64,000 nt of DNA. Source: Endozoicomonas sp. OPT23 (GTDB lineage: Bacteria > Pseudomonadota > Gammaproteobacteria > Pseudomonadales > Endozoicomonadaceae). The stretch lies in assembly GCF_009653635.1 (NCBI RefSeq), contig NZ_PPFD01000003.1, forward strand, positions 310,001-374,000, given 5' to 3'. Below the pieces are notes generated by a model, which saw only the letters and a list, made by a program, of their open reading frames with translations, was not told the DNA's origin and searched no databases. The stretch's first letter is position 1, and the number at the start of each line of letters is the position of its first letter. Shown here in pieces: positions 1 through 64,000 of this stretch. Both the position numbers and the translations under genes were made by a program.

Positions 1-284
1 TGTGCCAGCTTATGCAAAAGCGTATTTACTGGACTCAGGAAACCGTCAACCAGAAAAGCAGCAGTACAAAAGGAGAAAGGTTTGGTGCAAAAGCAATTAA
101 ACACGCACCAAGGAGGGACCGAGCGAACCAGAATAAACGACACAGAAAGTGTAAAAATAAACTGATCATTTTTTAACCAGCTAATTCGTAAACACGGCTA
201 CTAGGGTTAACTGAAAACTATCCCAAATTTGCTCACAAGGTTATCCACAGGTTTTGTGGATAACCTTGAATCAGGCTTTTAGCC
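1..284. other. Left-edge stretch without an assignable gene
   Basis: All three forward frames are open for 30 to 58 codons from the left edge. One of them may be the end of a gene entering from outside, but the encoded peptides are short, basic and unlike anything I recognise, so no CDS is called. Frame 1 stops at 163-165 and frame 3 at about 174-176. The rest of the stretch is non-coding and ends in the inverted DnaA-box pair described separately. Confidence 0.4.
237..267. promoter_or_regulatory. Two perfect DnaA boxes in an inverted repeat
   Basis: TTATCCACA at 241-249 and its reverse complement TGTGGATAA at 255-263 are both exact matches to the consensus DnaA box. They are embedded in a perfect 13-bp inverted repeat (arms 237-249 and 255-267) with a 5-base loop. 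The hairpin follows the stop of the reverse-strand methyltransferase gene, but no T-tract follows it on that strand. A DnaA-binding site is therefore at least as likely as a terminator. There is no AT-rich unwinding element or dnaA/dnaN/gidA neighbourhood, so this is not called an origin. Confidence 0.5.
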
Positions 285-1193
285 TTATTTCGCCGAGATA
301 AGATGGTACTCAAGCAGCCCCTGATGCTGCATCCAGCGGATAAACCAGACCAGTAAACGAAGACGTATCCACACCCTTGAACGGGTCAATGGGGATAACT
401 CTGAATGGTGTTGATTAAACCAGAAGCAGAACCCTGACAGCACATCCTGGGTGATGTCTACGGTTTCAACTTCAGTAAAACCGGCTTCCTTAATCAGCTC
501 CTGATATTTCTGCTGGGGGTGTAAACCTTCGATAGCAACACCACTGATTCTTGCCATCAGGTTAACCAGTTTCTGTTCTCTGCGATCACGGTAAGGTCTT
601 GCCAATACCATATCAGTGAGCGTCAAACTGCCATCAGGACGAATCACCTTTCGGGCGTTAGCCAGAAACTGAAGCTTATCTTCAAAGTGGTAAACGGAGT
701 CCAGAGCCAGCAGTTTATCGCAGGAGTCTGCATCCAGTTTTGCCAATTCTGCTTCATTACCACGCTCAAGCTTTAACTGTTCGAAGTGACTGCACTGATT
801 CTGTGCAGATGCATAAAGCTGTTCTGTCTCGGCCAATGCCGTTAGAGAACGAACCTGATAGTAATCCATCCATACCAGCAGCTGATCGTAACTGGTAAAG
901 CCAACATCAATCACATCATCCTGACTGGAAAGACAGGCTTTATCAGCTAACAGGCCAGCCAGTTCCGAGCAGGCCTGCCCGTAATCACTGGTATCACGCC
1001 AGTAACCCAGCATTCGCCAACCGGACGATGTGGATACGCCACTGTTTAATAGCCACTGGTCCGCCTGAATGCCTCTTTCCTTACGGGAGGATGGCCACCA
1101 GATTCTCAACAGCAGAGTGATTAACTGGGAAAGAATGCCTGACATGATCAGCCAGGTTAAAAGTACACCCAGCAAGAATGCAAAAATGGTCAT
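285..1193 (-). CDS. Membrane-anchored class I SAM methyltransferase-like protein
   Basis: The 302-residue product starts with one hydrophobic segment (about residues 3-28) ending in a basic stretch, which suggests an N-in membrane anchor. The remainder has the layout of a class I S-adenosylmethionine methyltransferase (Methyltransf_11-like). The position of glycine-rich motif I reads VIDVGFTSYDQ instead of the usual DxGCGxG, an acidic residue follows in the next strand, LALDSVYHF occupies the motif IV position, and RPDGSLTLTDMV resembles the later strand. The degenerate motif I makes SAM binding uncertain. ATG at 1193 is chosen; a TTG two codons upstream is also possible and neither has a strong ribosome binding site. 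The substrate cannot be inferred. Confidence 0.7.
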   Translation of the reverse strand: MTIFAFLLGVLLTWLIMSGILSQLITLLLRIWWPSSRKERGIQADQWLLNSGVSTSSGWRMLGYWRDTSDYGQACSELAGLLADKACLSSQDDVIDVGFTSYDQLLVWMDYYQVRSLTALAETEQLYASAQNQCSHFEQLKLERGNEAELAKLDADSCDKLLALDSVYHFEDKLQFLANARKVIRPDGSLTLTDMVLARPYRDRREQKLVNLMARISGVAIEGLHPQQKYQELIKEAGFTEVETVDITQDVLSGFCFWFNQHHSELSPLTRSRVWIRLRLLVWFIRWMQHQGLLEYHLISAK

Positions 1194-1206
1194 ATTCAAT
1201 AAATTA

Positions 1207-1416
1207 TTATTCCGCGTCCAATCGTTTTACGTACAGATATACGCTATTGATTATCCAGTCAGATGCCTGAGCCATGAGGATGGCAGAACAATCTGCGAAT
1301 GCGAATATCTGGCTGTTTACATATCTATCAACAGGGATAATAGAGAGGTCAGGAAAACAATACCAGCAGGGCTCTGAACAACCATCTTTGAAAGTGATCT
1401 GCAGCAAATTATTCAA
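1207..1416 (-). CDS. Possible small protein of 69 residues
   Basis: This short frame opens with TTG and ends 7 bases before the methyltransferase gene on the same strand, so it could be a leader gene of that transcript. The peptide carries a CSEPCWYC cysteine cluster, but I recognise no family. There is no convincing Shine-Dalgarno sequence upstream of 1416, and a forward-strand frame overlaps it. It may be spurious. Confidence 0.2.
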   Translation of the reverse strand: MNNLLQITFKDGCSEPCWYCFPDLSIIPVDRYVNSQIFAFADCSAILMAQASDWIINSVYLYVKRLDAE

Positions 1417-1504
1417 CTCGTTCTACCGAGAGGCTGTTTGAGAAATCTCTGAACAGAAAGAACCCTACATAAAACAGCAAGGTTCTTTCACCTTAACATT
1501 TAAC

Positions 1505-1578
1505 TGTGTAGCCACACGTAATCAAATATTAGATTGTCATTTCACCGCCTGTGGTGAGGCAATGACATATGAGTTCAT
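1505..1578 (-). repeat. Dispersed hairpin-tail repeat, copy A
   Basis: Read on the reverse strand, this copy has a stem GTCATT/AATGAC (1561-1566 with 1536-1541) enclosing a TCACC/GGTGA inner stem, then a tail with AATATTTGATTACGTGTG and a terminal imperfect GTGTG...ACACA hairpin at 1505-1518. It begins just beyond the stop of cstA and its tail points toward the methyltransferase gene. It belongs to the family whose best copy is at 51180-51252. Confidence 0.7.
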
Positions 1579-1585
1579 ATATCTT

Positions 1586-3019
1586 TTACACCATTTCATT
1601 GTCGCTTTCAGGTTCTGCAGAAGACGCCCAGAGGGCAAAGGCAACGATAGAAGACAAACCAAGAACAATACCAACAGGCCAACCAAGGTCAGACGACAGA
1701 CGAAGACCTTCTGGTGCCATCATGATGTAAGTAGAACAAACCGCTGTCATAAAACCTGCTGGCAAGAGTGCCACCCAATAGTTTCTGTTTTGACGAACCA
1801 TGTAGACAGCCGCAGTCCACAAAACAATGGTGGCCAGTGCCTGATTGGAAAAAGCAAAGTAGCGCCAGATGACCGAAAAATCGACCAGTGTTAACAGGTA
1901 TCCGGCTGCAAACACAGGCACTGCCAGCATCAATCGCCGAGCCATACTGTTTTGACTGATTTCAAACATATCCGCGAAAATAAGACGCAGACTTCTGAAA
2001 GCGGTATCGCCTGATGTGATTGGGCAGGCAATCACACCAAGAATTGCCAGCATGCCACCCACGGTTCCCATCAAACCTGTGGCAATCTCATTCACCACCA
2101 GTGATGGACCACCCTGATCAATAACGGCAGAGAGGCCTTTGATACCTTCCGGGAAGAAAGCCATTGCGGCTGCAGCCCAGATCAGGGTCACTACACCTTC
2201 AGCCACCATCGCTCCATAAAAGACTCTTTTGCCATAACCTTCACAGGGAATGCAGCGCGCCATTAAAGGAGACTGTGTTGCATGAAAGCCACTGATGGCT
2301 CCGCAGGCAATAGTTATGCAAAGCATTGGCCAGGTCGGCAGACCTTTGGGGTGGTCAACAACAGTGCCAATTTCGGGAATCGGTAAGCCTTTAAAAACCA
2401 GCATACTGCCAATACCAAAGGCCATAAACAGCAGCGCCAGAGCAAACAAAGGGTAAATACGGGCAATCAGTTTATCGATGGGAAGAATAGTGGCTATAAA
2501 GTAGTAGGCCAGAATCACTGCCAGCCAGAAGCTCTTGGTTGCCAGAAGACCGGTAAAGCCCAGGTTACTCAGTAAAGAAGCTGGCCCGATCATAAAGACA
2601 GTGCCGACCAGCAATAGCAGAACCACTGACAACAATCGCATAAATTGACAGACTTTAGGCCCAAGGTAGTAACCCACTATTTCAGGAATACTCTGACCTG
2701 AGTGCCTGACAGACATCATGCCCGAGAAGAAATCGTGAACTGCTCCGGCAAATATGCACCCTAGTACTATCCAGACAAACGCCATAGGGCCATACAGTGC
2801 CCCGAGAATCGCACCAAAAATTGGGCCCAGCCCGGCAATGTTTAAAAACTGAATAAGGAAAATCTTGTACCAGGGCAGAGGAACGAAATCGATACCATCA
2901 GTCAGTTCATGGGCAGGCGTTTGGCGTTGCTGATCGATCCCGAAACAACGTTCAACGATCGTACCGTAAACCAGATACCCCACAATGAGCATGGCAAGTG
3001 CCAGTAAAAAGCTATTCAT
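1586..3019 (-). CDS. cstA: CstA-family carbon starvation carrier, short form
   Basis: The 477-residue polytopic protein matches the CstA family, whose characterised members import pyruvate and have been linked to peptide use during carbon limitation. The N-terminal helix is followed by a short basic loop and then by the conserved stretch WYKIFLIQFLNIAGLGPIFGAILGALYGP. Many glycine-rich helices follow. E. coli CstA is about 700 residues; this is the shorter class, ending after about twelve predicted helices and lacking the long C-terminal extension. ATG at 3019 has AGG about ten bases upstream. It is divergent from the AGCS symporter gene at 3474, so both may be controlled from the same 454-bp gap. 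Family assignment is secure; the substrate is inferred. Confidence 0.9.
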   Translation of the reverse strand: MNSFLLALAMLIVGYLVYGTIVERCFGIDQQRQTPAHELTDGIDFVPLPWYKIFLIQFLNIAGLGPIFGAILGALYGPMAFVWIVLGCIFAGAVHDFFSGMMSVRHSGQSIPEIVGYYLGPKVCQFMRLLSVVLLLLVGTVFMIGPASLLSNLGFTGLLATKSFWLAVILAYYFIATILPIDKLIARIYPLFALALLFMAFGIGSMLVFKGLPIPEIGTVVDHPKGLPTWPMLCITIACGAISGFHATQSPLMARCIPCEGYGKRVFYGAMVAEGVVTLIWAAAAMAFFPEGIKGLSAVIDQGGPSLVVNEIATGLMGTVGGMLAILGVIACPITSGDTAFRSLRLIFADMFEISQNSMARRLMLAVPVFAAGYLLTLVDFSVIWRYFAFSNQALATIVLWTAAVYMVRQNRNYWVALLPAGFMTAVCSTYIMMAPEGLRLSSDLGWPVGIVLGLSSIVAFALWASSAEPESDNEMV

Positions 3020-3473
3020 AACTACAACCTGTTGTCATAGAGCATGGGGTTAGATGATGACCTGTAAACCCGCTCTTCAGAGAAATCCTGCCTTTCCTTT
3101 CCTGACAGCTGTTCATCAGCTGCTGTTCTGCCACGTTCCTGTAACCAGATTTTTGTCTCGATTCATTTCTGCACTTCAGTCATCACTTCTCGTCGCTGAG
3201 AATCACTCACTGGCGGCAGGATCGAATCTAATATTTATGCTTCTTCCTTGCTATTTATTCAGATTTAAGACTTCAGCATAGTCACAAAGTTCAAAGGTAT
3301 TTATAAGAAAAAATTATTACCTAACTTGTATCGCTCTTTTTCAGCCCATTCGTTCAAATTTAATCATTACTATTTCGACTCAGCTCATTCAGGTAAGTTA
3401 GAAAAGTTAATAAGAAAGCTATCTTTAAGAGCGGCTCTGCTAAGCTTTCACTATCTCCATTCTGGAACTCCCT
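3020..3473. other. Intergenic region between divergent cstA and AGCS symporter genes
   Basis: This 454-bp gap must hold the promoters of both flanking genes. The half next to the symporter is AT-rich. A 75-codon forward frame starting at 3054 has no ribosome binding site or recognisable product and is not called. I looked for a glycine riboswitch because these symporters are known targets, and for a CRP site because E. coli cstA is CRP-controlled, and recognised neither. Confidence 0.6.
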
Positions 3474-4967
3474 ATGAGCAATCTGATTGACTTGATGAGC
3501 CAAATTTTGTGGGAGTACATTCTGATTTATCTTTTGCTGGGCGCTGGCATTTACTTCTCATTAAGAAGTCGCCTGGTTCAGTTTCGTTACTTTTTTCACG
3601 CCTGGAAAATCATGTTTACCCGTCGTGCAAAAAACGACAACAGTATTTCATCCTTTCAGGCTCTCTGCACAAGTCTCGCTGCCCATGTCGGAACAGGTAA
3701 CCTGGCCGGTGTCGCCATTGCTATTTATATAGGCGGCCCCGGTGCTGTTTTCTGGATGTGGGTGGTTGCTGTGCTGGGTATGGCATCAAGCTTTATCGAA
3801 AACACGCTGGCACAACTCTATAAAACCAATAACAACGATGGGTCATTCAGGGGCGGGCCGGCTTATTACATTGAGAAAGCGCTGGGCTTTCGCTGGCTGG
3901 GCCTGATTTTCTCCAGTCTTCTATTAATTGCCTTCGGCTTTGCTTTTAACTCGGTTCATGCAAACTCGGTTGCAGCCTCTCTTTCGGGCAGCCTTCAAGT
4001 TAGCCAGCAGGAACTGGGTATTGTACTGGCCATCATTACATCATTGATTGTCTTCAGAGGCATTCACACCATCACCCACTTTGCTGAAAAAGTAGTGCCC
4101 GTTATGGCACTGGCCTATCTGGCAATTGCTTTGATCGTCGTTGCTGCACGTTTTGAGGAACTGCCAGCGGTCATCGCTCTGATTTTCAATCATGCTTTCG
4201 GACTTGAGCAGGCCGTCGGCGGTGGTCTTGGTTACACCATTGCCCAGGCAATGATTCAGGGTATCAAGCGAGGCCTGTTTTCCAACGAAGCAGGGATGGG
4301 CAGTGGTCCTAATGCCGCTGCAACGGCTACTCCCTGGCCTCCTCACCCTGCGGCTCAGGGCATCGTTTCCATGATCAGTGTCTTTATCGACACGATCGTT
4401 ATCTGTACTGCAACCGCAGCCATTATCCTGCTGTCAGGACAGCTTGAAAGCGGTGCTGATCTTAATGGTATTCAGCTCACTCAGGCAGCACTGGCGGGTG
4501 TAACCGGTGTATGGGGAGAGTGGTTTATCATGGCGGCTGTTTTCTTCTTTGGACTGACCTCCATTGTCGCCAACTATTACTATGGCGAATCCAACCTGTT
4601 GTTTATGAAGCAGAGCAAATCACTGTTACTTGCCTACCGTTGCGCAGTGGTTCTTATGGTGTATCTGGGAGCCACCAGCAGTATGGAAAGTGTCTGGCTG
4701 GTCGCTGATTTTGCCATGGGTGCCATGGCTCTGATCAACCTTGTAGTGATCGTGCTATTGTCCGGACCCGTCTTCGACGTTTTGAAAGATTACGACCAGC
4801 AACGAGCCAACGGACAGACGCCTACTTTCTGTCGTAAGAACTTCCCTTTTCTGAACAAAACCATGGACTCTGATGTCTGGATTCAAACCTCTGAAGCAGA
4901 CGACAATAATAAAGATGATGATAACTGCTCGCCGGTTCAGGATCTTCCTGAATTAAGACAGTCATAG
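3474..4967 (+). CDS. Sodium:alanine/glycine symporter, AGCS family, copy 1
   Basis: The 497-residue integral membrane protein belongs to the AGCS (alanine or glycine:cation symporter) family, which couples uptake of alanine or glycine to Na+. Family signatures include FQALCTSLAAHVGTGNLAGVAIAI near residue 62, GGPGAVFWMWVVAVLGMASSFIENTLAQLYK, FRGGPAYYIEKALG, and GIKRGLFSNEAGMGSGPNAAA around residue 265. The C-terminal tail after about residue 445 is hydrophilic and acidic. ATG at 3474 has GGA nine bases upstream. A second, closely similar gene follows in tandem 302 bp downstream. Substrate choice between alanine, glycine and related amino acids cannot be read from the sequence. Confidence 0.92.
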   Translation: MSNLIDLMSQILWEYILIYLLLGAGIYFSLRSRLVQFRYFFHAWKIMFTRRAKNDNSISSFQALCTSLAAHVGTGNLAGVAIAIYIGGPGAVFWMWVVAVLGMASSFIENTLAQLYKTNNNDGSFRGGPAYYIEKALGFRWLGLIFSSLLLIAFGFAFNSVHANSVAASLSGSLQVSQQELGIVLAIITSLIVFRGIHTITHFAEKVVPVMALAYLAIALIVVAARFEELPAVIALIFNHAFGLEQAVGGGLGYTIAQAMIQGIKRGLFSNEAGMGSGPNAAATATPWPPHPAAQGIVSMISVFIDTIVICTATAAIILLSGQLESGADLNGIQLTQAALAGVTGVWGEWFIMAAVFFFGLTSIVANYYYGESNLLFMKQSKSLLLAYRCAVVLMVYLGATSSMESVWLVADFAMGAMALINLVVIVLLSGPVFDVLKDYDQQRANGQTPTFCRKNFPFLNKTMDSDVWIQTSEADDNNKDDDNCSPVQDLPELRQS

Positions 4968-5269
4968 GTACTTTTCATAGCTGTCACATAAGACCGTATG
5001 TTTGTTTTCTATTTGTAAACGCTCCAATAGCAGGCACTAGATAGTTTTACCCATGATATCCGTAAATATCGCAACCCGGGCAACTCAAAAAATGATCAAT
5101 AAGAACACCTTCCACCCTTTCCCCACCTAGCATTACTTCCTGTTTCTCTGCATAAAACCCCAATTTCAGCAAATAAGTATCTACACCTGCGCAACCTCGT
5201 TTATTCACCAATATGATGAAATCGCATTTCCCCCGAAACTTGCCCCATATTAATAATTCAGGAATCTTC
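4968..5269. other. Gap between tandem AGCS genes, with an unproven reverse-strand ORF
   Basis: No repeat, riboswitch or terminator is obvious in this gap. A reverse-strand frame runs through it from an ATG at 5271 to a stop at 5047-5049 (74 codons). Its peptide is fairly protein-like and ends CPGCDIYGYHG, but it has no good ribosome binding site and its start codon overlaps that of the downstream symporter on the other strand. I do not call it as a gene. Confidence 0.4.
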
Positions 5270-6742
5270 ATGATCGAATTCATCTCTGCAGCCAATGGTC
5301 TTCTCTGGGGAAGCGTCCTGATTTATCTCCTGCTCGGAGTGGGCATTTTCTTCACCGTACGCACTCGTTTTGTTCAGTTCCGCCGCTTTGGCATGGCCGT
5401 AAAAACCATGATGGGCAGCCGCAGTCGAACCTGCAAAACACATATCTCTCCTTTCCAGGCATTTTGCACCAGCCTTGCCGCACGCATCGGCACCGGTAAC
5501 ATGGCCGGTGTTGCCGTTGCTATCTATCTCGGTGGCCCGGGCGCAGTATTCTGGATGTGGATGATTGCAGTACTGGGTATGGCGACCAGCCTTGCAGAAA
5601 ACGTTCTCGCGCAGATTTATAAAACCAATAACGGCGATGGCACCTTCCGTGGTGGTCCGGCTTACTACATTGAAAAAGCTTTGGGTCAACGCTGGCTCGG
5701 TATCACTTTCTCTGTTTCCCTGATCATTGCTTTTGGTCTGGCGTTCAACAGTGTTCAGTCCAACTCCATTGCAGCCGCTTTCAGCGCCTATGACATAGCG
5801 CCTGAATACATCGGTGCCGCTCTGGCCTTGATCAGTGGCGTGATTATCTTTGGCGGTATTCGCTCTATTTCCCGTGTTGCAGAAATGATCGTGCCTGTTA
5901 TGGCACTGGGTTATTTGGCTGTAGCGATTGTTGTGGTTCTGATGAACGCTTCCGAACTGCCTGCCGTATTCAGCCTGATTTTCAAGAGTGCTTTTGGTCT
6001 TGAAACAGCTGCGGGCGGTGGTGTGGGTTACATGGTGTCTCAAGCCATGATGAACGGCATCAAACGTGGCCTTTTCTCCAACGAAGCTGGCATGGGCAGC
6101 GCACCCAATGCTGCCGCTGCGGCTCATTCTACACACCCGGTTAATCAGGGTCTGCTGGGGATGCTCGGCGTATTTCTGGACACTATCGTTGTGTGTACTG
6201 CCACTGCAGCCATTATTCTGGTTTCCGGCATGCTGGAACCAGGCAGCGGTCTGACCGGTATTGCTCTGACTCAGCAGGCGCTGTCCAGTCAGGTAGGCGA
6301 ATGGGGTTCGCAACTGGTGGCCTTTGCCATTCTGCTGTTTGCTTTTACTTCCATCATCGCTAACTACTACTACGGCGAATCCAACCTGCGCTTTATCAAG
6401 GACAGCAAGCTGCTGATCATGGTTTATCGTGTCGTTGTTATCGCAATGGTGTTCATCGGTGCTTCCAGTGAACTGCAGTCAGTGTGGAACTTTGCTGACC
6501 TGTCCATGGGCGTCATGGCTCTGATCAACCTGGTGGCTATCATGCTGCTGTCCGGTATCGTGATTCAGGTACTGAAAGACTACGATGAACAGGTATCTGC
6601 AGGCATGGAACCGGTATTCAACCGTAAGAAATTCCCATTCCTGGATAAAACCATGGATAAGGATGTGTGGCTGGAAAATGCTTGTGAGAAGGCAGCCAAG
6701 TCTTCTGCTAAAAAAGCGGAAGCTACTCTCGCTACTGACTAA
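5270..6742 (+). CDS. Sodium:alanine/glycine symporter, AGCS family, copy 2
   Basis: This 490-residue AGCS symporter is a paralogue of the preceding gene. The two align without major gaps through the whole membrane domain (for example TKTNN.DG.FRGGPAYYIEKALG.RWLG, GIKRGLFSNEAGMGS.PNAAA and FTSI.ANYYYGESNL), which points to a tandem duplication. The C-terminal tail ends in an Ala/Lys-rich stretch instead of the acidic tail of copy 1. The start is ATG 5270, because AGGA lies six bases upstream and the protein then begins like copy 1; an earlier in-frame ATG at 5213 lacks support. Differences between the pair may reflect different substrates or expression conditions. Confidence 0.92.
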   Translation: MIEFISAANGLLWGSVLIYLLLGVGIFFTVRTRFVQFRRFGMAVKTMMGSRSRTCKTHISPFQAFCTSLAARIGTGNMAGVAVAIYLGGPGAVFWMWMIAVLGMATSLAENVLAQIYKTNNGDGTFRGGPAYYIEKALGQRWLGITFSVSLIIAFGLAFNSVQSNSIAAAFSAYDIAPEYIGAALALISGVIIFGGIRSISRVAEMIVPVMALGYLAVAIVVVLMNASELPAVFSLIFKSAFGLETAAGGGVGYMVSQAMMNGIKRGLFSNEAGMGSAPNAAAAAHSTHPVNQGLLGMLGVFLDTIVVCTATAAIILVSGMLEPGSGLTGIALTQQALSSQVGEWGSQLVAFAILLFAFTSIIANYYYGESNLRFIKDSKLLIMVYRVVVIAMVFIGASSELQSVWNFADLSMGVMALINLVAIMLLSGIVIQVLKDYDEQVSAGMEPVFNRKKFPFLDKTMDKDVWLENACEKAAKSSAKKAEATLATD

Positions 6743-6760
6743 GTGGCTAGCTGTTAACTG

Positions 6761-6788
6761 AATAGAATCAGCTGAAACTGACTCTATT
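6761..6788. terminator. Hairpin between convergent genes
   Basis: The arms AATAGA-A-TCAG (6761-6771) and CTGA-C-TCTATT (6778-6788) pair with one mismatch around a six-base loop. It lies just after the second symporter and overlaps the last codons of the convergent gene at 6784. No T-run follows on either strand, so termination is only a suggestion. Confidence 0.35.
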
Positions 6789-7401
6789 GATTGGGGGCGT
6801 CACTCGAAGGAGTGGTTGCCCCCTTTTTCATTTCTACCGTTGTATCCAGCGTAACCGTCACTTCTTTCAAATCAAAGTGATCAATGGTCAACAGGTCATA
6901 ATCCTTGGGCACTCTGCCATTCAGCCGGACATTGGCTATCGATAACTCGCCTGCTGAGCTGGGAATAGCCAGAGTGACACTGTTATCCAGTTCTATATCA
7001 GCCCTTGAGTGATCCAGATCGTAACTGAGCGACAGCAGGCTATAACCTTCCGGTAACACCTGAATAAGCTGACTCATCAATCTGGCCACTGACTGAGCAT
7101 CTCTCACCTTAAGCACCTTACTGCCCGAACTGATGCTGTCAAGAATGGTACCCAGTACTGTGCAGATAATGGACGCTGCGAACCTTGCACGCTTTTGAAC
7201 ATTCATGGCTCTGCGTAGCTGCCATGCTGAAAGCTGCTTTTGAGCCAGCAAGACTTCACCCAGTTTGGCATCGCTGGCAGAAGCAGCGCCTTGCTCTTCC
7301 AGCGCTTCGTCCAGCTGTTCCTGGGAGATATAGCCCTGCTGTACCAGTATCCTGCCCAACCTTGATTTGTGGTATGCTGTGGAGCGATTTAAAGTATCCA
7401 T
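6784..7401 (-). CDS. Small protein with two MshEN-type (possible c-di-GMP-binding) motifs
   Basis: The 205-residue protein begins with two copies of the pattern xLGxxLxxxxxxxxxxLxxAxxxQ: residues 14-37 (RLGRILVQQGYISQEQLDEALEEQ region) and 46-69 (KLGEVLLAQKQLSAWQLRRAMNVQ region). This is the tandem motif of MshEN/GspE N-terminal domains, several of which bind cyclic di-GMP. No ATPase domain follows. The remaining 130 residues contain one possible hydrophobic helix (about 74-90) and a beta-rich part of unknown function ending in a disordered Thr/Ser/Pro tail. The spacer between motifs is 8 residues, against 5 in the characterised MshEN. The gene stands alone, convergent with the symporter and divergent from xseB. 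The fold assignment is fairly sure; ligand binding is inferred. Confidence 0.65.
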   Translation of the reverse strand: MDTLNRSTAYHKSRLGRILVQQGYISQEQLDEALEEQGAASASDAKLGEVLLAQKQLSAWQLRRAMNVQKRARFAASIICTVLGTILDSISSGSKVLKVRDAQSVARLMSQLIQVLPEGYSLLSLSYDLDHSRADIELDNSVTLAIPSSAGELSIANVRLNGRVPKDYDLLTIDHFDLKEVTVTLDTTVEMKKGATTPSSDAPNQ

Positions 7402-7499
7402 ATCTTGCAGACTCTCATCACCTGATCACTCCTGATTTATCGGCCATCGGCTGCAGAGAATAATAATCGGGGGTTTGAAGTTGAGAGCTGGACGTACAG

Positions 7500-7570
7500 A
7501 TTCATAAGACTTTTGCCCGCAACAGGCGGGAAAGCTTGATTTATTATTCGATTACGTGTGTCTGCACACA
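7500..7570 (+). repeat. Dispersed hairpin-tail repeat, copy B
   Basis: The copy starts ATTCATAAG, has a stem CTTTTGCCCGC / GCGGGAAAG around a short loop, then the tail TTATTATTCGATTAC, and ends in the small hairpin GTGTG-TCTG-CACAC (7556-7569). It lies in the divergent gap before xseB, ending 35 bases before the xseB start. Confidence 0.85.
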
Positions 7571-7604
7571 TGTCTCGAACTACAGAACACGGGTTAAGAA
7601 AAGC

Positions 7605-7847
7605 ATGCCAACCAAGAAGCAGGGCTTTGCCTTTGAACAGTCACTTTCAGAGCTGGACGAGCTGGTCAAGAAAATGGAATCCGGCGATCTGTCTCTGGAA
7701 GAGTCCCTGAAAGCCTTCGAGCAGGGCGTAAAACTGACCCGTGAATGCCAGAAAGCGCTGACCGATGCCGAGCAGAAAGTACAACTGCTGATGGAAAACA
7801 ACGGTCAGCTGGAGAGCCAGCCTTTTGACCAGGCGGAAGATGTATAA
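7605..7847 (+). CDS. xseB: Exodeoxyribonuclease VII small subunit
   Basis: XseB is the small subunit of exonuclease VII, which degrades single-stranded DNA together with several XseB copies per XseA. The 80-residue product has the typical pattern [53 protein letters not shown], predicted to form a helical hairpin. The start at ATG 7605 gives the family's usual length (about 80); upstream in-frame codons belong to the intergenic repeat. It is the first gene of the conserved xseB-ispA-dxs order, separated from ispA by three bases. The large-subunit gene xseA is not in the window. Confidence 0.95.
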
Positions 7848-7850
7848 GCC

Positions 7851-8750
7851 ATGATCCTGCAGGAATACATGAACACCTGCCGTACGCGGGTGGACGAGCA
7901 GCTTAAGCTGGTATTACCGGAATCCAGCATTGTCAGCCCGAAGCTGGCTGAAGCAATGACTTACTCGGTGTTTAATGGTGGCAAGCGGGTTCGCCCACTG
8001 CTGGTTTATGCTGCAAACAAAGCGCTTGGTGGTCAAGCTCATCATGCTGACCCGGCAGCCTGTGCGGTAGAGCTTATCCACGCTTATTCTCTGGTCCATG
8101 ACGACCTTCCAGCTATGGACGATGATGACCTGCGCCGCGGTAAGCCAACCTGCCATAAGGCGTTTGATGAGGCTACCGCCATTCTGGCGGGCGACGCGCT
8201 TCAGACATTAGCCTTTGAAGCCCTGAGCACTCCGTACCACTTTCCAGAGGCATTGCTTTCGGATACTGCCCGCCTGGCACTTTTTCGAGAGCTGACTTCT
8301 GCATCCGGCCATGCCGGTATGTGCGGTGGGCAATCCATGGATCTCAACTCCGTTGGCCAGGCTCTTAATCAGCAACAACTTCAGCTGATGCACAACCATA
8401 AAACCGGTGCGCTTATTCGAGCCAGTGTCATCATGGGCGCTCTGTCCACAGACAAGGTCACTGATGAGGAGCTGGATACCCTGACCACCTATGCCAATGC
8501 CATAGGTTTGGCGTTTCAGGTTCAGGACGATATTCTCGATGTCACGGCAGACACCGAGACACTGGGCAAGCAGCAGGGTGCCGATGATGCTCTCGACAAG
8601 CCAACCTACGTTTCTCTGATGGGGCTTGAAGCCGCTCAGCACTTTGCAGAAGAACTCTGCCAGGAAGCTCTCACTGCCTTGTCTTCATTTGATGAGCAGG
8701 CCGCACCTCTGCGCCAACTGGCTGAATACATCGTTCATCGGTCTCATTGA
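7851..8750 (+). CDS. ispA: Farnesyl diphosphate synthase (geranyltranstransferase)
   Basis: IspA condenses isopentenyl diphosphate with dimethylallyl and geranyl diphosphate to make farnesyl diphosphate in the cytoplasm. The 299-residue protein has GGKRVRPLLVY near residue 43, the first aspartate-rich motif in HDDLPAMDDDDLRRGKPT (about residues 83-100) and the second in FQVQDDILDVTADTE (about 222-236). Length and motifs are normal for the family. It follows xseB by three bases and precedes dxs, which feeds the same isoprenoid pathway. A repeat copy and a leader of about 300 bp separate it from dxs. Confidence 0.96.
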   Translation: MILQEYMNTCRTRVDEQLKLVLPESSIVSPKLAEAMTYSVFNGGKRVRPLLVYAANKALGGQAHHADPAACAVELIHAYSLVHDDLPAMDDDDLRRGKPTCHKAFDEATAILAGDALQTLAFEALSTPYHFPEALLSDTARLALFRELTSASGHAGMCGGQSMDLNSVGQALNQQQLQLMHNHKTGALIRASVIMGALSTDKVTDEELDTLTTYANAIGLAFQVQDDILDVTADTETLGKQQGADDALDKPTYVSLMGLEAAQHFAEELCQEALTALSSFDEQAAPLRQLAEYIVHRSH

Positions 8751-8757
8751 TACCCAC

Positions 8758-8830
8758 ATTCCTTATATAGCTGTTTGCCGACCACAGTAAGACAAACAGC
8801 TACTTAATATTCGGTTAAGTGCGCTTACAT
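8758..8830 (+). repeat. Dispersed hairpin-tail repeat, copy C (diverged)
   Basis: The stem is AGCTGTTTG (8769-8777) with CAAACAGCT (8793-8801). It is followed by ACTTAATATTCGGTTAAG and a weak terminal hairpin TAAG-TGCG-CTTA. The stem sequence differs from other copies but stays fully paired. It lies directly after the ispA stop. Confidence 0.65.
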
Positions 8831-9010
8831 AGCTGGATGTCCATTTTCTTTCAAAAATGTTAATTGTTCACCGTTCAGGTACAATCTCTGCTGATGAGCT
8901 ATAACCCTCTGACCTGACGTTCTTTTTTATACAGCATCATTCTTCGGGTCAGAGACAATGCGAGTAAATTGCTGAACCCAGCACTTTGAAACGAAGTACC
9001 TTGAATACAG

Positions 9011-9034
9011 GAAAGCCGGACCGCTCCGGCTTTC
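9011..9034 (+). promoter_or_regulatory. Hairpin in the dxs leader
   Basis: GAAAGCCGGA (9011-9020) and TCCGGCTTTC (9025-9034) form a perfect 10-bp stem with a CCGC loop, 30 bases before the dxs ATG. No T-run follows. It may affect dxs translation or mRNA stability. A downstream GGCTGAGAGGCC segment recalls part of a TPP riboswitch, but the rest of that motif is missing. Confidence 0.5.
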
Positions 9035-9064
9035 GTGGCTGAGAGGCCTGGATCGCTAACAGAC

Positions 9065-11020
9065 ATGTTTCACGAAATACCTAAAACTCGCCCTGCCACT
9101 CCACTGCTGGACCGGGCCGATATTCCTGAACAACTGCGCCAGCTTGACGCCAGCCAGCTGCCAGAGCTGGCCAATGAACTCAGAGAGTATCTTCTTTATT
9201 CCGTTGGCCAGGTGGGTGGCCACTTTGGTGCCGGACTTGGCGTGGTCGAACTGACCATTGCCCTGCATTACCTGTTTGAAACGCCCAGAGACCGAATAGT
9301 CTGGGACGTTGGCCATCAGGCATACCCTCATAAAATACTGACCGGCCGTAAGGAGCAGATGAACACTCTGCGCCAGAAAGACGGTCTTGCTGCTTTCCCT
9401 AAACGAGCTGAAAGCGAATACGACACCTTTGGTGTAGGTCATTCCAGTACGTCTATCAGTGCTGCTTTGGGTATGGCGGCTGCCGCTAAGTTGAAAGGCG
9501 AAAAACGTCGTACGGTTGCTGTTATTGGTGATGGTTCCCTGACCGCAGGTATGGCCTATGAAGCCATGAACCATGCCGCTGACCTGAAAGCCAATATGCT
9601 GGTGATATTGAACGACAATGATATGTCGATCTCTAACAGCGTGGGCGGTCTTTCAAATTATCTGACCAAGGTTTTGTCCAGCAAGACCTATCACCATATC
9701 CGTGAAGGCAGCAAAAAAGTTCTGAATGTTATTCCCCATGCATGGGAACTGGCACGCAGAACTGAAGAACATATGAAAGGAATGGTGATTCCGGGCACTC
9801 TGTTTGAAGAGATGGGCTTTAACTATTTTGGTCCTATCGACGGTCACGACCTGCCGATGCTACTGCACACTATTGAGAACCTGAAAGACCTTGAAGGCCC
9901 TCAATTCCTGCATATTGTTACCCGCAAGGGTAAGGGCTTTGCTCCCGCCGAGCAGGATCCGATTGGTTATCACGCTATTACCAAGCTGGAACCCAAGACT
10001 AAAGAAGGTAACGAGAAGCCGAAGCTGCCCAAGAAGCCTAAGTACTGCAACATCTTTGGTGAATGGCTCTACGATATGGCAGCGAAAGATCAGAAGCTGG
10101 TCGGTATCACACCCGCCATGCGAGAAGGTTCGGATATGATTCGCTTCTCCGAACACTTCCCTGACCGCTACTTTGATGTCGCCATTGCCGAGCAACACGC
10201 TGTGACTCTGGCAGCCGGTATGGCCTGTGAAGGCACTAAACCTGTTGTGGCTATCTACTCCACCTTCCTGCAGCGCGCCTATGACCAGCTGGTACACGAC
10301 GTTGCTGTGCAGAAGCTGGACGTGCTCTTCGCCATTGACCGTGCCGGCATGGTAGGTGAAGACGGGCCAACTCATGGTGGTTGCTACGATATTGCCTACC
10401 TGCGCTGCATTCCGGAAATGCTGGTTATGGCTCCGGCTGACGAAGACGAAACACGTCGTATGCTGACCACTGGTTATCAGTACAATGGCCCGGCATCGGT
10501 TCGCTACCCTCGTGGTACGGGTCCTGGCGCAGAGATCAGCAAAGAGCTGACAGCCATGGAAATCGGCAAAGGTGAAGTTCGTCGTAGCGGTAAGCGAGTA
10601 GCCATTCTAGCCTTTGGTACTGTGCTACAGAGTGCTCTGGATGCAGGTGAACAACTGGACGTCACTGTTGCCAATATGCGCTTCGTTAAGCCACTGGACA
10701 CGAAACTGGTTGCCAAGCTGGCGCAGGAGCATGAACTACTGGTGACGGTAGAAGAAGGCTGTATTGCTGGCGGTGCCGGTTCTGCGGTTGCTGAATACCT
10801 CAGTGAACAGGGTTTGAACACTCCAACTATGCATCTGGGTATTCCTGATGAATACATCGAAGGTGCAAGTCATTCTCAGCAGCTGGCTCAATGTGGTCTG
10901 GATGCTGCTGGAATTCAGAAGTCCATTGAAGGTCGTTTGAAAGGCTCCTTCGAAGTAAAAACCATTATTCAACACGAAGTGAATGAAAGCACTGAAGAGA
11001 AAGCAGCGAGTAGCTCCTGA
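9065..11020 (+). CDS. dxs: 1-deoxy-D-xylulose-5-phosphate synthase
   Basis: DXS is the thiamine-diphosphate enzyme that condenses pyruvate and glyceraldehyde 3-phosphate to DXP, the entry to the methylerythritol phosphate pathway and a precursor of thiamine and pyridoxal. The 651-residue product shows [16 protein letters not shown] and [17 protein letters not shown], then [17 protein letters not shown] with the diphosphate-binding motif continuing to NDNDMSIS. The transketolase half has [17 protein letters not shown] and [15 protein letters not shown]. The C-terminal domain runs to [12 protein letters not shown], followed by about 40 extra residues. ATG 9065 ([10 protein letters not shown]) matches the family start. 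It is convergent with torS, 13 bp apart. Confidence 0.96.
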
Positions 11021-11033
11021 TTCTTTCCAGTAC

Positions 11034-13946
11034 TTAAGATCTGACACTCTGGAGCTGGTTTACTCGCCACAGCTCCAGAGCTTTACAGGACTTCCTGTAG
11101 CAACCCTCCAAATCAACCAGTAACTGCTCACATCCTTTATTCTGCCCTGCTACCTGTTCAATCTGTCCTGCAAGTTTTTGAAGTGTTGGCAGCGCCATAC
11201 TCCCTGCAGCACCTTTTAACTCATGAGCCTTATTCTTTATAAGTTCATGGTCGTCCTGTTCAGCAGACAGTATTGTTTCAAGAGTCCGCTTCGATGATTC
11301 CAGAAACATGCCAACCATATTTTCAACGGTCTCATCTCCCAGAATCTCCCTGTCTTCGTTCAACTGATGCAGATTCAGTAACTCTTCAGGGTCAGTCTGA
11401 AGTTCTTTTACGATGGAACTCGCCCCTGTCAAAGTACCTTTTTGCGCCATTACTTCAACAATAGTTCTCGCCAGCTCGGGCAATCGCAACGGTTTGCCAA
11501 GACAAGCAGCCATACCAGCCTCAAGGAATTTCTGCTGGTCTTCCCTGAATACGTGAGCAGAGACAGCAATAACAGGAACCGGTTTGCTGAAAATAGAACC
11601 AAGCTCATTAGCCAGATCCGTTCCATTGCCATCAGGCAGGTTTATATCCATTAAAACCAGATCAAAGGACTGACTGCATGCGACAACCCTCGCTTGCTGA
11701 CAGGTTTCTGCTGTTTCAACAATCTGCCCCAATTGTAAAAGGTAGCCTTCAGCCACAGCTCGATTAACCGCATTGTCTTCCACCAGCAAAACACGATATT
11801 GAGACAGTTTCGATTCTGTATTCAGCGAGGTATCTTTCGAACGTGACGTCTCAAGAGGCAGGGAAAAGTAAAAGCTACTGCCCTTATTTGATTGGCTGTT
11901 TACCTGCAGGTTTCCACCCAGAACAGTTACCAGCCTTTTGCTGATCGATAATCCCAACCCCGTCCCTGGCTGCCTGATATTTGAGCCTGCCTGGGTAAAG
12001 GCATCAAAGATTGTCATCAGCTTATCTTCAGCTATTCCCTGGCCTGTATCTGTCACTCTGAATTCATAATTGCCTGCGGTGCGGATCTGCAGTGATACCT
12101 GAATACTACCCTTCAGGGTAAATTTGATCGCATTACCAATCAGGTTCAGCAATATCTGTCGTATTTTTACCGCATCACCCAAGAGCCATTGAGGTACAGT
12201 GTCGTTGATAATCAGCTCAAGGTTAAGCCCCTTATTGATAGCTCTAGCCTTCATCAGGCTGACCAGTTCACCGACCAGTTGGCGAGACGCAAAACTGACC
12301 GGATTATTCTCAATATGACCCGCTTCTATCTTTGAGTAATCAAGAATGTCATTGAGGATATCCAGCAGTATTTCTCCGGAATAACCAATGGTTTTGACAA
12401 ACTCCTGCTGCCTGTCATCAAGCTGTGTCCCCTTCAATAGGCTCAATGTTCCAAGAACACCGTTCATTGGTGTTCGAATTTCGTGGCTCATATGAGCCAG
12501 AAAACGGGTTTTAGCCTGATTAGCCTGTTCAGCTTCAGCTCTTGCCTTTCGATGCTGAACAGCCTGCTCCTGAAGTGCAACATTGGTCAGCTTTAACTGA
12601 TCCGTCTGCTCTTCTACCAGCTCAGCAAGATGATCTCTATGTCGTTTAATCTCGTGCTGGTTTTGTAAAGCCTCTTCTTCCAGTTGCTGCCGGGCAATAG
12701 CATTTCTTCGAAAAACCTCTATAGCTTTCGCCATGTCACTCAATTCGTCTTTGTGATCATCATTCACAACCACTGACAAATCACCTTCAGCCAGCTTCGT
12801 CATAGCGCATGTCTGGTAAGTAAGACGTTTCACCAGATGACGGTAAACAAATAACCAGAGAATAAGAACCATCGCAGTTACAGTAATCAGCATCATCACC
12901 AACAGCCATGAACGTCCGTAATGGAGGCTTTTTTTCAGGTCATCACCCGCTCTTATCGCTTCAGATTCTGAATAGGACACCAGCTGATCAGTCTGCTGGT
13001 TCAATCGGGACAAGAGAAAGGAGTTCCCCTTGTTCAGCTGGGCAATATCATTTCGGATGGATATCAGTTTTTCTGTGTTATCAATGATGGAACCAATAAC
13101 GGCAAGTTGTTTTAAGCTATTCGATAGCTTTGTTCTACGATCAGGGTCTTCCACTGACTGAACCAGATATCCGATGCGATCCATCAAGGGTTGGTATTCT
13201 TTTCTTAATACTTTTAACTCATTACTTGAGCCTGTTTTTTCCAGTCGTGTCAGCAGGTTCTGTAATCGGTAGATTCTCAACTCCAGCGTACTGACTCTTT
13301 GCAGCTGATCAAAATCAACATCCACCAGCTGATCCAGAGCCATCATGAATTCGGTTCTGTTAGTTTCATTCTCAGGGCTGTAAAGATGCGCAAAGTCAGA
13401 CATAACAATCGTACTGGAGTTAGCCACTTGTGAACGTGCAAGCCGTGTCAGCTCAGCCACTTCAATGAATACCTGATGGAGGTTTTCCTGTCGTGTCTGT
13501 TCCAGCTGGATTCTGTGGCCAACCTGCTGCCCGAGAACCGAAAGGTTTTTAATCACACCTAGAGTAATCTGCTGAAGTATTTCCGGCTTCTGCTCAGGTG
13601 ATCGTTGCTTCAGTTCACCTTGTAGCTGTGCCAGTTGATGGCCGGCCAGAGTCAGTTGTTTTCCCTGATACTGTCTCTCGCCTTCAGACTCTGCTTCCAC
13701 CAGCAGTTGCGCCAGAAACAGGATTTCTGTTGAAAGATCGGAAAGACGCCTTGCTGTCACCAGATCAGGAATTGTCTGTTCACTGACCTGTCTCTCTCTC
13801 TGAGCAAGCTGGGCAAAGCCTCCCCAGGCCACCAGACCAATAATCATGGCCAGCATGACAAAGACACTGAACGACAGCAGCAATTTTCCTCCCAGACCGG
13901 GAGCAGGGTTTAAACGACGAAGAAATGGCAGGAGCACGGTATACAA
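11034..13946 (-). CDS. torS: Hybrid sensor histidine kinase TorS
   Basis: TorS is the membrane sensor that, with TorT, detects TMAO and phosphorylates TorR through a four-step relay. The 970-residue product has a first membrane helix at about 20-45, a long periplasmic helical sensor region, a second helix at about 347-370, a HAMP domain, a histidine kinase core with His488 in HMSHEIRTP, an HATPase domain (LIGNAIKFT, GTGLGLSIS), a receiver with Asp767 in LMDINLPDG, and a C-terminal HPt domain with His908 in AHELKGAAGS. All three phospho-sites are present. TTG at 13946 is used; a GTG three codons later is possible and neither has a clear ribosome binding site. It is divergent from torT. Confidence 0.93.
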   Translation of the reverse strand: MYTVLLPFLRRLNPAPGLGGKLLLSFSVFVMLAMIIGLVAWGGFAQLAQRERQVSEQTIPDLVTARRLSDLSTEILFLAQLLVEAESEGERQYQGKQLTLAGHQLAQLQGELKQRSPEQKPEILQQITLGVIKNLSVLGQQVGHRIQLEQTRQENLHQVFIEVAELTRLARSQVANSSTIVMSDFAHLYSPENETNRTEFMMALDQLVDVDFDQLQRVSTLELRIYRLQNLLTRLEKTGSSNELKVLRKEYQPLMDRIGYLVQSVEDPDRRTKLSNSLKQLAVIGSIIDNTEKLISIRNDIAQLNKGNSFLLSRLNQQTDQLVSYSESEAIRAGDDLKKSLHYGRSWLLVMMLITVTAMVLILWLFVYRHLVKRLTYQTCAMTKLAEGDLSVVVNDDHKDELSDMAKAIEVFRRNAIARQQLEEEALQNQHEIKRHRDHLAELVEEQTDQLKLTNVALQEQAVQHRKARAEAEQANQAKTRFLAHMSHEIRTPMNGVLGTLSLLKGTQLDDRQQEFVKTIGYSGEILLDILNDILDYSKIEAGHIENNPVSFASRQLVGELVSLMKARAINKGLNLELIINDTVPQWLLGDAVKIRQILLNLIGNAIKFTLKGSIQVSLQIRTAGNYEFRVTDTGQGIAEDKLMTIFDAFTQAGSNIRQPGTGLGLSISKRLVTVLGGNLQVNSQSNKGSSFYFSLPLETSRSKDTSLNTESKLSQYRVLLVEDNAVNRAVAEGYLLQLGQIVETAETCQQARVVACSQSFDLVLMDINLPDGNGTDLANELGSIFSKPVPVIAVSAHVFREDQQKFLEAGMAACLGKPLRLPELARTIVEVMAQKGTLTGASSIVKELQTDPEELLNLHQLNEDREILGDETVENMVGMFLESSKRTLETILSAEQDDHELIKNKAHELKGAAGSMALPTLQKLAGQIEQVAGQNKGCEQLLVDLEGCYRKSCKALELWRVNQLQSVRS
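11047..11080 (+). terminator. Inverted repeat inside the torS 3' end, possible dxs terminator
   Basis: CTCTGGAGCTG (11047-11057) and CAGCTCCAGAG (11070-11080) form a perfect 11-bp stem with a 12-base loop, starting 27 bp after the dxs stop and lying within the last codons of convergent torS. There is no T-run, so it would be an imperfect intrinsic terminator or an mRNA 3'-end protecting structure. Confidence 0.4.
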
Positions 13947-14008
13947 CTATTGTGGTAGCTCTGGTTAGCGCTACTATGAACCTTTCTGCATTCAGGAGTC
14001 TATTGAGA

Positions 14009-15094
14009 ATGATACCGACAGCTTCACGTTTTACTGTCTGGCTGACGGTACTTATCGTTCAACTGACTTTTAACACGGTCTTCGCTGACCAATGGCTGGT
14101 TCAAAAGGCTAGTCCGGCTTTTAATTTCTCCCACACAGTTCCGGCAAAAGTTTCAGTTCTGAAAAGAGCATCTTCTAGATGGAAACTCTGCGTGCTCTAT
14201 CCCCACCTGAAGGACTCGTACTGGCTCAGCGTAAACTATGGCATGGTTGATCAGGCAAAAAAGCTGGGCGTTCAGTTAAAGGTTATGGCCGCTGATGGCT
14301 ATAACAGTGCCGGGCAGCAACGCAACCAACTGCAGTCCTGCCGAAACTGGCAGGCCGATGCCATTCTTCTGGGCAGTGTCGGTTATGACCTGCTCAACCA
14401 GTCAGTAGAGCAAACTGCCAGCTCAACTCCGGTTTTTGGTCTGGTTAATAACCTTTCACCAAAGGGAGTCTCAGGTAAGGTGGGCGTTGACTGGTACCAA
14501 ATGGGTTTCCGTATTGGTCAGCACCTTTCAAATAAACACCCAAGAGGTTCAAAACCTGCAACTGTCGCGTGGTTTTCATCTCCGACCGGCAGAGGTGGCA
14601 GCGATGTTAGCCTTAAGGGGCTAAGAGCAGGGCTGGAAGGCAGCTCTGTAGTGATAGTCAGTGAGTCATGGGGTGACAATGATTCAGCCATCAAGCGAGA
14701 TTTGATTCAAAAGACACTGGACCAACACCCACAACTCGACTATCTGGTGGGCGGTGCCGTTATGGCTGAAGTGGCTATTCCTGAATTAATACGTCGTAAA
14801 CTCACAGGCAGGACTCAGGTCATCTCAACCTATATGAGCCACAGTGTCTATCGCGGTTTGTTACGACATCGAATTCTATTGGCTAATGATGACAATATGG
14901 TTCTGCAGGGAAGACTTTCCGTCGATCAGGCTATCAAATTCCTCGAGAAAAAGCCCTGGTTTCAGGATCTGGGACCCGACATCCGAACTCTTTCCTCAGA
15001 CAGCCTTCCTGACGACCTTGCCAGCAGTCTTTCTCCTGCCAGCTGGCGTCCCGTCTATGACGTGTCTCAGAAAACGGTTTCGGTGAACAGATAA
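14009..15094 (+). CDS. torT: Periplasmic TMAO-sensing protein TorT
   Basis: TorT is a periplasmic binding protein of the sugar-binding (PBP type 1) fold that presents TMAO to TorS. The 361-residue product starts with a signal peptide (MIPTASRFTVWLTVLIVQLT...FA, cleavage near residue 26). The mature part has WKLCVLYPHLKDSYWLSVNYGMVDQAKKLGVQL, typical of the fold's first strand and helix, and LGSVGYDLLNQSVEQ and VGGAVMAEVAIPELIRR further on. ATG 14009 is chosen because AGGAG lies ten bases upstream and it gives a normal signal peptide; an ATG at 13976 is possible. E. coli TorT is about 342 residues. Its 3' end overlaps convergent torR by 28 bp. Confidence 0.9.
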   Translation: MIPTASRFTVWLTVLIVQLTFNTVFADQWLVQKASPAFNFSHTVPAKVSVLKRASSRWKLCVLYPHLKDSYWLSVNYGMVDQAKKLGVQLKVMAADGYNSAGQQRNQLQSCRNWQADAILLGSVGYDLLNQSVEQTASSTPVFGLVNNLSPKGVSGKVGVDWYQMGFRIGQHLSNKHPRGSKPATVAWFSSPTGRGGSDVSLKGLRAGLEGSSVVIVSESWGDNDSAIKRDLIQKTLDQHPQLDYLVGGAVMAEVAIPELIRRKLTGRTQVISTYMSHSVYRGLLRHRILLANDDNMVLQGRLSVDQAIKFLEKKPWFQDLGPDIRTLSSDSLPDDLASSLSPASWRPVYDVSQKTVSVNR

Positions 15095-15777
15095 CCTTCG
15101 CCATGAATGGTCTTGAACATAACCGGTTGTCCAGGATGTTCTTCCAGTTTATGTCTCAGTCGTCTGACCAGTGTATCTATGGTTCTGTCGCCGGGCGCTT
15201 CTCTACGATGACTGGTCAGGCTTAATAACCTTTCCCGATTGAGTACCATGCCCGTATGAGTTACAAAGGCCAGTAGCAGTTCATACTCAGCTCCGGTCAG
15301 GGTTACAGGCTGGTCACCTCGATAGAGTTCACGTCTTTGGGTATCTATTCGGCACTCACCAAAACGGATGATAAAGTCGTCTTTTTCCTCAGGCTCTGTC
15401 ACTGCATTACAGAGAGATATCCTCCAGAGCAGATTTTTAACCCTGACCAGCAGCTCTCTCAGTTCAACAGGCTTCACTACATAATCATCTGCGCCCATCT
15501 CCAGTCCCACCACCCGGTCAATGGTATCGCTGCGCCCTGTCACCAGAATAATGCCCACTGTTGACTGGCTTCGAAGCTGTCGGGTCAAAGACAGGCCATC
15601 TATTCCTGGCAAGTTAATATCCAGCAGAATCAGATCGACCTTTTCATTACTAAAGATATCCATCATGGCTTCACCACTGTCAGCTTCTGAAACCCGATAG
15701 CCTTCACAGCGAAAATAGCCGACCAGTCTGGCACGGGTGACAGGCTCATCTTCGACAACAAGAACGTGATGGCTCAT
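15067..15777 (-). CDS. torR: Response regulator TorR (OmpR type)
   Basis: TorR activates torCAD when phosphorylated by TorS. The 236-residue product has a receiver domain with acidic pocket E9-D10, phospho-acceptor Asp53 in LILLDINLPG, the conserved Thr in ILVTGRSD and Lys in VVKPVELREL. The C-terminal winged helix carries FGECRIDTQRRELYRGDQPVTLTGAEYELLLAF and RTIDTLVRRLRHKLE. The gene lies between torT and torC and faces away from torC, so the 198-bp torR-torC gap contains both promoters. TorR is also known to repress its own gene in E. coli, and one Tor-box-like decamer (15813-15822) sits close to the torR start. Confidence 0.94.
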   Translation of the reverse strand: MSHHVLVVEDEPVTRARLVGYFRCEGYRVSEADSGEAMMDIFSNEKVDLILLDINLPGIDGLSLTRQLRSQSTVGIILVTGRSDTIDRVVGLEMGADDYVVKPVELRELLVRVKNLLWRISLCNAVTEPEEKDDFIIRFGECRIDTQRRELYRGDQPVTLTGAEYELLLAFVTHTGMVLNRERLLSLTSHRREAPGDRTIDTLVRRLRHKLEEHPGQPVMFKTIHGEGYLFTETVF

Positions 15778-15865
15778 GGACAGGACTCTTTTTGTTAATT
15801 TGAGCCGTCATTCTATTCAGAGGTGCCTGACTGCTGATATACGCATTTCTAATAACCAGAGCATT

Positions 15866-15928
15866 CTATTCACATCTATTCACATTTTGTTAAAAGTTGT
15901 TCATAGCCAGTGGCAGAACCATTCACAT
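15866..15928 (+). promoter_or_regulatory. Cluster of four candidate Tor boxes before torC
   Basis: Four decamers resembling the E. coli Tor box CTGTTCATAT lie in direct orientation: CTATTCACAT at 15866-15875, an identical copy immediately following at 15876-15885, TTGTTCATAG at 15897-15906 and CCATTCACAT at 15919-15928. E. coli torCAD also has four boxes in direct repeat. The last box is half of a 14-bp palindrome ATTCACATGTGAAT (15921-15934). A further weaker match, CTATTCAGAG, lies at 15813-15822 near torR. The two identical tandem boxes with a shared CA instead of TA suggest a slightly altered local consensus. Confidence 0.7.
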
Positions 15929-15975
15929 GTGAATCATATCCTGATGTCATTCAAAAATTTCAGGTTTGTGTGTTC

Positions 15976-17136
15976 ATGAAAAATCTCTGGCGTTTTTTAA
16001 CCAGCCCCTCAGGCAAATACTCCGTCATTGGCCTGCTGACTGCGGGCATCATTTTTGGCGTGGCACTGGTATTCACCGGTCATCAAACCATGCAATACAC
16101 AGGTACTGAAGAATTCTGTACCGGCTGCCACACCATGCAGCAACCTCTGGTAGAACTTAAGAAATCCATTCACTACCAGAATGCCAGCGGTGTTCGTGCT
16201 ACCTGCGTTGATTGTCATATGCCTACGGACTTTGTTGGTCAGATGAAGCGCAAGATGCAGGCTACCAACGACGTTTATCAGCACTACATCACCAAGAAGA
16301 TCGATACACCTGAGCTGTACGAAGAAAACCGTCTGGAGATGGCACAGAATGTCTGGGCTCGAATGGAAGAAAATGATTCCTCCGGTTGCCGTGGCTGCCA
16401 CAGCTACGAAGCCATGGATCACAGCAAGCAGTCCACCAAAGCGGCCAAGCGCATGAAGGAAGCTGCAGCGACTGATCAGACCTGCATTTCCTGTCACAAG
16501 GGTATCGCCCATACCATGCCGGACACCTCTGGCGGCTTCCGTAAGTCTTATACCAGCCTGGTTAAAGATGCGACCCAACCAGCAAAGGCTGAAACCCTCT
16601 ACTCACTGACTGAAATCAAGCTGTTCAAAAAAGCAGACGGCAAGAAAGAAGCCGGTAAGTTGCTACCAGCCACTGAAGTAAAAGTTCTTGAGCGTAAGGG
16701 CGACATGCTTCTGATTGAAATTCAGGGCTGGAAACAGAAAAAAGGCCGTGGACGGGTACTGAATCAGGAAGCAGGAAAACGTATCTATTCCGCAACACTG
16801 AAAGGTTCATTTGCCCGCAAGGTAGAAGTTCTGGAAACCACTACCATTGGCGACCAGAAAAAAGAGTGGCAGAAAGTCTCAGCAAAAGCATGGGCAAAGA
16901 ACACCAACTTCCTGACCTCTATTGAACCTATCTGGAGCTACACCGACGAGCTCTATCAGGCTACTTGCACCCAGTGCCACGGCGCACCGGATATCGGCCA
17001 CTTCAACTCCACCGAATGGATTGCCCAGCTGAAAGGCATGATGAGCTTCGCAGACCTCGACAAGCGCGAAGAAAGAACCTTGCTGAAATATCTGCAGAAC
17101 CATGCGGCAGACTCCAAAGCTGGCAGCAAACACTGA
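15976..17136 (+). CDS. torC: Pentahaem c-type cytochrome TorC
   Basis: TorC is a membrane-anchored periplasmic cytochrome that passes electrons from menaquinol to TorA. The 386-residue product has an uncleaved N-terminal anchor (about residues 12-36) followed by four CXXCH haem sites near residues 48 (CTGCH), 77 (CVDCH), 138 (CRGCH) and 170 (CISCH), as in the NapC/NirT domain. A spacer of about 155 residues leads to a fifth site, CTQCH near 331, in the TorC-specific C-terminal domain. ATG 15976 is chosen because the anchor then begins at the normal position; an upstream in-frame start at 15910 would put Tor boxes inside the gene. First gene of torCAD. Confidence 0.95.
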   Translation: MKNLWRFLTSPSGKYSVIGLLTAGIIFGVALVFTGHQTMQYTGTEEFCTGCHTMQQPLVELKKSIHYQNASGVRATCVDCHMPTDFVGQMKRKMQATNDVYQHYITKKIDTPELYEENRLEMAQNVWARMEENDSSGCRGCHSYEAMDHSKQSTKAAKRMKEAAATDQTCISCHKGIAHTMPDTSGGFRKSYTSLVKDATQPAKAETLYSLTEIKLFKKADGKKEAGKLLPATEVKVLERKGDMLLIEIQGWKQKKGRGRVLNQEAGKRIYSATLKGSFARKVEVLETTTIGDQKKEWQKVSAKAWAKNTNFLTSIEPIWSYTDELYQATCTQCHGAPDIGHFNSTEWIAQLKGMMSFADLDKREERTLLKYLQNHAADSKAGSKH

Positions 17137-17143
17137 TGGACAG

Positions 17144-17220
17144 CCCGCTGATACTTCCTCAAGTACAGCGGGTGAAACAAGCCATAAAGAATTTGAATAG
17201 TTCTTTCCCCAGAGGGAAAG
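17144..17220 (+). promoter_or_regulatory. Two hairpins in the torC-torA gap
   Basis: The first stem is CCCGCT (17144-17149) with AGCGGG (17167-17172), enclosing ACTT/AAGT around CCTC. The second is CTTTCCC (17203-17209) with GGGAAAG (17214-17220), loop CAGA, ending one base before the AAGGAG ribosome binding site of torA. Neither has a T-run. They probably shape torCAD mRNA processing or translation of torA. Confidence 0.45.
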
Positions 17221-17234
17221 CAAGGAGAGAAACC

Positions 17235-19721
17235 ATGAGTGAAGCCAGCGTATCACTGAGCCGCCGTCGTTTTCTGGGCGGAATGCTGAAAGGTTCTGCT
17301 GCAGCCATGATCGGTCCAAGCCTGCTAAGCGGTAAAGCGTTTGCGGCCAGCGGTCAGGTATCAGAAAAAACCAACGCCACCCACTGGGGTGCTTTTCGTG
17401 CCAGAGTTGAAAACGGCAAGCTGACTACTGTTAGGCCTTTTGAAAAAGATAGTTTCCCCAGCAAAATGTTGATGGGTATTCGTGACGACCTGTATTCTCC
17501 AGCTCGTGTTCGTTACCCAATGGTTCGGCTGGACTGGCTGAAGAAGCGCCATAACAGTGACACCACTCAACGTGGTGATAACCGCTTCGTTCGTGTCAGC
17601 TGGGATCAGGCTCTGGACTTCTTCTACGAAGAGCTGGAACGTGTTCAGAAGACCCATGGTCCTTCAGGTCTTTACGCTGGCCACACTGGCTGGAAAGCGA
17701 ATGGTTCCTACCACAACTGTATTGCCGCCATGCAGCGCGCTGTTGGTTTGCACGGCACCTTCGTCAAAAAGGTAGGTGACTACTCAACCGGTGCTGCACA
17801 GGTTATCCTCCCTCGTGTTGTCGGTTCTACCGAAGTTTACAGCCAGCAAACCTCCTGGCCACTGGTGCTGGAAAACGCCAAAAACATCGTTTTCTGGGGT
17901 TCCGATCCTATCAAGAATCTGCAGGCTGGCTGGAGCACTCCGGACCATGATGTTTACGGTTACTACAAGCAGCTCAAAGATAAGATTGCCAGTGGCGCTA
18001 TTCGAGCCATCAGTGTCGATCCTGTAGTTTCCGATACTCAGGCTTATCTGAATACAGAACATCTGCCGGTTAACCCGCAGACCGACGTTTCTCTGATGCT
18101 GGGTATGGCTCACACCATGTTCACTGAAGAACTGTACGACGAAGATTTTGTTTATGACTATTGTGAAGGTTTTGACAAGTTTACACCTTACCTGACTGGT
18201 GAAAGCGACGGTCAGCCAAAGTCTGCCGAGTGGGCCAGTAAAATCTGTGGTATTCCTGCTGACACCATCAAAACGCTTGCTCGCAAATTTGCCAAAGAAC
18301 GCACCCAGTTTATTGGCGGCTGGTGTGTACAGCGTATGCACCATGGTGAACAGTATGCCTGGATGCTGGTTGTCCTCTCTGCCATGACAGGCCAGGTCGG
18401 TTTGCCGGGTGGTGGTTTCGGTTTTGGCTGGCACTACAATGGTGCCGGTGTTCCCACTCGCAAGAGTGTAAAAGTCAGCGGTTTCACTGGTAGCGCTCCC
18501 AACGGCAAGCCTAAATACGACGGAGACTTCGGCAAGTATTCCTCAACCATTCCTGTCGCCCGTTTTGTTGATTCCATGCTGGAGCCTGGAAAAACGATCG
18601 ACTTCAATGGTCGTAAAGTCGTTCTGCCTGCGATCAAGATGGCTATTTTTACCGGTTGTAACCCGTTCCACCATCAGCAGGATCGCAACAAGATGGTCCG
18701 TGCCTGGCAGAACCTGGAAACCACTATTGCCATCGACCATCACTGGACAGCAACCTGTCGTTTCTCCGATATCGTGCTGCCAGCAACAACACCTTATGAG
18801 CGCAACGATATAGACGGCTTTGGTAACCATTCCCGCCGCGGCATTATCGCCATGCATAAACTGATTGAGCCACTGTTTGAAGCCCGCAACGACATCGATA
18901 TTTTTGCCGATCTCTGCAAGCGCTTCGGTCAGGAAAAAACCTTTACCGAAGGCCGTGACGAGATGGAGTGGCTTGAGCACCTCTATACTCAGGCGCAGAA
19001 GAACGCGAAAGGCAAAGCCATCAAAATGCCAACCTTTGAAGAGTTCTGGAACGGTGATGGTTACTTTGAGTTCGATAAAGCCAGCGAAAAGCTCTGGGTT
19101 CGTCACGCTGACTTCCGTGAAGAACCGGAACTGGAAGCATTAGGTACACCATCCGGCATGATTGAAATCTATTCCGAGGAAATTGCCAAACTCGGCTATG
19201 AAGACTGCCCTGCTCACCCGGTATGGATGGAACCGGTTGAACGCTCTCACGGCGGTAAAGGATCTGACAAGTACCCACTGCATATGCAGTCCTGCCACCC
19301 GAGAGATCGTGTTCACTCTCAGCTTAATGGTGCCCAGGGTCTTCGTGAAACTTATGAAGTCGCGGGTCGTGAACCTGTTTACATCAGCCCTGCAGACGCC
19401 AAGGCTCGTGGCATCAGGAATGGTGATGTGGTCCGTGTCTTCAACGACCGTGGTCAGGCACTGACTGGTGCAGTAATCAGCGACAGATTCCGTCAGGGTG
19501 TCATTCGTATCTTTGAAGGTGCCTGGTACAACCCTGCAGAAGGCGGCAAGGTCGGCTCCATCTGCAAGAACGGTGATCCTAACGTACTGACCCGTGACCA
19601 GCGCAGCTCCAAGCTGGCTCAGGCCACTTCTGCTCATTCTGCACTGGTTCAGATCGAAAAGTACACAGGACCCGCGCTGAAGGTTACTGCCTTTGACGGT
19701 CCTGAAAACGTCAAAGCTTAA
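17235..19721 (+). CDS. torA: Trimethylamine-N-oxide reductase, catalytic subunit TorA
   Basis: TorA is the periplasmic molybdenum bis-MGD enzyme that reduces TMAO to trimethylamine in anaerobic respiration. The 828-residue product begins with a twin-arginine signal (SRRRFLGG, residues 9-16) and hydrophobic stretch ending in AFAASG. The mature enzyme has the DMSO/TMAO reductase layout: GDYSTGAAQVILPRVVG with the likely Mo-ligand serine near residue 184, WGSDPIKNLQAGW, FIGGWCVQRMHHGEQ, AIDHHWTATCRFSDIVLPATTPYERNDID and the C-terminal cofactor region with FEGAWYNPAEGG. AAGGAGAGA lies five bases before ATG 17235. E. coli TorA has 848 residues. It lies between torC and its dedicated chaperone gene torD. 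Confidence 0.95.
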   Translation: MSEASVSLSRRRFLGGMLKGSAAAMIGPSLLSGKAFAASGQVSEKTNATHWGAFRARVENGKLTTVRPFEKDSFPSKMLMGIRDDLYSPARVRYPMVRLDWLKKRHNSDTTQRGDNRFVRVSWDQALDFFYEELERVQKTHGPSGLYAGHTGWKANGSYHNCIAAMQRAVGLHGTFVKKVGDYSTGAAQVILPRVVGSTEVYSQQTSWPLVLENAKNIVFWGSDPIKNLQAGWSTPDHDVYGYYKQLKDKIASGAIRAISVDPVVSDTQAYLNTEHLPVNPQTDVSLMLGMAHTMFTEELYDEDFVYDYCEGFDKFTPYLTGESDGQPKSAEWASKICGIPADTIKTLARKFAKERTQFIGGWCVQRMHHGEQYAWMLVVLSAMTGQVGLPGGGFGFGWHYNGAGVPTRKSVKVSGFTGSAPNGKPKYDGDFGKYSSTIPVARFVDSMLEPGKTIDFNGRKVVLPAIKMAIFTGCNPFHHQQDRNKMVRAWQNLETTIAIDHHWTATCRFSDIVLPATTPYERNDIDGFGNHSRRGIIAMHKLIEPLFEARNDIDIFADLCKRFGQEKTFTEGRDEMEWLEHLYTQAQKNAKGKAIKMPTFEEFWNGDGYFEFDKASEKLWVRHADFREEPELEALGTPSGMIEIYSEEIAKLGYEDCPAHPVWMEPVERSHGGKGSDKYPLHMQSCHPRDRVHSQLNGAQGLRETYEVAGREPVYISPADAKARGIRNGDVVRVFNDRGQALTGAVISDRFRQGVIRIFEGAWYNPAEGGKVGSICKNGDPNVLTRDQRSSKLAQATSAHSALVQIEKYTGPALKVTAFDGPENVKA

Positions 19722-19735
19722 GAAGGTCTTCACCC

Positions 19736-19768
19736 GACTGCAGCGAAGTATTTCGCTTCTCTGCAGTC
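19736..19768 (+). promoter_or_regulatory. Hairpin in the torA-torD gap
   Basis: GACTGC-AGCGAA (19736-19747) pairs with TTCGCT and GCAGTC (19752-19757 and 19763-19768) around a GTAT loop, with a five-base bulge on the right side. It begins 14 bp after the torA stop and has no T-run. It could lower torD expression relative to torA or protect the upstream message. Confidence 0.45.
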
Positions 19769-19793
19769 ATCTATTTCTCATTGAGTATCGGTC

Positions 19794-20402
19794 ATGAGCG
19801 ACACAATTTCCCAGAACAGAGCGCAGATTTACTGGTGGTTATCCAGTCTGGTAGCCAAAGAGCTGAATGACAATCAACTGCAAGCCTTATTCAGCCCTGA
19901 GGTCAGCGGTTTTATCGAGTCACTCTCGCTGGAACAGGGACTTGAAGCGTCGAGCAAAAAGCTGAGCAATGCCATCAACCAACTGCGCTTACGCAATGAC
20001 TGCAAGCTGGAACTGGCTGCCGACTATGCATCACTCTTTCTGGGAGCTGGTCGCAGCAGTGTTCAGCCCTATGCATCGTTCTACCTCAGTGAAGAGGGCC
20101 TGCTGATGCAACAACCTCATCACGACATGATCAAAAGACTGCAGTCTTATGGTTTGGCACAGAGTGAAGCATTCAATGAACCGGCAGATCATCTGGCTAT
20201 CATTCTCGACTTTATGGGTAACCTTGCAGTCAAGGATGTTGCAGTGAAAGAACAACTGGATTGTCTGGAACAGTGTCTTCTGAACTGGTTACCCCGCTGG
20301 TCAGAAGACATTGCCAGACATGACAGTTTTGGTTTTTATCAGGCTGTCAGCCAATTGATTCTGGCTTTCACTCAAGCAGATAAAGCTTTCATTTCTAATT
20401 AG
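19794..20402 (+). CDS. torD: TorA-specific maturation chaperone TorD
   Basis: TorD is the cytoplasmic all-helical chaperone that binds apo-TorA and its Tat signal until the molybdenum cofactor is inserted. The 202-residue product has the family features LELAADYASLFLGAGRSSVQPYASFYLSEEGLLMQQPHHDMIKRLQSYGL and EPADHLAIILDFMGNL. Length is normal. It ends the torCAD operon and is followed within ten bases by a strong terminator. Confidence 0.93.
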   Translation: MSDTISQNRAQIYWWLSSLVAKELNDNQLQALFSPEVSGFIESLSLEQGLEASSKKLSNAINQLRLRNDCKLELAADYASLFLGAGRSSVQPYASFYLSEEGLLMQQPHHDMIKRLQSYGLAQSEAFNEPADHLAIILDFMGNLAVKDVAVKEQLDCLEQCLLNWLPRWSEDIARHDSFGFYQAVSQLILAFTQADKAFISN

Positions 20403-20410
20403 TTATCTCG

Positions 20411-20439
20411 GGAGCAGTATTTTCAGGCTGCTCCTTTTT
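20411..20439 (+). terminator. Intrinsic terminator of torCAD
   Basis: GGAGCAG (20411-20417) and CTGCTCC (20428-20434) form a perfect 7-bp stem with a 10-base loop, followed directly by TTTTT. It starts nine bases after the torD stop. Confidence 0.85.
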
Positions 20440-20486
20440 CACATACCCGCACGTCTGCGTAAGTCTCTGCGACTTCTACATACAAA

Positions 20487-20501
20487 TGAGAACAATTCTT
20501 A
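20487..20501 (+). promoter_or_regulatory. Fur box candidate 1
   Basis: TGAGAACAATTCTTA matches the 7-1-7 Fur pattern TGAGAAT-N-ATTCTCA at most positions. It lies 48 bp before the stronger box 2 in the same promoter region. The conclusion depends on visual consensus matching. Confidence 0.5.
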
Positions 20502-20548
20502 AAACCATTGACTCAAGTCAACAAATCCTTTTCAATACGGCAGCATAA

Positions 20549-20563
20549 TGCGAATTATTCTCA
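20549..20563 (+). promoter_or_regulatory. Fur box candidate 2
   Basis: TGCGAATTATTCTCA is a close 7-1-7 match to the Fur box, and the symmetry extends to 9-1-9 (AATGCGAAT-T-ATTCTCATT, 20547-20565) with one mismatch. Upstream, TTGACT-CA-AGTCAA (20508-20521) is a short palindrome containing a -35-like hexamer. With box 1 this suggests iron repression of the gene that starts at 20654 and possibly of the iron operon beyond it. Confidence 0.7.
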
Positions 20564-20653
20564 TTGCATTTCGATATAACTAAAAAATTTTATCAGGACT
20601 AAGGCTCACCCCCACGCACCCAGCGTCCTGAAAGCTTGTCAGAGGAAGTTCTT

Positions 20654-22687
20654 TTGAAAAAGTTGGCTCTCAGTGCTGCCATTTCTGCCGCTGTTTTTGC
20701 GTCTGTTGTTAACGCCGCAAAAGTAGAAGTTCTAGATAAAACCCATAACCCTGCTGGCCAGTTCCTGGCTTACACCGAATTCGAACTGTCCGGTGAGCCT
20801 CTGGCTGAAGGTCTGGGTCTTGACCTGGATACACTGGATCCGAATCTTGCTAATCTGCCAACTGCTTTTGACTTTGCGGCCGGCATCGAAAGCTACGAAT
20901 ACTCTGAAGAAGCCATGTACGCGCTGAACTACCAGTCCCAAATGGGTCCACATCTGGTCAACGGCCCAATCAACTCTGCCCGTGGCGGCAAGATGTCTGA
21001 CCTGGGCAAGCGTGTTATCGAAATGGCACAGGCTGTTGGCTTCCCAGCCAACGAAGTGCCACTGAACATGTATCCGATCTCCATGCCTTACATGTCCGGC
21101 AGCCCTGAGTTTGCAGCTAAAGTAGACATCTCTGTCGTTAATGGCGACGAGCTGGAAATCGTAACTGCCAAAGGTGAAGAAAAAACGGTTCAGGCCGTTG
21201 TTCCTGCTTACTTCCGTGACTACAAGTCACTGTCCTGGGATGAAAACAGCTTCGACAAAGCCTTCAACCCTGCTGCTACCGGCGGCATTATGCTGAAGGA
21301 AGTGATGTGGGCACAGGATTTCCTCGGTGGCATGCACGTAACCGAATCTGATGAAGAAGTAGAAGCTGATTCCATGAAGATGGATCAGGACGGCGTTCAT
21401 AGTCTGGGCGTTTCCGCAGCTGACGGTTTCAACGGCATGCTGCTGACTGAAATCTCTCTCGACAAGATGCTGGTGCTGCAAAACCAGCTGGGCTTTGACG
21501 GCAAGAAGCTGGGTGCCAAGTTTGGTCCTGACTACAACCCGGCCAAATCACCGGTATGGTTTGCTCATAAGACAGTGGTTAAAGAAGCAACGGTTAACGG
21601 CGTAAACGCTATTGATCAACTGACTGTTGCCGACAGTCGTTCAACTCTGCGTGACACCTGGATGCTGCTGTGGCCAGTGTCTGAGATCTACGCATACTCC
21701 GATCAGCGTACTGCCAACTCTGCCCAGAACCCTGCGTTCAAGGCCGTATTTGATGGCGCACCATTCGCTGCTGCACCTGCTGCCAACATCGATGCCAAAG
21801 CAGGTAACGATGTAGTAGGTAACGACATGTTCTCCGTAGCGAGCAACCTGTCCAACATGCTGTTCAAAAACCTGTCTGCCCTGCACTTCAACAGCAAGGC
21901 CGGGACTTTTGTAACTGATTACAGCAAAGGCCAGCAGGGTTCTGAAGTTGATACTTTTGACGCTGCTTACTCTCTGGTTGCACTGAACATCTTCCAGCGT
22001 TCCCAGGATGCACTGCCGGTAGGTTACGCTTCTGCTGAAGGCGGCGACGTAAACCTGAAGACTGAACAGGGCAAGCAAGCTCTGAAGATGCTCAAGCAGC
22101 AGGCTGACTTCATCGTTAACACGCTGATTGGCAAGAACGGTCTGGCTTACGACTCTGCCAGCCTTTCTTCTAAGAACAATAACGGTAAAACAAGCAAGAC
22201 TCAGTCTCTGGAAACCCAGTTTGCTGTTCTGCGCGGTCTGTCTTCTGCCTTCCTGGCAACTGGTGACCAGGGTTACCGCACTGCAGCTCGTAACCTGTAC
22301 ATCGCTATCGAAAAGAACATGTTCGATAAAGAGCTGGGCACCTGGGCAACCGTTCCTGGCAAAGCCACTATCCACACTCCTTTCACTTCTGCAGCTATCT
22401 CCGGTGGTCTGCGTGAAGCGATTCAGCAGCTGAGCAACCAGGAAGGCGAAAATGCGCCTGAACTGGAACTGCAGGCTCTGACCAACCGTTACGTGAGCTG
22501 GTTCAAGACCGTGATCAACGGTGGCATGCAGCTGGCAGAATGGATGGGCGACAGTGGTGAAAACCAGCTGAAAGGCGACAAGTCCACCGACACCGACCAG
22601 GACGGAGTTCCTCAGATCATCGCTTCCGGCGGCAAGTTCGGTACTGCGATGGTTATGGCAGGGAAGGCTAAAGTCAGCGCCAAGTAA
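20654..22687 (+). CDS. Exported cysteine-free protein of unknown function, iron-regulated promoter
   Basis: The 677-residue product has a clear signal peptide (KKLALSAAISAAVFASVVNA, cleavage near residue 21) and contains no cysteine, so it is not a c-type cytochrome. The N-terminal half (to about 300) is of unknown fold. From about residue 405 it contains helical segments such as LETQFAVLRGLSSAFLATGDQGYRTAARNL that resemble alpha/alpha-barrel repeats, and near the C-terminus DTDQDGVP looks like a calcium-binding acidic loop. TTG 20654 is chosen because AGAGGAAG lies five bases upstream and the signal peptide then starts normally. It follows two Fur-like boxes and precedes, after a strong terminator, the FTR1 operon. 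A role in iron handling is inferred from context only. Confidence 0.75.
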   Translation: MKKLALSAAISAAVFASVVNAAKVEVLDKTHNPAGQFLAYTEFELSGEPLAEGLGLDLDTLDPNLANLPTAFDFAAGIESYEYSEEAMYALNYQSQMGPHLVNGPINSARGGKMSDLGKRVIEMAQAVGFPANEVPLNMYPISMPYMSGSPEFAAKVDISVVNGDELEIVTAKGEEKTVQAVVPAYFRDYKSLSWDENSFDKAFNPAATGGIMLKEVMWAQDFLGGMHVTESDEEVEADSMKMDQDGVHSLGVSAADGFNGMLLTEISLDKMLVLQNQLGFDGKKLGAKFGPDYNPAKSPVWFAHKTVVKEATVNGVNAIDQLTVADSRSTLRDTWMLLWPVSEIYAYSDQRTANSAQNPAFKAVFDGAPFAAAPAANIDAKAGNDVVGNDMFSVASNLSNMLFKNLSALHFNSKAGTFVTDYSKGQQGSEVDTFDAAYSLVALNIFQRSQDALPVGYASAEGGDVNLKTEQGKQALKMLKQQADFIVNTLIGKNGLAYDSASLSSKNNNGKTSKTQSLETQFAVLRGLSSAFLATGDQGYRTAARNLYIAIEKNMFDKELGTWATVPGKATIHTPFTSAAISGGLREAIQQLSNQEGENAPELELQALTNRYVSWFKTVINGGMQLAEWMGDSGENQLKGDKSTDTDQDGVPQIIASGGKFGTAMVMAGKAKVSAK

Positions 22688-22709
22688 TCCGTAAAGGTTA
22701 CAGCTGATG

Positions 22710-22744
22710 AAGGTGTTGGTGCGAATATCGCGCCAACACCTTTT
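22710..22744 (+). terminator. Intrinsic terminator after the 677-residue exported protein gene
   Basis: AAGGTGTTGGTGCGA (22710-22724) pairs along 15 bp, with one G-T wobble, with TCGCGCCAACACCTT (22728-22742) around an ATA loop, and TTTT runs through 22741-22744. It begins 22 bp after the stop. Partial read-through would let the upstream promoter serve the FTR1 operon. Confidence 0.8.
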
Positions 22745-22759
22745 GTCGTTTAATGAAGC

Positions 22760-22807
22760 AGTTTTATTGATATGAATTCTTATTTGAGAATCCATATCAA
22801 TAAAACT
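22760..22807 (+). promoter_or_regulatory. Long palindrome with Fur-like sequence before the FTR1 operon
   Basis: AGTTTTATTGATATG (22760-22774) is perfectly complementary to 22793-22807. After one mismatch the pairing continues with ATTCT/AGAAT, leaving a six-base loop TATTTG, so about 20 bp pair in all. Within it TGATATG-A-ATTCTTA and TGAGAAT-C-CATATCA each partly match the Fur 7-1-7 pattern in opposite orientation. It could be an operator, an RNA hairpin or both. It lies 47 bp before the first gene of the operon. Confidence 0.45.
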
Positions 22808-22853
22808 CAAACCCGGGCTTTTAAGGAGCCAATCGAGAGCAGCGAGCAACAAC

Positions 22854-23336
22854 ATGGCCAGTACAAATGACCACATACCTGCATCCAGCGTCCAAAGTTC
22901 TTTGGGTGTTTTCTTTCATCGTTTGGCCTACAAACATAAGGCGGCAGAAACCACTCTGTACCTGATGTTTCTCAGTGGTCTGCTGCTCTGGGACTTTGTT
23001 GAAGCCAGCTGGCAGATTGAGAGAGTGATGCTGATTGCCCACCTGCTGGCCGGTTTGACTGTTTTCCCGCTGATCGTTGGTCCTTTCTGGGCTTCACACC
23101 GTAACCTGCTGAATCGCTCAACCAAACCATTCCTTCGTATAACCGGTCAGATGACCGAATGGCTACTGGTTATCTGTACGCTCAGCGGCGTTTATTTAAT
23201 GCTGTTTGGCAACCCTGGCCACCTGATTGGTCAGCTGAATCAGGATGTCCATTTTTACAGCTCAATGTTGTTGATTCCTGTAGTATTCCGCCACGCAATG
23301 CGCTGGACGGTGTTGAAAGTTTTTAACCGCTCCTGA
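22854..23336 (+). CDS. Four-helix membrane protein, possible b-type cytochrome
   Basis: The 160-residue protein has four predicted membrane helices (about 36-50, 58-78, 100-120, 132-150). Histidines lie in or near the helices: IAHLLAG, WASHRN, DVHFYSS and FRHAMRW. This pattern recalls small di-haem cytochromes b such as cytochrome b561, but I cannot match it to a named family. The start at ATG 22854 lacks a close ribosome binding site; AAGGAG at 22823-22828 is too far. It opens the compact operon that includes the FTR1 permease and a multihaem cytochrome c. A role as quinol-linked electron donor to those partners is a reasonable inference. Confidence 0.6.
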   Translation: MASTNDHIPASSVQSSLGVFFHRLAYKHKAAETTLYLMFLSGLLLWDFVEASWQIERVMLIAHLLAGLTVFPLIVGPFWASHRNLLNRSTKPFLRITGQMTEWLLVICTLSGVYLMLFGNPGHLIGQLNQDVHFYSSMLLIPVVFRHAMRWTVLKVFNRS

Positions 23337-23373
23337 GTCTTCAGGTTATTCGATTTAAAAATCAGGCAGTACG

Positions 23374-24231
23374 ATGTTCGCAAGTTTTCTGATCACGTTT
23401 CGGGAAGGTCTTGAAGCCTTCCTGCTGGTAGGCATAGCCCTCTCCTATCTGGCGCGCCTTAATGCTTCCAGACACAACAAGTTTATCTACCTCGGTGTCG
23501 GCGCAGGTATGCTGCTGTCACTGGTTATAGCTTTTGTTTTTCAGGTCATTATTGATCAGTTTTCCAGCGAACATTACCGCAACCTGCTAATGGCAGGCAT
23601 TCTGATATTTGCGACTGCTGTACTCAGCTATATGGCTATCTGGATGCAGGGACAGGCCAAAGCTCAGGTAGGCCGCATGCAGGACAGCATTAAAGAACAT
23701 GTGACGTCTGGCAACCTGTTTGGTCTGGTGTTTCTGTCGTTTCTTGCTGTGTTGCGGGAAGGGTTTGAAACCATTCTGTTCTTCTCGGCGCTGGTGTATT
23801 CCGGTCAGGGCGTTACACTCGAAGGCGGTTTAATTGGCGGCCTGCTTGGATTGATTGCTTCAGTCGTTCTCGTCTGGGCTCTGTTGAAGAGCACGAAAAA
23901 GGTTTCCCTGACACCATTCTTCCGCTGGACCAGTCTGCTGATCATCATTATTGCTGCCGGCTTACTGTCGTCTGCCATCAATATGCTGCAGGCTGCCGAG
24001 TACCTGCCTGTATTCCAGACTTCTGTATTTGATATCTCCCATATTCTTGATGACCGAGGCACCTTTGGTACTTTCCTGAGAGCGCTGTTCGGTTATAACG
24101 CTTCACCTAATCTGCTGCCCTTGATTGTCTGGGCTGGATACCTTGGTCTGTTTATCTATTTCTGGAACAAGGGCTACGCTCAATCCTCTTCGCCTTCATC
24201 TAAAAACAGTTCCGGAGCAAATCAGGCATGA
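23374..24231 (+). CDS. FTR1-family high-affinity iron permease
   Basis: FTR1/EfeU permeases carry iron across the cytoplasmic membrane, usually coupled to oxidation of Fe2+ or to a redox partner. The 285-residue product has about seven helices and the two family signatures: REGLE at residues 10-14 and REGFE at 128-132, whose glutamates are essential in characterised members. AGGCAGTACG precedes ATG 23374. The stop overlaps the start of the next gene by four bases (ATGA), so translation is probably coupled. No multicopper oxidase or DyP peroxidase, the usual partners in yeast Fet3 or E. coli EfeB systems, is present; a multihaem cytochrome takes that place in the operon. Confidence 0.92.
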   Translation: MFASFLITFREGLEAFLLVGIALSYLARLNASRHNKFIYLGVGAGMLLSLVIAFVFQVIIDQFSSEHYRNLLMAGILIFATAVLSYMAIWMQGQAKAQVGRMQDSIKEHVTSGNLFGLVFLSFLAVLREGFETILFFSALVYSGQGVTLEGGLIGGLLGLIASVVLVWALLKSTKKVSLTPFFRWTSLLIIIIAAGLLSSAINMLQAAEYLPVFQTSVFDISHILDDRGTFGTFLRALFGYNASPNLLPLIVWAGYLGLFIYFWNKGYAQSSSPSSKNSSGANQA

Positions 24232-25652
24232 GCAGTACTGAACAAACACAACAGCATGTAGCTGTACTGGGTGGCGGCCCTGCAGGTTTGATGGCAGCCT
24301 GGGAACTGGTTGAAGCTGGTTACAAAGTCACCATTATCGAACGTGACGATAAAGTCGGCGGCATGTGCGCCACCCTCAAATTTGAAGGTAAACACGGCGA
24401 CTACCGTTTTGATTTCGGCGGTCATCGTTTTATCACTCACAACCCCGAACTGCTCAAGTTTGTTGATGAGTTAATGGCTGAAGACCTGCTCTATGCCGAA
24501 CGTAAAAGCGTGATTCGGTTTAAAGGTCGAATCTATCAGTATCCACTGGCTATTGGTGATCTGCTGAAGAACGCACCTTTTTCACTGCTGTTTGGTGCCG
24601 CTGTTGATCTGTTACTTCTGCCATTTAAAAAGCGTCCGGAGAATCGTCGGGATTCCAGCTTTGCTGAATGGATTGAAACCCGCTTTGGTAAGACGCTCTA
24701 TAAAAACTTCTTTGAAGGTTACACCGGTAAACTCTGGGGCATTAATCCGAACAGACTTTCTGCGGACTGGGCTTCCCAGCGTATCAGCCTGCTCGACCTG
24801 AAAGATGTCGCTCGTCGTCTGTTACCACAGAAGAAAGATACACCAAGAACCTACGCCAGAAAGTACCGCTATCCGAAGCTTGGCTTTGGTCACCTCTATA
24901 CCCGCCTGGGTGAAGAGCTGGTGAAGAAGGGTGTCGATATTCGTCTGAACTGCAACGTTTCTGATATCAAAACCTCTGACGACAAGATCACAGCTATTGG
25001 TTTCACTCAGAATGGTGAAGAACATCAGCTGAATATTGATTCTGTTATTGCCACTATTCCACTGTCTGATATGTGTCGCATGACAGGCTACGACAGTGGT
25101 CTGGAATTCCGCTCCCTGCGCTTCTTCAATATGCCCATGGAAAAGGAAAATATCTCGGACAACACCTGGCAGTATCTTTCTGATCCGGAAATTCTGGGTA
25201 CTCGCCTGCAGGAACCAAGACGTCGATCTCCTTACATGGCTCCGGAAGGTCAAACCTCTGTGATGATCGAAATCCCCTGCAATAAGGGCGATGAAATCTG
25301 GGATATGGAAGGTGACAAACTCAGAGAGAGAGTACTTACCGACCTTGAAACTCTTGGCATTGACCGAAACATTAATACCGGCGAATACTTCACGGCTTAC
25401 ACCGAGCACGCCTACCCGCTGATGGATGTGGATTATCAGGACAAACGTGAAAAAGCGATCACTCACCTGTGCCAGTTCGACAACCTGGTGATGTCCGGAC
25501 GACAAGGCTCGTTCCGTTATATCTTCACAGACACGGCAATGGAGATGGGGCAACTGGCGGCTCAGTCCATCATCAAGGGCGAAGATCGCCGTCGTGAGAT
25601 TTTTGATTTCCGCAACGAAAATGTGGTACTTGAAGTTCAGAGCGTTGCCTGA
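24228..25652 (+). CDS. FAD-dependent amine-oxidase/protoporphyrinogen-oxidase-like oxidoreductase
   Basis: The 474-residue protein starts with an FAD-binding Rossmann motif VAVLGGGPAGLMAAWELVEAGYKVTIIERDDKVGGMCATL (residues 11-51) and DFGGHRFITHNPELL, typical of the flavin amine oxidase superfamily, including UDP-galactopyranose mutase-like and protoporphyrinogen-oxidase-like proteins. ARKYRYPKLGFGHLYTRLGEEL and a C-terminal GRQGSFRYIFTDTAMEMGQLAAQSI complete the FAD site. No signal peptide is seen, so it is probably cytoplasmic or peripheral. It is translationally coupled to the FTR1 gene. With a GT-C-like protein nearby, a sugar-modifying role is possible, as is a haem- or redox-related one; the sequence does not decide. 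Confidence 0.75.
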   Translation: MSSTEQTQQHVAVLGGGPAGLMAAWELVEAGYKVTIIERDDKVGGMCATLKFEGKHGDYRFDFGGHRFITHNPELLKFVDELMAEDLLYAERKSVIRFKGRIYQYPLAIGDLLKNAPFSLLFGAAVDLLLLPFKKRPENRRDSSFAEWIETRFGKTLYKNFFEGYTGKLWGINPNRLSADWASQRISLLDLKDVARRLLPQKKDTPRTYARKYRYPKLGFGHLYTRLGEELVKKGVDIRLNCNVSDIKTSDDKITAIGFTQNGEEHQLNIDSVIATIPLSDMCRMTGYDSGLEFRSLRFFNMPMEKENISDNTWQYLSDPEILGTRLQEPRRRSPYMAPEGQTSVMIEIPCNKGDEIWDMEGDKLRERVLTDLETLGIDRNINTGEYFTAYTEHAYPLMDVDYQDKREKAITHLCQFDNLVMSGRQGSFRYIFTDTAMEMGQLAAQSIIKGEDRRREIFDFRNENVVLEVQSVA

Positions 25653-25676
25653 CGAAAAACTATTGGAAACAGAGCA

Positions 25677-26240
25677 ATGAGAAAAATATATCTGATAGCT
25701 GCCATGCTGCTTTCACTAAGCCTGAACACTCAGGCTTACACTTATTCTGCTGCGGGTAAGGAACCGCTGATTGATGGTCGTGAAGCACTGATTCAGGCGG
25801 CCAACAGCAATGATTTTGTTGCGGCCAGCAAAGCGTACCAAAAGGTGGAAGAAGAGGTTCTGTATTTCAAACAGGAATACGGTATTGATCTCGACACCCC
25901 CATGCGCAATGCGCTGAAAGCCAAAGACGCTAGTAAGGTAACCAAGGTTTTGAACAAAATCTATGTTGCCGAAATCAACCGTCGCCTGACCGGTGCTGAG
26001 AAAAACATTAACGACTATCAAGTCGCTAAAGTTCTGGTAGTGAAAAGCAAACTGTTTCTTGATCTGCTGACACCCCAAATGTCTGCCGAGCAGAGAGAGC
26101 AAGCAAATGAGGGCATTCAGGGCGCTCTGAAAGCTGTGGGCAATCCGGGTGTGTTTGGTGTAGGTGCAGCGCCTGCTGATCCTGACACCATGAAACAGAG
26201 TCATACAAAGCTGATGCAGGCTTTGAAAATCTTTCAATAA
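25677..26240 (+). CDS. Small exported helical protein of the FTR1 operon
   Basis: The 187-residue product has a signal peptide (RKIYLIAAMLLSLSLNTQAYT, cleavage near residue 20) and is then almost entirely helical: DGREALIQAANSNDFVAASKAYQKVEEEVLYFKQEYGIDLDTPMRNALKAKD. This resembles the periplasmic helical regions that accompany FTR1/EfeU systems (an N-terminal domain of some FTR1 proteins, or EfeO-like proteins), where acidic residues bind iron. No cysteine is present. It lies 24 bp after the FAD gene and 15 bp before the GT-C-like gene. A periplasmic iron-presenting role is inferred. Confidence 0.6.
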   Translation: MRKIYLIAAMLLSLSLNTQAYTYSAAGKEPLIDGREALIQAANSNDFVAASKAYQKVEEEVLYFKQEYGIDLDTPMRNALKAKDASKVTKVLNKIYVAEINRRLTGAEKNINDYQVAKVLVVKSKLFLDLLTPQMSAEQREQANEGIQGALKAVGNPGVFGVGAAPADPDTMKQSHTKLMQALKIFQ

Positions 26241-26255
26241 ACTGGTTGATTAACC

Positions 26256-27713
26256 ATGACTGCCAGCACATCGGGACTGTTTTCCGAACGAGTTCCCGAG
26301 CAGATTTCTCAACGAAATTCAAAAACGTCAGAACTGTCTTCTGTTCTGACGGTGCTGGCTGTCGCACTGACATTTCTGATCTGGACTATCTGGTCTTACT
26401 GGCTGTTTCAATACCCGATGAAAATCGGCCATGATGATGCCCTGTTTTTTGCCCGTGGCATTGAGCACTTTTCTGTCGTAGAAATCAGTCCACACTTCCC
26501 CGGTTACCCCGGCTTTATTGCCCTGGCTTCAGTGCTCAGTATTTTTACCACACCAGAGTCCGCCGTTGTTCTGACCAGCCTGATTTCCGCAGTTATTCTC
26601 CCATGGCTGCTGGCTCTACTCTTTATGGAGTTGTCTGGAAAAGATTACACGCCAGTTGCCGTACTGTTTCTGATCTCCTTCATTATTCTGCAACCTCTTC
26701 TGGCAGGAATGGCCTTAAGTGGCCTGACCGACCTAACAGGGCTGGCCTTCTTTATTGCTTCTCTGATTGGCTGCTACAAAAAAAGAAACCTGCTTGCCGG
26801 ATTGATGCTGGGCATGATGCTGGCCTGTCGCCCCTCCTTCTTTCCTCTGGCCATTGGTCTGCTGATTGCCCTGCCATTGATTACTGACAGGCAACACCTG
26901 CTGACAACCTATGGCAAAGGGTTGCTGGGCGTTATTCTGGTTGCTGTTCCCTGCCTGCTGTTTGTGCTGGCAAAGGATGGATTTGCTTACTTTGAGGAAG
27001 GCCTGCGTTTCACTCAAGGGCATTTTCAAATCTGGGGCAACACTGTCAGCAGCTCACTGCCCAACTGGCAGCAATGGTTGAATACGCTTGTCACAGCATT
27101 TAGCTGGCCATTTATTGCTGTCACTCTGCTTTCTTTAACCGTTGGCCTGATACAATGCAGCAGCCGTTTTATTACCTTAATAATCGTCGTGTATCTTGGC
27201 TGGATACTGTTGGCTCAGAACCCGGATAACCTGCGTCATTTTGCACCGGTACTGTTACTCTGGCTGTCTGTACTTACTTTTCAGCTGCAACAATTAATTG
27301 TCATATTTAAGACTATTCTTTCTCTAGTCATTGCCACAGTGTACCTGTCTCTGTTTACCAGCCAGATCTCTTTTGCTGTTTTAGATGCCCCTGCCCAACA
27401 GGCAACTGACTGGTTCAAAGAGCACAGTCAGTCACCAGAAAAAGACTTTAATCGCAGGGTTCTTGGCACCAACTATGCCGTCAGTACTCTTCGCGAAGAG
27501 CTGCCTGACTGGCAGATCTACGATATGTATTACCCCAGCAGCGAGCTGGTCCTGAGACAACAACAGGGTTACCGACTGAGTGGCACCAAACAGACGGATC
27601 TTCAGCTGATCGCTGAATTTCCAGGCCGGTTTACCGGCGAAAAAAAGCTTTATCTTTATCAGTATGCTAAACCGGTTTCGAGGATGACTGGCAGAAGCAT
27701 CGACACACCTTAA
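26256..27713 (+). CDS. Polytopic GT-C-like membrane protein
   Basis: The 485-residue protein has about ten membrane helices after a hydrophilic N-terminus of 30 residues and ends in a soluble domain of about 100 residues. In the first external loop it carries HDDALFFARGIEHF followed by PHFPGYPGFIAL, the layout of the catalytic loop in GT-C glycosyltransferases (PMT/ArnT superfamily). These use lipid-linked sugars on the periplasmic side. No closer family is recognised. It sits between the small helical protein and the multihaem cytochrome with 10-15 bp gaps. Glycosylation of an exported partner from this operon would fit, but this is speculative. Confidence 0.6.
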   Translation: MTASTSGLFSERVPEQISQRNSKTSELSSVLTVLAVALTFLIWTIWSYWLFQYPMKIGHDDALFFARGIEHFSVVEISPHFPGYPGFIALASVLSIFTTPESAVVLTSLISAVILPWLLALLFMELSGKDYTPVAVLFLISFIILQPLLAGMALSGLTDLTGLAFFIASLIGCYKKRNLLAGLMLGMMLACRPSFFPLAIGLLIALPLITDRQHLLTTYGKGLLGVILVAVPCLLFVLAKDGFAYFEEGLRFTQGHFQIWGNTVSSSLPNWQQWLNTLVTAFSWPFIAVTLLSLTVGLIQCSSRFITLIIVVYLGWILLAQNPDNLRHFAPVLLLWLSVLTFQLQQLIVIFKTILSLVIATVYLSLFTSQISFAVLDAPAQQATDWFKEHSQSPEKDFNRRVLGTNYAVSTLREELPDWQIYDMYYPSSELVLRQQQGYRLSGTKQTDLQLIAEFPGRFTGEKKLYLYQYAKPVSRMTGRSIDTP

Positions 27714-27722
27714 GGTCAGAAA

Positions 27723-30662
27723 ATGAGCGGTCTATTTTCAGGAAGAAGTCTCAAGGGTGGCTTGAAACGCTGCCTTGCCCCCTTATCTTTATGTCTGCTG
27801 ACAGTATTGCCATCAGCCCAGGCAGCGGATAAGAGTACCTCAATACGCTGGTCGGAAGACAAAACCAGAATTTACAGCAGTAACTTTGATGGCGGCAGTG
27901 TCAGCATAATCGACCGTGATAGTGGTGAGCTGCTGAACGAAGCCGTACTGGGTCGTGATATTCGCCGACTGGCGTTTAACAGTGATCAGAGTCGTCTTCT
28001 GGTGTCTGACTATCTGTCCGACGAAGTTATTCTACTGGATGGCCAGAGCCTGAAAGAGATCAAGCGTATTAAAACGCCAGCTCGCCCATTTGGTGTGCTC
28101 TTTGATGAAACGAACAATCAGTACTATGTCACTTCTTTCGAAGGTCACAAGCTGCTGGTGATCAGCTCGGAAGGGGATATCCGTCAAACCATCGAAGTGG
28201 AAGAAACACCACGAGGGCTGGCACTGACTGATGACCATCGCTTGCTGATTACTCACTCATTGAATGGACAAGTGTCTATTTTTGATGTCAGTACCTCATC
28301 ACCAAAACTGAGCAAGATCATTCAACTGATTGATACACCTACTGTTGATAAGGCGACTACACCTCAGGGCAAACCACGCCTGCTGGATAATATTGCTATC
28401 TCCCCGGACGGCAAACAGGCCTGGCTTCCTCACGTGCTCTGGTCATTCAGTCGTGACTTTCAGTTCCAGTCCACGGTATTTCCAGCTATCTCCATTCTTG
28501 ACCTGACTCCAGGCAAGGAGCACGAACTGGTTCAACAGCGTAAGCAGCTGTTCAAACAGATCAATATTGTAGAAAGCGGTAACCGCACCCGTATCGTCTC
28601 CAACCCACACGACGCCGTCTATTCCGACGACGGTAAAAAACTGTTTATCTCTCTGGCGGGCTCTGAGGATCTGATGGTATTCGATCTATCACGTCAGGGC
28701 AGTCTTAACAAAAAGCGTCACCGTCGTAAGAAGTTTCAGGGTGGAGCTAAAGCCACACAAATTTATCGTAATATTCCGGGCGACAACCCTCGTGGCCTGC
28801 TGATCAATGGCGACGACCTGTTCGTACAAAACGCCATGAGCCTGAATCTGGTGAAGTTCACCACTGGCGGACAGGGGCCTTTTGCCAAGGCCAAGGTTAA
28901 AAATAAGGATTTTTCCACGCTGGTCAGTAAAGACCCACTTTCCCCAGAAGTTCGTTTGGGCAAGACGCTGTTCAACAGCGGTAACACTCTTGATAACCCA
29001 GAATACCCAATGGCCGGCGACTTCTGGATGAGCTGTAACTCCTGTCACTTTGACGGCTTTAACTTCACCAACAAGCAGCTGATGGCTGATGGTCAAAAGG
29101 ACAAGAAAGTTAACGCTTTGACTGGCCATCGTGATGTAGTGAAGATGATCGCTGGTGACCCGGTCGGCGCTTATGTTGATATGGTTCAGAAGACTCAGGG
29201 CGGCATGGGTGCCAATCCGGCTTTTTCTGACGTTGAAAAAATTGATGTTAATAACCCTCCGACAGAAGTCGTACGAATGATGTCGGCTCTGAATCAGTAC
29301 ATCAAAACTCAGGAAAACCTGCCGTATCTGTCCACATGGCTGCGTCTGGACGACAAAAAGAAGTTTACTCACAAGGAAGAGTGGCTGAACTCGGCGTCCT
29401 GTGAGTCCTGCCATACCAGCATTTATAACCAGTGGGCGGATTCCAACCATGGTATGAACATGGACAATCCTTACTATCGTCAGCACGAAGACTTCGCAGC
29501 CAAGGTAGAAGGCGAAGACTTTCGACAGTTCTGTCGCGGCTGCCATACACCACAGATGATCATGAATGGTTTTGAAGGACCATTCCGTGACCATGGTGAT
29601 ATGCACGAGAAACGTGGTCAGTCACTGCTGGATGCTTTCGATAAGGGTGAAGCGGTTAATGAAGCAGGCACAGGCTGTTTCTTCTGTCACCGTGTAACCA
29701 AGGCTGAAGATGCTGGCGGTAACGCTGATATGACCATCAACCTGAAAGATCGTCAGGGTTATATCTTCGAGGAGTCTACCCAAGCTGTTGGTCAGTGGTT
29801 GGCTGAACGTCAGATTAATGCACTGCCAGAGACTCACAAGGAGTCTTACTCCAATAAAGAGCTGTATAACAGCTCTCTTTATTGTGCGACTTGTCATAAC
29901 GAATTTACACCGGGACCGGGTGCTATAGTCAACGACAACTATAACGAGTGGCAGAAATCAGAGTTCTTTAACCCTGAAGACCCATCGAAAAACAAAACCT
30001 GCATCGACTGTCATATGACGGCGGATGTCGTTGATTTTGACAACCGTGTTGGTGGCCAGTCCACTAATGATGGTCCGATGAAGAAAGACGTCCGCGTTCA
30101 CTACTTTACCGGCGGCAACTATTACTTCACTGGCCTGCGTAACCCTGAGCACGCGAAACTCAGCAAGGATATGCTGAAGGGTGCTGTGAAAATGGTTGTA
30201 GACAAATCAGACAATCTGTTCAGTGCCAAAATCACTAACACCAATGCGGGCCACGCTATGCCGGGTGGTGCTCGTCGTCAGGTATGGCTGGAAATCATTG
30301 CTACCGATGCCAACGGTAAAACCGTCTTCGAAAGCGGTGTGATGAAGGATGGCGTTATCCCGAAAGATTCCCGCAAGTTTATTCAGATAAAAGTGGATAA
30401 GGACGGAAAGCCTGTGGGACAGCGATTCTGGCGTTATGAGAAGATCGGCAAGGACACCCGCATTCAGGCTGGTGAGACCCGCACTGAGACCTTTGAGCTG
30501 CCAAAGGATATTCAATATCCAGTGACGGTCAGCACTCGTATGCTGTATCAGGTGTTTGCCAAGGCGCTGACCGAAAAGGTTAGAAAATATGCGCCGGATG
30601 TTGAGATTCCTGAGCCTGAAATAGTGGAGATCAAGAAGATCATAAATACTTTCGAAGAGTAA
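27723..30662 (+). CDS. Exported hexahaem cytochrome c with N-terminal beta-propeller
   Basis: The 979-residue product has a signal peptide ending near SAQA (residue 34), then a YVTN/NHL-type beta-propeller to about residue 400 (repeats such as DGGSVSIIDRDSGELLNEAVLG and RLLITHSLNGQVSIFDV). Six CXXCH sites follow, near residues 438 (CNSCH), 560 (CESCH), 604 (CRGCH), 652 (CFFCH), 721 (CATCH) and 760 (CIDCH). The first lies in a segment recalling di-haem peroxidases, the others in a cytochrome c554-like domain. The last 170 residues are a beta-rich domain starting near ITNTNAGHAMPGGARRQVWLEI. It is periplasmic or surface-exposed. As last gene of the FTR1 operon it could act as iron oxidase or reductase; function is inferred. 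Confidence 0.85.
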   Translation: MSGLFSGRSLKGGLKRCLAPLSLCLLTVLPSAQAADKSTSIRWSEDKTRIYSSNFDGGSVSIIDRDSGELLNEAVLGRDIRRLAFNSDQSRLLVSDYLSDEVILLDGQSLKEIKRIKTPARPFGVLFDETNNQYYVTSFEGHKLLVISSEGDIRQTIEVEETPRGLALTDDHRLLITHSLNGQVSIFDVSTSSPKLSKIIQLIDTPTVDKATTPQGKPRLLDNIAISPDGKQAWLPHVLWSFSRDFQFQSTVFPAISILDLTPGKEHELVQQRKQLFKQINIVESGNRTRIVSNPHDAVYSDDGKKLFISLAGSEDLMVFDLSRQGSLNKKRHRRKKFQGGAKATQIYRNIPGDNPRGLLINGDDLFVQNAMSLNLVKFTTGGQGPFAKAKVKNKDFSTLVSKDPLSPEVRLGKTLFNSGNTLDNPEYPMAGDFWMSCNSCHFDGFNFTNKQLMADGQKDKKVNALTGHRDVVKMIAGDPVGAYVDMVQKTQGGMGANPAFSDVEKIDVNNPPTEVVRMMSALNQYIKTQENLPYLSTWLRLDDKKKFTHKEEWLNSASCESCHTSIYNQWADSNHGMNMDNPYYRQHEDFAAKVEGEDFRQFCRGCHTPQMIMNGFEGPFRDHGDMHEKRGQSLLDAFDKGEAVNEAGTGCFFCHRVTKAEDAGGNADMTINLKDRQGYIFEESTQAVGQWLAERQINALPETHKESYSNKELYNSSLYCATCHNEFTPGPGAIVNDNYNEWQKSEFFNPEDPSKNKTCIDCHMTADVVDFDNRVGGQSTNDGPMKKDVRVHYFTGGNYYFTGLRNPEHAKLSKDMLKGAVKMVVDKSDNLFSAKITNTNAGHAMPGGARRQVWLEIIATDANGKTVFESGVMKDGVIPKDSRKFIQIKVDKDGKPVGQRFWRYEKIGKDTRIQAGETRTETFELPKDIQYPVTVSTRMLYQVFAKALTEKVRKYAPDVEIPEPEIVEIKKIINTFEE

Positions 30663-30752
30663 CCACTTATCTGTTGTCACTGACGATAAACAGCCAGAGT
30701 TACGGTAACGGTTTATTCTTGTTCCGATAATCCATCAGAATACGAATAAACC

Positions 30753-31982
30753 ATGCCATATACTCTGGATGAGATTCGAGCCATGGATCAAGAGGATCCG
30801 CTGGCTCATACCCGCTCTCTCTTTGACCTTCCTGAAGGCTGCTATTACTTCTGTGGTAACTCACTGGGAGCAGCCCCTGTAACAGCCCAACAGTACCTGT
30901 TTGATGCTCAACAGCAGTGGCAAAGTCAGCTTATTCAAGGCTGGAATCAGGGCTGGATGGATGCTCCCAAGCGACTTGGCAATCTTCTGGCTCCACTAGC
31001 TGGTGCCAGTCAAGATGAAGTACTAGTCTGCGACAACCTCTCCCTCAACCTTTATAAGCTGCTTGGCTATATCACTCAGCATCAGAACAATAGCCGCAAA
31101 GTTATACTGGCTGAAGATCAGGGCTTTCCATCCGATTCCTATATCTGCCAAAGCTTCTGTCAGTTCTCTGGCTATGAGTTTCAGACGTTTGATCCAGAAA
31201 GCATTTCTAAAAGTCTGGGTTCAGACACAGCAACCCTGGTGATCAGTCAGGTTGATTACCGGACCGGACAGCTCAGGGACATGAAAACCATAACCCGACT
31301 GGTTGAATGCAAAGGCGGTGAAGTTATCTGGGATCTGGCTCATTCAGCAGGTGCAATGCCTGTAGAGCTGAATAATCTGGGAGTGAAGTATGCCGTTGGT
31401 TGCACCTATAAATATCTGAATGGCGGGCCAGGGTCGCCTGGCTTTGTTTATGTCAGTAAGGTCGTTCAAAACAATGGCTGGCAACCATTGGCTGGCTGGT
31501 TAGGACACAAACAACCTTTTGCTTTTGATCAGGAGTACACCCCATCTGAAACCATTTCAACCTTTCGTACCGGCACTCATTCACCTCTGGCTTACAGCGC
31601 TTTGGAAGCTTCACTGAAACTCTTGCAGAAAATAGACCTGAATGATGTCAGGGAGAAAAGCCTTAACCTGAGTCGTTTGTTTCTGGATGGTATAAAGGAA
31701 ATCTGCAAACAGCATGGTATAGAAGATATAACTCCCAAACCTGAACAGCGTGGCAGTCAGGTAGCACTGATTCATAACCAGCATGGTTATGCCATGGTTC
31801 AGGCGCTGATTGCCCGCGGCGTTATCTGTGATTATCGTGAGCCGGGGTTGATGCGATTTGGCTTCGCGCCACTGTATTTAAGCTATGAAGATAGTTGGAA
31901 CGCTGGCAGGGAAGTTGTTGAAATGCTGAATAACAGGGAATATGAAAGGAAGGAATTTCAGGTCAGGCAGAAAGTCACCTGA
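30753..31982 (+). CDS. kynU: Kynureninase
   Basis: Kynureninase is a cytoplasmic pyridoxal-phosphate enzyme that cleaves kynurenine to anthranilate and alanine in tryptophan breakdown. The 409-residue product has the family features YFCGNSLGAAP near residue 33, VISQVDYRTGQLRDM, WDLAHSAGAMPVELN with the cofactor-binding aspartate, the likely Schiff-base Lys220 in GCTYKYLNGGPGSPGFVYV, and GTHSPLAYSALEASL. Other kynurenine-pathway genes are not in the window. It is 90 bp after the cytochrome gene and convergent with the next orphan, whose stop lies two bases away. Confidence 0.93.
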   Translation: MPYTLDEIRAMDQEDPLAHTRSLFDLPEGCYYFCGNSLGAAPVTAQQYLFDAQQQWQSQLIQGWNQGWMDAPKRLGNLLAPLAGASQDEVLVCDNLSLNLYKLLGYITQHQNNSRKVILAEDQGFPSDSYICQSFCQFSGYEFQTFDPESISKSLGSDTATLVISQVDYRTGQLRDMKTITRLVECKGGEVIWDLAHSAGAMPVELNNLGVKYAVGCTYKYLNGGPGSPGFVYVSKVVQNNGWQPLAGWLGHKQPFAFDQEYTPSETISTFRTGTHSPLAYSALEASLKLLQKIDLNDVREKSLNLSRLFLDGIKEICKQHGIEDITPKPEQRGSQVALIHNQHGYAMVQALIARGVICDYREPGLMRFGFAPLYLSYEDSWNAGREVVEMLNNREYERKEFQVRQKVT

Positions 31983-31984
31983 AA

Positions 31985-34165
31985 TTATGGTTGTCGCATC
32001 CCCTTTGGCTCACTCTCCCGCCAACCAATATAGCCTCGAGCTTTATTTTCAGCAGGTGCTAGATCGTGCTTGTTCGGCTGTTTCAATAGAACAGAATAAT
32101 CTTTGGAGATAAGGTCACCACTCTTTAACACGTAGTGTTTACCATCAGCCGATTTTTCTCTTATACCAAGCCAATTTCTTTTAATCTGGCTATCAAAAAC
32201 CTTTTTGCCGATTCCTTCTATTTCCTTATCAGCAATAAACTGACAGAGCTGCTTTGACTCAGACTTATCAAACATTTCTATTGCTTTCAACGCAGGATGT
32301 GTTTCTACGTAAGGTGCACCAGCTTCGGCAAATTTTTTTTCAAAGTGTGGAGCAACATGGACTCCGGCTTTTATCATGTCCTTATAATTAGCGGATATCA
32401 TCGATACTTCAACGGCATTAATATGTCGAGCCATAGTAATCAAGTGATTTCGAGCCTGCTCCTCAGATATCTCAGAACTGTCATGGCTGAGAGAGTGGTA
32501 TAATTTGACCACCTGTTCTGAGCTGCCCTTATTCGCACATAAAGACACAGATTTGGAAAGCTGCTGAGAGCTGATCAGCGGATATATTTGAGAAGGTGCC
32601 GAGAGAGACAGGCAGAAATGCTGAATAGCATCCTCCCCAACAAAGCAGTCATTATCTGGAGCCAGGCAGTTCCGGTCGATCAAGCTATTCCAAAGACTAC
32701 CGTTTCCACCACCCTCCATGCTGACCATTTTTTCCAATAGTTCATCATCCAGTAATTCACTTTGCCTTAATAGAGAAAGCTGAAGATCGTGAACATATTT
32801 TGTGTGTAGTATATTACTGGACAGAGCATGGTCTCTGAAACCGCTATATTCTCTAATATATTCACGCGCTACTTCTGGTTGTACAAAACCAAGGAACAGG
32901 GGGGTTGGTTTACCCGTAACAGATGCAGCTTTCGCTAAACTCTGATAGAGCTTGTTCTGAGCTGTCCAGTTATCCATCACTGAAAACGTATCATCTTCCA
33001 TAACTGGATAAGGGTAATAAACTCCTTCCCTGTGCTCCATACTAAGCCACTGTCGCTCTGAATATCGCCCTTTAAACTTTTTGTAATAGCTATCAAGAGG
33101 CTTATTCTCCAAAAGCTTGTGCTCGAAGGCTTCATCAAAGTAAGCGCAGGGAAAGCTGCTGACAGATTTCCCTGCAGCTTCTACTTCTGTCCTGTAGACC
33201 TCTTCCAGCTTCCTTCCCAATGAAACCATCTCACCAATATATTTCATTGGGCTGTTAATGAATGAATCAACTTCCAGAATCCGATCAAGCTCAGCAGGCT
33301 CCGTCATAACACCCCTGAGCAGTGCCTTAAGCTCTTTTGTACTTTCTTTTATTAATGCAGGGTTATTAGCCAGACTCGTCTCAAAGGAGCTCTTCTCCCA
33401 AAATAGTTGGTGAGAAATCTTATCTTTTATCGATTTCTCGTCTTCGTTAAAGTGCTCCCTTGGCTTACATCCATGCCCCTTCATAACAACAGAATCAAAC
33501 AAGCCCAGTAATACCTGATGCTCCGATTTTTCTCTCGTTTCTTTAAGGCACTCAGCAGTGTACCCATTTTCATTAAGGAACAGGTCTAATAGGGAAGCAC
33601 CAATGCTGTCAGGGTGAGTTCCCTGTTCGGCAAAAAGAGTAACAGGCTCCAATGAGCCCTCACTATGAAAGACATTTTCTTCAGGAAAAACCAACCGACA
33701 CCATATCAGTTCAGGAAGGGTTTCACGCACTTTTTCATAATCAGCTTTATTAAGCAGTAACCTCTTCCCGAACTTGTTTAATGCACTTAAAAGCTCAACA
33801 GTGCTTTCGCTTGCAAGATTTAGACGATCAAGACCTGTGGTATTGTACGATTCCAGAACTTCCTCAGCCTTTTCACAACTCATTTCCTGATCAAGCTCTA
33901 ACCCAAATAAAAGGGCTACCTGACTTCGATCCCTGTTAAAATTACCGGTCTTCGTTGACGAGTCTGAATTTCCATGAGATATCAGCCTCTGTGAGAGTAA
34001 CTTCCCAGACACTTTGCTATCGCAAGCTGCCCTGATACTGACGCCTGGTTTGATTGTTACGTTTCTTCCCTTATAGCAGACACTTTCAGTTGCTACAGAA
34101 TCCCTCGGAGCTGAGTACGTACCCAGCATTGTCCTATCAACTGGCAAGCCTGGTCGAGTTATCAA
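31985..34165 (-). CDS. Large orphan protein, effector-like
   Basis: I do not recognise this 726-residue protein. It has no signal peptide or membrane helix. The N-terminal 70 residues are Ser/Thr/Arg-rich and probably disordered; the rest is mostly helical with many charged residues. The gene is visibly richer in A+T than its neighbours and stands alone downstream of ribA, with no paralogue in the window. Large soluble orphans of this kind are common in host-associated gammaproteobacteria as secreted effectors, but nothing in the sequence proves secretion. TTG 34165 is used because AGGA lies seven bases upstream; ATG 34129 is the alternative. Confidence 0.6.
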   Translation of the reverse strand: MITRPGLPVDRTMLGTYSAPRDSVATESVCYKGRNVTIKPGVSIRAACDSKVSGKLLSQRLISHGNSDSSTKTGNFNRDRSQVALLFGLELDQEMSCEKAEEVLESYNTTGLDRLNLASESTVELLSALNKFGKRLLLNKADYEKVRETLPELIWCRLVFPEENVFHSEGSLEPVTLFAEQGTHPDSIGASLLDLFLNENGYTAECLKETREKSEHQVLLGLFDSVVMKGHGCKPREHFNEDEKSIKDKISHQLFWEKSSFETSLANNPALIKESTKELKALLRGVMTEPAELDRILEVDSFINSPMKYIGEMVSLGRKLEEVYRTEVEAAGKSVSSFPCAYFDEAFEHKLLENKPLDSYYKKFKGRYSERQWLSMEHREGVYYPYPVMEDDTFSVMDNWTAQNKLYQSLAKAASVTGKPTPLFLGFVQPEVAREYIREYSGFRDHALSSNILHTKYVHDLQLSLLRQSELLDDELLEKMVSMEGGGNGSLWNSLIDRNCLAPDNDCFVGEDAIQHFCLSLSAPSQIYPLISSQQLSKSVSLCANKGSSEQVVKLYHSLSHDSSEISEEQARNHLITMARHINAVEVSMISANYKDMIKAGVHVAPHFEKKFAEAGAPYVETHPALKAIEMFDKSESKQLCQFIADKEIEGIGKKVFDSQIKRNWLGIREKSADGKHYVLKSGDLISKDYSVLLKQPNKHDLAPAENKARGYIGWRESEPKGMRQP

Positions 34166-34430
34166 TGCCTTATCCTAGTGTCAGCCTTCTCAGACTCTTA
34201 ATCGGCCTTTTGCAGGGAGCCTGTACACATCGACTGGCATAATGGAATGTAAAAGCCAGAGGTTAATATTCGAATACTTTCTGGAACTGTTTTTTGAAAT
34301 AGGAAGAGACTATAGGAGTGAATGGCAAGGAAGGAGGTGTTTTGTCTACTGATATGGAGAGTGATATGAAGACTATCTAAAAGCCTATCAACTCTCCACA
34401 CTCAGGCTAAGAGGGTAAAGCGGTAATGAA

Positions 34431-35024
34431 TCAGGCTGTATCGTAAAGATGCCCAAGCTTCCACACTTTAGTCGTCAGATACTTCTCATTATGAGGATTC
34501 TGACCCGTCTGGTGAGGCTTACGCTCAACCACTTCAATACCCTGACTGGTCAGTGCATCAACTTTTTTGGGGTTGTTAGTCATTAAATAAACCTGTTCAA
34601 CGCCCAGGTGATCCAGCATGGTCTTGCACATATCGTATTTACGCAGATCCGCTTCAAAGCCTAACTCTTCGTTAGCTTCAACGGTATCCAGACCTGTATC
34701 CTGCAACTGGTATGCACGTACCTTATTCAGCAAACCAATACCACGGCCTTCCTGACGCAAATAAAGAATAACACCGCGACCTTCATCGGCGATCTTACGC
34801 ATGGCGGCTTCCAACTGTGGGCCACAATCACAGCGCATACTGAACAGGGCATCCCCTGTCAGGCATTCTGAATGGACTCGGGCTAATACCGGTCCACCCT
34901 GGCTGACATCCCCCATGGTGAGAGCCAGATGCTCCTTGCCGGTGCCACTCTCTTCAAATCCATGCATGATGAACTCACCAAAAGGGGTCGGCAAGCGAGA
35001 CTCTGCAACAAAACTAACAGACAC
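34431..35024 (-). CDS. ribA: GTP cyclohydrolase II
   Basis: RibA opens GTP to 2,5-diamino-6-ribosylamino-4-pyrimidinone 5'-phosphate with release of formate and pyrophosphate, the first step of riboflavin synthesis. The 197-residue product contains the zinc ligands in [24 protein letters not shown], the loop [35 protein letters not shown] and the C-terminal region to [15 protein letters not shown], all standard. GTG 35024 is chosen because GGAG lies six bases upstream. It is separate from the rib operon proper. A copy of the dispersed repeat ends just before its ribosome binding site. It supplies the activity that appears lost in the second domain of the ribB product. Confidence 0.95.
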
Positions 35025-35041
35025 TCACTACTCCTCAATAA

Positions 35042-35100
35042 GTGTGTGGACACACGCAATAGAATATGAAATCAGCCATTCTTCTCATAACGGCCGGTAA
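35042..35100 (-). repeat. Dispersed hairpin-tail repeat, copy D
   Basis: On the reverse strand the stem GCCGTT/AATGGC (35089-35094 with 35075-35080, one wobble) is followed by ATATTCTATTGC and a perfect terminal hairpin GTGTGTCCACACAC (35042-35055). The tail end lies 18 bases before the ribA start codon, so the element is probably part of the ribA leader. Confidence 0.75.
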
Positions 35101-35158
35101 ATTCGCATGTCCGGGTACTTACAGTCTGGTGATGGATTGTATCAGAGCAACCATCAGA

Positions 35159-35812
35159 TTAATAACGTGCCTGAAAACTCATGATACCGCCTTCCTCACT
35201 GAACTTGACGCTTTTCAGGTAACTCATACCCAGCAATACAGTATTCGGGCTGGTGCCCTCAATCACGGTTGCATCAACGCCCGGTACTCGAATACCGCCT
35301 ACCGATACATAATCCAGACGGATTTTATAGCCTTCAGTAATGCCCCCGGCGGTTTCGACAAATATCTTTTCACCGTCTTTATAGGAAAGACCCAGCCTGT
35401 CGGCTTCACCTGAGTTCATGGCCACCAGGTTAGCACCGGTATCTACCAGCATCTCTGTAGAGCGACCATTAACTGAGCCACGGGTAATGTACTGACCCTG
35501 AGGGGTTCTGGTGACTCTGAAAGTAAGAATTTCAGGCGTGGTAATGCCCTGCCCCATATCTCGGCTCAGGTAGTATTCGGTTCTGATGCCATTGACTTCG
35601 ATAACTGCTTTTTTACTGCTGGCAGATACCAGCTGGACACCTTTGATCGTCTCTTTACCCACCTGGATAAAGTGCCTCTTACCATTAATAAGAACCAGCG
35701 CCTTATTCTGAAAAAGACCAACAACACGTAAATTGGTAGCAGAGGAAACAGAAGAAAATAGTAGTGTAAAACACGTCACTATCAGTGACAGAAAACGAAA
35801 CGATCCGTTCAT
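35159..35812 (-). CDS. Exported retropepsin-like aspartic protease
   Basis: The 217-residue product has a signal peptide (FRFLSLIVTCFTLLFSSVSSA, cleavage near 25) and a C-terminal retropepsin-like domain with the active-site motif MLVDTGANLVAMN and the later VLLGMSYLKSVKF, matching clan AA aspartic proteases of the TIGR02281 type, which work as dimers with one Asp per subunit. The N-terminal part of the mature chain (to about 90) is a small beta-domain. ATG 35812 is chosen for its signal peptide and a GGAA eight bases upstream. It lies between pgpA and ribA on the same strand. The substrate is unknown. Confidence 0.8.
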   Translation of the reverse strand: MNGSFRFLSLIVTCFTLLFSSVSSATNLRVVGLFQNKALVLINGKRHFIQVGKETIKGVQLVSASSKKAVIEVNGIRTEYYLSRDMGQGITTPEILTFRVTRTPQGQYITRGSVNGRSTEMLVDTGANLVAMNSGEADRLGLSYKDGEKIFVETAGGITEGYKIRLDYVSVGGIRVPGVDATVIEGTSPNTVLLGMSYLKSVKFSEEGGIMSFQARY

Positions 35813-35948
35813 TAAATTCCAGCTCTGGATGACTGCTGACAAACTCTGGCGATCCGCACCGAGCGACTCAACGACTGCTTTAATCCCAGTCCCTGTGGGA
35901 AGTTATAATCGTGACCCGTGTCTTTTTATTCAAGTTATTATATGCGAC

Positions 35949-36422
35949 TTAAATCGCAAAACGGGCAATCAGCTGCAAGGATACCAGTGCAAAGACACCT
36001 GCTACAACGTCGTCTATCATGATTCCCAGACCACCATGGACTTTTTTATCCAGAAAACTGATAGGCCAGGGCTTCCAGATATCAAATATGCGGAACAGAA
36101 CAAAGCCAATAATCACCCACATCCAACCTGCTGGTGCAGCGAACATGGTAATCCAGTAACCAACAAATTCATCCCAGACAATGCCAGGGTGATCGTGTAC
36201 ACCAAGATCTTTTGAAGTCTGCTCACACAACCAGACACCCAGCACCATACTGACCAGAATCACCAGCCCGAAATTCCACAGCGGAAGATACTGGAACAGT
36301 AGATAAAAAGGGATGGCTGCCAGAGTACCAAAAGTACCTGGCGCTTTTGGTGCAAGACCACTGCCTAGACCAAAGGCAAGAAAATGAACAGGGTTTTTCC
36401 AAACACTATCTGCCGGATTCAT
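35949..36422 (-). CDS. pgpA: Phosphatidylglycerophosphatase A
   Basis: PgpA dephosphorylates phosphatidylglycerophosphate to phosphatidylglycerol in the inner membrane. The 157-residue protein has the family's FGLGSGLAPKAPGTFGTLAAIPFYLL near the start and DDPGIVWDEF-like acidic motif (read here as HDHPGIVWDEFVGYWITMFAAP), four hydrophobic segments and FRIFDIWKPWPISFLDKKVHGGLGIMIDDVVAGV at the end. It is the last gene of the classical ribD-...-thiL-pgpA order and starts 42 bp after thiL. Confidence 0.94.
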   Translation of the reverse strand: MNPADSVWKNPVHFLAFGLGSGLAPKAPGTFGTLAAIPFYLLFQYLPLWNFGLVILVSMVLGVWLCEQTSKDLGVHDHPGIVWDEFVGYWITMFAAPAGWMWVIIGFVLFRIFDIWKPWPISFLDKKVHGGLGIMIDDVVAGVFALVSLQLIARFAI

Positions 36423-36464
36423 AGTAATAACAGTTTCTTTTATTTGTGATTTAACATTAGTGCT

Positions 36465-37442
36465 TCAAAAGTGGCGATAAGCTTTAGGGCTCAATGGCTC
36501 ACCAGTAGCAATATCAACCAGCCCCGAGCCTTCTACAATACGACCAATGCAGGTCAACTGACAGATCTCCGCCAGTTCTTCAGCTAAAGGCTTAACCCTG
36601 CTTTCTGGCCAGGTAAAACAAAGCTCATAGTCGTCACCGCCAGTGAGTGCCAGTTTCAATGCTTGTTCACTACCAACCTTTTCTAACAAAGCACCGGACA
36701 CAGGAGCGTAAGCAATCGTTAATTCTGCGCCTACGCCGCTGGCTTTAAGAATATGTCCAAGGTCACCCAGCACACCATCAGAAATATCCAGTGCAGAGGT
36801 GGCACCATTCTCAACCAGCCACTGCCCCAACTCAACTCGAGGCGAAGGTTTGAAATATCGATTAAGCAGGTATTCGGAAGATTTATCCTGGGCCGTTTCA
36901 GGTATTTTACCGTCAAGCACGTCCGGCAAAGCTCCTCCGGCATCACCAAGATTACCGCTGACGTATATCAGATCACCGACCTTGGCTCCGTTTCTTCTCA
37001 GTGCTTTGCCGCTCTTAACAAACCCTTGAGCCTGAATAGAAATGGTCAGTGGCCCTTTAGTCGTATCACCACCAATCAAACCTGCATCATACTGACCAGC
37101 GAGAGCTGCCAGACCATCAGAGAAGGCTTTCAACCACTTTGGGTCAGCTTCAGGAAGAGTAAGACCAAGGGTAAAGGAGTGAGGAGTCGCACCCATCGCA
37201 GCAAGATCACTGAGATTCACAGCAAGGGAGCGATAACCGAGATAGAAAGGATCGCAGTCGACAGGAAAATGAACACCTTCCACCAGCGTATCCAGAGACT
37301 GCGCCAGCTGAAAACCTTCAGGCACGGACAAGAGTGCACAGTCATCACCTATGCCAACAACATCAGAACGCTTTGACCTCAACTCGGAGCGATCAAAGAA
37401 GTCACGAATCAGATCAAATTCACCTAATGAAGTTTCAGACAT
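36465..37442 (-). CDS. thiL: Thiamine-monophosphate kinase
   Basis: ThiL phosphorylates thiamine monophosphate to the cofactor thiamine diphosphate. The 325-residue product shows the AIR-synthase-like fold signatures: FDLIRDFF at the N-terminus, VGIGDDCALLSVPEG with metal-binding aspartates, SLDTLVEGVHFP, NLSDLAAMGATPHSFTLGLTLP, GGDTTKGPLTISIQAQG and ALDISDGVLGDLGHI. Length is normal. It follows nusB but with an unusual 224-bp gap that holds a large RNA-like structure (37512-37603). Confidence 0.95.
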   Translation of the reverse strand: MSETSLGEFDLIRDFFDRSELRSKRSDVVGIGDDCALLSVPEGFQLAQSLDTLVEGVHFPVDCDPFYLGYRSLAVNLSDLAAMGATPHSFTLGLTLPEADPKWLKAFSDGLAALAGQYDAGLIGGDTTKGPLTISIQAQGFVKSGKALRRNGAKVGDLIYVSGNLGDAGGALPDVLDGKIPETAQDKSSEYLLNRYFKPSPRVELGQWLVENGATSALDISDGVLGDLGHILKASGVGAELTIAYAPVSGALLEKVGSEQALKLALTGGDDYELCFTWPESRVKPLAEELAEICQLTCIGRIVEGSGLVDIATGEPLSPKAYRHF

Positions 37443-37511
37443 AAATACGAGAGGTAATAGTTAGGAATAGATGAAGTTATCGTAACGCTTACGAAGAAGC
37501 CAGATAAGTCA

Positions 37512-37603
37512 GGCTTCAGGTTAATCTTTCAAAGACCAGGGATGGTCTGTTTAGCGACTCTGACCACGGAGGGTCAGTGGAGCGGAAAGATTAATCTGAA
37601 GTC
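37512..37603 (-). ncRNA. Three-way-junction structure between nusB and thiL
   Basis: The arms 37512-37530 and 37585-37603 pair over 19 bp with only two G-T wobbles. They enclose two hairpins: AGACCA/TGGTCT (37533-37538 with 37543-37548, loop GGGA) and CTGACC/GGTCAG (37560-37565 with 37572-37577). The result is a compact three-way junction of 92 nt. A further GAAGCC at 37496-37501 can compete for the base of the left arm (GGCTTC, 37512-37517). It could be a cis-acting RNA in the thiL leader, a processed small RNA or a miniature mobile element. Nothing in it matches a riboswitch class that I know. Confidence 0.45.
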
Positions 37604-37621
37604 TGGCGATTTAGACCATTC

Positions 37622-37652
37622 CGAAAGTTTGACAAAGCATGCCAAACTCTCG
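37622..37652 (-). terminator. Hairpin after nusB
   Basis: CGAAAGTTTG (37622-37631) pairs, with one mismatch, with CAAACTCTCG (37643-37652) around an 11-base loop, starting about 14 bases after the nusB stop on the reverse strand. No clear T-run follows. It may slow or partly terminate the rib-nusB transcript before thiL. Confidence 0.4.
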
Positions 37653-37666
37653 AAACAGAACAGCCA

Positions 37667-38149
37667 TTACTTCCGACGGAAGTTCCGCACTTCTTCAGTA
37701 CGAATACGCGGCGCCAGCTTGTCCAGAATACCGTTGATATAACGATGGGAATCCTGGGCACCGAAACGCTTTACCAGCTCAATGGCTTCGTTGATAACAA
37801 CACGGTAAGGCACATCAGCACGGTTAACCAGCTCATAGCAACCAATACGCAGAGCAGCCGTTTCAACCGGATCCAGCTGAGTCAGCGGACGATCAAGAAT
37901 CGGCGACATAGTGTCGTCGAGCTTGCTGGCATCACGGGCAATGCCGGTCAGCAGCATATGAAAATAACCGTCGTCTACCTTGCTGAAATCGTTATCCGAA
38001 CGGAACTGCATTTCAATCTGGGCAATGGACGATTTTGACATCTGCCACTGGTACAACGCTTGAAGCGCCAGCTGTCGTGCACGACGACGGGCAGATGGTT
38101 TGGGACGCTGGGCAGATTTCTGTCCTTTGTCCTGCTTGTCAGTAGACAA
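37667..38149 (-). CDS. nusB: Transcription antitermination factor NusB
   Basis: NusB binds boxA RNA with NusE (S10) in antitermination complexes on rRNA operons. The 160-residue product has an Arg-rich helix start (SARRRARQLALQALYQWQMS), LLTGIARDASKLDDTMSPILDRPLTQLDPVETAALRIGCYEL and VINEAIELVKRFGAQDSHRYINGILDKLA. The start is TTG 38149: GGAGG lies six bases upstream and the codon follows the ribH stop by one base. That arrangement implies translational coupling. The N-terminus is about 20 residues longer than that of E. coli NusB (139). Confidence 0.93.
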   Translation of the reverse strand: MSTDKQDKGQKSAQRPKPSARRRARQLALQALYQWQMSKSSIAQIEMQFRSDNDFSKVDDGYFHMLLTGIARDASKLDDTMSPILDRPLTQLDPVETAALRIGCYELVNRADVPYRVVINEAIELVKRFGAQDSHRYINGILDKLAPRIRTEEVRNFRRK

Positions 38150-38150
38150 C

Positions 38151-38624
38151 TCAGGCCTCCAGTTTCTTGAGCAGGGACACCATTTCGAAAGCCGCCATGG
38201 CAGCCTCTTCACCCTTATTACCTGCCTTGGTACCGGCACGTTCGACAGCCTGCTCGATGGTGTCTACGGTCAGAACACCGAAGCTTACCGGAATCTCCTG
38301 ATCCAGGTTGACCTGGGACAGGCCTTTCACGCATTCGTTGGCAACAAACTCAAAGTGAGGAGTACCGCCACGAATAACTGCACCCAGTGCAATAATAGCG
38401 TCGAAACGCTGGGTCTTGGCGACTTTCTTAACAGTCAGTGGAATTTCGAACGCGCCAGGGCAACGAACGATAGTAATATCTTCTTCCGGTATTCCATGGC
38501 GAGTCAGGCTATCTACGGCACCATTCACCAGACTTTCTACGATGAAAGCGTTCCAGCGACCAACAACAATTGCGTACTTGCCGCCATTTGCCTGCAGAGA
38601 GCCTTCAATGGTTTGTATAGACAT
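38151..38624 (-). CDS. ribH: 6,7-dimethyl-8-ribityllumazine synthase
   Basis: RibH condenses the ribitylaminouracil intermediate with dihydroxybutanone phosphate to lumazine, forming icosahedral or decameric shells. The 157-residue product shows [57 protein letters not shown] with the catalytic histidine, and [34 protein letters not shown] 38624 has GAGGAA seven bases upstream. It lies between ribB and nusB in the riboflavin operon. Confidence 0.95.
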
Positions 38625-38793
38625 GGCTGTTTCCTCAAAAAAAATCTTCTTGTCTCTGATGTCGTTATAGACAGATGCCCGTAACAAAAGCACTTTAAAA
38701 ACGACAACAGTTGTCTTTAAGCAAAGAAGCAAAACAAACCGTTTTGCTTCTCTTCAAATTAATGCTCTCAGACCCATTCATGTAGACCGGATA

Positions 38794-39906
38794 TCAGTCT
38801 TCGCTGTGGATGTATTCAACAATTTCCAGATCAAAGCCGGACAAAGCGCCGAACTTGACCGGAGAACTGAGTAGACGCATTTTACCCACGCCCAGATCAC
38901 GGAGAATCTGTGAACCAGTACCAATGGTCAGATAAGCACCGGACATACCGCTGCTGCCTGACTTGCCCTGGTTATAACGTTCCAGAGCATGGCCCAGATC
39001 CATCTTGCCCTCAGAATTCAGCAACACGGCAACACCGCGCCCTTCTTTGGCAATTTTCTCCAGCGCCTTGTTCATGGACCAGCTGTTGCTTCCCTTTTCA
39101 GGGTGAGCGCCCAGCAGATCGCGGAAAGGTTCCATTGCATGCACTCGGACCATAGTGGGCGAGTTAGGCGTTATGTATCCCTTACTCAGGGCAATATGCG
39201 TGTTGCCACTGATGTAATCACGATAGGCCGTCAGATCAAACTGACCGAAATCCGTATCAATAGTACGGGTTTCAATCTTCTCTATAGTCTTCTCATTGAG
39301 AATGCGATAGTTAATCAGATCAGCAATGGTGCCAATCTTGAGGTCATGCTCTTTGGCAAAGACTTCAAGGTCAGGGCGACGAGCCATGGAACCATCTTCG
39401 TTCATAATTTCGATGATGGCTGCTGCTGGAGCGAGACCTGCCAAACGAGACAAGTCACAACCTGCTTCCGTATGACCGGCACGACTCAAAACACCACCTG
39501 GCTGTGCACGCAGCGGGAAGATGTGTCCTGGCTGAACAATGTCACCTGGACGGGACAGCGGGTCAACCGCGACACGAATCGTTTTGGCACGATCCGCTGC
39601 AGAGATACCTGTTGTCACACCTTCAGCAGCTTCAATGGAAACAGTAAACGGAGTACCAAAACCGGACTCGTTGTCGTCGTTTCCTACCATCGGAGGCAGC
39701 CCCAGAAAATCGCAACGTTCACCGGTCAGGGTGAGGCAAAGCAGGCCACGAGCCTCTCTTGCCATAAAGTTAACGATTTCCGGCGTAATCTTTTCTGCCG
39801 CAACAATAAGGTCGCCCTCATTTTCACGGTCTTCATCATCCATGAGGATAACGGGCTTACCGAGACGAATGTCCTCGATAATCTCTTCGATGGAGTTAAG
39901 CTGCAT
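38794..39906 (-). CDS. ribB: 3,4-dihydroxy-2-butanone 4-phosphate synthase with degenerate GTP cyclohydrolase II domain
   Basis: The first 205 residues are DHBP synthase, which makes the four-carbon unit of riboflavin from ribulose 5-phosphate. Motifs are DDEDRENEGDLIVAAEKITPE, RPGDIVQPGHIFPLRAQPGGVLSRAGHTEAGCDL and IMNEDGSMARRPDL. The second domain (to residue 370) has the GTP cyclohydrolase II fold but lacks its three zinc cysteines: the equivalent stretch reads AMEPFRDLLGAHPEKGSNSWSMNKALEKIA. It is therefore a RibBX-type protein, probably inactive as a cyclohydrolase, with separate RibA at 34431 providing the step. ATG 39906 follows a GGGGG run six to ten bases upstream. No FMN riboswitch is recognised in the upstream gap. 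Confidence 0.92.
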   Translation of the reverse strand: MQLNSIEEIIEDIRLGKPVILMDDEDRENEGDLIVAAEKITPEIVNFMAREARGLLCLTLTGERCDFLGLPPMVGNDDNESGFGTPFTVSIEAAEGVTTGISAADRAKTIRVAVDPLSRPGDIVQPGHIFPLRAQPGGVLSRAGHTEAGCDLSRLAGLAPAAAIIEIMNEDGSMARRPDLEVFAKEHDLKIGTIADLINYRILNEKTIEKIETRTIDTDFGQFDLTAYRDYISGNTHIALSKGYITPNSPTMVRVHAMEPFRDLLGAHPEKGSNSWSMNKALEKIAKEGRGVAVLLNSEGKMDLGHALERYNQGKSGSSGMSGAYLTIGTGSQILRDLGVGKMRLLSSPVKFGALSGFDLEIVEYIHSED

Positions 39907-40030
39907 AGTGCCCCCACTCAATGTTGATGCATCCGGCATGCGAAACCGGCACATTCTACAGTGTTCAACCAGCCTCTGGAAGAACACTGCGGTTTATTCT
40001 GATTTTCTTAGTCAGTGACTATACAGACTT

Positions 40031-40097
40031 ACTCATTCACACGTTATTAGCCTGCCGCAGGCCGAGTAATAACTAATAGAGAAGTCTACACACTCAC
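40031..40097 (+). repeat. Dispersed hairpin-tail repeat, copy J (shortened)
   Basis: GTTATTA-GCCTG (40043-40054) pairs with CAGGC and TAATAAC (40058-40062 and 40067-40073) around CCG, with a four-base bulge. A shortened tail ends GTCTACACAC at 40084-40093, overlapping the ribE stop. The TATTCG part of the tail is missing and the orientation is less certain than in other copies. It fills part of the ribE-ribB gap. Confidence 0.5.
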
Positions 40098-40756
40098 TTC
40101 ATAAACCCGTGTTCAGCCAGAAAGCCGGCCGTCAGAGTTGATTCCTTGATCGTATCGTCTTTCAGGGACGGATCCATCAGCCGTTCAAGGTAGCGTGCCA
40201 GAACGTCCACTTCCAGATTCACCACAGTTCCTGCACTGTAGTTCTCTATGATGGTTTCCTGCTGGGTATGAGGAACAATGTTCAAAGCAAAGCGGCAACC
40301 TTCTACCTTGTTCACCGTCAGGCTGACACCATCGATCGTGATAGAACCCTTGTGAGCAATGTATCTGGCCAGGGACTTTGGTGCTTCAAGCCAGTAAACC
40401 GTCGAACGACCGGACGGTTCCAGTGAAACTACAGTACCCTTGCCGTCCACATGGCCACTGACCAAATGACCACCCAGTCGAGTGGTCGGGGTCAGTGCCT
40501 TCTCCAGATTCAATGGTGCACCTACAGGCAATGAGCCCAGAGTTGCATAATCCAGTGTTTCCAGAGAAACATCTGCCACATAACCTTTGCCGGTCAGCTC
40601 TACGACAGTGAGGCAGACACCATTGGTGGCGATACTGTCACCCAGCTGAACATCTGAAAGGTCCAGCGTGCCTGAATCAACGGTCAGCCGCAGGTCGCCT
40701 TCACGGGCTTCAACCTTTGCCAGCTTGCCAACCGCTTCGATTATTCCGGTAAACAT
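40094..40756 (-). CDS. ribE: Riboflavin synthase, alpha subunit
   Basis: Riboflavin synthase dismutates two 6,7-dimethyl-8-ribityllumazine molecules to riboflavin and the ribitylaminouracil. The 220-residue product begins MFTGIIEAVGKLA, as this family almost always does, and has two tandem lumazine-binding repeats: DVQLGDSIATNGVCLTVVEL with GGHLVSGHVDGKG, and IAHKGSITIDGVSLTVNKVEG with the corresponding C-terminal half. The length is close to E. coli RibE/RibC (213). AAGGATTA precedes ATG 40756. A repeat copy lies between it and ribD. Confidence 0.95.
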   Translation of the reverse strand: MFTGIIEAVGKLAKVEAREGDLRLTVDSGTLDLSDVQLGDSIATNGVCLTVVELTGKGYVADVSLETLDYATLGSLPVGAPLNLEKALTPTTRLGGHLVSGHVDGKGTVVSLEPSGRSTVYWLEAPKSLARYIAHKGSITIDGVSLTVNKVEGCRFALNIVPHTQQETIIENYSAGTVVNLEVDVLARYLERLMDPSLKDDTIKESTLTAGFLAEHGFMK

Positions 40757-40770
40757 TAATCCTTTTTTCC

Positions 40771-40848
40771 TTAAGTGTAAGGACACTTGCAATCGAACAG
40801 TAAGTTCTTTGCCCGCCTTCGCCGGGCAAAGAACTTATGAATTCATAA
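40771..40848 (-). repeat. Dispersed hairpin-tail repeat, copy E
   Basis: AAGTTCTTTGCCCG (40802-40815) and its exact complement (40823-40836) form a 14-bp stem with a seven-base loop. On the reverse strand this is followed by CTGTTCGATTGC and the terminal hairpin AAGTGT-CCTT-ACACTT (40773-40788). Both stems differ in sequence from copy H yet remain fully paired. The element starts at the ribD stop codon and ends 15 bases before the ribE ATG. Confidence 0.85.
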
Positions 40849-41976
40849 ACCGCTGGTCACTGCCTGAGATGGCACGGCAGTTATCTTCCAGTCATTGCCG
40901 ACCGACCTGACCTCTTTAATCGTGAGGCTGACTTTATCAGACATTTGCTCAATAGGCAGGTTTAGCAACGGGCGGGCAGAAGACCCCATCAACACAGGTG
41001 CCATAAAAACAACTAATTCATCAATCAGGTTCTGTTCCAGAAAGGCACCGGCAAGTGTCGCGCCGGTTTCCAGCAGCACTTGATTAATTTCCCGCTGAGC
41101 CAGATGTTCCAGCAGTTGTTCGATATTGATTTTCCCATCATGGGAATCCATCTGCAGCACTTCTGCACCAGCATCTCTGATCATACGAATCTTTCCGTGG
41201 TCTGCATCCACAGCACAGACGATGAGACAGCTGCCGTTACCTGAAATCACTTTTGCAGTAGTCGGCGTCTGAAGATGAGCATCCAGTACCACTCGCAGCG
41301 GCTGGCGTTTTGCTATCTCATCCGCATTGTCCAACCCGAGTTCTGAAGCACGAACAGTCAGGGAAGAATCATCCTGTAAGATCGAACCAACACCGGTAAT
41401 AATGGCGCAACTCTCAGCTCTCATTTGCTGAACCTGACTGCGGGCATCAGGGCCGGTAATCCATTGGGACTTTCCGGAAGCCATGGCCGTTCTGCCATCA
41501 AGGCTCATGGCCAGTTTGGCTCTGACAAAAGGGCGACCGGATTCCATGCGTTTGATAAAACCCGGATTCAGAGCCTTTGCTTCAGCTTCAAGGACTCCGC
41601 TCAGTGTTTCGATTCCGGCTTCATTGAGCATTTTCATACCACGGCCTGAAACAGAAGGGTTCGGGTCTTCCATAGCTGCAACAACGCGGGAGATCTTTGA
41701 TTTTATTAATGCGGAAGCACAGGGAGGCGTTCGGCCAAAATAACTGCAGGGTTCAAGGGTAACGTAGGCGGTTGCGCCTTCTGCTTTGTCTCCTGCCATT
41801 TTCAGGGCATGGACTTCAGCGTGGCCTTCACCGGCACGCTCGTGAAAGCCCTTTCCTACGATCTCGCCATCACGGACAATCACGCAACCGACCCTTGGAT
41901 TGGGCATGGTGGAGTAAAGTCCTTTTCTGGCTAGTCGCAGGGCTTTGGCCATCCATTCATGGTCGTTTGTTGACAC
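40843..41976 (-). CDS. ribD: Bifunctional riboflavin deaminase/reductase RibD
   Basis: RibD carries out the second and third steps of riboflavin synthesis: deamination of the pyrimidinone and NADPH-dependent reduction of its ribosyl chain. The 377-residue product has the zinc deaminase motifs HAEVHAL (about residue 50) and PCSYFGRTPPC (about residue 75) in the first 150 residues, then the reductase domain with RPFVRAKLAMSLDGRTA, WITGPDARSQVQQMRAESCAIITGVGSIL and LETGATLAGAFL. GTG 41976 is used because GGAG lies eight bases upstream. It is the first gene of the reverse-strand operon running to pgpA. Confidence 0.95.
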   Translation of the reverse strand: MSTNDHEWMAKALRLARKGLYSTMPNPRVGCVIVRDGEIVGKGFHERAGEGHAEVHALKMAGDKAEGATAYVTLEPCSYFGRTPPCASALIKSKISRVVAAMEDPNPSVSGRGMKMLNEAGIETLSGVLEAEAKALNPGFIKRMESGRPFVRAKLAMSLDGRTAMASGKSQWITGPDARSQVQQMRAESCAIITGVGSILQDDSSLTVRASELGLDNADEIAKRQPLRVVLDAHLQTPTTAKVISGNGSCLIVCAVDADHGKIRMIRDAGAEVLQMDSHDGKINIEQLLEHLAQREINQVLLETGATLAGAFLEQNLIDELVVFMAPVLMGSSARPLLNLPIEQMSDKVSLTIKEVRSVGNDWKITAVPSQAVTSGL

Positions 41977-42084
41977 TGTGAACACTCCAGCATAAGGGCA
42001 AAGTGGCAATGATAGCCCTGAATACTGCCGATGAGGAGAGTACAGAATCACCAAGGAAGAATATTATAGATAAAATGCAGCTTA

Positions 42085-43410
42085 CTAATAAAAAGAGGCC
42101 ACCCTGTCTGAGGCAAGCACTCTATATAAAACTGATAACGTTTGTTGCAGATCTTCCATAGCAACACCGAAACTAGCTTGACCAGGCAAACTGATCAAAA
42201 CAGTTTCAGCGTCAGGATATAGATTAATAATGTAACTGTTGTCTCCTGAAATGCGCTTATCCTGATCTTCATTAGTAAACGCTATGATCATATATTCACC
42301 TGAGTTTGAAAGGTCATCAGTTAATGCATTCAAACCTGCATGGCAACTTTCATTATCGTTAGTACACTCAATCGGTAGCCTGACTCTGGCATAGTGATCG
42401 GACTCATAGGCATAAAAGGTGCTAATACTTCTACTGGGCTTCACTGTCATATCAAGTTTGATATTTTCAGACTGAAGCTTTGCTAACAATATCTGATTAA
42501 AGAGTTCCATACTCAACCAGGAATCAAAATACTGTCTTATTTGAGCACTGCTGTATTCACCCTTGTAAAACCACTGTTGAATAAACCCTTCTTCTTCTGA
42601 TTCAAACTGCTGCATTAGATGCCGGTACATTATATATCGACCAAGTACACTAAATGCGGAAACGCCTCCAACAATAGCTGCAGCTTGACCACTCAAATTT
42701 CCAATATACTGGGTAGCAGTTATCCCTCCGGCAGCGGCAGCCTTAAAAGTTGCAGAAAGAATTAAACTGATTTTTTTAAATGCCAGAACACCAAGCCAGT
42801 GTTCTCCTTGCTGCTTCACTTTTTTGGGTAACAGAGAGAGAGTTGATGTTACATATCCCACTCTATAACTATTGGCATCTCCTTTTGTCAATTCCCTAAA
42901 CTTATTGACTCCCATATAGCTTGCATAGGAAGCAATTAACGAAGCCACTGATAACGTTGACCCTGCAGCCTCCTTCCAACCATTCGTTATAAAACGATAT
43001 GCTGGCCCAAAAGCAACATCACCCGTTTGATAGATCAACCCCTTGTGAACAAATGAAAGCGGATAAGCTATAGCTGCAAGTGATTCCTGAGCACACTTCT
43101 TTTCATCACTATTCTTTATTTCACTTTTTCCACAATTAGTAATTTTTTTAAGCCCCCATTGAATATCTTCTGTATTCTCGAAATAGGACTCAGTATGTGA
43201 CGGAAAAAATTCAATAAAACTTTCATCGTGCATGGCTATATCCCAAACCAGGGATTGCCAGAAATTAATAAAATATTCAGGATTATTTACGAGAGCATTC
43301 TGATTTAATCGAGTTCGTGAAACAGTATTATAGTTCCCATCACCGTAAGTAGACCCGATGCTAAGGCAACATATAATAGATACAATTAATCTTAAATTTA
43401 TATTTTTCAT
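42085..43410 (-). CDS. Exported protein of unknown function
   Basis: The 441-residue product has a signal peptide (KNINLRLIVSIICCLSIGSTYG, cleavage near residue 23). The mature chain is hydrophilic except for alanine/glycine-rich segments at about residues 150-170 and 218-260 (SLILSATFKAAAAGGITATQYIGNLSGQAAAIVGGVSAFS), which could be membrane-inserting. It has four to six cysteines. No family is recognised. The gene is AT-rich compared with ribD and purE on either side and seems a single-gene insertion between the rib operon and purEK. A secreted or envelope role is likely from the signal peptide alone. Confidence 0.65.
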   Translation of the reverse strand: MKNINLRLIVSIICCLSIGSTYGDGNYNTVSRTRLNQNALVNNPEYFINFWQSLVWDIAMHDESFIEFFPSHTESYFENTEDIQWGLKKITNCGKSEIKNSDEKKCAQESLAAIAYPLSFVHKGLIYQTGDVAFGPAYRFITNGWKEAAGSTLSVASLIASYASYMGVNKFRELTKGDANSYRVGYVTSTLSLLPKKVKQQGEHWLGVLAFKKISLILSATFKAAAAGGITATQYIGNLSGQAAAIVGGVSAFSVLGRYIMYRHLMQQFESEEEGFIQQWFYKGEYSSAQIRQYFDSWLSMELFNQILLAKLQSENIKLDMTVKPSRSISTFYAYESDHYARVRLPIECTNDNESCHAGLNALTDDLSNSGEYMIIAFTNEDQDKRISGDNSYIINLYPDAETVLISLPGQASFGVAMEDLQQTLSVLYRVLASDRVASFY

Positions 43411-43817
43411 TGAAAATAAGCCTTATTATCTTCCCCACTTTTCAATTTGATTATTTAAATTCTATTGACTTGGAAAAGTTTGGAATTCAGAAATATAGCC
43501 AACATGATTAATTACTGTTATTTTTCCGACTAGTGGTGGATAACTGACTCTTTATTTTGATTAATACCAGACTTCTTATTTGCCTCTCAAGTCCAGTCGG
43601 GGTGAAGTTGAAAGCTCTCTCAATGACTGCATTTTTTATCCAGACTTTCAGAAGATATAGGACTATAGTGTCACTCGCTTTGAGTACACCTCTCTGATCA
43701 AATTAAAATTGCTATCACCCCTGCAGCCTGCCCACTACAAGAGATTGTGATAAACTCACCGCCACTAATAACAGCAAGGGAGTCCACTGCTTACTCCCTG
43801 TACAATAAGGTGTCATC
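43411..43817. other. Divergent gap before purE
   Basis: This 407-bp AT-rich gap should contain the promoters of purE and of the exported unknown. Close to purE, GGGAGT (43778-43783) pairs with ACTCCC (43793-43798) in the leader. I see no PurR-type operator and no open frame worth calling. Confidence 0.5.
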
Positions 43818-44312
43818 ATGACTGCTCCCGTTGGAATTATAATGGGCTCGAAAAGCGATTGGCCGACCATGCAACATGCGGCTGATATGCTGGACAATCT
43901 GGGCGTTGCCTACGAAGTGAAAGTCGTTTCCGCTCACCGCACGCCTGACCTGTTATTCGATTACGCCAAGAGCGCACAGAGCCGCGGTATCAAGGTTATT
44001 ATTGCCGGTGCCGGTGGCGCTGCGCATCTGCCTGGCATGGCTGCTTCCCAGACATCTCTTCCTGTTCTCGGTGTTCCCGTAAAAAGCCGCGCACTAAACG
44101 GTCTCGATTCCCTGCTGTCTATTGCTCAAATGCCCGGTGGTGTTGCCGTTGGTACTCTGGCGATTGGTGATGCCGGTGCTAAAAACGCAGGCCTGCTGGC
44201 TGCACAGATTCTGGCCACCAGCGATGATGCTCTGTTGAAACGCGTTGATGAGTTCCGCGCTAACCAGACAGACACTATTCTTGCTGAGCCGGACCCGCGC
44301 ACTGCTGAGTAA
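43818..44312 (+). CDS. purE: N5-carboxyaminoimidazole ribonucleotide mutase
   Basis: PurE (class I) converts N5-CAIR to CAIR in purine synthesis and works with PurK, encoded next. The 164-residue product has the family motifs [50 protein letters not shown] with the substrate-binding loop, and [32 protein letters not shown] 43818 follows the leader hairpin by about 20 bases. A repeat copy lies between this gene and purK. Confidence 0.96.
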
Positions 44313-44325
44313 TCAGACATACGCT

Positions 44326-44403
44326 TTCATAAGCTGTTTGTTTGCCTGCCTGCGGCAGGCGAATAGCAATTTAATATTCGATTGCATGCGTCTACACACT
44401 TAA
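44326..44403 (+). repeat. Dispersed hairpin-tail repeat, copy F
   Basis: It starts TTTCATAAG, has a stem GCCTGCC-TGC-GGCAGGC extended by GCTGTT/AATAGC with an insertion on the left side, then AATTTAATATTCGATTGC and the ending GTCTACACACTTAA. It occupies most of the purE-purK gap, ending 51 bases before the purK ATG. Confidence 0.8.
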
Positions 44404-44454
44404 TGTTTCTAAAATAGACATAACAATTTCATTACTCTATTGAGAAGAGCCACG

Positions 44455-45528
44455 ATGAAAATTGGTATCCTGGGAAATGGTCAGTTAGGCCAGATGTTAG
44501 CTGCCAGCGTTACGGACCTTACCGACCTGGAAGTCTCCCTGTATGACCTTCGCACCCATGAGGAAAGCAAACTGACTGCTTTCATGAACAGCGTTGACCT
44601 TGTTTCTTACGAAACCGAGAACATTCCGGCTGAGATTGTCAGCCAGATGGAAGCGGTTGAGGATAAAGTATTCCCCAGCCTTAAAGCTTTGAAAACTTTT
44701 CAGAACCGTCTGCTGGAAAAGAATGCTCTGCGTGCTGCCGGTATCGCCACCGCAGATTTTCATGCCGTGAATTCTCTTGCCGATGTTCATCAGGCCATTG
44801 AAAAGCTTGGCCTTCCCATTGTGATGAAAACGACAACAGAAGGGTATGACGGCAAAGGGCAATTCGTTCTGCGCAAGCCGGAAGATGCCGAAGCTGCCTG
44901 GGAAGCCATTGGTCATCGTGAACTGATTGCCGAAGCTTTTGTGCCTTTTCAGCGTGAAACGTCAGTTATTGCCAGCCGTGACCGTGATGGCAACATTAAT
45001 ATCTGGCCAATGACAGAGAACATTCATCACGAAGGCATTCTGCGCTACTCCCTGTATCCGGTTGCAGAGTTGGCTCCAGAGAAAGTAGAGCAGGCGAAAC
45101 GCTATATTCGTGATCTGGCCAATGACCTTGATTACGTCGGCACCATGACTCTTGAGCTGTTTGAAACAGAACAGGGGCTGGTTGCCAATGAAGTGGCTCC
45201 ACGGGTTCATAACTCAGGTCACTGGTCTATAGAAGGTACCGAAGCCAGTCAGTTCCGAAACCATATGCTGGCACTGAGCGGTAAAACGCTTGGCAGCACT
45301 GATGCGAAATATGCTTCAGTCGCCATGGTCAATGTAGTTGGTGAAGAAGACAGCTCGCTGAAAGCCGACGGCATCAGTAATGCTTACCGCCACTCCTATG
45401 GAAAGGAAGCTCGCCCTGCCCGTAAACTGGGGCACATTACGGTTGTCGCTGACAGTGTTGCAGAGCGGAACCAGACGGTTGAAGAGTTGATTGATGTCAT
45501 TCCGGAAGGTGTCTGGAAAGCCAGTTGA
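44455..45528 (+). CDS. purK: N5-carboxyaminoimidazole ribonucleotide synthase
   Basis: PurK is an ATP-grasp enzyme that makes N5-CAIR from AIR, bicarbonate and ATP. The 357-residue product starts MKIGILGNGQLGQMLA (PreATP-grasp fold), has LVSYETENIPAE, LPIVMKTTTEGYDGKGQFVL and ELFETEQGLVANEVAPRVHNSGHWSIEGTEASQFRNH, which include the ATP and metal ligands. ATG 44455 is chosen because GAGAAGAG lies a few bases upstream and the chain then starts like its family; a TTG five codons earlier overlaps that binding site. It forms an operon with purE. Confidence 0.95.
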   Translation: MKIGILGNGQLGQMLAASVTDLTDLEVSLYDLRTHEESKLTAFMNSVDLVSYETENIPAEIVSQMEAVEDKVFPSLKALKTFQNRLLEKNALRAAGIATADFHAVNSLADVHQAIEKLGLPIVMKTTTEGYDGKGQFVLRKPEDAEAAWEAIGHRELIAEAFVPFQRETSVIASRDRDGNINIWPMTENIHHEGILRYSLYPVAELAPEKVEQAKRYIRDLANDLDYVGTMTLELFETEQGLVANEVAPRVHNSGHWSIEGTEASQFRNHMLALSGKTLGSTDAKYASVAMVNVVGEEDSSLKADGISNAYRHSYGKEARPARKLGHITVVADSVAERNQTVEELIDVIPEGVWKAS

Positions 45529-45558
45529 TCGCATAGCCAAATGTTATGGCAAGAATGT

Positions 45559-45656
45559 GTTGGGTTTCGTTTCGCTTAACCCAACCTGCCTCGACTCAAG
45601 AGCACTGCAGGCCGGGTAGAACAAAGTGAAACCCAACAAATAATATTGAGTTTCAC
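45559..45656. repeat. GTTGGGTTTC-type inverted repeat between convergent genes
   Basis: GTTGGGTT (45559-45566) pairs with AACCCAAC (45578-45585), and GTTGGGTTTC is complementary again to GAAACCCAAC further on (45628-45637). GTGAAA/TTTCAC (45626-45631 with 45651-45656) adds another stem. A related hairpin occurs at 51299-51316. Both lie between convergent genes, so a terminator function is possible. Similar GTTGGG-TTTCGC-CCAACC sequences are familiar from other gammaproteobacterial spacers. Confidence 0.55.
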
Positions 45657-45676
45657 TTCTATCTGTCGCAAAAAAT

Positions 45677-46996
45677 TCAGAAAGTAGCTTTCTTCAGTTC
45701 CTCCATCGAATCCTTCAAAACATCAATAGTGTAATCAATATCATCATCGGTATGAGCCGTTGAGATAAAGAACTTCTCCTGGCCCTTCACAATGCCTCTG
45801 TCCATCAGCAATTCGATCAAGCGGAAGTTTTTAGCCCAGTCGATGGTCAGATAACTGCGATGATCAATGACCTCCTGAGAAGTAAACATAGGCTGAAAAG
45901 CGGTAGGTTCACCAATCACAGTTGCAGGAATATCAGCGTGGTCCAGCATTTCCACCAGCGCATTCTTCAAGCGCAAGCCTTTTCGATTTACCTCTTCATA
46001 AAGACCTGGGGTTTGCAGCTCTTTAATCAGAGCCAGAGCCACTGACGTAGAAATAACGTTACCGCTGTAGGTTCCGGTCAGGCGAACATGGTTGCCCTGT
46101 TCATAACCTTTAGCTCCAGCCAGCTCCATAATATCCCTGCGACCTCCGACAAAACCAAACGGCAAACCACCTGTTACCGCCTTGGCACCGGCACAAAGAT
46201 CGGGAACAACACCGTAGTATTCCTGAGCACCTCCCAGAGCCAGACGAAAACCGGTAACCACTTCATCAAAGATCAGTGGAATATCCAGCTCACGAGTCAC
46301 TTCGCGCAACCCTTCAAGGAATCCTGGCAATGGCGTAAAGGTGCGACACATAGGTTCAACCATGACACAGGCCAGCTCATCCGCATGTTTACGAATCAAC
46401 TCTACCGTACGTTCAATGTCGTTGAACGGCGCAATTAATACGTCTCCACTGGTCTGCTGAGGAATACCCGCTGAATTGGACACAGCCTGAGGAAAATCAG
46501 CTGGCTCCATGGTGAACTGGGCACTCATCAGAGCATGGTCGTGCATACCATGGTAAGCCCCTTCAAACTTCAGCATCTTGTCACGGCCACGATAGGCTCG
46601 TGCCATTCTTAAAGCGTAATAGGTCGCTTCTGAACCCGAGTTATGGAAAGTCACCTGTTCAGCACAGGGAACTACTCGAGCAATCTCTTCAGCCAGCTCT
46701 ATAGCGACATCGTTGGTCAGCAGGAAAGAAGTGCCCTGATCAACTCTGCCTCTGACCGCCTCGACCATTGCCGGGTGTGAATGCCCGAGAAACATAGGGC
46801 CGGAACCCAACAGGTAATCAATGTATTCATTGTCACTGGTATCGGTGATATGTGCACCCTTACCAGACTTCATGATCATGTTGTAACCAGGGCGAATCGT
46901 AGTGCTACGAATACCACAGGCCAGAAACTGTTCGGATTTTTCCAGCAGAATCCGTTCACGCTCGGACTGGCTTTTCCGTTGAAACTGAAAGCTCAT
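45677..46996 (-). CDS. Class III aminotransferase, glutamate-1-semialdehyde aminomutase-like
   Basis: This 439-residue pyridoxal-phosphate protein resembles HemL but is clearly distinct from the true hemL at 60938. It has DNEYIDYLLGSGPMFLGHSHPAMVEAV, FHNSGSEATYYALRMARAYRGRDKMLKFEGAYHG, IFDEVVTGFRLALGGAQEYYGVVPDL and the likely Schiff-base lysine in CAGAKAVTGGLPFGFVGG. ATG 46996 has AAGGAA upstream. It starts 73 bp after a sulfotransferase gene on the same strand, with a LysR regulator further upstream. A second HemL-like enzyme beside a sulfotransferase suggests a small-molecule pathway rather than haem synthesis. The substrate is unknown. Confidence 0.8.
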   Translation of the reverse strand: MSFQFQRKSQSERERILLEKSEQFLACGIRSTTIRPGYNMIMKSGKGAHITDTSDNEYIDYLLGSGPMFLGHSHPAMVEAVRGRVDQGTSFLLTNDVAIELAEEIARVVPCAEQVTFHNSGSEATYYALRMARAYRGRDKMLKFEGAYHGMHDHALMSAQFTMEPADFPQAVSNSAGIPQQTSGDVLIAPFNDIERTVELIRKHADELACVMVEPMCRTFTPLPGFLEGLREVTRELDIPLIFDEVVTGFRLALGGAQEYYGVVPDLCAGAKAVTGGLPFGFVGGRRDIMELAGAKGYEQGNHVRLTGTYSGNVISTSVALALIKELQTPGLYEEVNRKGLRLKNALVEMLDHADIPATVIGEPTAFQPMFTSQEVIDHRSYLTIDWAKNFRLIELLMDRGIVKGQEKFFISTAHTDDDIDYTIDVLKDSMEELKKATF

Positions 46997-47069
46997 AACG
47001 ACATTCCTTTTTTCATCCGGCAGCCTTTCGGCTGCGCATGGATTCAATTCATCACTGCAACAGTTCTAA

Positions 47070-48245
47070 TCACTCTTTAATAAACACGCCGCTTTGTTTG
47101 ATATACGGCGTAAAGCGTTCATTAATCTGAGAGTGAGTCAGGGATAAAGGCTCTTTCTTCGCCTTACCATGTTTGTGCTGCGGGTTGTCGTCATTCCACT
47201 GGTTCAGGGCTTGATCAACGTCTGGTGTCCAGTCAATACCGAAATAGTCATAAGCCTTCTTCGCCATACCGACAGGGTCAGCCATATAGTCGGTAAAATG
47301 CATATCAAAGAACTGAGCTTCAGGGAACTGCTTACGAATGTCATAAGCTCGCTCTGTAGCATCCGCCCAGACTTCCATCTGCTCTTTCAACAGGTCGTCA
47401 CGGTCAATGGTTTCCGGACGGCAACTGAGACCACGGGAAACAGCGTTCATAGTGGTGTAGGACTCCAGCACAGAAGCCGGGTCACGGTGAGTCCAGATAA
47501 CCTGAGCGTCCGGGTACACTTTCAGGAAGGATTTCAGATGCTTCAGGTGAACCGGGTATTTCAGTGTCCATGGTTTTTCAGATTCATTGGCGCTGATCAG
47601 CTGTAACAGTTTTTTATGCTGCTTGTAGGTCGGCACCATATCGCACTTCTCATACCACTCGTTGTAGTGCGGGACCTTGGAGCAAATCTGCCAGTACTCA
47701 TCGGTAAAGGTCTGAGCCATCAGGTGCCCGCACTCTTCCGGCAGCCAGGCTTCCATATAGTGCATAGACTTGGATTCAGGTGCGTTGGAATAAATGCGGT
47801 TGATGCGTTCAACGGTGGCCTGATAGTCAGGGTGGTCATCCCACTCTTCACGAGGCGGGCGAGGCTGTGGTCGTTCACTTAACCAATACTGCAGGTGTTG
47901 TCTGTTCGGGTCACGAGCCATCAGATACTGCAATGCGGTAGAACCGGTACGCACCATGCCAGTGATAACCAGTGGCTTCTTGATCTCAATATCCAGAATT
48001 TCTGGACGATTCTTAAAGGCCTGCTCCGCTTTCAGGCGCTGCTCAAGTTCATGCACCAGTTTGGGTGCGTAATGCAGCGGGCTGTGCAGATCACTGTACT
48101 GATCTTGGGACTCCAGTAGAACCCGCAGGCCTGTGAGGTATGACTTATCTTCACCAAAATCGGTAAGACCGGTATTTTCAATGGCAATTTCGTGGAGTGG
48201 CTGAATCCAGTCCACGAATTTATCGAGCTTGAGCAGGCGTTTCAT
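47070..48245 (-). CDS. PAPS-dependent sulfotransferase family protein
   Basis: The 391-residue product belongs to the Sulfotransfer_3-like family, which moves sulfate from PAPS to hydroxyl or amino groups. The 5'-phosphosulfate loop is KPLVITGMVRTGSTALQYLMARD (about residue 105) and the 3'-phosphate site VIWTHRDPASVLESY (about 245). TLKYPVHLKHL and the C-terminal region fit the family. There is no signal peptide, so it is cytoplasmic. ATG 48245 has GGAG about ten bases upstream. The gene is likely cotranscribed with the aminotransferase downstream. No PAPS synthesis genes are in the window. Confidence 0.85.
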   Translation of the reverse strand: MKRLLKLDKFVDWIQPLHEIAIENTGLTDFGEDKSYLTGLRVLLESQDQYSDLHSPLHYAPKLVHELEQRLKAEQAFKNRPEILDIEIKKPLVITGMVRTGSTALQYLMARDPNRQHLQYWLSERPQPRPPREEWDDHPDYQATVERINRIYSNAPESKSMHYMEAWLPEECGHLMAQTFTDEYWQICSKVPHYNEWYEKCDMVPTYKQHKKLLQLISANESEKPWTLKYPVHLKHLKSFLKVYPDAQVIWTHRDPASVLESYTTMNAVSRGLSCRPETIDRDDLLKEQMEVWADATERAYDIRKQFPEAQFFDMHFTDYMADPVGMAKKAYDYFGIDWTPDVDQALNQWNDDNPQHKHGKAKKEPLSLTHSQINERFTPYIKQSGVFIKE

Positions 48246-48399
48246 TGTTGTTTTTCTCCAACCTGTAATCTGGCAGATGACCAGCCCCATAGAAGAGTAA
48301 GGCAGTCACCCGATCTTGGTAGCTAATGTATTACAGGTGAAACAACGAATGAACTTTGATGCTTTAACAACAGTTATTCCCTGACATATGTCTTCTGGC

Positions 48400-48424
48400 T
48401 TAAGTGTGTAGATACACTCAATAG
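48400..48424 (-). repeat. Dispersed hairpin-tail repeat, copy G (tail only)
   Basis: Only the tail is well preserved: on the reverse strand CTATTGAGTGTATCTACACACTTAA-like sequence with the hairpin AGTGT-ATCTAC-ACACT (48403-48418). The expected main stem would fall in the 3' end of the LysR gene and is not formed. It lies between the LysR and sulfotransferase genes, with the same orientation as both. Confidence 0.5.
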
Positions 48425-48437
48425 CCTAGAAATTTAG

Positions 48438-49328
48438 TCAAAGATATTCCGCCATCCTGTCGATCAGCAAATCCAGACACTCCCGCGCCAGCGGTGTGAT
48501 GTACTCTCGACGATAAAGTGCCGACACCGGCATAGGGGCGATATCAACATCCACATCAAGCTTTAACAGCGTCTCTCGGGCTACGGCTTTCTTAACCAGA
48601 TGTTCTGGTGCCAGAATAACGCCAAGCCCTGCTTCGGCATGAGACACCAGAGAAGTGCTGTGATTGGTCAGAAGCGTATGCTCTATCTGATAATGCTCTG
48701 CTGGCGCAGACATCTTCTCAACCCAGCGATTACTGCGATTCATTCGAGTGCCAACAAAGCGATGATTACTCTGGAGATCATCGATATCCTCAGGATGGCC
48801 GAACTCTTCCAGATAGCCTGGTGATGCGTAGTAGCGGAGTGGTATATTCGCCAAACGCCTACTAGACATATTGCTTTCAGCACCCTCTCCCTGTCGTATA
48901 AACAGGTCGTATTTCAGCTGAAACTCTCTCTGGTAATACTCGGGCGTAGTAGCATCTACTTCCAGTCGAAAGCTGGCATCAGGGTGTCGTTTTTTTAACT
49001 CACTTAACACATCAGGTAAAAAAGCATCAGCAATAGAGGCTGAAGTAGCTATACGCAGAATATTGTCATCATCACTGGCAACACGGCGAACTTCCTTCTC
49101 CGTCAGGTCCACCAGGTTGATGATCTCTTTTGAACGTTCGTAAAACTGCTCACCTGCGGAGGTCAGCATAAGGTGACGAGTACTTCTCCTGAACAGGTGT
49201 GTGTCAAGCTGAGCTTCCAGTTTATCAATCTTTTTGCTGACCGTAGGCTGGGTAGTACCCAGCTTTTCTGCCGCTTTGTTAAAACTGCCAAGCTCTACAA
49301 TGGTGGTAAACAGATGATAGATATCCAT
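48438..49328 (-). CDS. LysR-family transcriptional regulator
   Basis: The 296-residue protein has an N-terminal winged helix-turn-helix typical of LysR regulators (FNKAAEKLGTTQPTVSKKIDKLEAQLDTHLFRRSTRHLMLTSAGEQFYERS, residues about 14-65) and a C-terminal periplasmic-binding-like effector domain. It is encoded on the same strand as and 192 bp upstream of the sulfotransferase gene, so it may regulate that gene pair. LysR genes more often face their targets divergently, and here the upstream neighbour (hotdog protein) is also on the same strand. Effector unknown. Confidence 0.9.
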   Translation of the reverse strand: MDIYHLFTTIVELGSFNKAAEKLGTTQPTVSKKIDKLEAQLDTHLFRRSTRHLMLTSAGEQFYERSKEIINLVDLTEKEVRRVASDDDNILRIATSASIADAFLPDVLSELKKRHPDASFRLEVDATTPEYYQREFQLKYDLFIRQGEGAESNMSSRRLANIPLRYYASPGYLEEFGHPEDIDDLQSNHRFVGTRMNRSNRWVEKMSAPAEHYQIEHTLLTNHSTSLVSHAEAGLGVILAPEHLVKKAVARETLLKLDVDVDIAPMPVSALYRREYITPLARECLDLLIDRMAEYL

Positions 49329-49372
49329 AACTCAGCTGCCCGTCTTATTATTTTACTTTGCAGCGAAGAGTA

Positions 49373-49909
49373 TCAGATTTTTACGGTAGGCGGCCACGGA
49401 CGTTCTTCTTCACTGTCGATCCATGCTTTGGTCCAGCCATCCGGCTCCGGCTTCCAGTCAGTGACACCCATGCATTCAAGTACTTCTGCTGAAGGCACTA
49501 TGCCATTCTTACTGGTGACCGCCGTTCGAAGCAGCACTGATGAAACAGGCTGGCCTTTAACCCACATGGATTGCTTCATGTAGAACCAGCGATCTTCTAT
49601 AGCGACCAGCTTGGTGTACATGGTGATTTCATCAAACAGTTTCACCCGTTTGCGATAACGGGTGGTACTGCCAGCAACAGCAAAACCCCAGCCTTTCTCT
49701 TTCAGGGCCTCACCAAGGCCGGTACGGCTCGAAAGATCAAAACGCCCCAGATCATAGAGCGTCAGAACCCGGCCATTATTCATTTCCATAAAAATATCAA
49801 GGTCCCATGGCATACAGCGAAATTTAATTTCACCTGTTGCCTGAGCTGACAACCGCTCTGCTCTTTTAGCTTTGACCAGAGTCGAGAAAAGTCTGATAAA
49901 GGGATACAT
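49373..49909 (-). CDS. Hotdog-fold acyl-CoA thioesterase-like protein
   Basis: The 178-residue protein has the 4HBT-type core CMPWDLDIFMEMNNGRVLTLYDLGRFDLSSRTG, the hotdog central helix region with an Asp-Asn-Gly active-site pattern, then VAGSTTRYRKRVKLFDEITMYTKLVAIEDRWFYMKQSMWVKG. This matches the THEM6/YbgC-related thioesterase-like group. An amphipathic N-terminus may associate with membranes. It lies 44 bp upstream of the LysR gene on the same strand. The acyl substrate is unknown. Confidence 0.8.
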   Translation of the reverse strand: MYPFIRLFSTLVKAKRAERLSAQATGEIKFRCMPWDLDIFMEMNNGRVLTLYDLGRFDLSSRTGLGEALKEKGWGFAVAGSTTRYRKRVKLFDEITMYTKLVAIEDRWFYMKQSMWVKGQPVSSVLLRTAVTSKNGIVPSAEVLECMGVTDWKPEPDGWTKAWIDSEEERPWPPTVKI

Positions 49910-50013
49910 ATTCTTGTTCGCAGCCGGTTGTTAGTTTTGTTTTCAAGGCTGAATCATATCGCTGCCTACGCCACAATTAAACAGTCGTTTAAAAACGATT
50001 TCGGTTTTCACTC

Positions 50014-50031
50014 GCTGGTATCCCTACCAGC
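50014..50031. other. Short hairpin in the hotdog-antiporter divergent gap
   Basis: GCTGGTA (50014-50020) and TACCAGC (50025-50031) form a perfect 7-bp stem with a TCCC loop. TCGTTT-AA-AAACGA (49985-49998) is a second small hairpin nearby. The 235-bp gap holds the promoters of both flanking genes. The hairpins may be operators; no known motif is matched. Confidence 0.3.
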
Positions 50032-50144
50032 AACTCTCTAGAATAGCCCGCTGCTCAGGAGGGGAAGCCACCTGAATTCCAAGAATAGTATCGGTAATGA
50101 GGGCAACGATGCTGAATCGGTTTTAGTCCTCGGTATAAGAATGC

Positions 50145-51167
50145 ATGATAGAAACGCTGACCTTTATTGCTGCTATTGCTGCGGGCTTTGTGGCCCTGTC
50201 CTGGAGTGCTGACCGACTGATTGAGGTCGCTTCCACCCTAGCTTCCCACCTGGGTATGTCCATTCTAACCATTGGCATGACCATTGTTGCCTTTGGTACC
50301 TCAGCTCCCGAACTACTGGTTTCTTCAGTCGCAGCCGTAGACGGTGCCGGCGGTATTGCCATTGGTAATGCGCTTGGTTCCAACATCATCAATATTGGTC
50401 TGGTTCTGGGTATCTGTGGTGTTCTGATACCACTGTCTGTAAGCCGTCGTGTTATTACCAGAGAACTGCCACTGCTGGGGCTGGTGATTGTCTTTGCGCT
50501 GGCACTCATGCTGGACGGTATACTGAGCCAAATGGATGGTTACCTGCTTGCTGTTGCCCTTGTCGGCTATTGCTACTATCTGGCAAAACACTCCGGCGGG
50601 GATGATTCACCAGAAGACGATGTCACTATTCTGAAGATACCCACCAGCCGTGCAGTTGTTGAAGCCCTGTTATTGCTTGCTGTTCTTTTGGGTAGTTCAA
50701 AACTGCTGGTATGGGGTGCCAGTGAACTGGCTCGCTCCTACGGCATCAGTGAAACCATTATTGGTCTGACCGTTATTGCCTTTGGTACCAGCCTGCCTGA
50801 ACTGGCTGCGGTGATGGCCAGTGCTCGTAAGGGTTTATTTGATATGGTGATGGCCACCGTTATTGGTTCCAACATCTTTAACCTGCTGGGTGTTCTGGCA
50901 TTTCCGGGAATTCTAAGTGGCGGTCTGGAACTCGACCCGATGGTGATTCAGAGAGATGGCCTGGTAATGGCAGGTCTTACTGCCCTCTTTGCCTTTTTTG
51001 TAGTCACCAGTATGGGAAGCAACAACTGTTGTACAACAACAGGCAACAGTGCAACCTGTGAAAAAGAGCTGACTTTCTGCAGTAATATTTCCCGGCTCAA
51101 AAGCGCTATTATTCTAGCCTGCTTTGCGGGTTATATGGGTGTGCTGGCGGTGGATGTTTTAGGCTGA
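50145..51167 (+). CDS. Calcium/sodium antiporter (CaCA family, YrbG-like)
   Basis: The 340-residue integral membrane protein has the two inverted alpha-repeats of the cation/Ca2+ exchanger superfamily: TIGMTIVAFGTSAPELLVSSVAAVDGAGGIAIGNALGSNIINIGLVLGI near residue 45 and IIGLTVIAFGTSLPELAAVMASARKGLFDMVMATVIGSNIFNLLGVLA near 205. The acidic loop HSGGDDSPEDD separates the halves. A cysteine-containing loop (NNCCTTTGNSATCEKELTFCSN, seen near residue 285) before the final helix is unusual for the family. A repeat copy follows, then convergent nrdR. Confidence 0.92.
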   Translation: MIETLTFIAAIAAGFVALSWSADRLIEVASTLASHLGMSILTIGMTIVAFGTSAPELLVSSVAAVDGAGGIAIGNALGSNIINIGLVLGICGVLIPLSVSRRVITRELPLLGLVIVFALALMLDGILSQMDGYLLAVALVGYCYYLAKHSGGDDSPEDDVTILKIPTSRAVVEALLLLAVLLGSSKLLVWGASELARSYGISETIIGLTVIAFGTSLPELAAVMASARKGLFDMVMATVIGSNIFNLLGVLAFPGILSGGLELDPMVIQRDGLVMAGLTALFAFFVVTSMGSNNCCTTTGNSATCEKELTFCSNISRLKSAIILACFAGYMGVLAVDVLG

Positions 51168-51179
51168 ATAACATAAGTA

Positions 51180-51252
51180 ATTCATAAGCTATTTGCCCGC
51201 CTGCGGCGGGCAAATAGCAATTAAATATTCGGTTGTGTGTCTACACACGTAA
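51180..51252 (+). repeat. Dispersed hairpin-tail repeat, copy H (best preserved)
   Basis: After ATTCATAA, the arm GCTATTTGCCCGCC (51188-51201) pairs perfectly over 14 bp with 51205-51218 around TGC. The tail AATTAAATATTCGGTT leads to the perfect small hairpin GTGTGT-CT-ACACAC. I use this as the type copy. It lies 12 bp after the antiporter stop, pointing toward the convergent nrdR gene. Confidence 0.9.
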
Positions 51253-51316
51253 AGCCCAACGTATAACCAGAATATAAGAACGGTAAGTGTTGTTTGTGTT
51301 GGGCTTTGCAGCCCAA
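51251..51316. terminator. Nested inverted repeats between convergent antiporter and nrdR genes
   Basis: AAAGCCCAAC (51251-51260) is complementary to GTTGGGCTTT (51298-51307). Alternatively TTGGGCT (51299-51305) pairs with AGCCCAA (51310-51316) around TTGC to give a compact hairpin. The two pairings exclude each other. The position 12 bp beyond the nrdR stop suits a terminator, but no T-run follows. Confidence 0.45.
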
Positions 51317-51327
51317 GCTACGGCTGG

Positions 51328-51783
51328 TTATTTATCCGTTTCCAGTCGTTCGATCTCTTCCCGGAACTCGTTCAAGTCCTTGAAGTGTCTGTAGACCGAA
51401 GCAAAGCGGATATAGGCTATCTCATCCAGTTCCTGAAGCTCCCGCATCACCTCTTCACCCAGCACCAGTGACTGCACTTCACGCTCACCGGTTGCCCTCA
51501 GTCGATGTTTTATACGGTTAATCGCTTCTTCAACCCGCTCCATACCTACAGGTCGCTTTTCCAACGCACGGGTCATACCGGCACGAAGTTTTTCTTCATT
51601 GAAAGGTTCACGGGAACCATCACGCTTTACCAGACGCGGGATTAACAGTTCAGCGGTTTCATAGGTGGTAAAACGTTCACTGCAGGTCAGGCATTCACGA
51701 CGCCGGCGCACCTGGTTGCCATCTGCCACCAGGCGGGAGTCTATTACTTTTGTATCGACAGCATTACAAAATGGGCAGTGCAT
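51328..51783 (-). CDS. nrdR: Transcriptional repressor NrdR
   Basis: NrdR senses dATP/ATP and represses ribonucleotide reductase genes. The 151-residue product has the N-terminal zinc ribbon ([18 protein letters not shown]...[17 protein letters not shown], four cysteines) and an ATP-cone domain ([33 protein letters not shown] to about residue 139). In many gammaproteobacteria nrdR lies directly upstream of ribD; here about 9 kb of other genes separate them, and a TraB-like gene lies between nrdR and glyA. No NrdR boxes were identified in the window. Confidence 0.96.
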
Positions 51784-51869
51784 TGGCTTAGTAATCTGAG
51801 TGTAATTGTCTACTCATCATAACCGGATGTAGCTAGATTACAAAACCCTCCCCTCTCTTCTTCTACAAG

Positions 51870-53018
51870 CTAACGGTAATTATCAAGCGTGTACACTCTA
51901 CCTATTCTTCTTTGATAGCCACCACGACCAGCGTTGTATGGCTGAGCAACATGCGCACAGGATGCAAGTGTTATAACCAGAGGGATTGCTATTAAAGTGA
52001 CTGTCGTCCATGGGTTACTGTGCATAGCCTGACACTTACCAGAATTGATATAACCCGACTCAGTCAGGACAGACTCAGCTGCAAGGCAAGCTGCCAGAAA
52101 AATTTCGCCAAATGAACCATCAACTCTAAACTCTTGAGAAATTTGAGTTGCTGCAGGTTTCTGTCCATAAGGATAGACCTGATAACCCTTGTTTCTGAGC
52201 AATTTGACTAACCCCATATCACCATTGAGGTGACGTACATCAAGGGCAAAAAGAACTCTGCCACTTTCCAGCTCACCAGCCATTCTATCAAGCCATTTTC
52301 CGTTAGCAGCACTGAAAATTTTCGAGATAACCGGTCCATAGAGGACATGATTAGGGGTGTGGTACTCCCTGGCATAACTTCCATCCTGATATCGCCTAAC
52401 TAGTTCATTGACAGACAGTTGACCTTTGTCCTGCTTTTCTTTCTGATTCAATAGTTCATGAAAAAGAGCTTTTTGCTTTATAGCAGAAAGGCCTGCCAAA
52501 AGTGAATCCAGCCTTTCAACCATTGCTGAATGGTGCTCCAGTGTTTGTAAATCAAGCCTTGAAGCTACGGCTTTTTTGATGAGTTGAGATTGAAAGTTAT
52601 CCCCCCAAGCGCCGTTCAGCTTCAGTTCAAGCTCCAGCCACAGCGTCCACAATTTTACATCTGGGCTTGCAACAACATATCCAAGCCCTTTATTCAGCCT
52701 ATCTACCAGATGCTGGTCAGAAGCAATACTCCCGTGCGTATCCCACACTCCAAAAAAGAATGACTCTACCTCCCCCTCACTCATTTGAGTGTAATCCGTA
52801 AAAAGACGATCAACCTTATGATTCAAAACCTCGTCAAGCCCAGGAATATTCAGGTCGGGTGTTGGGTATGTGCCCAGCAGATAGCCCTTTACACTGGTAC
52901 CATCAGAAATTTCCCAAAGTTTGGTTTTAAAATCTTCACTGGCAGCAGTGAAACCAACATTCAATGAGAGGATAAATAAACAAAGGCAGGTAGATAATGA
53001 GCTTATTGTTCTTTTCAT
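51870..53018 (-). CDS. TraB/GumN-like exported protein
   Basis: The 382-residue product has a signal-like N-terminus (TISSLSTCLCLFILSLNVGFTAASE). It matches the TraB/PrgY/GumN domain at both signature positions: GTSVKGYLLGTYPTPD near residue 42 and LFALDVRHLNGDMGLVKLLRNKGYQVYPYG near 265. Usual members read LLGTxH, so the histidine is replaced by Tyr here, while RHLNGD keeps the second signature. The C-terminus has an extra hydrophobic helix (TTVTLIAIPLVITLASCAHV) and a basic, Tyr-rich tail. Family members are linked to pheromone shutdown or metalloprotease-like roles. ATG 53018 is preferred over earlier in-frame starts. It interrupts the usual glyA-nrdR order. Confidence 0.7.
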   Translation of the reverse strand: MKRTISSLSTCLCLFILSLNVGFTAASEDFKTKLWEISDGTSVKGYLLGTYPTPDLNIPGLDEVLNHKVDRLFTDYTQMSEGEVESFFFGVWDTHGSIASDQHLVDRLNKGLGYVVASPDVKLWTLWLELELKLNGAWGDNFQSQLIKKAVASRLDLQTLEHHSAMVERLDSLLAGLSAIKQKALFHELLNQKEKQDKGQLSVNELVRRYQDGSYAREYHTPNHVLYGPVISKIFSAANGKWLDRMAGELESGRVLFALDVRHLNGDMGLVKLLRNKGYQVYPYGQKPAATQISQEFRVDGSFGEIFLAACLAAESVLTESGYINSGKCQAMHSNPWTTVTLIAIPLVITLASCAHVAQPYNAGRGGYQRRIGRVYTLDNYR

Positions 53019-53148
53019 ACTAAAAGCACTGAAGTCAAAGAGTATGAATAAGACTGTTACAATGTGCGTTTTGTTCCATACGAGGAAACAGATAGGAGAA
53101 ATAATCAGGAGCAACCAGAACAGTCACTCCTAAATTATAAGCAATAGC

Positions 53149-54399
53149 TTATGCGTAAACAGGCAGACGCTTACAGATACCCAGAACCTTCTCTTTAACG
53201 TCAGCGATTACCTGATCGTTATCGATATTGCCCAGAACATCGCAGATCCAGCCAGCCAGTTCAGCAGAGTCCTGCTCGTTGAAACCACGGCGAGTAATAG
53301 CTGGAGTACCTATACGCAGACCACTGGTCACAAACGGAGAGCGTGGATCGTTTGGTACGGCGTTCTTGTTAACGGTGATGTTGGCCTTACCCAGCACTTC
53401 TTCAGCCTGCTTACCGGTGTATTCCTTGCCGATCATATCCAGCAGGAACAGGTGATCGTCAGTACCACCTGAAACAATCTTGAACCCACGCTCCATAAGC
53501 ACGTCAGTCATTGCCTGAGCGTTCTTCACAACTTGCTGCTGATAAGTCTTGAACTCATCGGACATGGCTTCCTTGAAGCAAACGGCCTTGGCTGCAATCA
53601 CGTGGCACAGAGGTCCACCTTGAGATTCCGGGAATACCGCGAAGTTGAATTTCTTGTTCAGCTCTTCGTTGTCATTAGCCAGAATCAGACCACCACGAGG
53701 ACCGCCCAGTGTCTTGTGAGTGGTTGTAGTAACAACGTCAGCGATACCGACCGGAGAAGGATAAACGCCCGCTGCGATCAAACCCGCTACGTGAGCCATG
53801 TCGACAAACAGGTAAGCACCAACCTTGTCGGCGATGTCGCGGAAACGCTGCCAGTCAACAACACGGGAGTAGGCAGAGAAGCCAGCCACAATCATCTTTG
53901 GCTTGTGTTCCAGAGCCAGGGCTTCAACCTGTTCGTAATCCAGTTCACCGGATTCGGTCAGGCCGTACTGAACCGCATCGTAGATACGGCCAGAGAAACT
54001 GACACTGGCACCATGAGTCAGGTGACCACCGTGAGCCAGACTCATACCCAGAACCTTGTCACCCGGCTTAACCAGCGCCATATAAACAGCAGCGTTGGCC
54101 TGAGAACCTGAATGTGGCTGTACGTTCGCGTACTTGGCACCGAACAGCGCCTTGGCACGATCAATGGCCAGCTGCTCAGTAACGTCAACGTGTTCACAAC
54201 CGCCATAGTAACGCTTGCCCGGGTAGCCTTCGGCATACTTGTTGGTCAGGGCAGAACCCTGAGCTTCCATCACGCGGGGACTGGTATAGTTTTCAGAAGC
54301 GATCAGTTCAATGTGCTCTTCCTGACGCAGGGTCTCTGCATCAATAGCTGCCTTGAGTTCCGGATCAAACCCGGCGATGGTCATGTCCTTTTTGAACAT
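53149..54399 (-). CDS. glyA: Serine hydroxymethyltransferase
   Basis: GlyA interconverts serine and glycine with transfer of a one-carbon unit to tetrahydrofolate. The 416-residue pyridoxal-phosphate enzyme has [77 protein letters not shown] and the cofactor lysine in [18 protein letters not shown] 54399 has GGGGAAG nine bases upstream. Nearby symporters for alanine/glycine are in another part of the window and not linked. The 253-bp upstream gap is shared divergently with a radical SAM gene. Confidence 0.97.
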
Positions 54400-54652
54400 T
54401 AGTGATCTTCCCCTCGGTATGTTGCCTGTTGGTAAGTCGATTGGGGCGGTATTCTAATACAGCTTCGGTTAATACTGCATTGAAAAAAACTCAGTTTCTT
54501 CGACAACTTCATTCATAACAGGTTCCTCAGCAATGCTTGTCGCAGAAGGGGTGTCTCAGAAGAGTCGCACAAAGGTTCGGCAAGTCGGGATACCCCAAAC
54601 ATCAACACATGGCACAATAGCCATAAATCATTACTGAGTCTTATAAATATAG

Positions 54653-55765
54653 ATGCTGAGCTCTACCCATGCAGCGGACTTCAGACAACTGGCTAATGGC
54701 CTGAAAGTCGCAGACGAAAACAGTGGCTTTTCACTTCGGCTCGATAATCAGGGCTTCTGGTGCTCGTATCGTATGGGCGAGCAATTCTATCGTCGCTGTC
54801 TGAACGGTGATGTAGTACGAGGCAGAGAAAGACCAACGCCTCTTTCTATGATTGAGAGTCAGTCGCTGCTTCTGGATATAAAGCAACAGCTTAATCAGCA
54901 ATTAAACACTCATAGTCGCTTACCAGAGACTGTACGAAATATTGTTCAGAAGGCTTTGCAGTACACCGACAGTGATTATGAACAGCTAAAACAACTTTAT
55001 CAGCAGTGCTACCCGGAACCGGTAACCATCCTTCCCCCTGATAGATATCAGAATCTGGTACTGCAACCGGCTCAAGGGTGCCCTAATAATCAGTGCGACT
55101 TCTGTGCTTTTTATCAAGACCGTCGTTTTAAGGTTTTAAACAATGAGCAGCGGGAAGAGCACTACAAAAACCTGAAACAGCTCTTTCCTGATAGCCTGGC
55201 TGGTCGAAGTGGCATTTTTGTCGGTGCCGCCAACGCATTGGCTATTCCGGTTAAAACCTTTGAGGTCATTCTTCAGGAGATCAACCAGCGATATACGAAC
55301 CCTAAACGGAGTATCTGCTGTTTTGGTGATGCTGATCATATTCCCAAGCGTTCAACCAGTGATTGGCAACAACTTTCTGAGCTTGGGTTGAAGCAGATTG
55401 TGCTGGGGCTTGAAACTGGATTTCCCGATTTACGCAAAAAACTGGGAAAAAGCAGCCGGCTGGAAAAAACCACAGACCTTGTCCAACAAATGAGAGAGGC
55501 TGGAATAAGTACTGGTCTAACGGTTCTTGTAGGAGCAGGAGAGGAACAAAATAGCCTTCAGCACTTGAACAGTACCATGGAGTACATAGAATCACTCAAC
55601 CTTGGAAAGGGTGACATCATCTACCTTTCTCCCCTTGAAAATAGTCAGCAAGTACATCTGGAGGACTGGCTTCAAACTGAATTAGCCCAGTTTAAAGAGA
55701 GCCTGAGTCATTTAGCCTGCAGGGTAATGCCTTATCAGATGGGAAGATTCAACTATTACAGCTAG
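54653..55765 (+). CDS. Radical SAM protein with CX4CX2C cluster motif
   Basis: The 370-residue protein has a helical N-terminal region of about 130 residues and then a radical SAM barrel. The cluster motif is GCPNNQCDFCAFY (about residues 142-154), that is CX4CX2C instead of the canonical CX3CX2C. The same variant occurs in some uncharacterised radical SAM families with GCS.N.CTFC. Further barrel features are ICCFGDADHIPKRS, QIVLGLETGFPDLRKKLGK and GISTGLTVLVGAGEE. No SPASM or B12 domain is seen. The gene is monocistronic; the reaction is unknown. Confidence 0.75.
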   Translation: MLSSTHAADFRQLANGLKVADENSGFSLRLDNQGFWCSYRMGEQFYRRCLNGDVVRGRERPTPLSMIESQSLLLDIKQQLNQQLNTHSRLPETVRNIVQKALQYTDSDYEQLKQLYQQCYPEPVTILPPDRYQNLVLQPAQGCPNNQCDFCAFYQDRRFKVLNNEQREEHYKNLKQLFPDSLAGRSGIFVGAANALAIPVKTFEVILQEINQRYTNPKRSICCFGDADHIPKRSTSDWQQLSELGLKQIVLGLETGFPDLRKKLGKSSRLEKTTDLVQQMREAGISTGLTVLVGAGEEQNSLQHLNSTMEYIESLNLGKGDIIYLSPLENSQQVHLEDWLQTELAQFKESLSHLACRVMPYQMGRFNYYS

Positions 55766-55881
55766 TAGACAGCCAGATTTAAAGCTAGCTCCCAGAAATA
55801 AGTACAATGATGCCAAACTAAGCGAAATTTTTGCTGTCTGAGCAAGATGTGCACACAATAAAAAACATCTTCTTAGTCAAA

Positions 55882-57042
55882 ATGCAGTTATTTAAAAACA
55901 TCGCTAATCAGCTAACGACCTTTATCACAGCCATGCTGCTGAACGTACTGTGCCTGGCACTCCCCTGCCAAGCTCTGGAACTGAGTACTTTCAATATTTC
56001 TTCTGGTATCAACTACTCGAACATGCCGTTTAAAGCCAAGGTTCTCTACCCTAGAAATCAATTTCATTCAGATATACATCTTTCAAAAGAAAACCCTGAT
56101 TTCGTAGCAGAGGAATTAGTATATGGATGGATTTTATTAAGAAACCAACTCAACACAGTGCAAGTCAATATACTTTCAAACCAGCAGATTGATCCTTTAT
56201 CAATCGATTTTATTTATCACCTGAATAGTATTCTGTCACCAGAAACTTATAGCCGGCAGGCTGATTCAAGAAAAGAATGGGAAGAAGGCAGCGGTAGTTT
56301 ATACACAACAACCTTCCCCTTCATGCTGGTTGACCTTAATACTATTACTTCACCTGAAATTGAACAGTTGGTTGAACTTTACAGGAATCTCTACCAAAAC
56401 CCCGAACTCACAATATCCTACCCTTTTTCAATGCAGCTTAATGCGTCCTCTTCACCACTTGAATTCACACTTCCCCCATGGGTCGTAAAAAAAGTAGCCT
56501 CCTTTCACCAGGATCGACGAAGGAGAGGTTTGAGTGACCCCGAAGAGAAACAGTTTCATCTCACCAGCGTGGATGTATGCTTCCTGCTGGCAACATTATT
56601 TGTTGAAGATTCAGATGAAATCGCTTTTCCATATCACCTTGAGTTCTGCAACAGTTGCCCTGAACAACCTCTGACTGGAAGCCGCGACCCGGTAGAAGAT
56701 AAAGTATCTCTCGCTTATCCTTTCCACTTTCTTAATTCGTCTAATGAAATCATATTTCCAGATTTATTAAAGCGCTATAAAAAGGCGTTATACGGAGCCA
56801 GTAATGACTACCAGCTGATTATTACAATTGCCGACTACACTCAACTGTTTTTAGTATTGCATCCATTTCTTGATGGAAATGGTCGGACATTTCGCTTTTT
56901 AGCAAACTACGTTCTGATGCTTTATGGCTTTGCTCCTGCGGTTTTCGACACATTTATGGCCGTTCCCACTACCCGAGAGAAGTGGCGGGAAATGTTTTTA
57001 GAAGCACAGTGGAAAGGCCAACAGCTATATGACAAGCTCTGA
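55882..57042 (+). CDS. Exported Fic-domain protein (predicted AMPylase)
   Basis: The C-terminal half contains the full Fic catalytic motif HPFLDGNGRTFR starting near His327 (HxFx[DE]GNGRxxR), preceded by DYTQLFLVL in the usual helix. Fic enzymes transfer AMP or another nucleotide part to target hydroxyls. The 386-residue chain begins with a predicted signal peptide (KNIANQLTTFITAMLLNVLCLALPCQA), so the domain should act outside the cytoplasm. The N-terminal 300 residues match nothing I know. No [ST]xxxE[GN] inhibitory motif is visible. ATG 55882 is chosen because the signal peptide then starts normally. The gene is AT-rich and stands alone. A secreted host-directed role is inferred. Confidence 0.75.
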   Translation: MQLFKNIANQLTTFITAMLLNVLCLALPCQALELSTFNISSGINYSNMPFKAKVLYPRNQFHSDIHLSKENPDFVAEELVYGWILLRNQLNTVQVNILSNQQIDPLSIDFIYHLNSILSPETYSRQADSRKEWEEGSGSLYTTTFPFMLVDLNTITSPEIEQLVELYRNLYQNPELTISYPFSMQLNASSSPLEFTLPPWVVKKVASFHQDRRRRGLSDPEEKQFHLTSVDVCFLLATLFVEDSDEIAFPYHLEFCNSCPEQPLTGSRDPVEDKVSLAYPFHFLNSSNEIIFPDLLKRYKKALYGASNDYQLIITIADYTQLFLVLHPFLDGNGRTFRFLANYVLMLYGFAPAVFDTFMAVPTTREKWREMFLEAQWKGQQLYDKL

Positions 57043-57136
57043 CTCCATTCTCAAAGGCCAACTATTCGCTGGAGTTCAGCAACGAAATTGTTAGACTGAA
57101 GCCAAGCAATAATATCAGGCATCTATCTGACTCTTC

Positions 57137-58510
57137 ATGGCTAAATCCAAATCCAGAAAAGCCTACGTCTGCACCGAATGCGGCAGTGAATCCCCAAAAT
57201 GGCAGGGTCAATGTCCTGACTGCAAAGCATGGAACACCTTTAAAGAGGTCAACCTTGGGCCAGCTTCGTCTCCTTCTATCGCAGCCACTAATAGATCGGG
57301 TTTTGCCGGTACATTAAGTGGTCTACAAACGCTTAATGAAGTGGATGTTGCTGAAGCACCCCGTTTTTCCAGTGGCAGTTCTGAGTTTGACAGAGTACTG
57401 GGCGGTGGCTTTGTAAAAGGCAGTGCCGTACTCATTGGTGGTCATCCGGGTGCAGGTAAAAGTACCGTATTACTTCAGGTGCTTTGTCATGTAGCGAAAG
57501 ACATGAATGCGCTTTATGTATCCGGAGAGGAGTCGCTGCAACAAATTGCTTCCCGTGCAAGACGTCTTGATTTACCGACCGATCGCCTGAAGATGCTGGC
57601 AGAAACCTCTGCTGAAAACATTGTTTCAGTAGCTGAGCAGGAAGAGCCGGGAATTATCGTTATCGACTCTATTCAGGTTATGTACATGAATGGTGTTGAT
57701 GCCGCGCCTGGCGGGGTGGCACAGGTAAAAGAATCAGCCTCTTTCCTGACCCGTTTTGCCAAACAGACAGGCACCGTATTGCTGATTGTTGGCCATGTCA
57801 CAAAAGACAACTCCCTTGCAGGTCCTATGACTCTGTCGCACATCATCGATACCCAGATTATGCTGGGGAATACCGATGATTCCCGCTTCAGAGTGATGCG
57901 CTGTACCAAAAATCGTTTTGGTCAGGTGAATGAACTGGGCATCTTTGCCATGACAGAAAAAGGCCTGAAGGAAGTAAAAAACCCTTCTGCGATATTCCTG
58001 TCCCGAACACCGGAACCCACTTCCGGCAGTATCATCAGCGTTCTCTGGGAAGGTACGCGGCCATTACTGGTTGAAATACAGGCTCTGGTGGTGGAGTCAC
58101 AACTGGGCAACCCCAGACGTGTAACCGTTGGGCTGGATCAGAACCGGCTGGCTATGTTGCTGGCTATCCTGACTCGCCACGGCGGGATTTTCACCAGCGA
58201 TCAGGATGTTTTCGTTAATGTCGTCGGTGGTGTAAAAGTCACAGAAACCAGTGCTGACCTTGCCAGCCTGCTGGCGGTGGTTTCAAGCCTCAGAAATACC
58301 GCTTTACCCCAGGATCTGTTCGCTTTTGGTGAGATTGGTCTGGCAGGAGAAATTCGCCCTGTGGCCAATGGCCAGGAACGTTTGGTGGAGGCGGCCAAGC
58401 ATGGTTTTAAGCGGGCCATTGTTCCTGCAGCCAATGCTCCCAGAAAGCCCATTGAAGGATTGAAAGTGATTTCTGTGCATAAGTTATCTGAAGCACTTGA
58501 TGCCATTTGA
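57137..58510 (+). CDS. radA: DNA repair ATPase RadA (Sms)
   Basis: RadA is a RecA-related branch-migration helicase in recombination repair. The 457-residue product has an N-terminal zinc finger (CTECGSESPKWQGQCPDC), the Walker A motif GGHPGAGKST near residue 97, the RadA signature KNRFG (about 257) and a C-terminal Lon-protease-like domain with VNVVGGVKVTETSADLASLLAVVSSL and FGEIGLAGEIRPV. Length is normal. It follows the Fic gene by about 95 bp. Confidence 0.95.
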   Translation: MAKSKSRKAYVCTECGSESPKWQGQCPDCKAWNTFKEVNLGPASSPSIAATNRSGFAGTLSGLQTLNEVDVAEAPRFSSGSSEFDRVLGGGFVKGSAVLIGGHPGAGKSTVLLQVLCHVAKDMNALYVSGEESLQQIASRARRLDLPTDRLKMLAETSAENIVSVAEQEEPGIIVIDSIQVMYMNGVDAAPGGVAQVKESASFLTRFAKQTGTVLLIVGHVTKDNSLAGPMTLSHIIDTQIMLGNTDDSRFRVMRCTKNRFGQVNELGIFAMTEKGLKEVKNPSAIFLSRTPEPTSGSIISVLWEGTRPLLVEIQALVVESQLGNPRRVTVGLDQNRLAMLLAILTRHGGIFTSDQDVFVNVVGGVKVTETSADLASLLAVVSSLRNTALPQDLFAFGEIGLAGEIRPVANGQERLVEAAKHGFKRAIVPAANAPRKPIEGLKVISVHKLSEALDAI

Positions 58511-58523
58511 TACTCCTATTCCT

Positions 58524-58549
58524 CCAGCTGTCTTTTATTAGATAGCTGG
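58524..58549. terminator. Hairpin after radA
   Basis: CCAGCTGTC (58524-58532) pairs with GATAGCTGG (58541-58549), one wobble, around TTTTATTA, 14 bp after the radA stop. The following bases AAGAAAACC contain no T-run, so intrinsic termination is uncertain. Confidence 0.5.
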
Positions 58550-58696
58550 AAGAAAACCTTCCCGATTAACCAATTGTTTTAAAATACTTTTTTATTTCAC
58601 TTCAATGCTTTTCTTCGGTCAATTTTTTGACTCTCTTCTGCTCTGCTAAGTTTCGAATCAAGTGTGATTTGGTTATACAAAACAAGGAGTAGTTAT

Positions 58697-60190
58697 ATGA
58701 ATCCGGCAGGAGCTTCAGCAGCGCAACTATCAGCAGCAAGTCAATTGAAACAATGCATTGAACACTTAAGCAGCCATCCGGAGGCAAGTGGTGTTGGTAT
58801 AGACAGCAGCGGTAGAGCAGTTACCGTTGATACCCCAGCGCTAACTTTTCTATGGACTTACCCGGACGAAACGAAAGCATTAAATCAGGTGTCCCAAAGA
58901 CTACGAGAGTACGCCATTCAGGAAGCTACTGACTGTGACTTACCTCTTTCCAATGCGATTGAAGACTCTAGCGTACTCGAATCAGGCTACATGGATCCAA
59001 CTAAAGCTGAAGGTGTTGCCAAAAAATTACTGGACTCTCCTGAAGTTATTATGATCCAAACCAAAGACCGTATTCGGGAAATTGCAGGCTCATTATACAC
59101 TGCTGATCTTGATATAAGAAAAGACATCAATCAGGATCAATTAACCAAAGATGTAACTGAGCAGCTCATATCTGGTTTAAATCAAATGCTATCGCATACA
59201 GAAGAGTATGAGAAAGACACCTTGATCGACTGTTATCTGAAGAGCATGGATAATTTTAAACAGCAGATGCAAAAAGAGCTAAGTACCAAATACCCAACAT
59301 CTACTTATTTCAAAGATAGAATTGCTTTGTACGCTGCTTTTGACACTTTAAAAACTGAAGCCAAAAAGATAATGGAATCTGAAGAAATTCCAGTAAACGA
59401 TGCTTCTGGCATTTTTGAAAAAAACGAAGCAGGCACTGATGCTTCATTCAAGCCAGGAACTGATACAGTCTCTGCTACATCGATACCCTCTTCTTTAGGA
59501 GAAGCTGCTTTTGATCAGGTTGAAATGTCATTACCAGTTTTCGGTAACCTAAATCTACAAGAGAAAGAGGATGTACTCAGCAGTATTGAAAATCATGTGT
59601 ACCGTCATATAACCAGCGGCCCCGAAGATGGTCTCAGCTTTATAACAAAGCTCAGCACTACAGATGTTGGAGCATCTCTCAATTTATCTAGTTTATCTGA
59701 AAGGTTGGATGAAGAGCTTGCTTTTGAAACGTCCATTACAACAACTACCACTGAGGCCTCAGCGGTGACCACAGCAGCAACACTGAGTGATGACCAGAAA
59801 GCAGCAGTTATAAAAGTTAATGGACAATTGCACGGTATGACGACCATGCTTGAAGGTGACTTACGTAAATATCTAAATAGACATGTTGATCAAGATCAAT
59901 ATGAAAATGATGACGTTACAATGCTGGACAAGCTGCTAACCACCAAAGAAGCATATACTGCAGCAAGAAAAGATGAACCTGAGAAGTACATGGGAGCTAT
60001 CAGGCCTCTAGTGGTTGATGCGAACAGTTTTACACGTACAGGAAAGAAGAACCTGCAAAATACTCTAGGTTTTTTTAGAGAGTGTGTATCAAGTCGGTTA
60101 AAAGAACACTCTCCAGAAACTATTGGTGAAGCCTGCTATAGCGACCTTCAGATACTAATGGAAGCAGCGGGGGGCATTAGCACTCAATAG
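58697..60190 (+). CDS. Orphan helical protein, effector-like
   Basis: I do not recognise this 497-residue protein. It has no signal peptide or membrane segment. The first 20 residues are Ala/Ser-rich (NPAGASAAQLSAASQLKQ), the centre holds helical charged segments, about residues 225-275 are Ser/Thr/Asp-rich and probably unstructured, and a run of threonines follows near 355. AAGGAG lies seven bases before ATG 58697, so translation is probably efficient. Its base composition is AT-rich next to radA and thiE. Soluble Ala/Ser-rich starts and orphan status would suit a type III-type effector, but no secretion genes are in the window. Confidence 0.6.
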   Translation: MNPAGASAAQLSAASQLKQCIEHLSSHPEASGVGIDSSGRAVTVDTPALTFLWTYPDETKALNQVSQRLREYAIQEATDCDLPLSNAIEDSSVLESGYMDPTKAEGVAKKLLDSPEVIMIQTKDRIREIAGSLYTADLDIRKDINQDQLTKDVTEQLISGLNQMLSHTEEYEKDTLIDCYLKSMDNFKQQMQKELSTKYPTSTYFKDRIALYAAFDTLKTEAKKIMESEEIPVNDASGIFEKNEAGTDASFKPGTDTVSATSIPSSLGEAAFDQVEMSLPVFGNLNLQEKEDVLSSIENHVYRHITSGPEDGLSFITKLSTTDVGASLNLSSLSERLDEELAFETSITTTTTEASAVTTAATLSDDQKAAVIKVNGQLHGMTTMLEGDLRKYLNRHVDQDQYENDDVTMLDKLLTTKEAYTAARKDEPEKYMGAIRPLVVDANSFTRTGKKNLQNTLGFFRECVSSRLKEHSPETIGEACYSDLQILMEAAGGISTQ

Positions 60191-60197
60191 ATACCTA

Positions 60198-60233
60198 TTG
60201 GTAAATTCAGGTCAGAAAACCTGCGTTTACCAA
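60198..60233 (+). terminator. Hairpin between the orphan gene and thiE
   Basis: TTGGTAAA (60198-60205) pairs with TTTACCAA (60226-60233), and inside it CAGGT (60208-60212) pairs with ACCTG (60219-60223), giving 13 bp with a 2x2 internal loop. It begins eight bases after the stop. No T-run follows. Confidence 0.45.
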
Positions 60234-60256
60234 CCTCTCGATTGCTTAATTTAACC

Positions 60257-60265
60257 TGATATACT
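60257..60265 (+). promoter_or_regulatory. Extended -10 promoter candidate for thiE-hemL
   Basis: TGATATACT matches the extended -10 pattern TGnTATAAT with one difference. It lies 36 bases before the thiE ATG and after the preceding gene's hairpin. No strong -35 hexamer is found at the usual distance, which extended -10 promoters tolerate. Confidence 0.5.
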
Positions 60266-60301
60266 CTCCCGCCATATACCCCATACTCTTCTGGAATATC
60301 C

Positions 60302-60934
60302 ATGCTTAAAGGTTTATATGGCGTCACCGACAGCCAACTGCTTCCTGATGACCGCATTTTGCTGGAAGCAGTGGAAGCCGCTCTTCGTGGTGGCATGAAA
60401 GTACTTCAGTACCGAGACAAAAGTCTGGATGCAGATAAACGACTGCGTCAGGCTTCCATGTTGAGAGTACTCTGCCACAGTTATCAAGCGCTGTTCATTA
60501 TCAACGACGATATTGAACTTGCTGCCGACGTAGAAGCCGATGGCGTTCACCTTGGTCAACAAGACGAGACCATTGCTGAAGCGCGCCAGAGACTAGGCGA
60601 TTATGCAATTATTGGCATCAGCTGCGAAGGTTCCATGGAGCAGGCACAAACCGCCGTGGAACAAGGTGCCAACTATATTGCCTTTGGCCGTTTCTTCCCT
60701 TCCCGCACTAAGCCTGACGCCAAGCCTGCTGAACTTTCCCTGCTGCCTGCTGCCAAAGAAGCCTTTAAAGTGCCTGTAGTAGCCATCGGTGGCATTACCA
60801 TGGATAATGCGGCACAGCTGATCGAGGCGGGAACCGACATGATTGCGGTAGTTCACAACCTGTTTGCCTCCACAGACATCGAGTCCCGCGCTCGCGAATT
60901 TTCCAAACTGTTTGACCAGGAAGATCAGGAATAA
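60302..60934 (+). CDS. thiE: Thiamine-phosphate synthase
   Basis: ThiE joins the pyrimidine and thiazole halves to thiamine monophosphate, which ThiL (36465) then phosphorylates. The 210-residue TIM barrel has LYGVTDSQLLPDDRILLEAVEAALRGGMKVLQYRDK, FIINDDIELAADVEADGVHLGQQD, YIAFGRFFPSRTKPDAKPAE and VVAIGGITMDNAAQLIEAGTDMIAVV, with the phosphate- and pyrimidine-binding residues in place. Three bases separate it from hemL, so the two are probably cotranscribed. Confidence 0.95.
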   Translation: MLKGLYGVTDSQLLPDDRILLEAVEAALRGGMKVLQYRDKSLDADKRLRQASMLRVLCHSYQALFIINDDIELAADVEADGVHLGQQDETIAEARQRLGDYAIIGISCEGSMEQAQTAVEQGANYIAFGRFFPSRTKPDAKPAELSLLPAAKEAFKVPVVAIGGITMDNAAQLIEAGTDMIAVVHNLFASTDIESRAREFSKLFDQEDQE

Positions 60935-60937
60935 ACC

Positions 60938-62242
60938 ATGAGTCGTTCTGACGATCGCTCCAGTAATCTATTTAACGAAGCCCAGAAAGTCATTCCCGGT
61001 GGTGTTAACTCACCCGTACGTGCTTTTAAGGGTGTTGGTGGCAAGCCGGTCTTCTTCAAAAGTGCAGAAGGCGCCTATGTTCAGGACGTTGATGGCAATG
61101 AGCTGATCGACTACGTAGGTTCCTGGGGTCCAATGATCCTAGGGCATAACCATCCTGAAGTGGTTGAAGCTGTTCGTGAACAGGCTTTGCTGGGGATGAG
61201 CTTTGGCGCACCGACGTCTCTGGAAACCGAGCTGGCACTGGAAGTACGTGAATTGTTCCCATCCATGGAACTGTTGCGCATGGTGAGTTCCGGTACCGAA
61301 GCCACCATGAGTGCTATTCGTCTCGCTCGTGGTTTTACCGGTCGTGACAAGATCGTCAAATTTGAAGGTAACTACCACGGTCATTCAGACTCCCTGCTGG
61401 TTAAGGCCGGTTCCGGCGCTCTGACTCTGGGCGTACCCAGCTCTCCCGGCGTTCCTGCTGCGTTGGCTGAAAGCACTATCACTTTGACGTACAACGACAT
61501 CGACTCTGTAAAGCAGGCCTTTGCTGAAATCGGTTCAGACGTCGCCTGTATTATTGTTGAGCCTGTAGCCGGCAATATGAACTGTATTCCCCCGGTTCCC
61601 GGTTTTCTGGAATGCCTGCGTGAAGTGTGCGACGAGCACGGTTCACTGCTGATCTTTGATGAAGTAATGACCGGCTTCCGTGTTTCTCTGGGCGGTGCTC
61701 AGGCGCAGTACAACATCAAGCCTGACCTGACGACTCTGGGTAAAATCATCGGTGGAGGCCTGCCAGTTGGTGCTTTTGGCGGCCGTAAAGATGTTATGGA
61801 GTTCCTGGCGCCGCTGGGGCCGGTTTATCAGGCAGGTACACTGTCCGGTAACCCGCTGGCCATGGCTGCTGGTCTGGCAACCCTGAAGAACCTGTCTCGC
61901 CCTGGTCTGCACGGTGAGCTGACCGAAAAGGTTGCCAAACTGTTGGCTGGTTTCAAACAAAAAGCTGATGAAGCCGGTATTCCTCTACTGACCTCTCAGG
62001 CTGGAGCCATGTATGGTCTGTTCTTTACCAAACAGGAAAGCGTGACTCGTTTTGACCAGGTAATGGAATGCGATGCTGAATTCTATGGCAAGTTCTTCCA
62101 CGCCATGCTGGATGAAAATATCTATATGGCGCCGTCCGCTTTTGAAGCAGGCTTTATTTCCGACGCCCACGGCGACAAGGAAATAGATCAAACCATTGAA
62201 GCAGCTGGTCGTGCATTCCAGAAGCTGCTTTCAGCGTCCTGA
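60938..62242 (+). CDS. hemL: Glutamate-1-semialdehyde 2,1-aminomutase
   Basis: HemL converts glutamate-1-semialdehyde to 5-aminolevulinate in the C5 route of haem synthesis. The 434-residue product has the canonical sequence [32 protein letters not shown]-type loop ([37 protein letters not shown]), [17 protein letters not shown] and the Schiff-base Lys269 in [26 protein letters not shown] lies before ATG 60938. Compare the diverged HemL-like protein at 45677, which lacks the GVNSPVRAF start. Confidence 0.97.
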
Positions 62243-62252
62243 CCAGACACAG

Positions 62253-62335
62253 ACATTCGAATGCCTACGTCGTTTACCCAGCTCCGGCGGGGAAACGACA
62301 ATTAGCTATTCGATGACGTGTGCCTACACACTAAA
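62253..62335 (+). repeat. Dispersed hairpin-tail repeat, copy I
   Basis: GTCGTTT (62269-62275) pairs with AAACGAC (62293-62299), with an inner CCC/GGG, then AATTAGCTATTCGATGAC and the terminal hairpin GTGTG-CCTA-CACAC. The stem sequence is unlike copies E or H, but pairing is kept. It lies between hemL and the following membrane protein gene, ending 20 bases before the latter's ATG. Confidence 0.8.
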
Positions 62336-62355
62336 AGGTATTACCGACCCGGCCT

Positions 62356-62994
62356 ATGAGTTCACTTGCTCTATCAGATGCGGTGCTGGCATTAGCCAGC
62401 GCCTTTGCAGTCTTTCTAATGTCTCAGCAGAAGTCTTTTGCGGTTGTTCATCGAACCGCTTCCAAAGGCGCACTGTTGGGTTTTCTGCTGATGGCGGGTG
62501 CTGGAGTTACAGGTACTCTTAACTTTGGTTTTTCCGAAGCATGGTTTGAGGTTTACCGGTTTCTGAATAATGCCGCCACTTTTATGGCTCCACCTTTAAT
62601 CGGTACTGCCATGATTCTGGTGCTGACAGGAAACCAGTGGAGCAAGCCCGCCTGGGGTCGACTGGTCATTGCCATCTGTCTGGCCTTCGAAGTCTGCCGC
62701 TGGTATGGCCTTGGTGACCTCTATCGGGATCTACAGATTGCCGGTTTCCTGGCCATTATCATGCTGCTTTTGCTGAAAGCACAGATAGAACCAGGCCCAA
62801 AAGCTATGGTGATAGCGGCCTTTGTCAGCTACTTTGTTGGCGCGCTGGTGATTGGCAATGAGGGTACTCTGGCTGGCTATCTAAGGCTAAACCTGTTCCG
62901 CTACCTGATTGCACTGGGCAACCTGCTGCTGGGCAGTGGTCTGTTCATGCTACTGAAAAGCCAGAATAAATATACAGAACAAACCTCTGCATAA
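62356..62994 (+). CDS. Polytopic membrane protein of unknown function
   Basis: The 212-residue protein has about seven predicted helices (near 5-22, 37-57, 70-92, 103-120, 126-142, 150-168, 178-202) and short loops. Aromatic and charged residues such as EVCRWYGLGDLYRD lie between helices. Its size and topology recall small seven-helix families, but I make no assignment. It lies downstream of hemL with a repeat copy between; ATG 62356 has AAAAGG only at 17 bases, so the start is not strongly supported. Confidence 0.65.
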   Translation: MSSLALSDAVLALASAFAVFLMSQQKSFAVVHRTASKGALLGFLLMAGAGVTGTLNFGFSEAWFEVYRFLNNAATFMAPPLIGTAMILVLTGNQWSKPAWGRLVIAICLAFEVCRWYGLGDLYRDLQIAGFLAIIMLLLLKAQIEPGPKAMVIAAFVSYFVGALVIGNEGTLAGYLRLNLFRYLIALGNLLLGSGLFMLLKSQNKYTEQTSA

Positions 62995-63096
62995 ACCGGC
63001 TGGCAGAAATCCTGCCTTCGGTGCCCCCTGACAGCCTGAGTCGATACCAACGGTCCCTATACTTTCGGTATCATTCAGGTTCGCAGGGACGCTGCC

Positions 63097-64000
63097 GTGT
63101 CACTTCCAACACCACCTTCTTCTCACACAAAGCCCATTACTTCTGCGCAGTCTTTACCAGCCAGATTTGCACCTGAGACAGCAAAACCTGCTTCGTTTGC
63201 AGGTCATAAAGTAACCAAACAAGAGCCAATCCCCAAGCAGATTCCTCAGCCCGAGGAGCAGAAGATCAGTAAATCTAAAAGGCTTAAGAACAAACTTATA
63301 AATGCCTTCAGCATCAAACCTGCGCCTCCCCAGTATAAATATCACGCAACCGTCAGCTCGGGAAATCAGACCACTCATATCTGGACAAACAGCCCTAACT
63401 TAAAGGTATGGACGCCTGACCCCAAAGCAAGAATGCAAACCAATGCACCAGCTCCTAATTTTCATCACTTTAATCAGGTTCCTTATCAAGGCAATCTTTC
63501 TCAAATGATGATTCCCGGGTTGGGAGTACTTAACTTTAATCAGCCCGTTTTTTATCAACAAATGTCGAGTCAACCTCCGGTTTGGCATCCACCCGCTCAA
63601 CTGACCGCTCAGTTAGCTCCTCCTATTCAATACGCCAAGCCTGCACCGGTTTATAACCATATCTATCAGGATGAAGCCGCCAGACTGAACATTGCAAAAA
63701 CACGGTTCACGGAACGCTTTCATATCAGTGAAGCAACCGTTAAAAAGCTGGAGCAAAAGTCGGATATTGAGCAGCGAAAATTCTCAGAGCTTCCCCAAGG
63801 TATAAATTCAGTTGTTGCCCAGCTTAAATCAACCCACCTGAAACAGATCAGCAGCGCCCTGAACAATCATCAAACCAACCTTGCTCACGCTCTGCCCAAC
63901 ACTCACACAAGCATTGAGGAACAGGGAAAAACCTTTGTTAATAACCTTGAAAGTGGCATGCGTGCCATTGATGTTATCCTGAAAACCGGGCAGCAATATT
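63097..64000 (+). CDS. Proline/glutamine-rich orphan protein, cut by the window edge
   Basis: A frame starting at GTG 63097 stays open for 301 codons to the right edge; the previous in-frame stop is at 63037-63039. AGGGA lies seven bases upstream. The first 190 residues are rich in Pro, Gln, Thr and Lys with a basic patch (SKSKRLKNKLINAF) and look disordered. From about residue 195 it turns helical (FTERFHISEATVKKLEQKSDIEQRKF and later). No signal peptide or known domain is visible. The layout of a disordered N-terminus followed by a helical region is common in secreted host-interaction proteins, but the assignment needs the missing 3' part. Confidence 0.65.
   Translation, partial: MSLPTPPSSHTKPITSAQSLPARFAPETAKPASFAGHKVTKQEPIPKQIPQPEEQKISKSKRLKNKLINAFSIKPAPPQYKYHATVSSGNQTTHIWTNSPNLKVWTPDPKARMQTNAPAPNFHHFNQVPYQGNLSQMMIPGLGVLNFNQPVFYQQMSSQPPVWHPPAQLTAQLAPPIQYAKPAPVYNHIYQDEAARLNIAKTRFTERFHISEATVKKLEQKSDIEQRKFSELPQGINSVVAQLKSTHLKQISSALNNHQTNLAHALPNTHTSIEEQGKTFVNNLESGMRAIDVILKTGQQY

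Follow-up and report, generated by a model that had tools for sequence, protein, structure and literature searches.

The 64-kb window analysed here (the whole stretch of DNA under study, C23:310001-374000) belongs to the genome of Endozoicomonas sp. OPT23, of which 4,936,507 bases (4.94 Mb) are assembled in 30 contigs. The window includes a riboflavin gene region with a separate ribA (34431-35024) plus a ribBA-like gene (38794-39987), and two tandem paralogous ORFs (3474-4967 and 5213-6742), which share 72-76% DNA identity in several blocks, recorded as repeat families D1, D3, D5 and D8. Scattered among the genes are copies of a short non-coding repeat, which are listed in Table 1.

Table 1. 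Copies of the repeat in the window, with their scores against covariance model R1 and the corresponding interval in the sister genome Hp36
Feature	Position	Strand	Support	Site in Hp36
MITE copy	1500..1589	-	R1 52 bits	45 nt in Hp36 vs 168 nt in window between aligned flanks
MITE copy	7480..7573	+	R1 53.3 bits	30 nt in Hp36 vs 104 nt in window between aligned flanks
Divergent MITE copy after ORF 7851-8750	8746..8836	+	R1 26.5 bits, E 0.0011	inside one continuous gapped alignment with Hp36; least clear junction
MITE copy upstream of ribA, internally shortened	35038..35122	-	R1 55.2 bits	clean, base-perfect empty site
Shortened near-palindromic MITE copy, ribE/ribBA-like gene gap	40015..40097	+ (minus strand matches too)	R1 30 bits, E 1.4e-4	16 nt in Hp36 vs 87 nt in window
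MITE copy, ribD-ribE gap, overlapping ribD ORF 3' end	40771..40864	-	R1 59 bits	36 nt in Hp36 vs 101 nt in window
MITE copy, purE/purK-like gene gap	44305..44403	+	R1 81.4 bits	flanks 16 nt apart in Hp36 vs 126 nt in window
Right-end piece GTGTATCTACACACTTAA, weak	48400..48424	-	sequence and repeat family D4	Hp36 does not align
MITE copy of the original prediction, left end degenerate	51159..51252	+	R1 75.8 bits, E 4.1e-16	54 nt in Hp36 vs 178 nt in window between aligned flanks
Main hairpin of the 51159..51252 copy			GCTATTTGCCCGCC / GGCGGGCAAATAGC
MITE copy at stop codon of ORF 60938-62242, left edge degenerate	62241..62335	+	R1 67.5 bits	tight empty site

Structure, copy number and distribution of the repeat

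The original prediction had listed ten copies of a hairpin repeat in the window. Covariance model R1 was built from 25 copies, all outside the window, which a search with the 51180 copy had turned up, and it recovered nine of the ten (E 1.6e-17 to 0.0011). The tenth, at 48400-48424 on the minus strand, gave no R1 match at E<=0.1; it resembles the right end of the repeat alone and may be a remnant of a copy. The repeat first reported is thus real, but the coordinates given were short, since conserved sequence extends about 20 nt further left and takes in a left terminal repeat that had been missed.

A full copy is about 94-95 nt long. Among the covariance-model matches in this genome, 147 of 149 measured 82-102 nt and 89 were exactly 95 nt, a length that would appear too short to encode a transposase. 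Alignment of 30 own-genome matches with added flank gave the layout TAAGTACCCAGACATACGAATTCATAAGC-[stem-loop]-GCAATTTAATATTCGATTACGTGTGTCTACACACTTA. Both ends read TAAGT....AGACAyACG and form imperfect, TA-edged terminal inverted repeats (TIR), in which 1424/2600 cells are Watson-Crick paired. The outer dinucleotide was TA at the left edge of 97 and at the right edge of 110 of the 149 copies, and outside this TA the 148 aligned copies showed no clear base preference. As to the first impression that the repeat is none of REP, ERIC or BoxC, Rfam gave no family at gathering score within the 64-kb window, and no match at E<=1 in two loci, L033 and L017, the second of which holds repeat copies.

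The repeat is abundant in the genome. A DNA search with the 51180 copy returned 50 rows, in which certain places appear on both strands, and R1 returned at least 151 matches. We used 149 of the 151, all but the last one and the partial opposite-strand match C23:103488-103526; 148 copies were aligned after dropping C23_103391+, which overlaps another copy. A 19-base left-end pattern, allowing up to 3 mismatches, matched 82 places in the genome as against 2 for the reversed pattern, so that the copies are not due to chance. Sixty-four of these 82 fall among the R1 matches listed, and therefore we estimate the family at near 190, or some 150-200 copies in this genome. Six of the 18 unlisted left-end matches (L200, L270-L274), together with the window copy at 35038, all matched R1 directly (E 1.6e-13 to 9.6e-4).

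Some copies have unusual structures. At C23:103391-103546 (L017, L031) a pair of copies overlaps tail to tail, apparently a nested insertion in which one copy entered at the other's terminal TA. In L272 (C26:528200-531200) the right half of a copy, at about 1340-1500, gives way to sequence starting GGAGCCTGTCGGACTTAGCC, perhaps through the insertion of a further mobile element, and a second, weak covariance-model match lies at 1239-1353 of the same locus. A variant of about 62 nt at 1457-1518 of L270 keeps the left end and has lost the main stem.

Outside this genome the family was found almost only in Hp36 ('Oceanospirillales bacterium strain Hp36'), which also came first in a RibD search of named genomes, among the best 80 of 542 matches, followed by Endozoicomonas arenosclerae with 68% RibD identity. 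Across 57 genomes including its own, at E<=0.001 with strict filters, R1 matched only the Endozoicomonas sp. OPT23 genome and Hp36. Across 37 genomes of the bacterial family, again including its own, at E<=1e-4, there were at least 114 rows in its own genome and 49 in Hp36. The proposed search of related genomes yielded 45 distinct places in Hp36 (50 rows), but in the 35 other genomes of the family nothing beyond one weak match, in G016 (9.4e-5).

The gene context of the 148 copies was determined with ORFs called by length alone. Eleven copies fell inside ORF calls, several of which are short doubtful ORFs, and the remaining 137 were intergenic, in agreement with the description of a dispersed and mostly intergenic hairpin family. 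Fifty of the 137 are co-directional with both neighbours, 33 are opposite to them, 32 lie between divergent and 22 between convergent genes. The covariance-model strand can err for near-palindromic copies (C12:331082 was called minus, its left-end pattern being plus), so that these orientation counts contain a few errors; the bias in tandem contexts, 50 against 33, fell short of significance (p 0.078). A neighbouring ORF uses the element's own terminal TAA as its stop codon in 8/72 cases on the left and 15/55 on the right. Such shared stops would follow if the element had entered a stop codon at its TA and thereby restored the codon, and ends beginning with TAA suggest how the element tolerates gene edges.

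Insertion sites and a likely IS630 partner

Contig SIHQ01000009.1 of Hp36 (L065), with neighbouring C166 stretches (L298, L299), aligns with much of the window, and nine of the ten window copies sit between alignable flanks. Searching these three stretches with R1 at E<=0.1 gave no match at any of the nine sites, though a decayed Hp36 copy could also evade the covariance model. The copies are at non-orthologous sites, with 0/9 alignable window sites holding a detected Hp36 copy; the Hp36 copy at C166:102120-102214 likewise had no counterpart in the aligned stretch of the Endozoicomonas genome. At 35038-35122, Hp36 reads ...CTCAATA followed directly by CAGTCTG..., whereas the window reads ...CTCAATA[element]TACAGTCTG..., so the TA target is duplicated; this is the sole clean, base-perfect empty site. 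The site at 62241-62335 is also tight, as Hp36 matches query positions 1-1305 and 1395-2057 in two blocks only 1 nt apart, its left edge being degenerate in the window. At the other seven of the nine sites the junction is blurred by intergenic divergence.

A linked transposase, proposed as a further check, was found in Hp36 and in a congener (G007), but not in the assembled genome that carries most copies. In that genome there was no DDE_3 match and no homologue of the Hp36 IS630 transposase (30 contigs, between which a gap could hide one), and present-day mobility there is unproved because no transposase of this group was found. MITEs do not strictly require a transposase in the same genome. 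DDE_3 is present in 9/10 genomes of the genus. We screened the ends of 49 IS630 loci, comprising 30 of the 100 DDE_3 matches in the genus and 19 loci from a transposase homologue search, and only L157 of Hp36 (C156) had an inverted end pair at up to 5 mismatches. The element, at L157 877-2023, is 1147 bp long, with ends TAAGTAGCCAGACAACAG and TAAGTACTCAGACAAATG and two overlapping reading frames that join at a run of A; its transposase is assigned to IS630 by NCBIfam NF033545 (1e-37) and Pfam DDE_3 (4e-30). G007 has eight full-length matches to this transposase, with 66% amino acid identity and a 383-aa frame. Rfam on L157 gave two sub-threshold matches, both outside the IS; one of them, at 2811-3315 on the minus strand beside the element, is to the cspA thermoregulator, with 56.9 bits against a gathering score of 78.

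The ends of the repeat resemble those of the IS630 elements at 60-77% over 30 nt. Anchored over 30 nt, the MITE left end matched the IS right end at 23 positions in Hp36 (TAAGTACTCAGACAAATGAAATCATATATTC) and 22 in G007 (TAAGTAGTCATGCATACGAAATCATATATTC), a level reached in 0/200000 shuffles each; as the Hp36 element was chosen by its ends, its match is partly circular, whereas the match with G007 is independent because that element was found by protein and not by its ends, which do not pass the screen at 5 mismatches. At its right end the MITE was about equally like both IS ends, matching the right end at 21/30 positions (p 2.5e-5) and the left at 18/30 (5e-4) in Hp36, and the right and left ends at 20/30 each (3e-5 and 1e-4, respectively) in G007. 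Only the ATCGAATATT block, which lies at equal distance from the tip in the MITE right end and the G007 IS left end, favours the left. The body of the MITE is absent from the IS; therefore the MITE did not come about simply by deletion within the IS copies observed, and shares its ends with the group.

Since none of the nine alignable window insertions was detected in Hp36, one site has a clean TA duplication and the ends match IS630 ends in register, we take the repeat to be a non-autonomous IS630-type MITE. An IS630 transposase would have bound the MITE ends in trans, excised the element and inserted it at other TA sites; the gene for this enzyme may since have been lost from the genome, or may lie outside its assembled part.

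Origin of the paired changes in the stem

The main stem of the repeat varies in sequence and stays paired, as the original prediction had noted. In 25 copies, 33 cells were changed on both sides, where shuffles gave 9.5 and slid structures no more than 4, and in 148 copies 1758/2033 main-stem cells were Watson-Crick paired. We compared the changes with a home-made tree null, for which columns were simulated independently on a FastTree tree in 200 runs. Watson-Crick double changes on the same branch numbered 54, whereas the null averaged 9.5 and never exceeded 21, and the main-stem covariation is thereby confirmed. Pairs 29-32 and 36 (numbered by 5' column; 5/14) reached p 0.005, the lowest obtainable, and pairs 33-35 had p 0.010-0.025. 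Among the inner G+C pairs 37-42, which occur at about the frequency expected of independent columns, pair 40-48 had p 0.035 and the others p >=0.055. Thus, the covariation is real, and lies mainly in the outer half of the main stem. The paired changes also claimed for the small terminal hairpin found hardly any support, alternative Watson-Crick pairs filling 10/720 cells as against 34 G-T and 49 A-C.

Several pairs often changed together. Changes of 2-4 pairs at once were seen in 24/55 copies with a tree of non-stem columns and in 9/35 with a tree of all columns, these trees resting on 58-95 columns and being weak. Such changes fit one-step copying from arm to arm as well as exchange of whole hairpins between copies, two routes which the data do not separate. 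Identity in the inner stem correlated weakly with identity outside the stem (rho 0.15, p 0.07).

The covariation had been taken to suggest that the folded form is selected. Selection on the RNA of the + strand is expected to make G-T mismatches outnumber A-C mismatches beyond the mutational background. In the stem, G-T did exceed A-C (109:72, p 0.007), but the non-stem columns showed an equal strand asymmetry (374:279; Fisher p 0.50, all copies). Leaving out the 11 ORF copies on both sides gave 103:66 in the stem and p 0.43, and terminal branches gave 78:59 in the stem against 211:166 outside it (p 0.92) or, with the all-column tree, 75:50 against 257:188 (p 0.68). Outer stem pairs had G-T over A-C at 35:18 and 31:15, which did not differ significantly from background (p 0.18 and 0.27). 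By gene context, co-directional copies, in which an effect on RNA should peak, matched their own non-stem ratio (45:27 against 155:88, p 0.89), and divergent copies gave p 0.20. Convergent copies were the only one of the four contexts with a stem G-T excess (16:5 against 57:56, p 0.034), and opposite-strand copies tended, near significance, towards A-C (9:16 against 80:65, p 0.086).

Stepwise compensation through wobble pairs is expected to yield double changes that are nearly all transitions. We counted 62/91 or 33/46 transitions among the double changes (terminal branches, two trees), with 26-32% transversions, which is much like the single stem changes (134/199 and 122/190; p 1.0 and 0.39, with p 0.33-1.0 over all comparisons). 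Non-stem columns had a lower share of transitions than the double changes (p 0.018 and 0.064 on terminal branches, 0.015-0.064 over all comparisons), a difference that leans towards stepwise compensation.

A stem maintained by selection on transcribed RNA, for example as an RNase III site or an mRNA-stabilising hairpin, whether or not the repeat is a MITE by origin, would accord with covariation well above the tree null, with the differing G-T:A-C ratios of co-directional and opposite-strand copies (Fisher p 0.034), with the departures from background in the convergent and, nearly, the opposite context, and with the lean of tandem copies to the + strand. RNA of the + orientation also folds far more stably than shuffles (z -3.9 to -7.8, five copies), but so does the DNA (z -3.0 to -7.4, three copies), and the Rfam searches above matched no family. 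Because there is no G-T excess over background, the share of transitions is not raised over that of single changes, the inner pairs hardly covary and the orientation is not significantly biased, the covariation over all copies carries no clear sign of selection on transcribed RNA. The proposed selection of the folded form was not shown, one of the four gene contexts, the convergent, pointing the other way. Transcripts of the element would fold into a stable hairpin with a possible effect on RNA processing, and weak selection at the RNA level is possible; as the force that maintains the stem, we regard RNA selection as unlikely.

We favour pairing at the DNA level, by template switching or hairpin exchange, as the source of the paired changes. 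Template switching would copy one arm of the palindrome onto the other, or copies would exchange entire hairpins, and elements with changed stems would then spread. Taking the evidence together, we consider it very probable that the repeat is a non-autonomous MITE of the IS630 (Tc1/mariner-like) group, mobilised in trans, and that the paired changes of its outer stem arose at the DNA level. A more specific reading, which we put forward tentatively and rate well below the former, is that the family forms a natural genome-wide record of palindrome-templated mutation, in which template switching homogenises the arms and gives a mobile DNA covariation able to pass tests designed for RNA, without RNA selection. 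On this reading paired changes would arise in one step, transversions included, and often in 2-4 pairs at once. Homogenisation of inverted-repeat arms by template switching has been described (PMC8604942). If palindrome-templated mutation were indeed the source, screens based on covariation only would take MITEs for functional RNAs, and families of this kind could be used to gauge the rates of template switching in natural bacteria. The repeat in any case provides a worked case in which covariation, though statistically strong, is not necessarily a sign of RNA function, and two simple tests, the strand asymmetry of mismatches against background and the share of transitions among double changes, could be used as controls elsewhere.

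Comparison with known repeat families

Intergenic hairpins in more than 100 copies would also be expected of a REP/REPIN palindrome moved by a RAYT (Y1 HUH) transposase or of an IS200/IS605 palindrome-associated element, but such an origin is contradicted by the TA duplication and also by the TIRs and the similarity to IS630 ends, and we consider it extremely improbable. TIRs with TA duplication and IS630 end similarity are not known as features of REP sequences. Y1_Tnp (PF01797) had no match in the genome, on which ground a Y1 or IS200-IS605 origin was rejected; 5/14 control genomes did match. Equally far-fetched are intrinsic terminators or attenuators arising gene by gene, for although a G+C-rich hairpin lies near many stop codons and some copies may act as terminators, the whole 94-nt sequence is conserved including both ends, the main stem is followed by AATTTAATATTC without a T run, copies occur in all gene contexts (32/137 divergent), and the tested insertions were undetected in Hp36.

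The family is of a kind already known, and is new by host and, as far as the Rfam and paper searches show, by sequence. Our literature search, which mostly did not extend to subscription papers, found no paper joining Endozoicomonas with MITEs or inverted-repeat transposable elements. The repeat thus adds an apparently undescribed IS630-type MITE, with a likely partner IS, from little-studied marine animal-associated bacteria. Among MITEs, the cyanobacterial Nezha has IS630/ISY100 kinship. By the title of the work on it (cited in PMC10969869), Nezha is an active bacterial MITE, in another host.

Other intergenic repeats share some of these features. The REPINs of Pseudomonas are intergenic mobile hairpins, the arms of which are reported to have common compensatory changes, and they are tied to RAYT transposases (PMC3116915), whereas the Endozoicomonas genome is without a Y1 match. 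ERIC/IRU, by its description, is likewise an intergenic TA-ended MITE (PMC2229807) but is 127 bp long (PMC2759123) with a 7-bp TIR (PMC2229807). The Correia/NEMIS elements of Neisseria are TA-ended MITEs with TIR and hairpin-capable transcripts (PMC2229807, PMC2649163), but they have a 24-bp TIR and forms of 107 and 155 bp; features linked to IHF, promoters and RNase III are described on the Neisseria side, and the passages on these elements show no IS630 partner (PMC2229807).

The closest known kind is RUP of Streptococcus pneumoniae, for which the published description gives 107 bp, 108 copies, TA sites and ends like those of IS630-Spn1, by which its mobilisation has been proposed (PMC2229807). 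By that description RUP and the present repeat are alike in a size of about 100 bp, some 100 copies, an intergenic location, TA ends and insertion, and IS630-like ends, and RUP differs in belonging to another host phylum and in its 9-bp TIR (PMC2229807). The Endozoicomonas repeat is in turn set apart from RUP by a transposase that is not in the same genome and by its strong paired stem changes.
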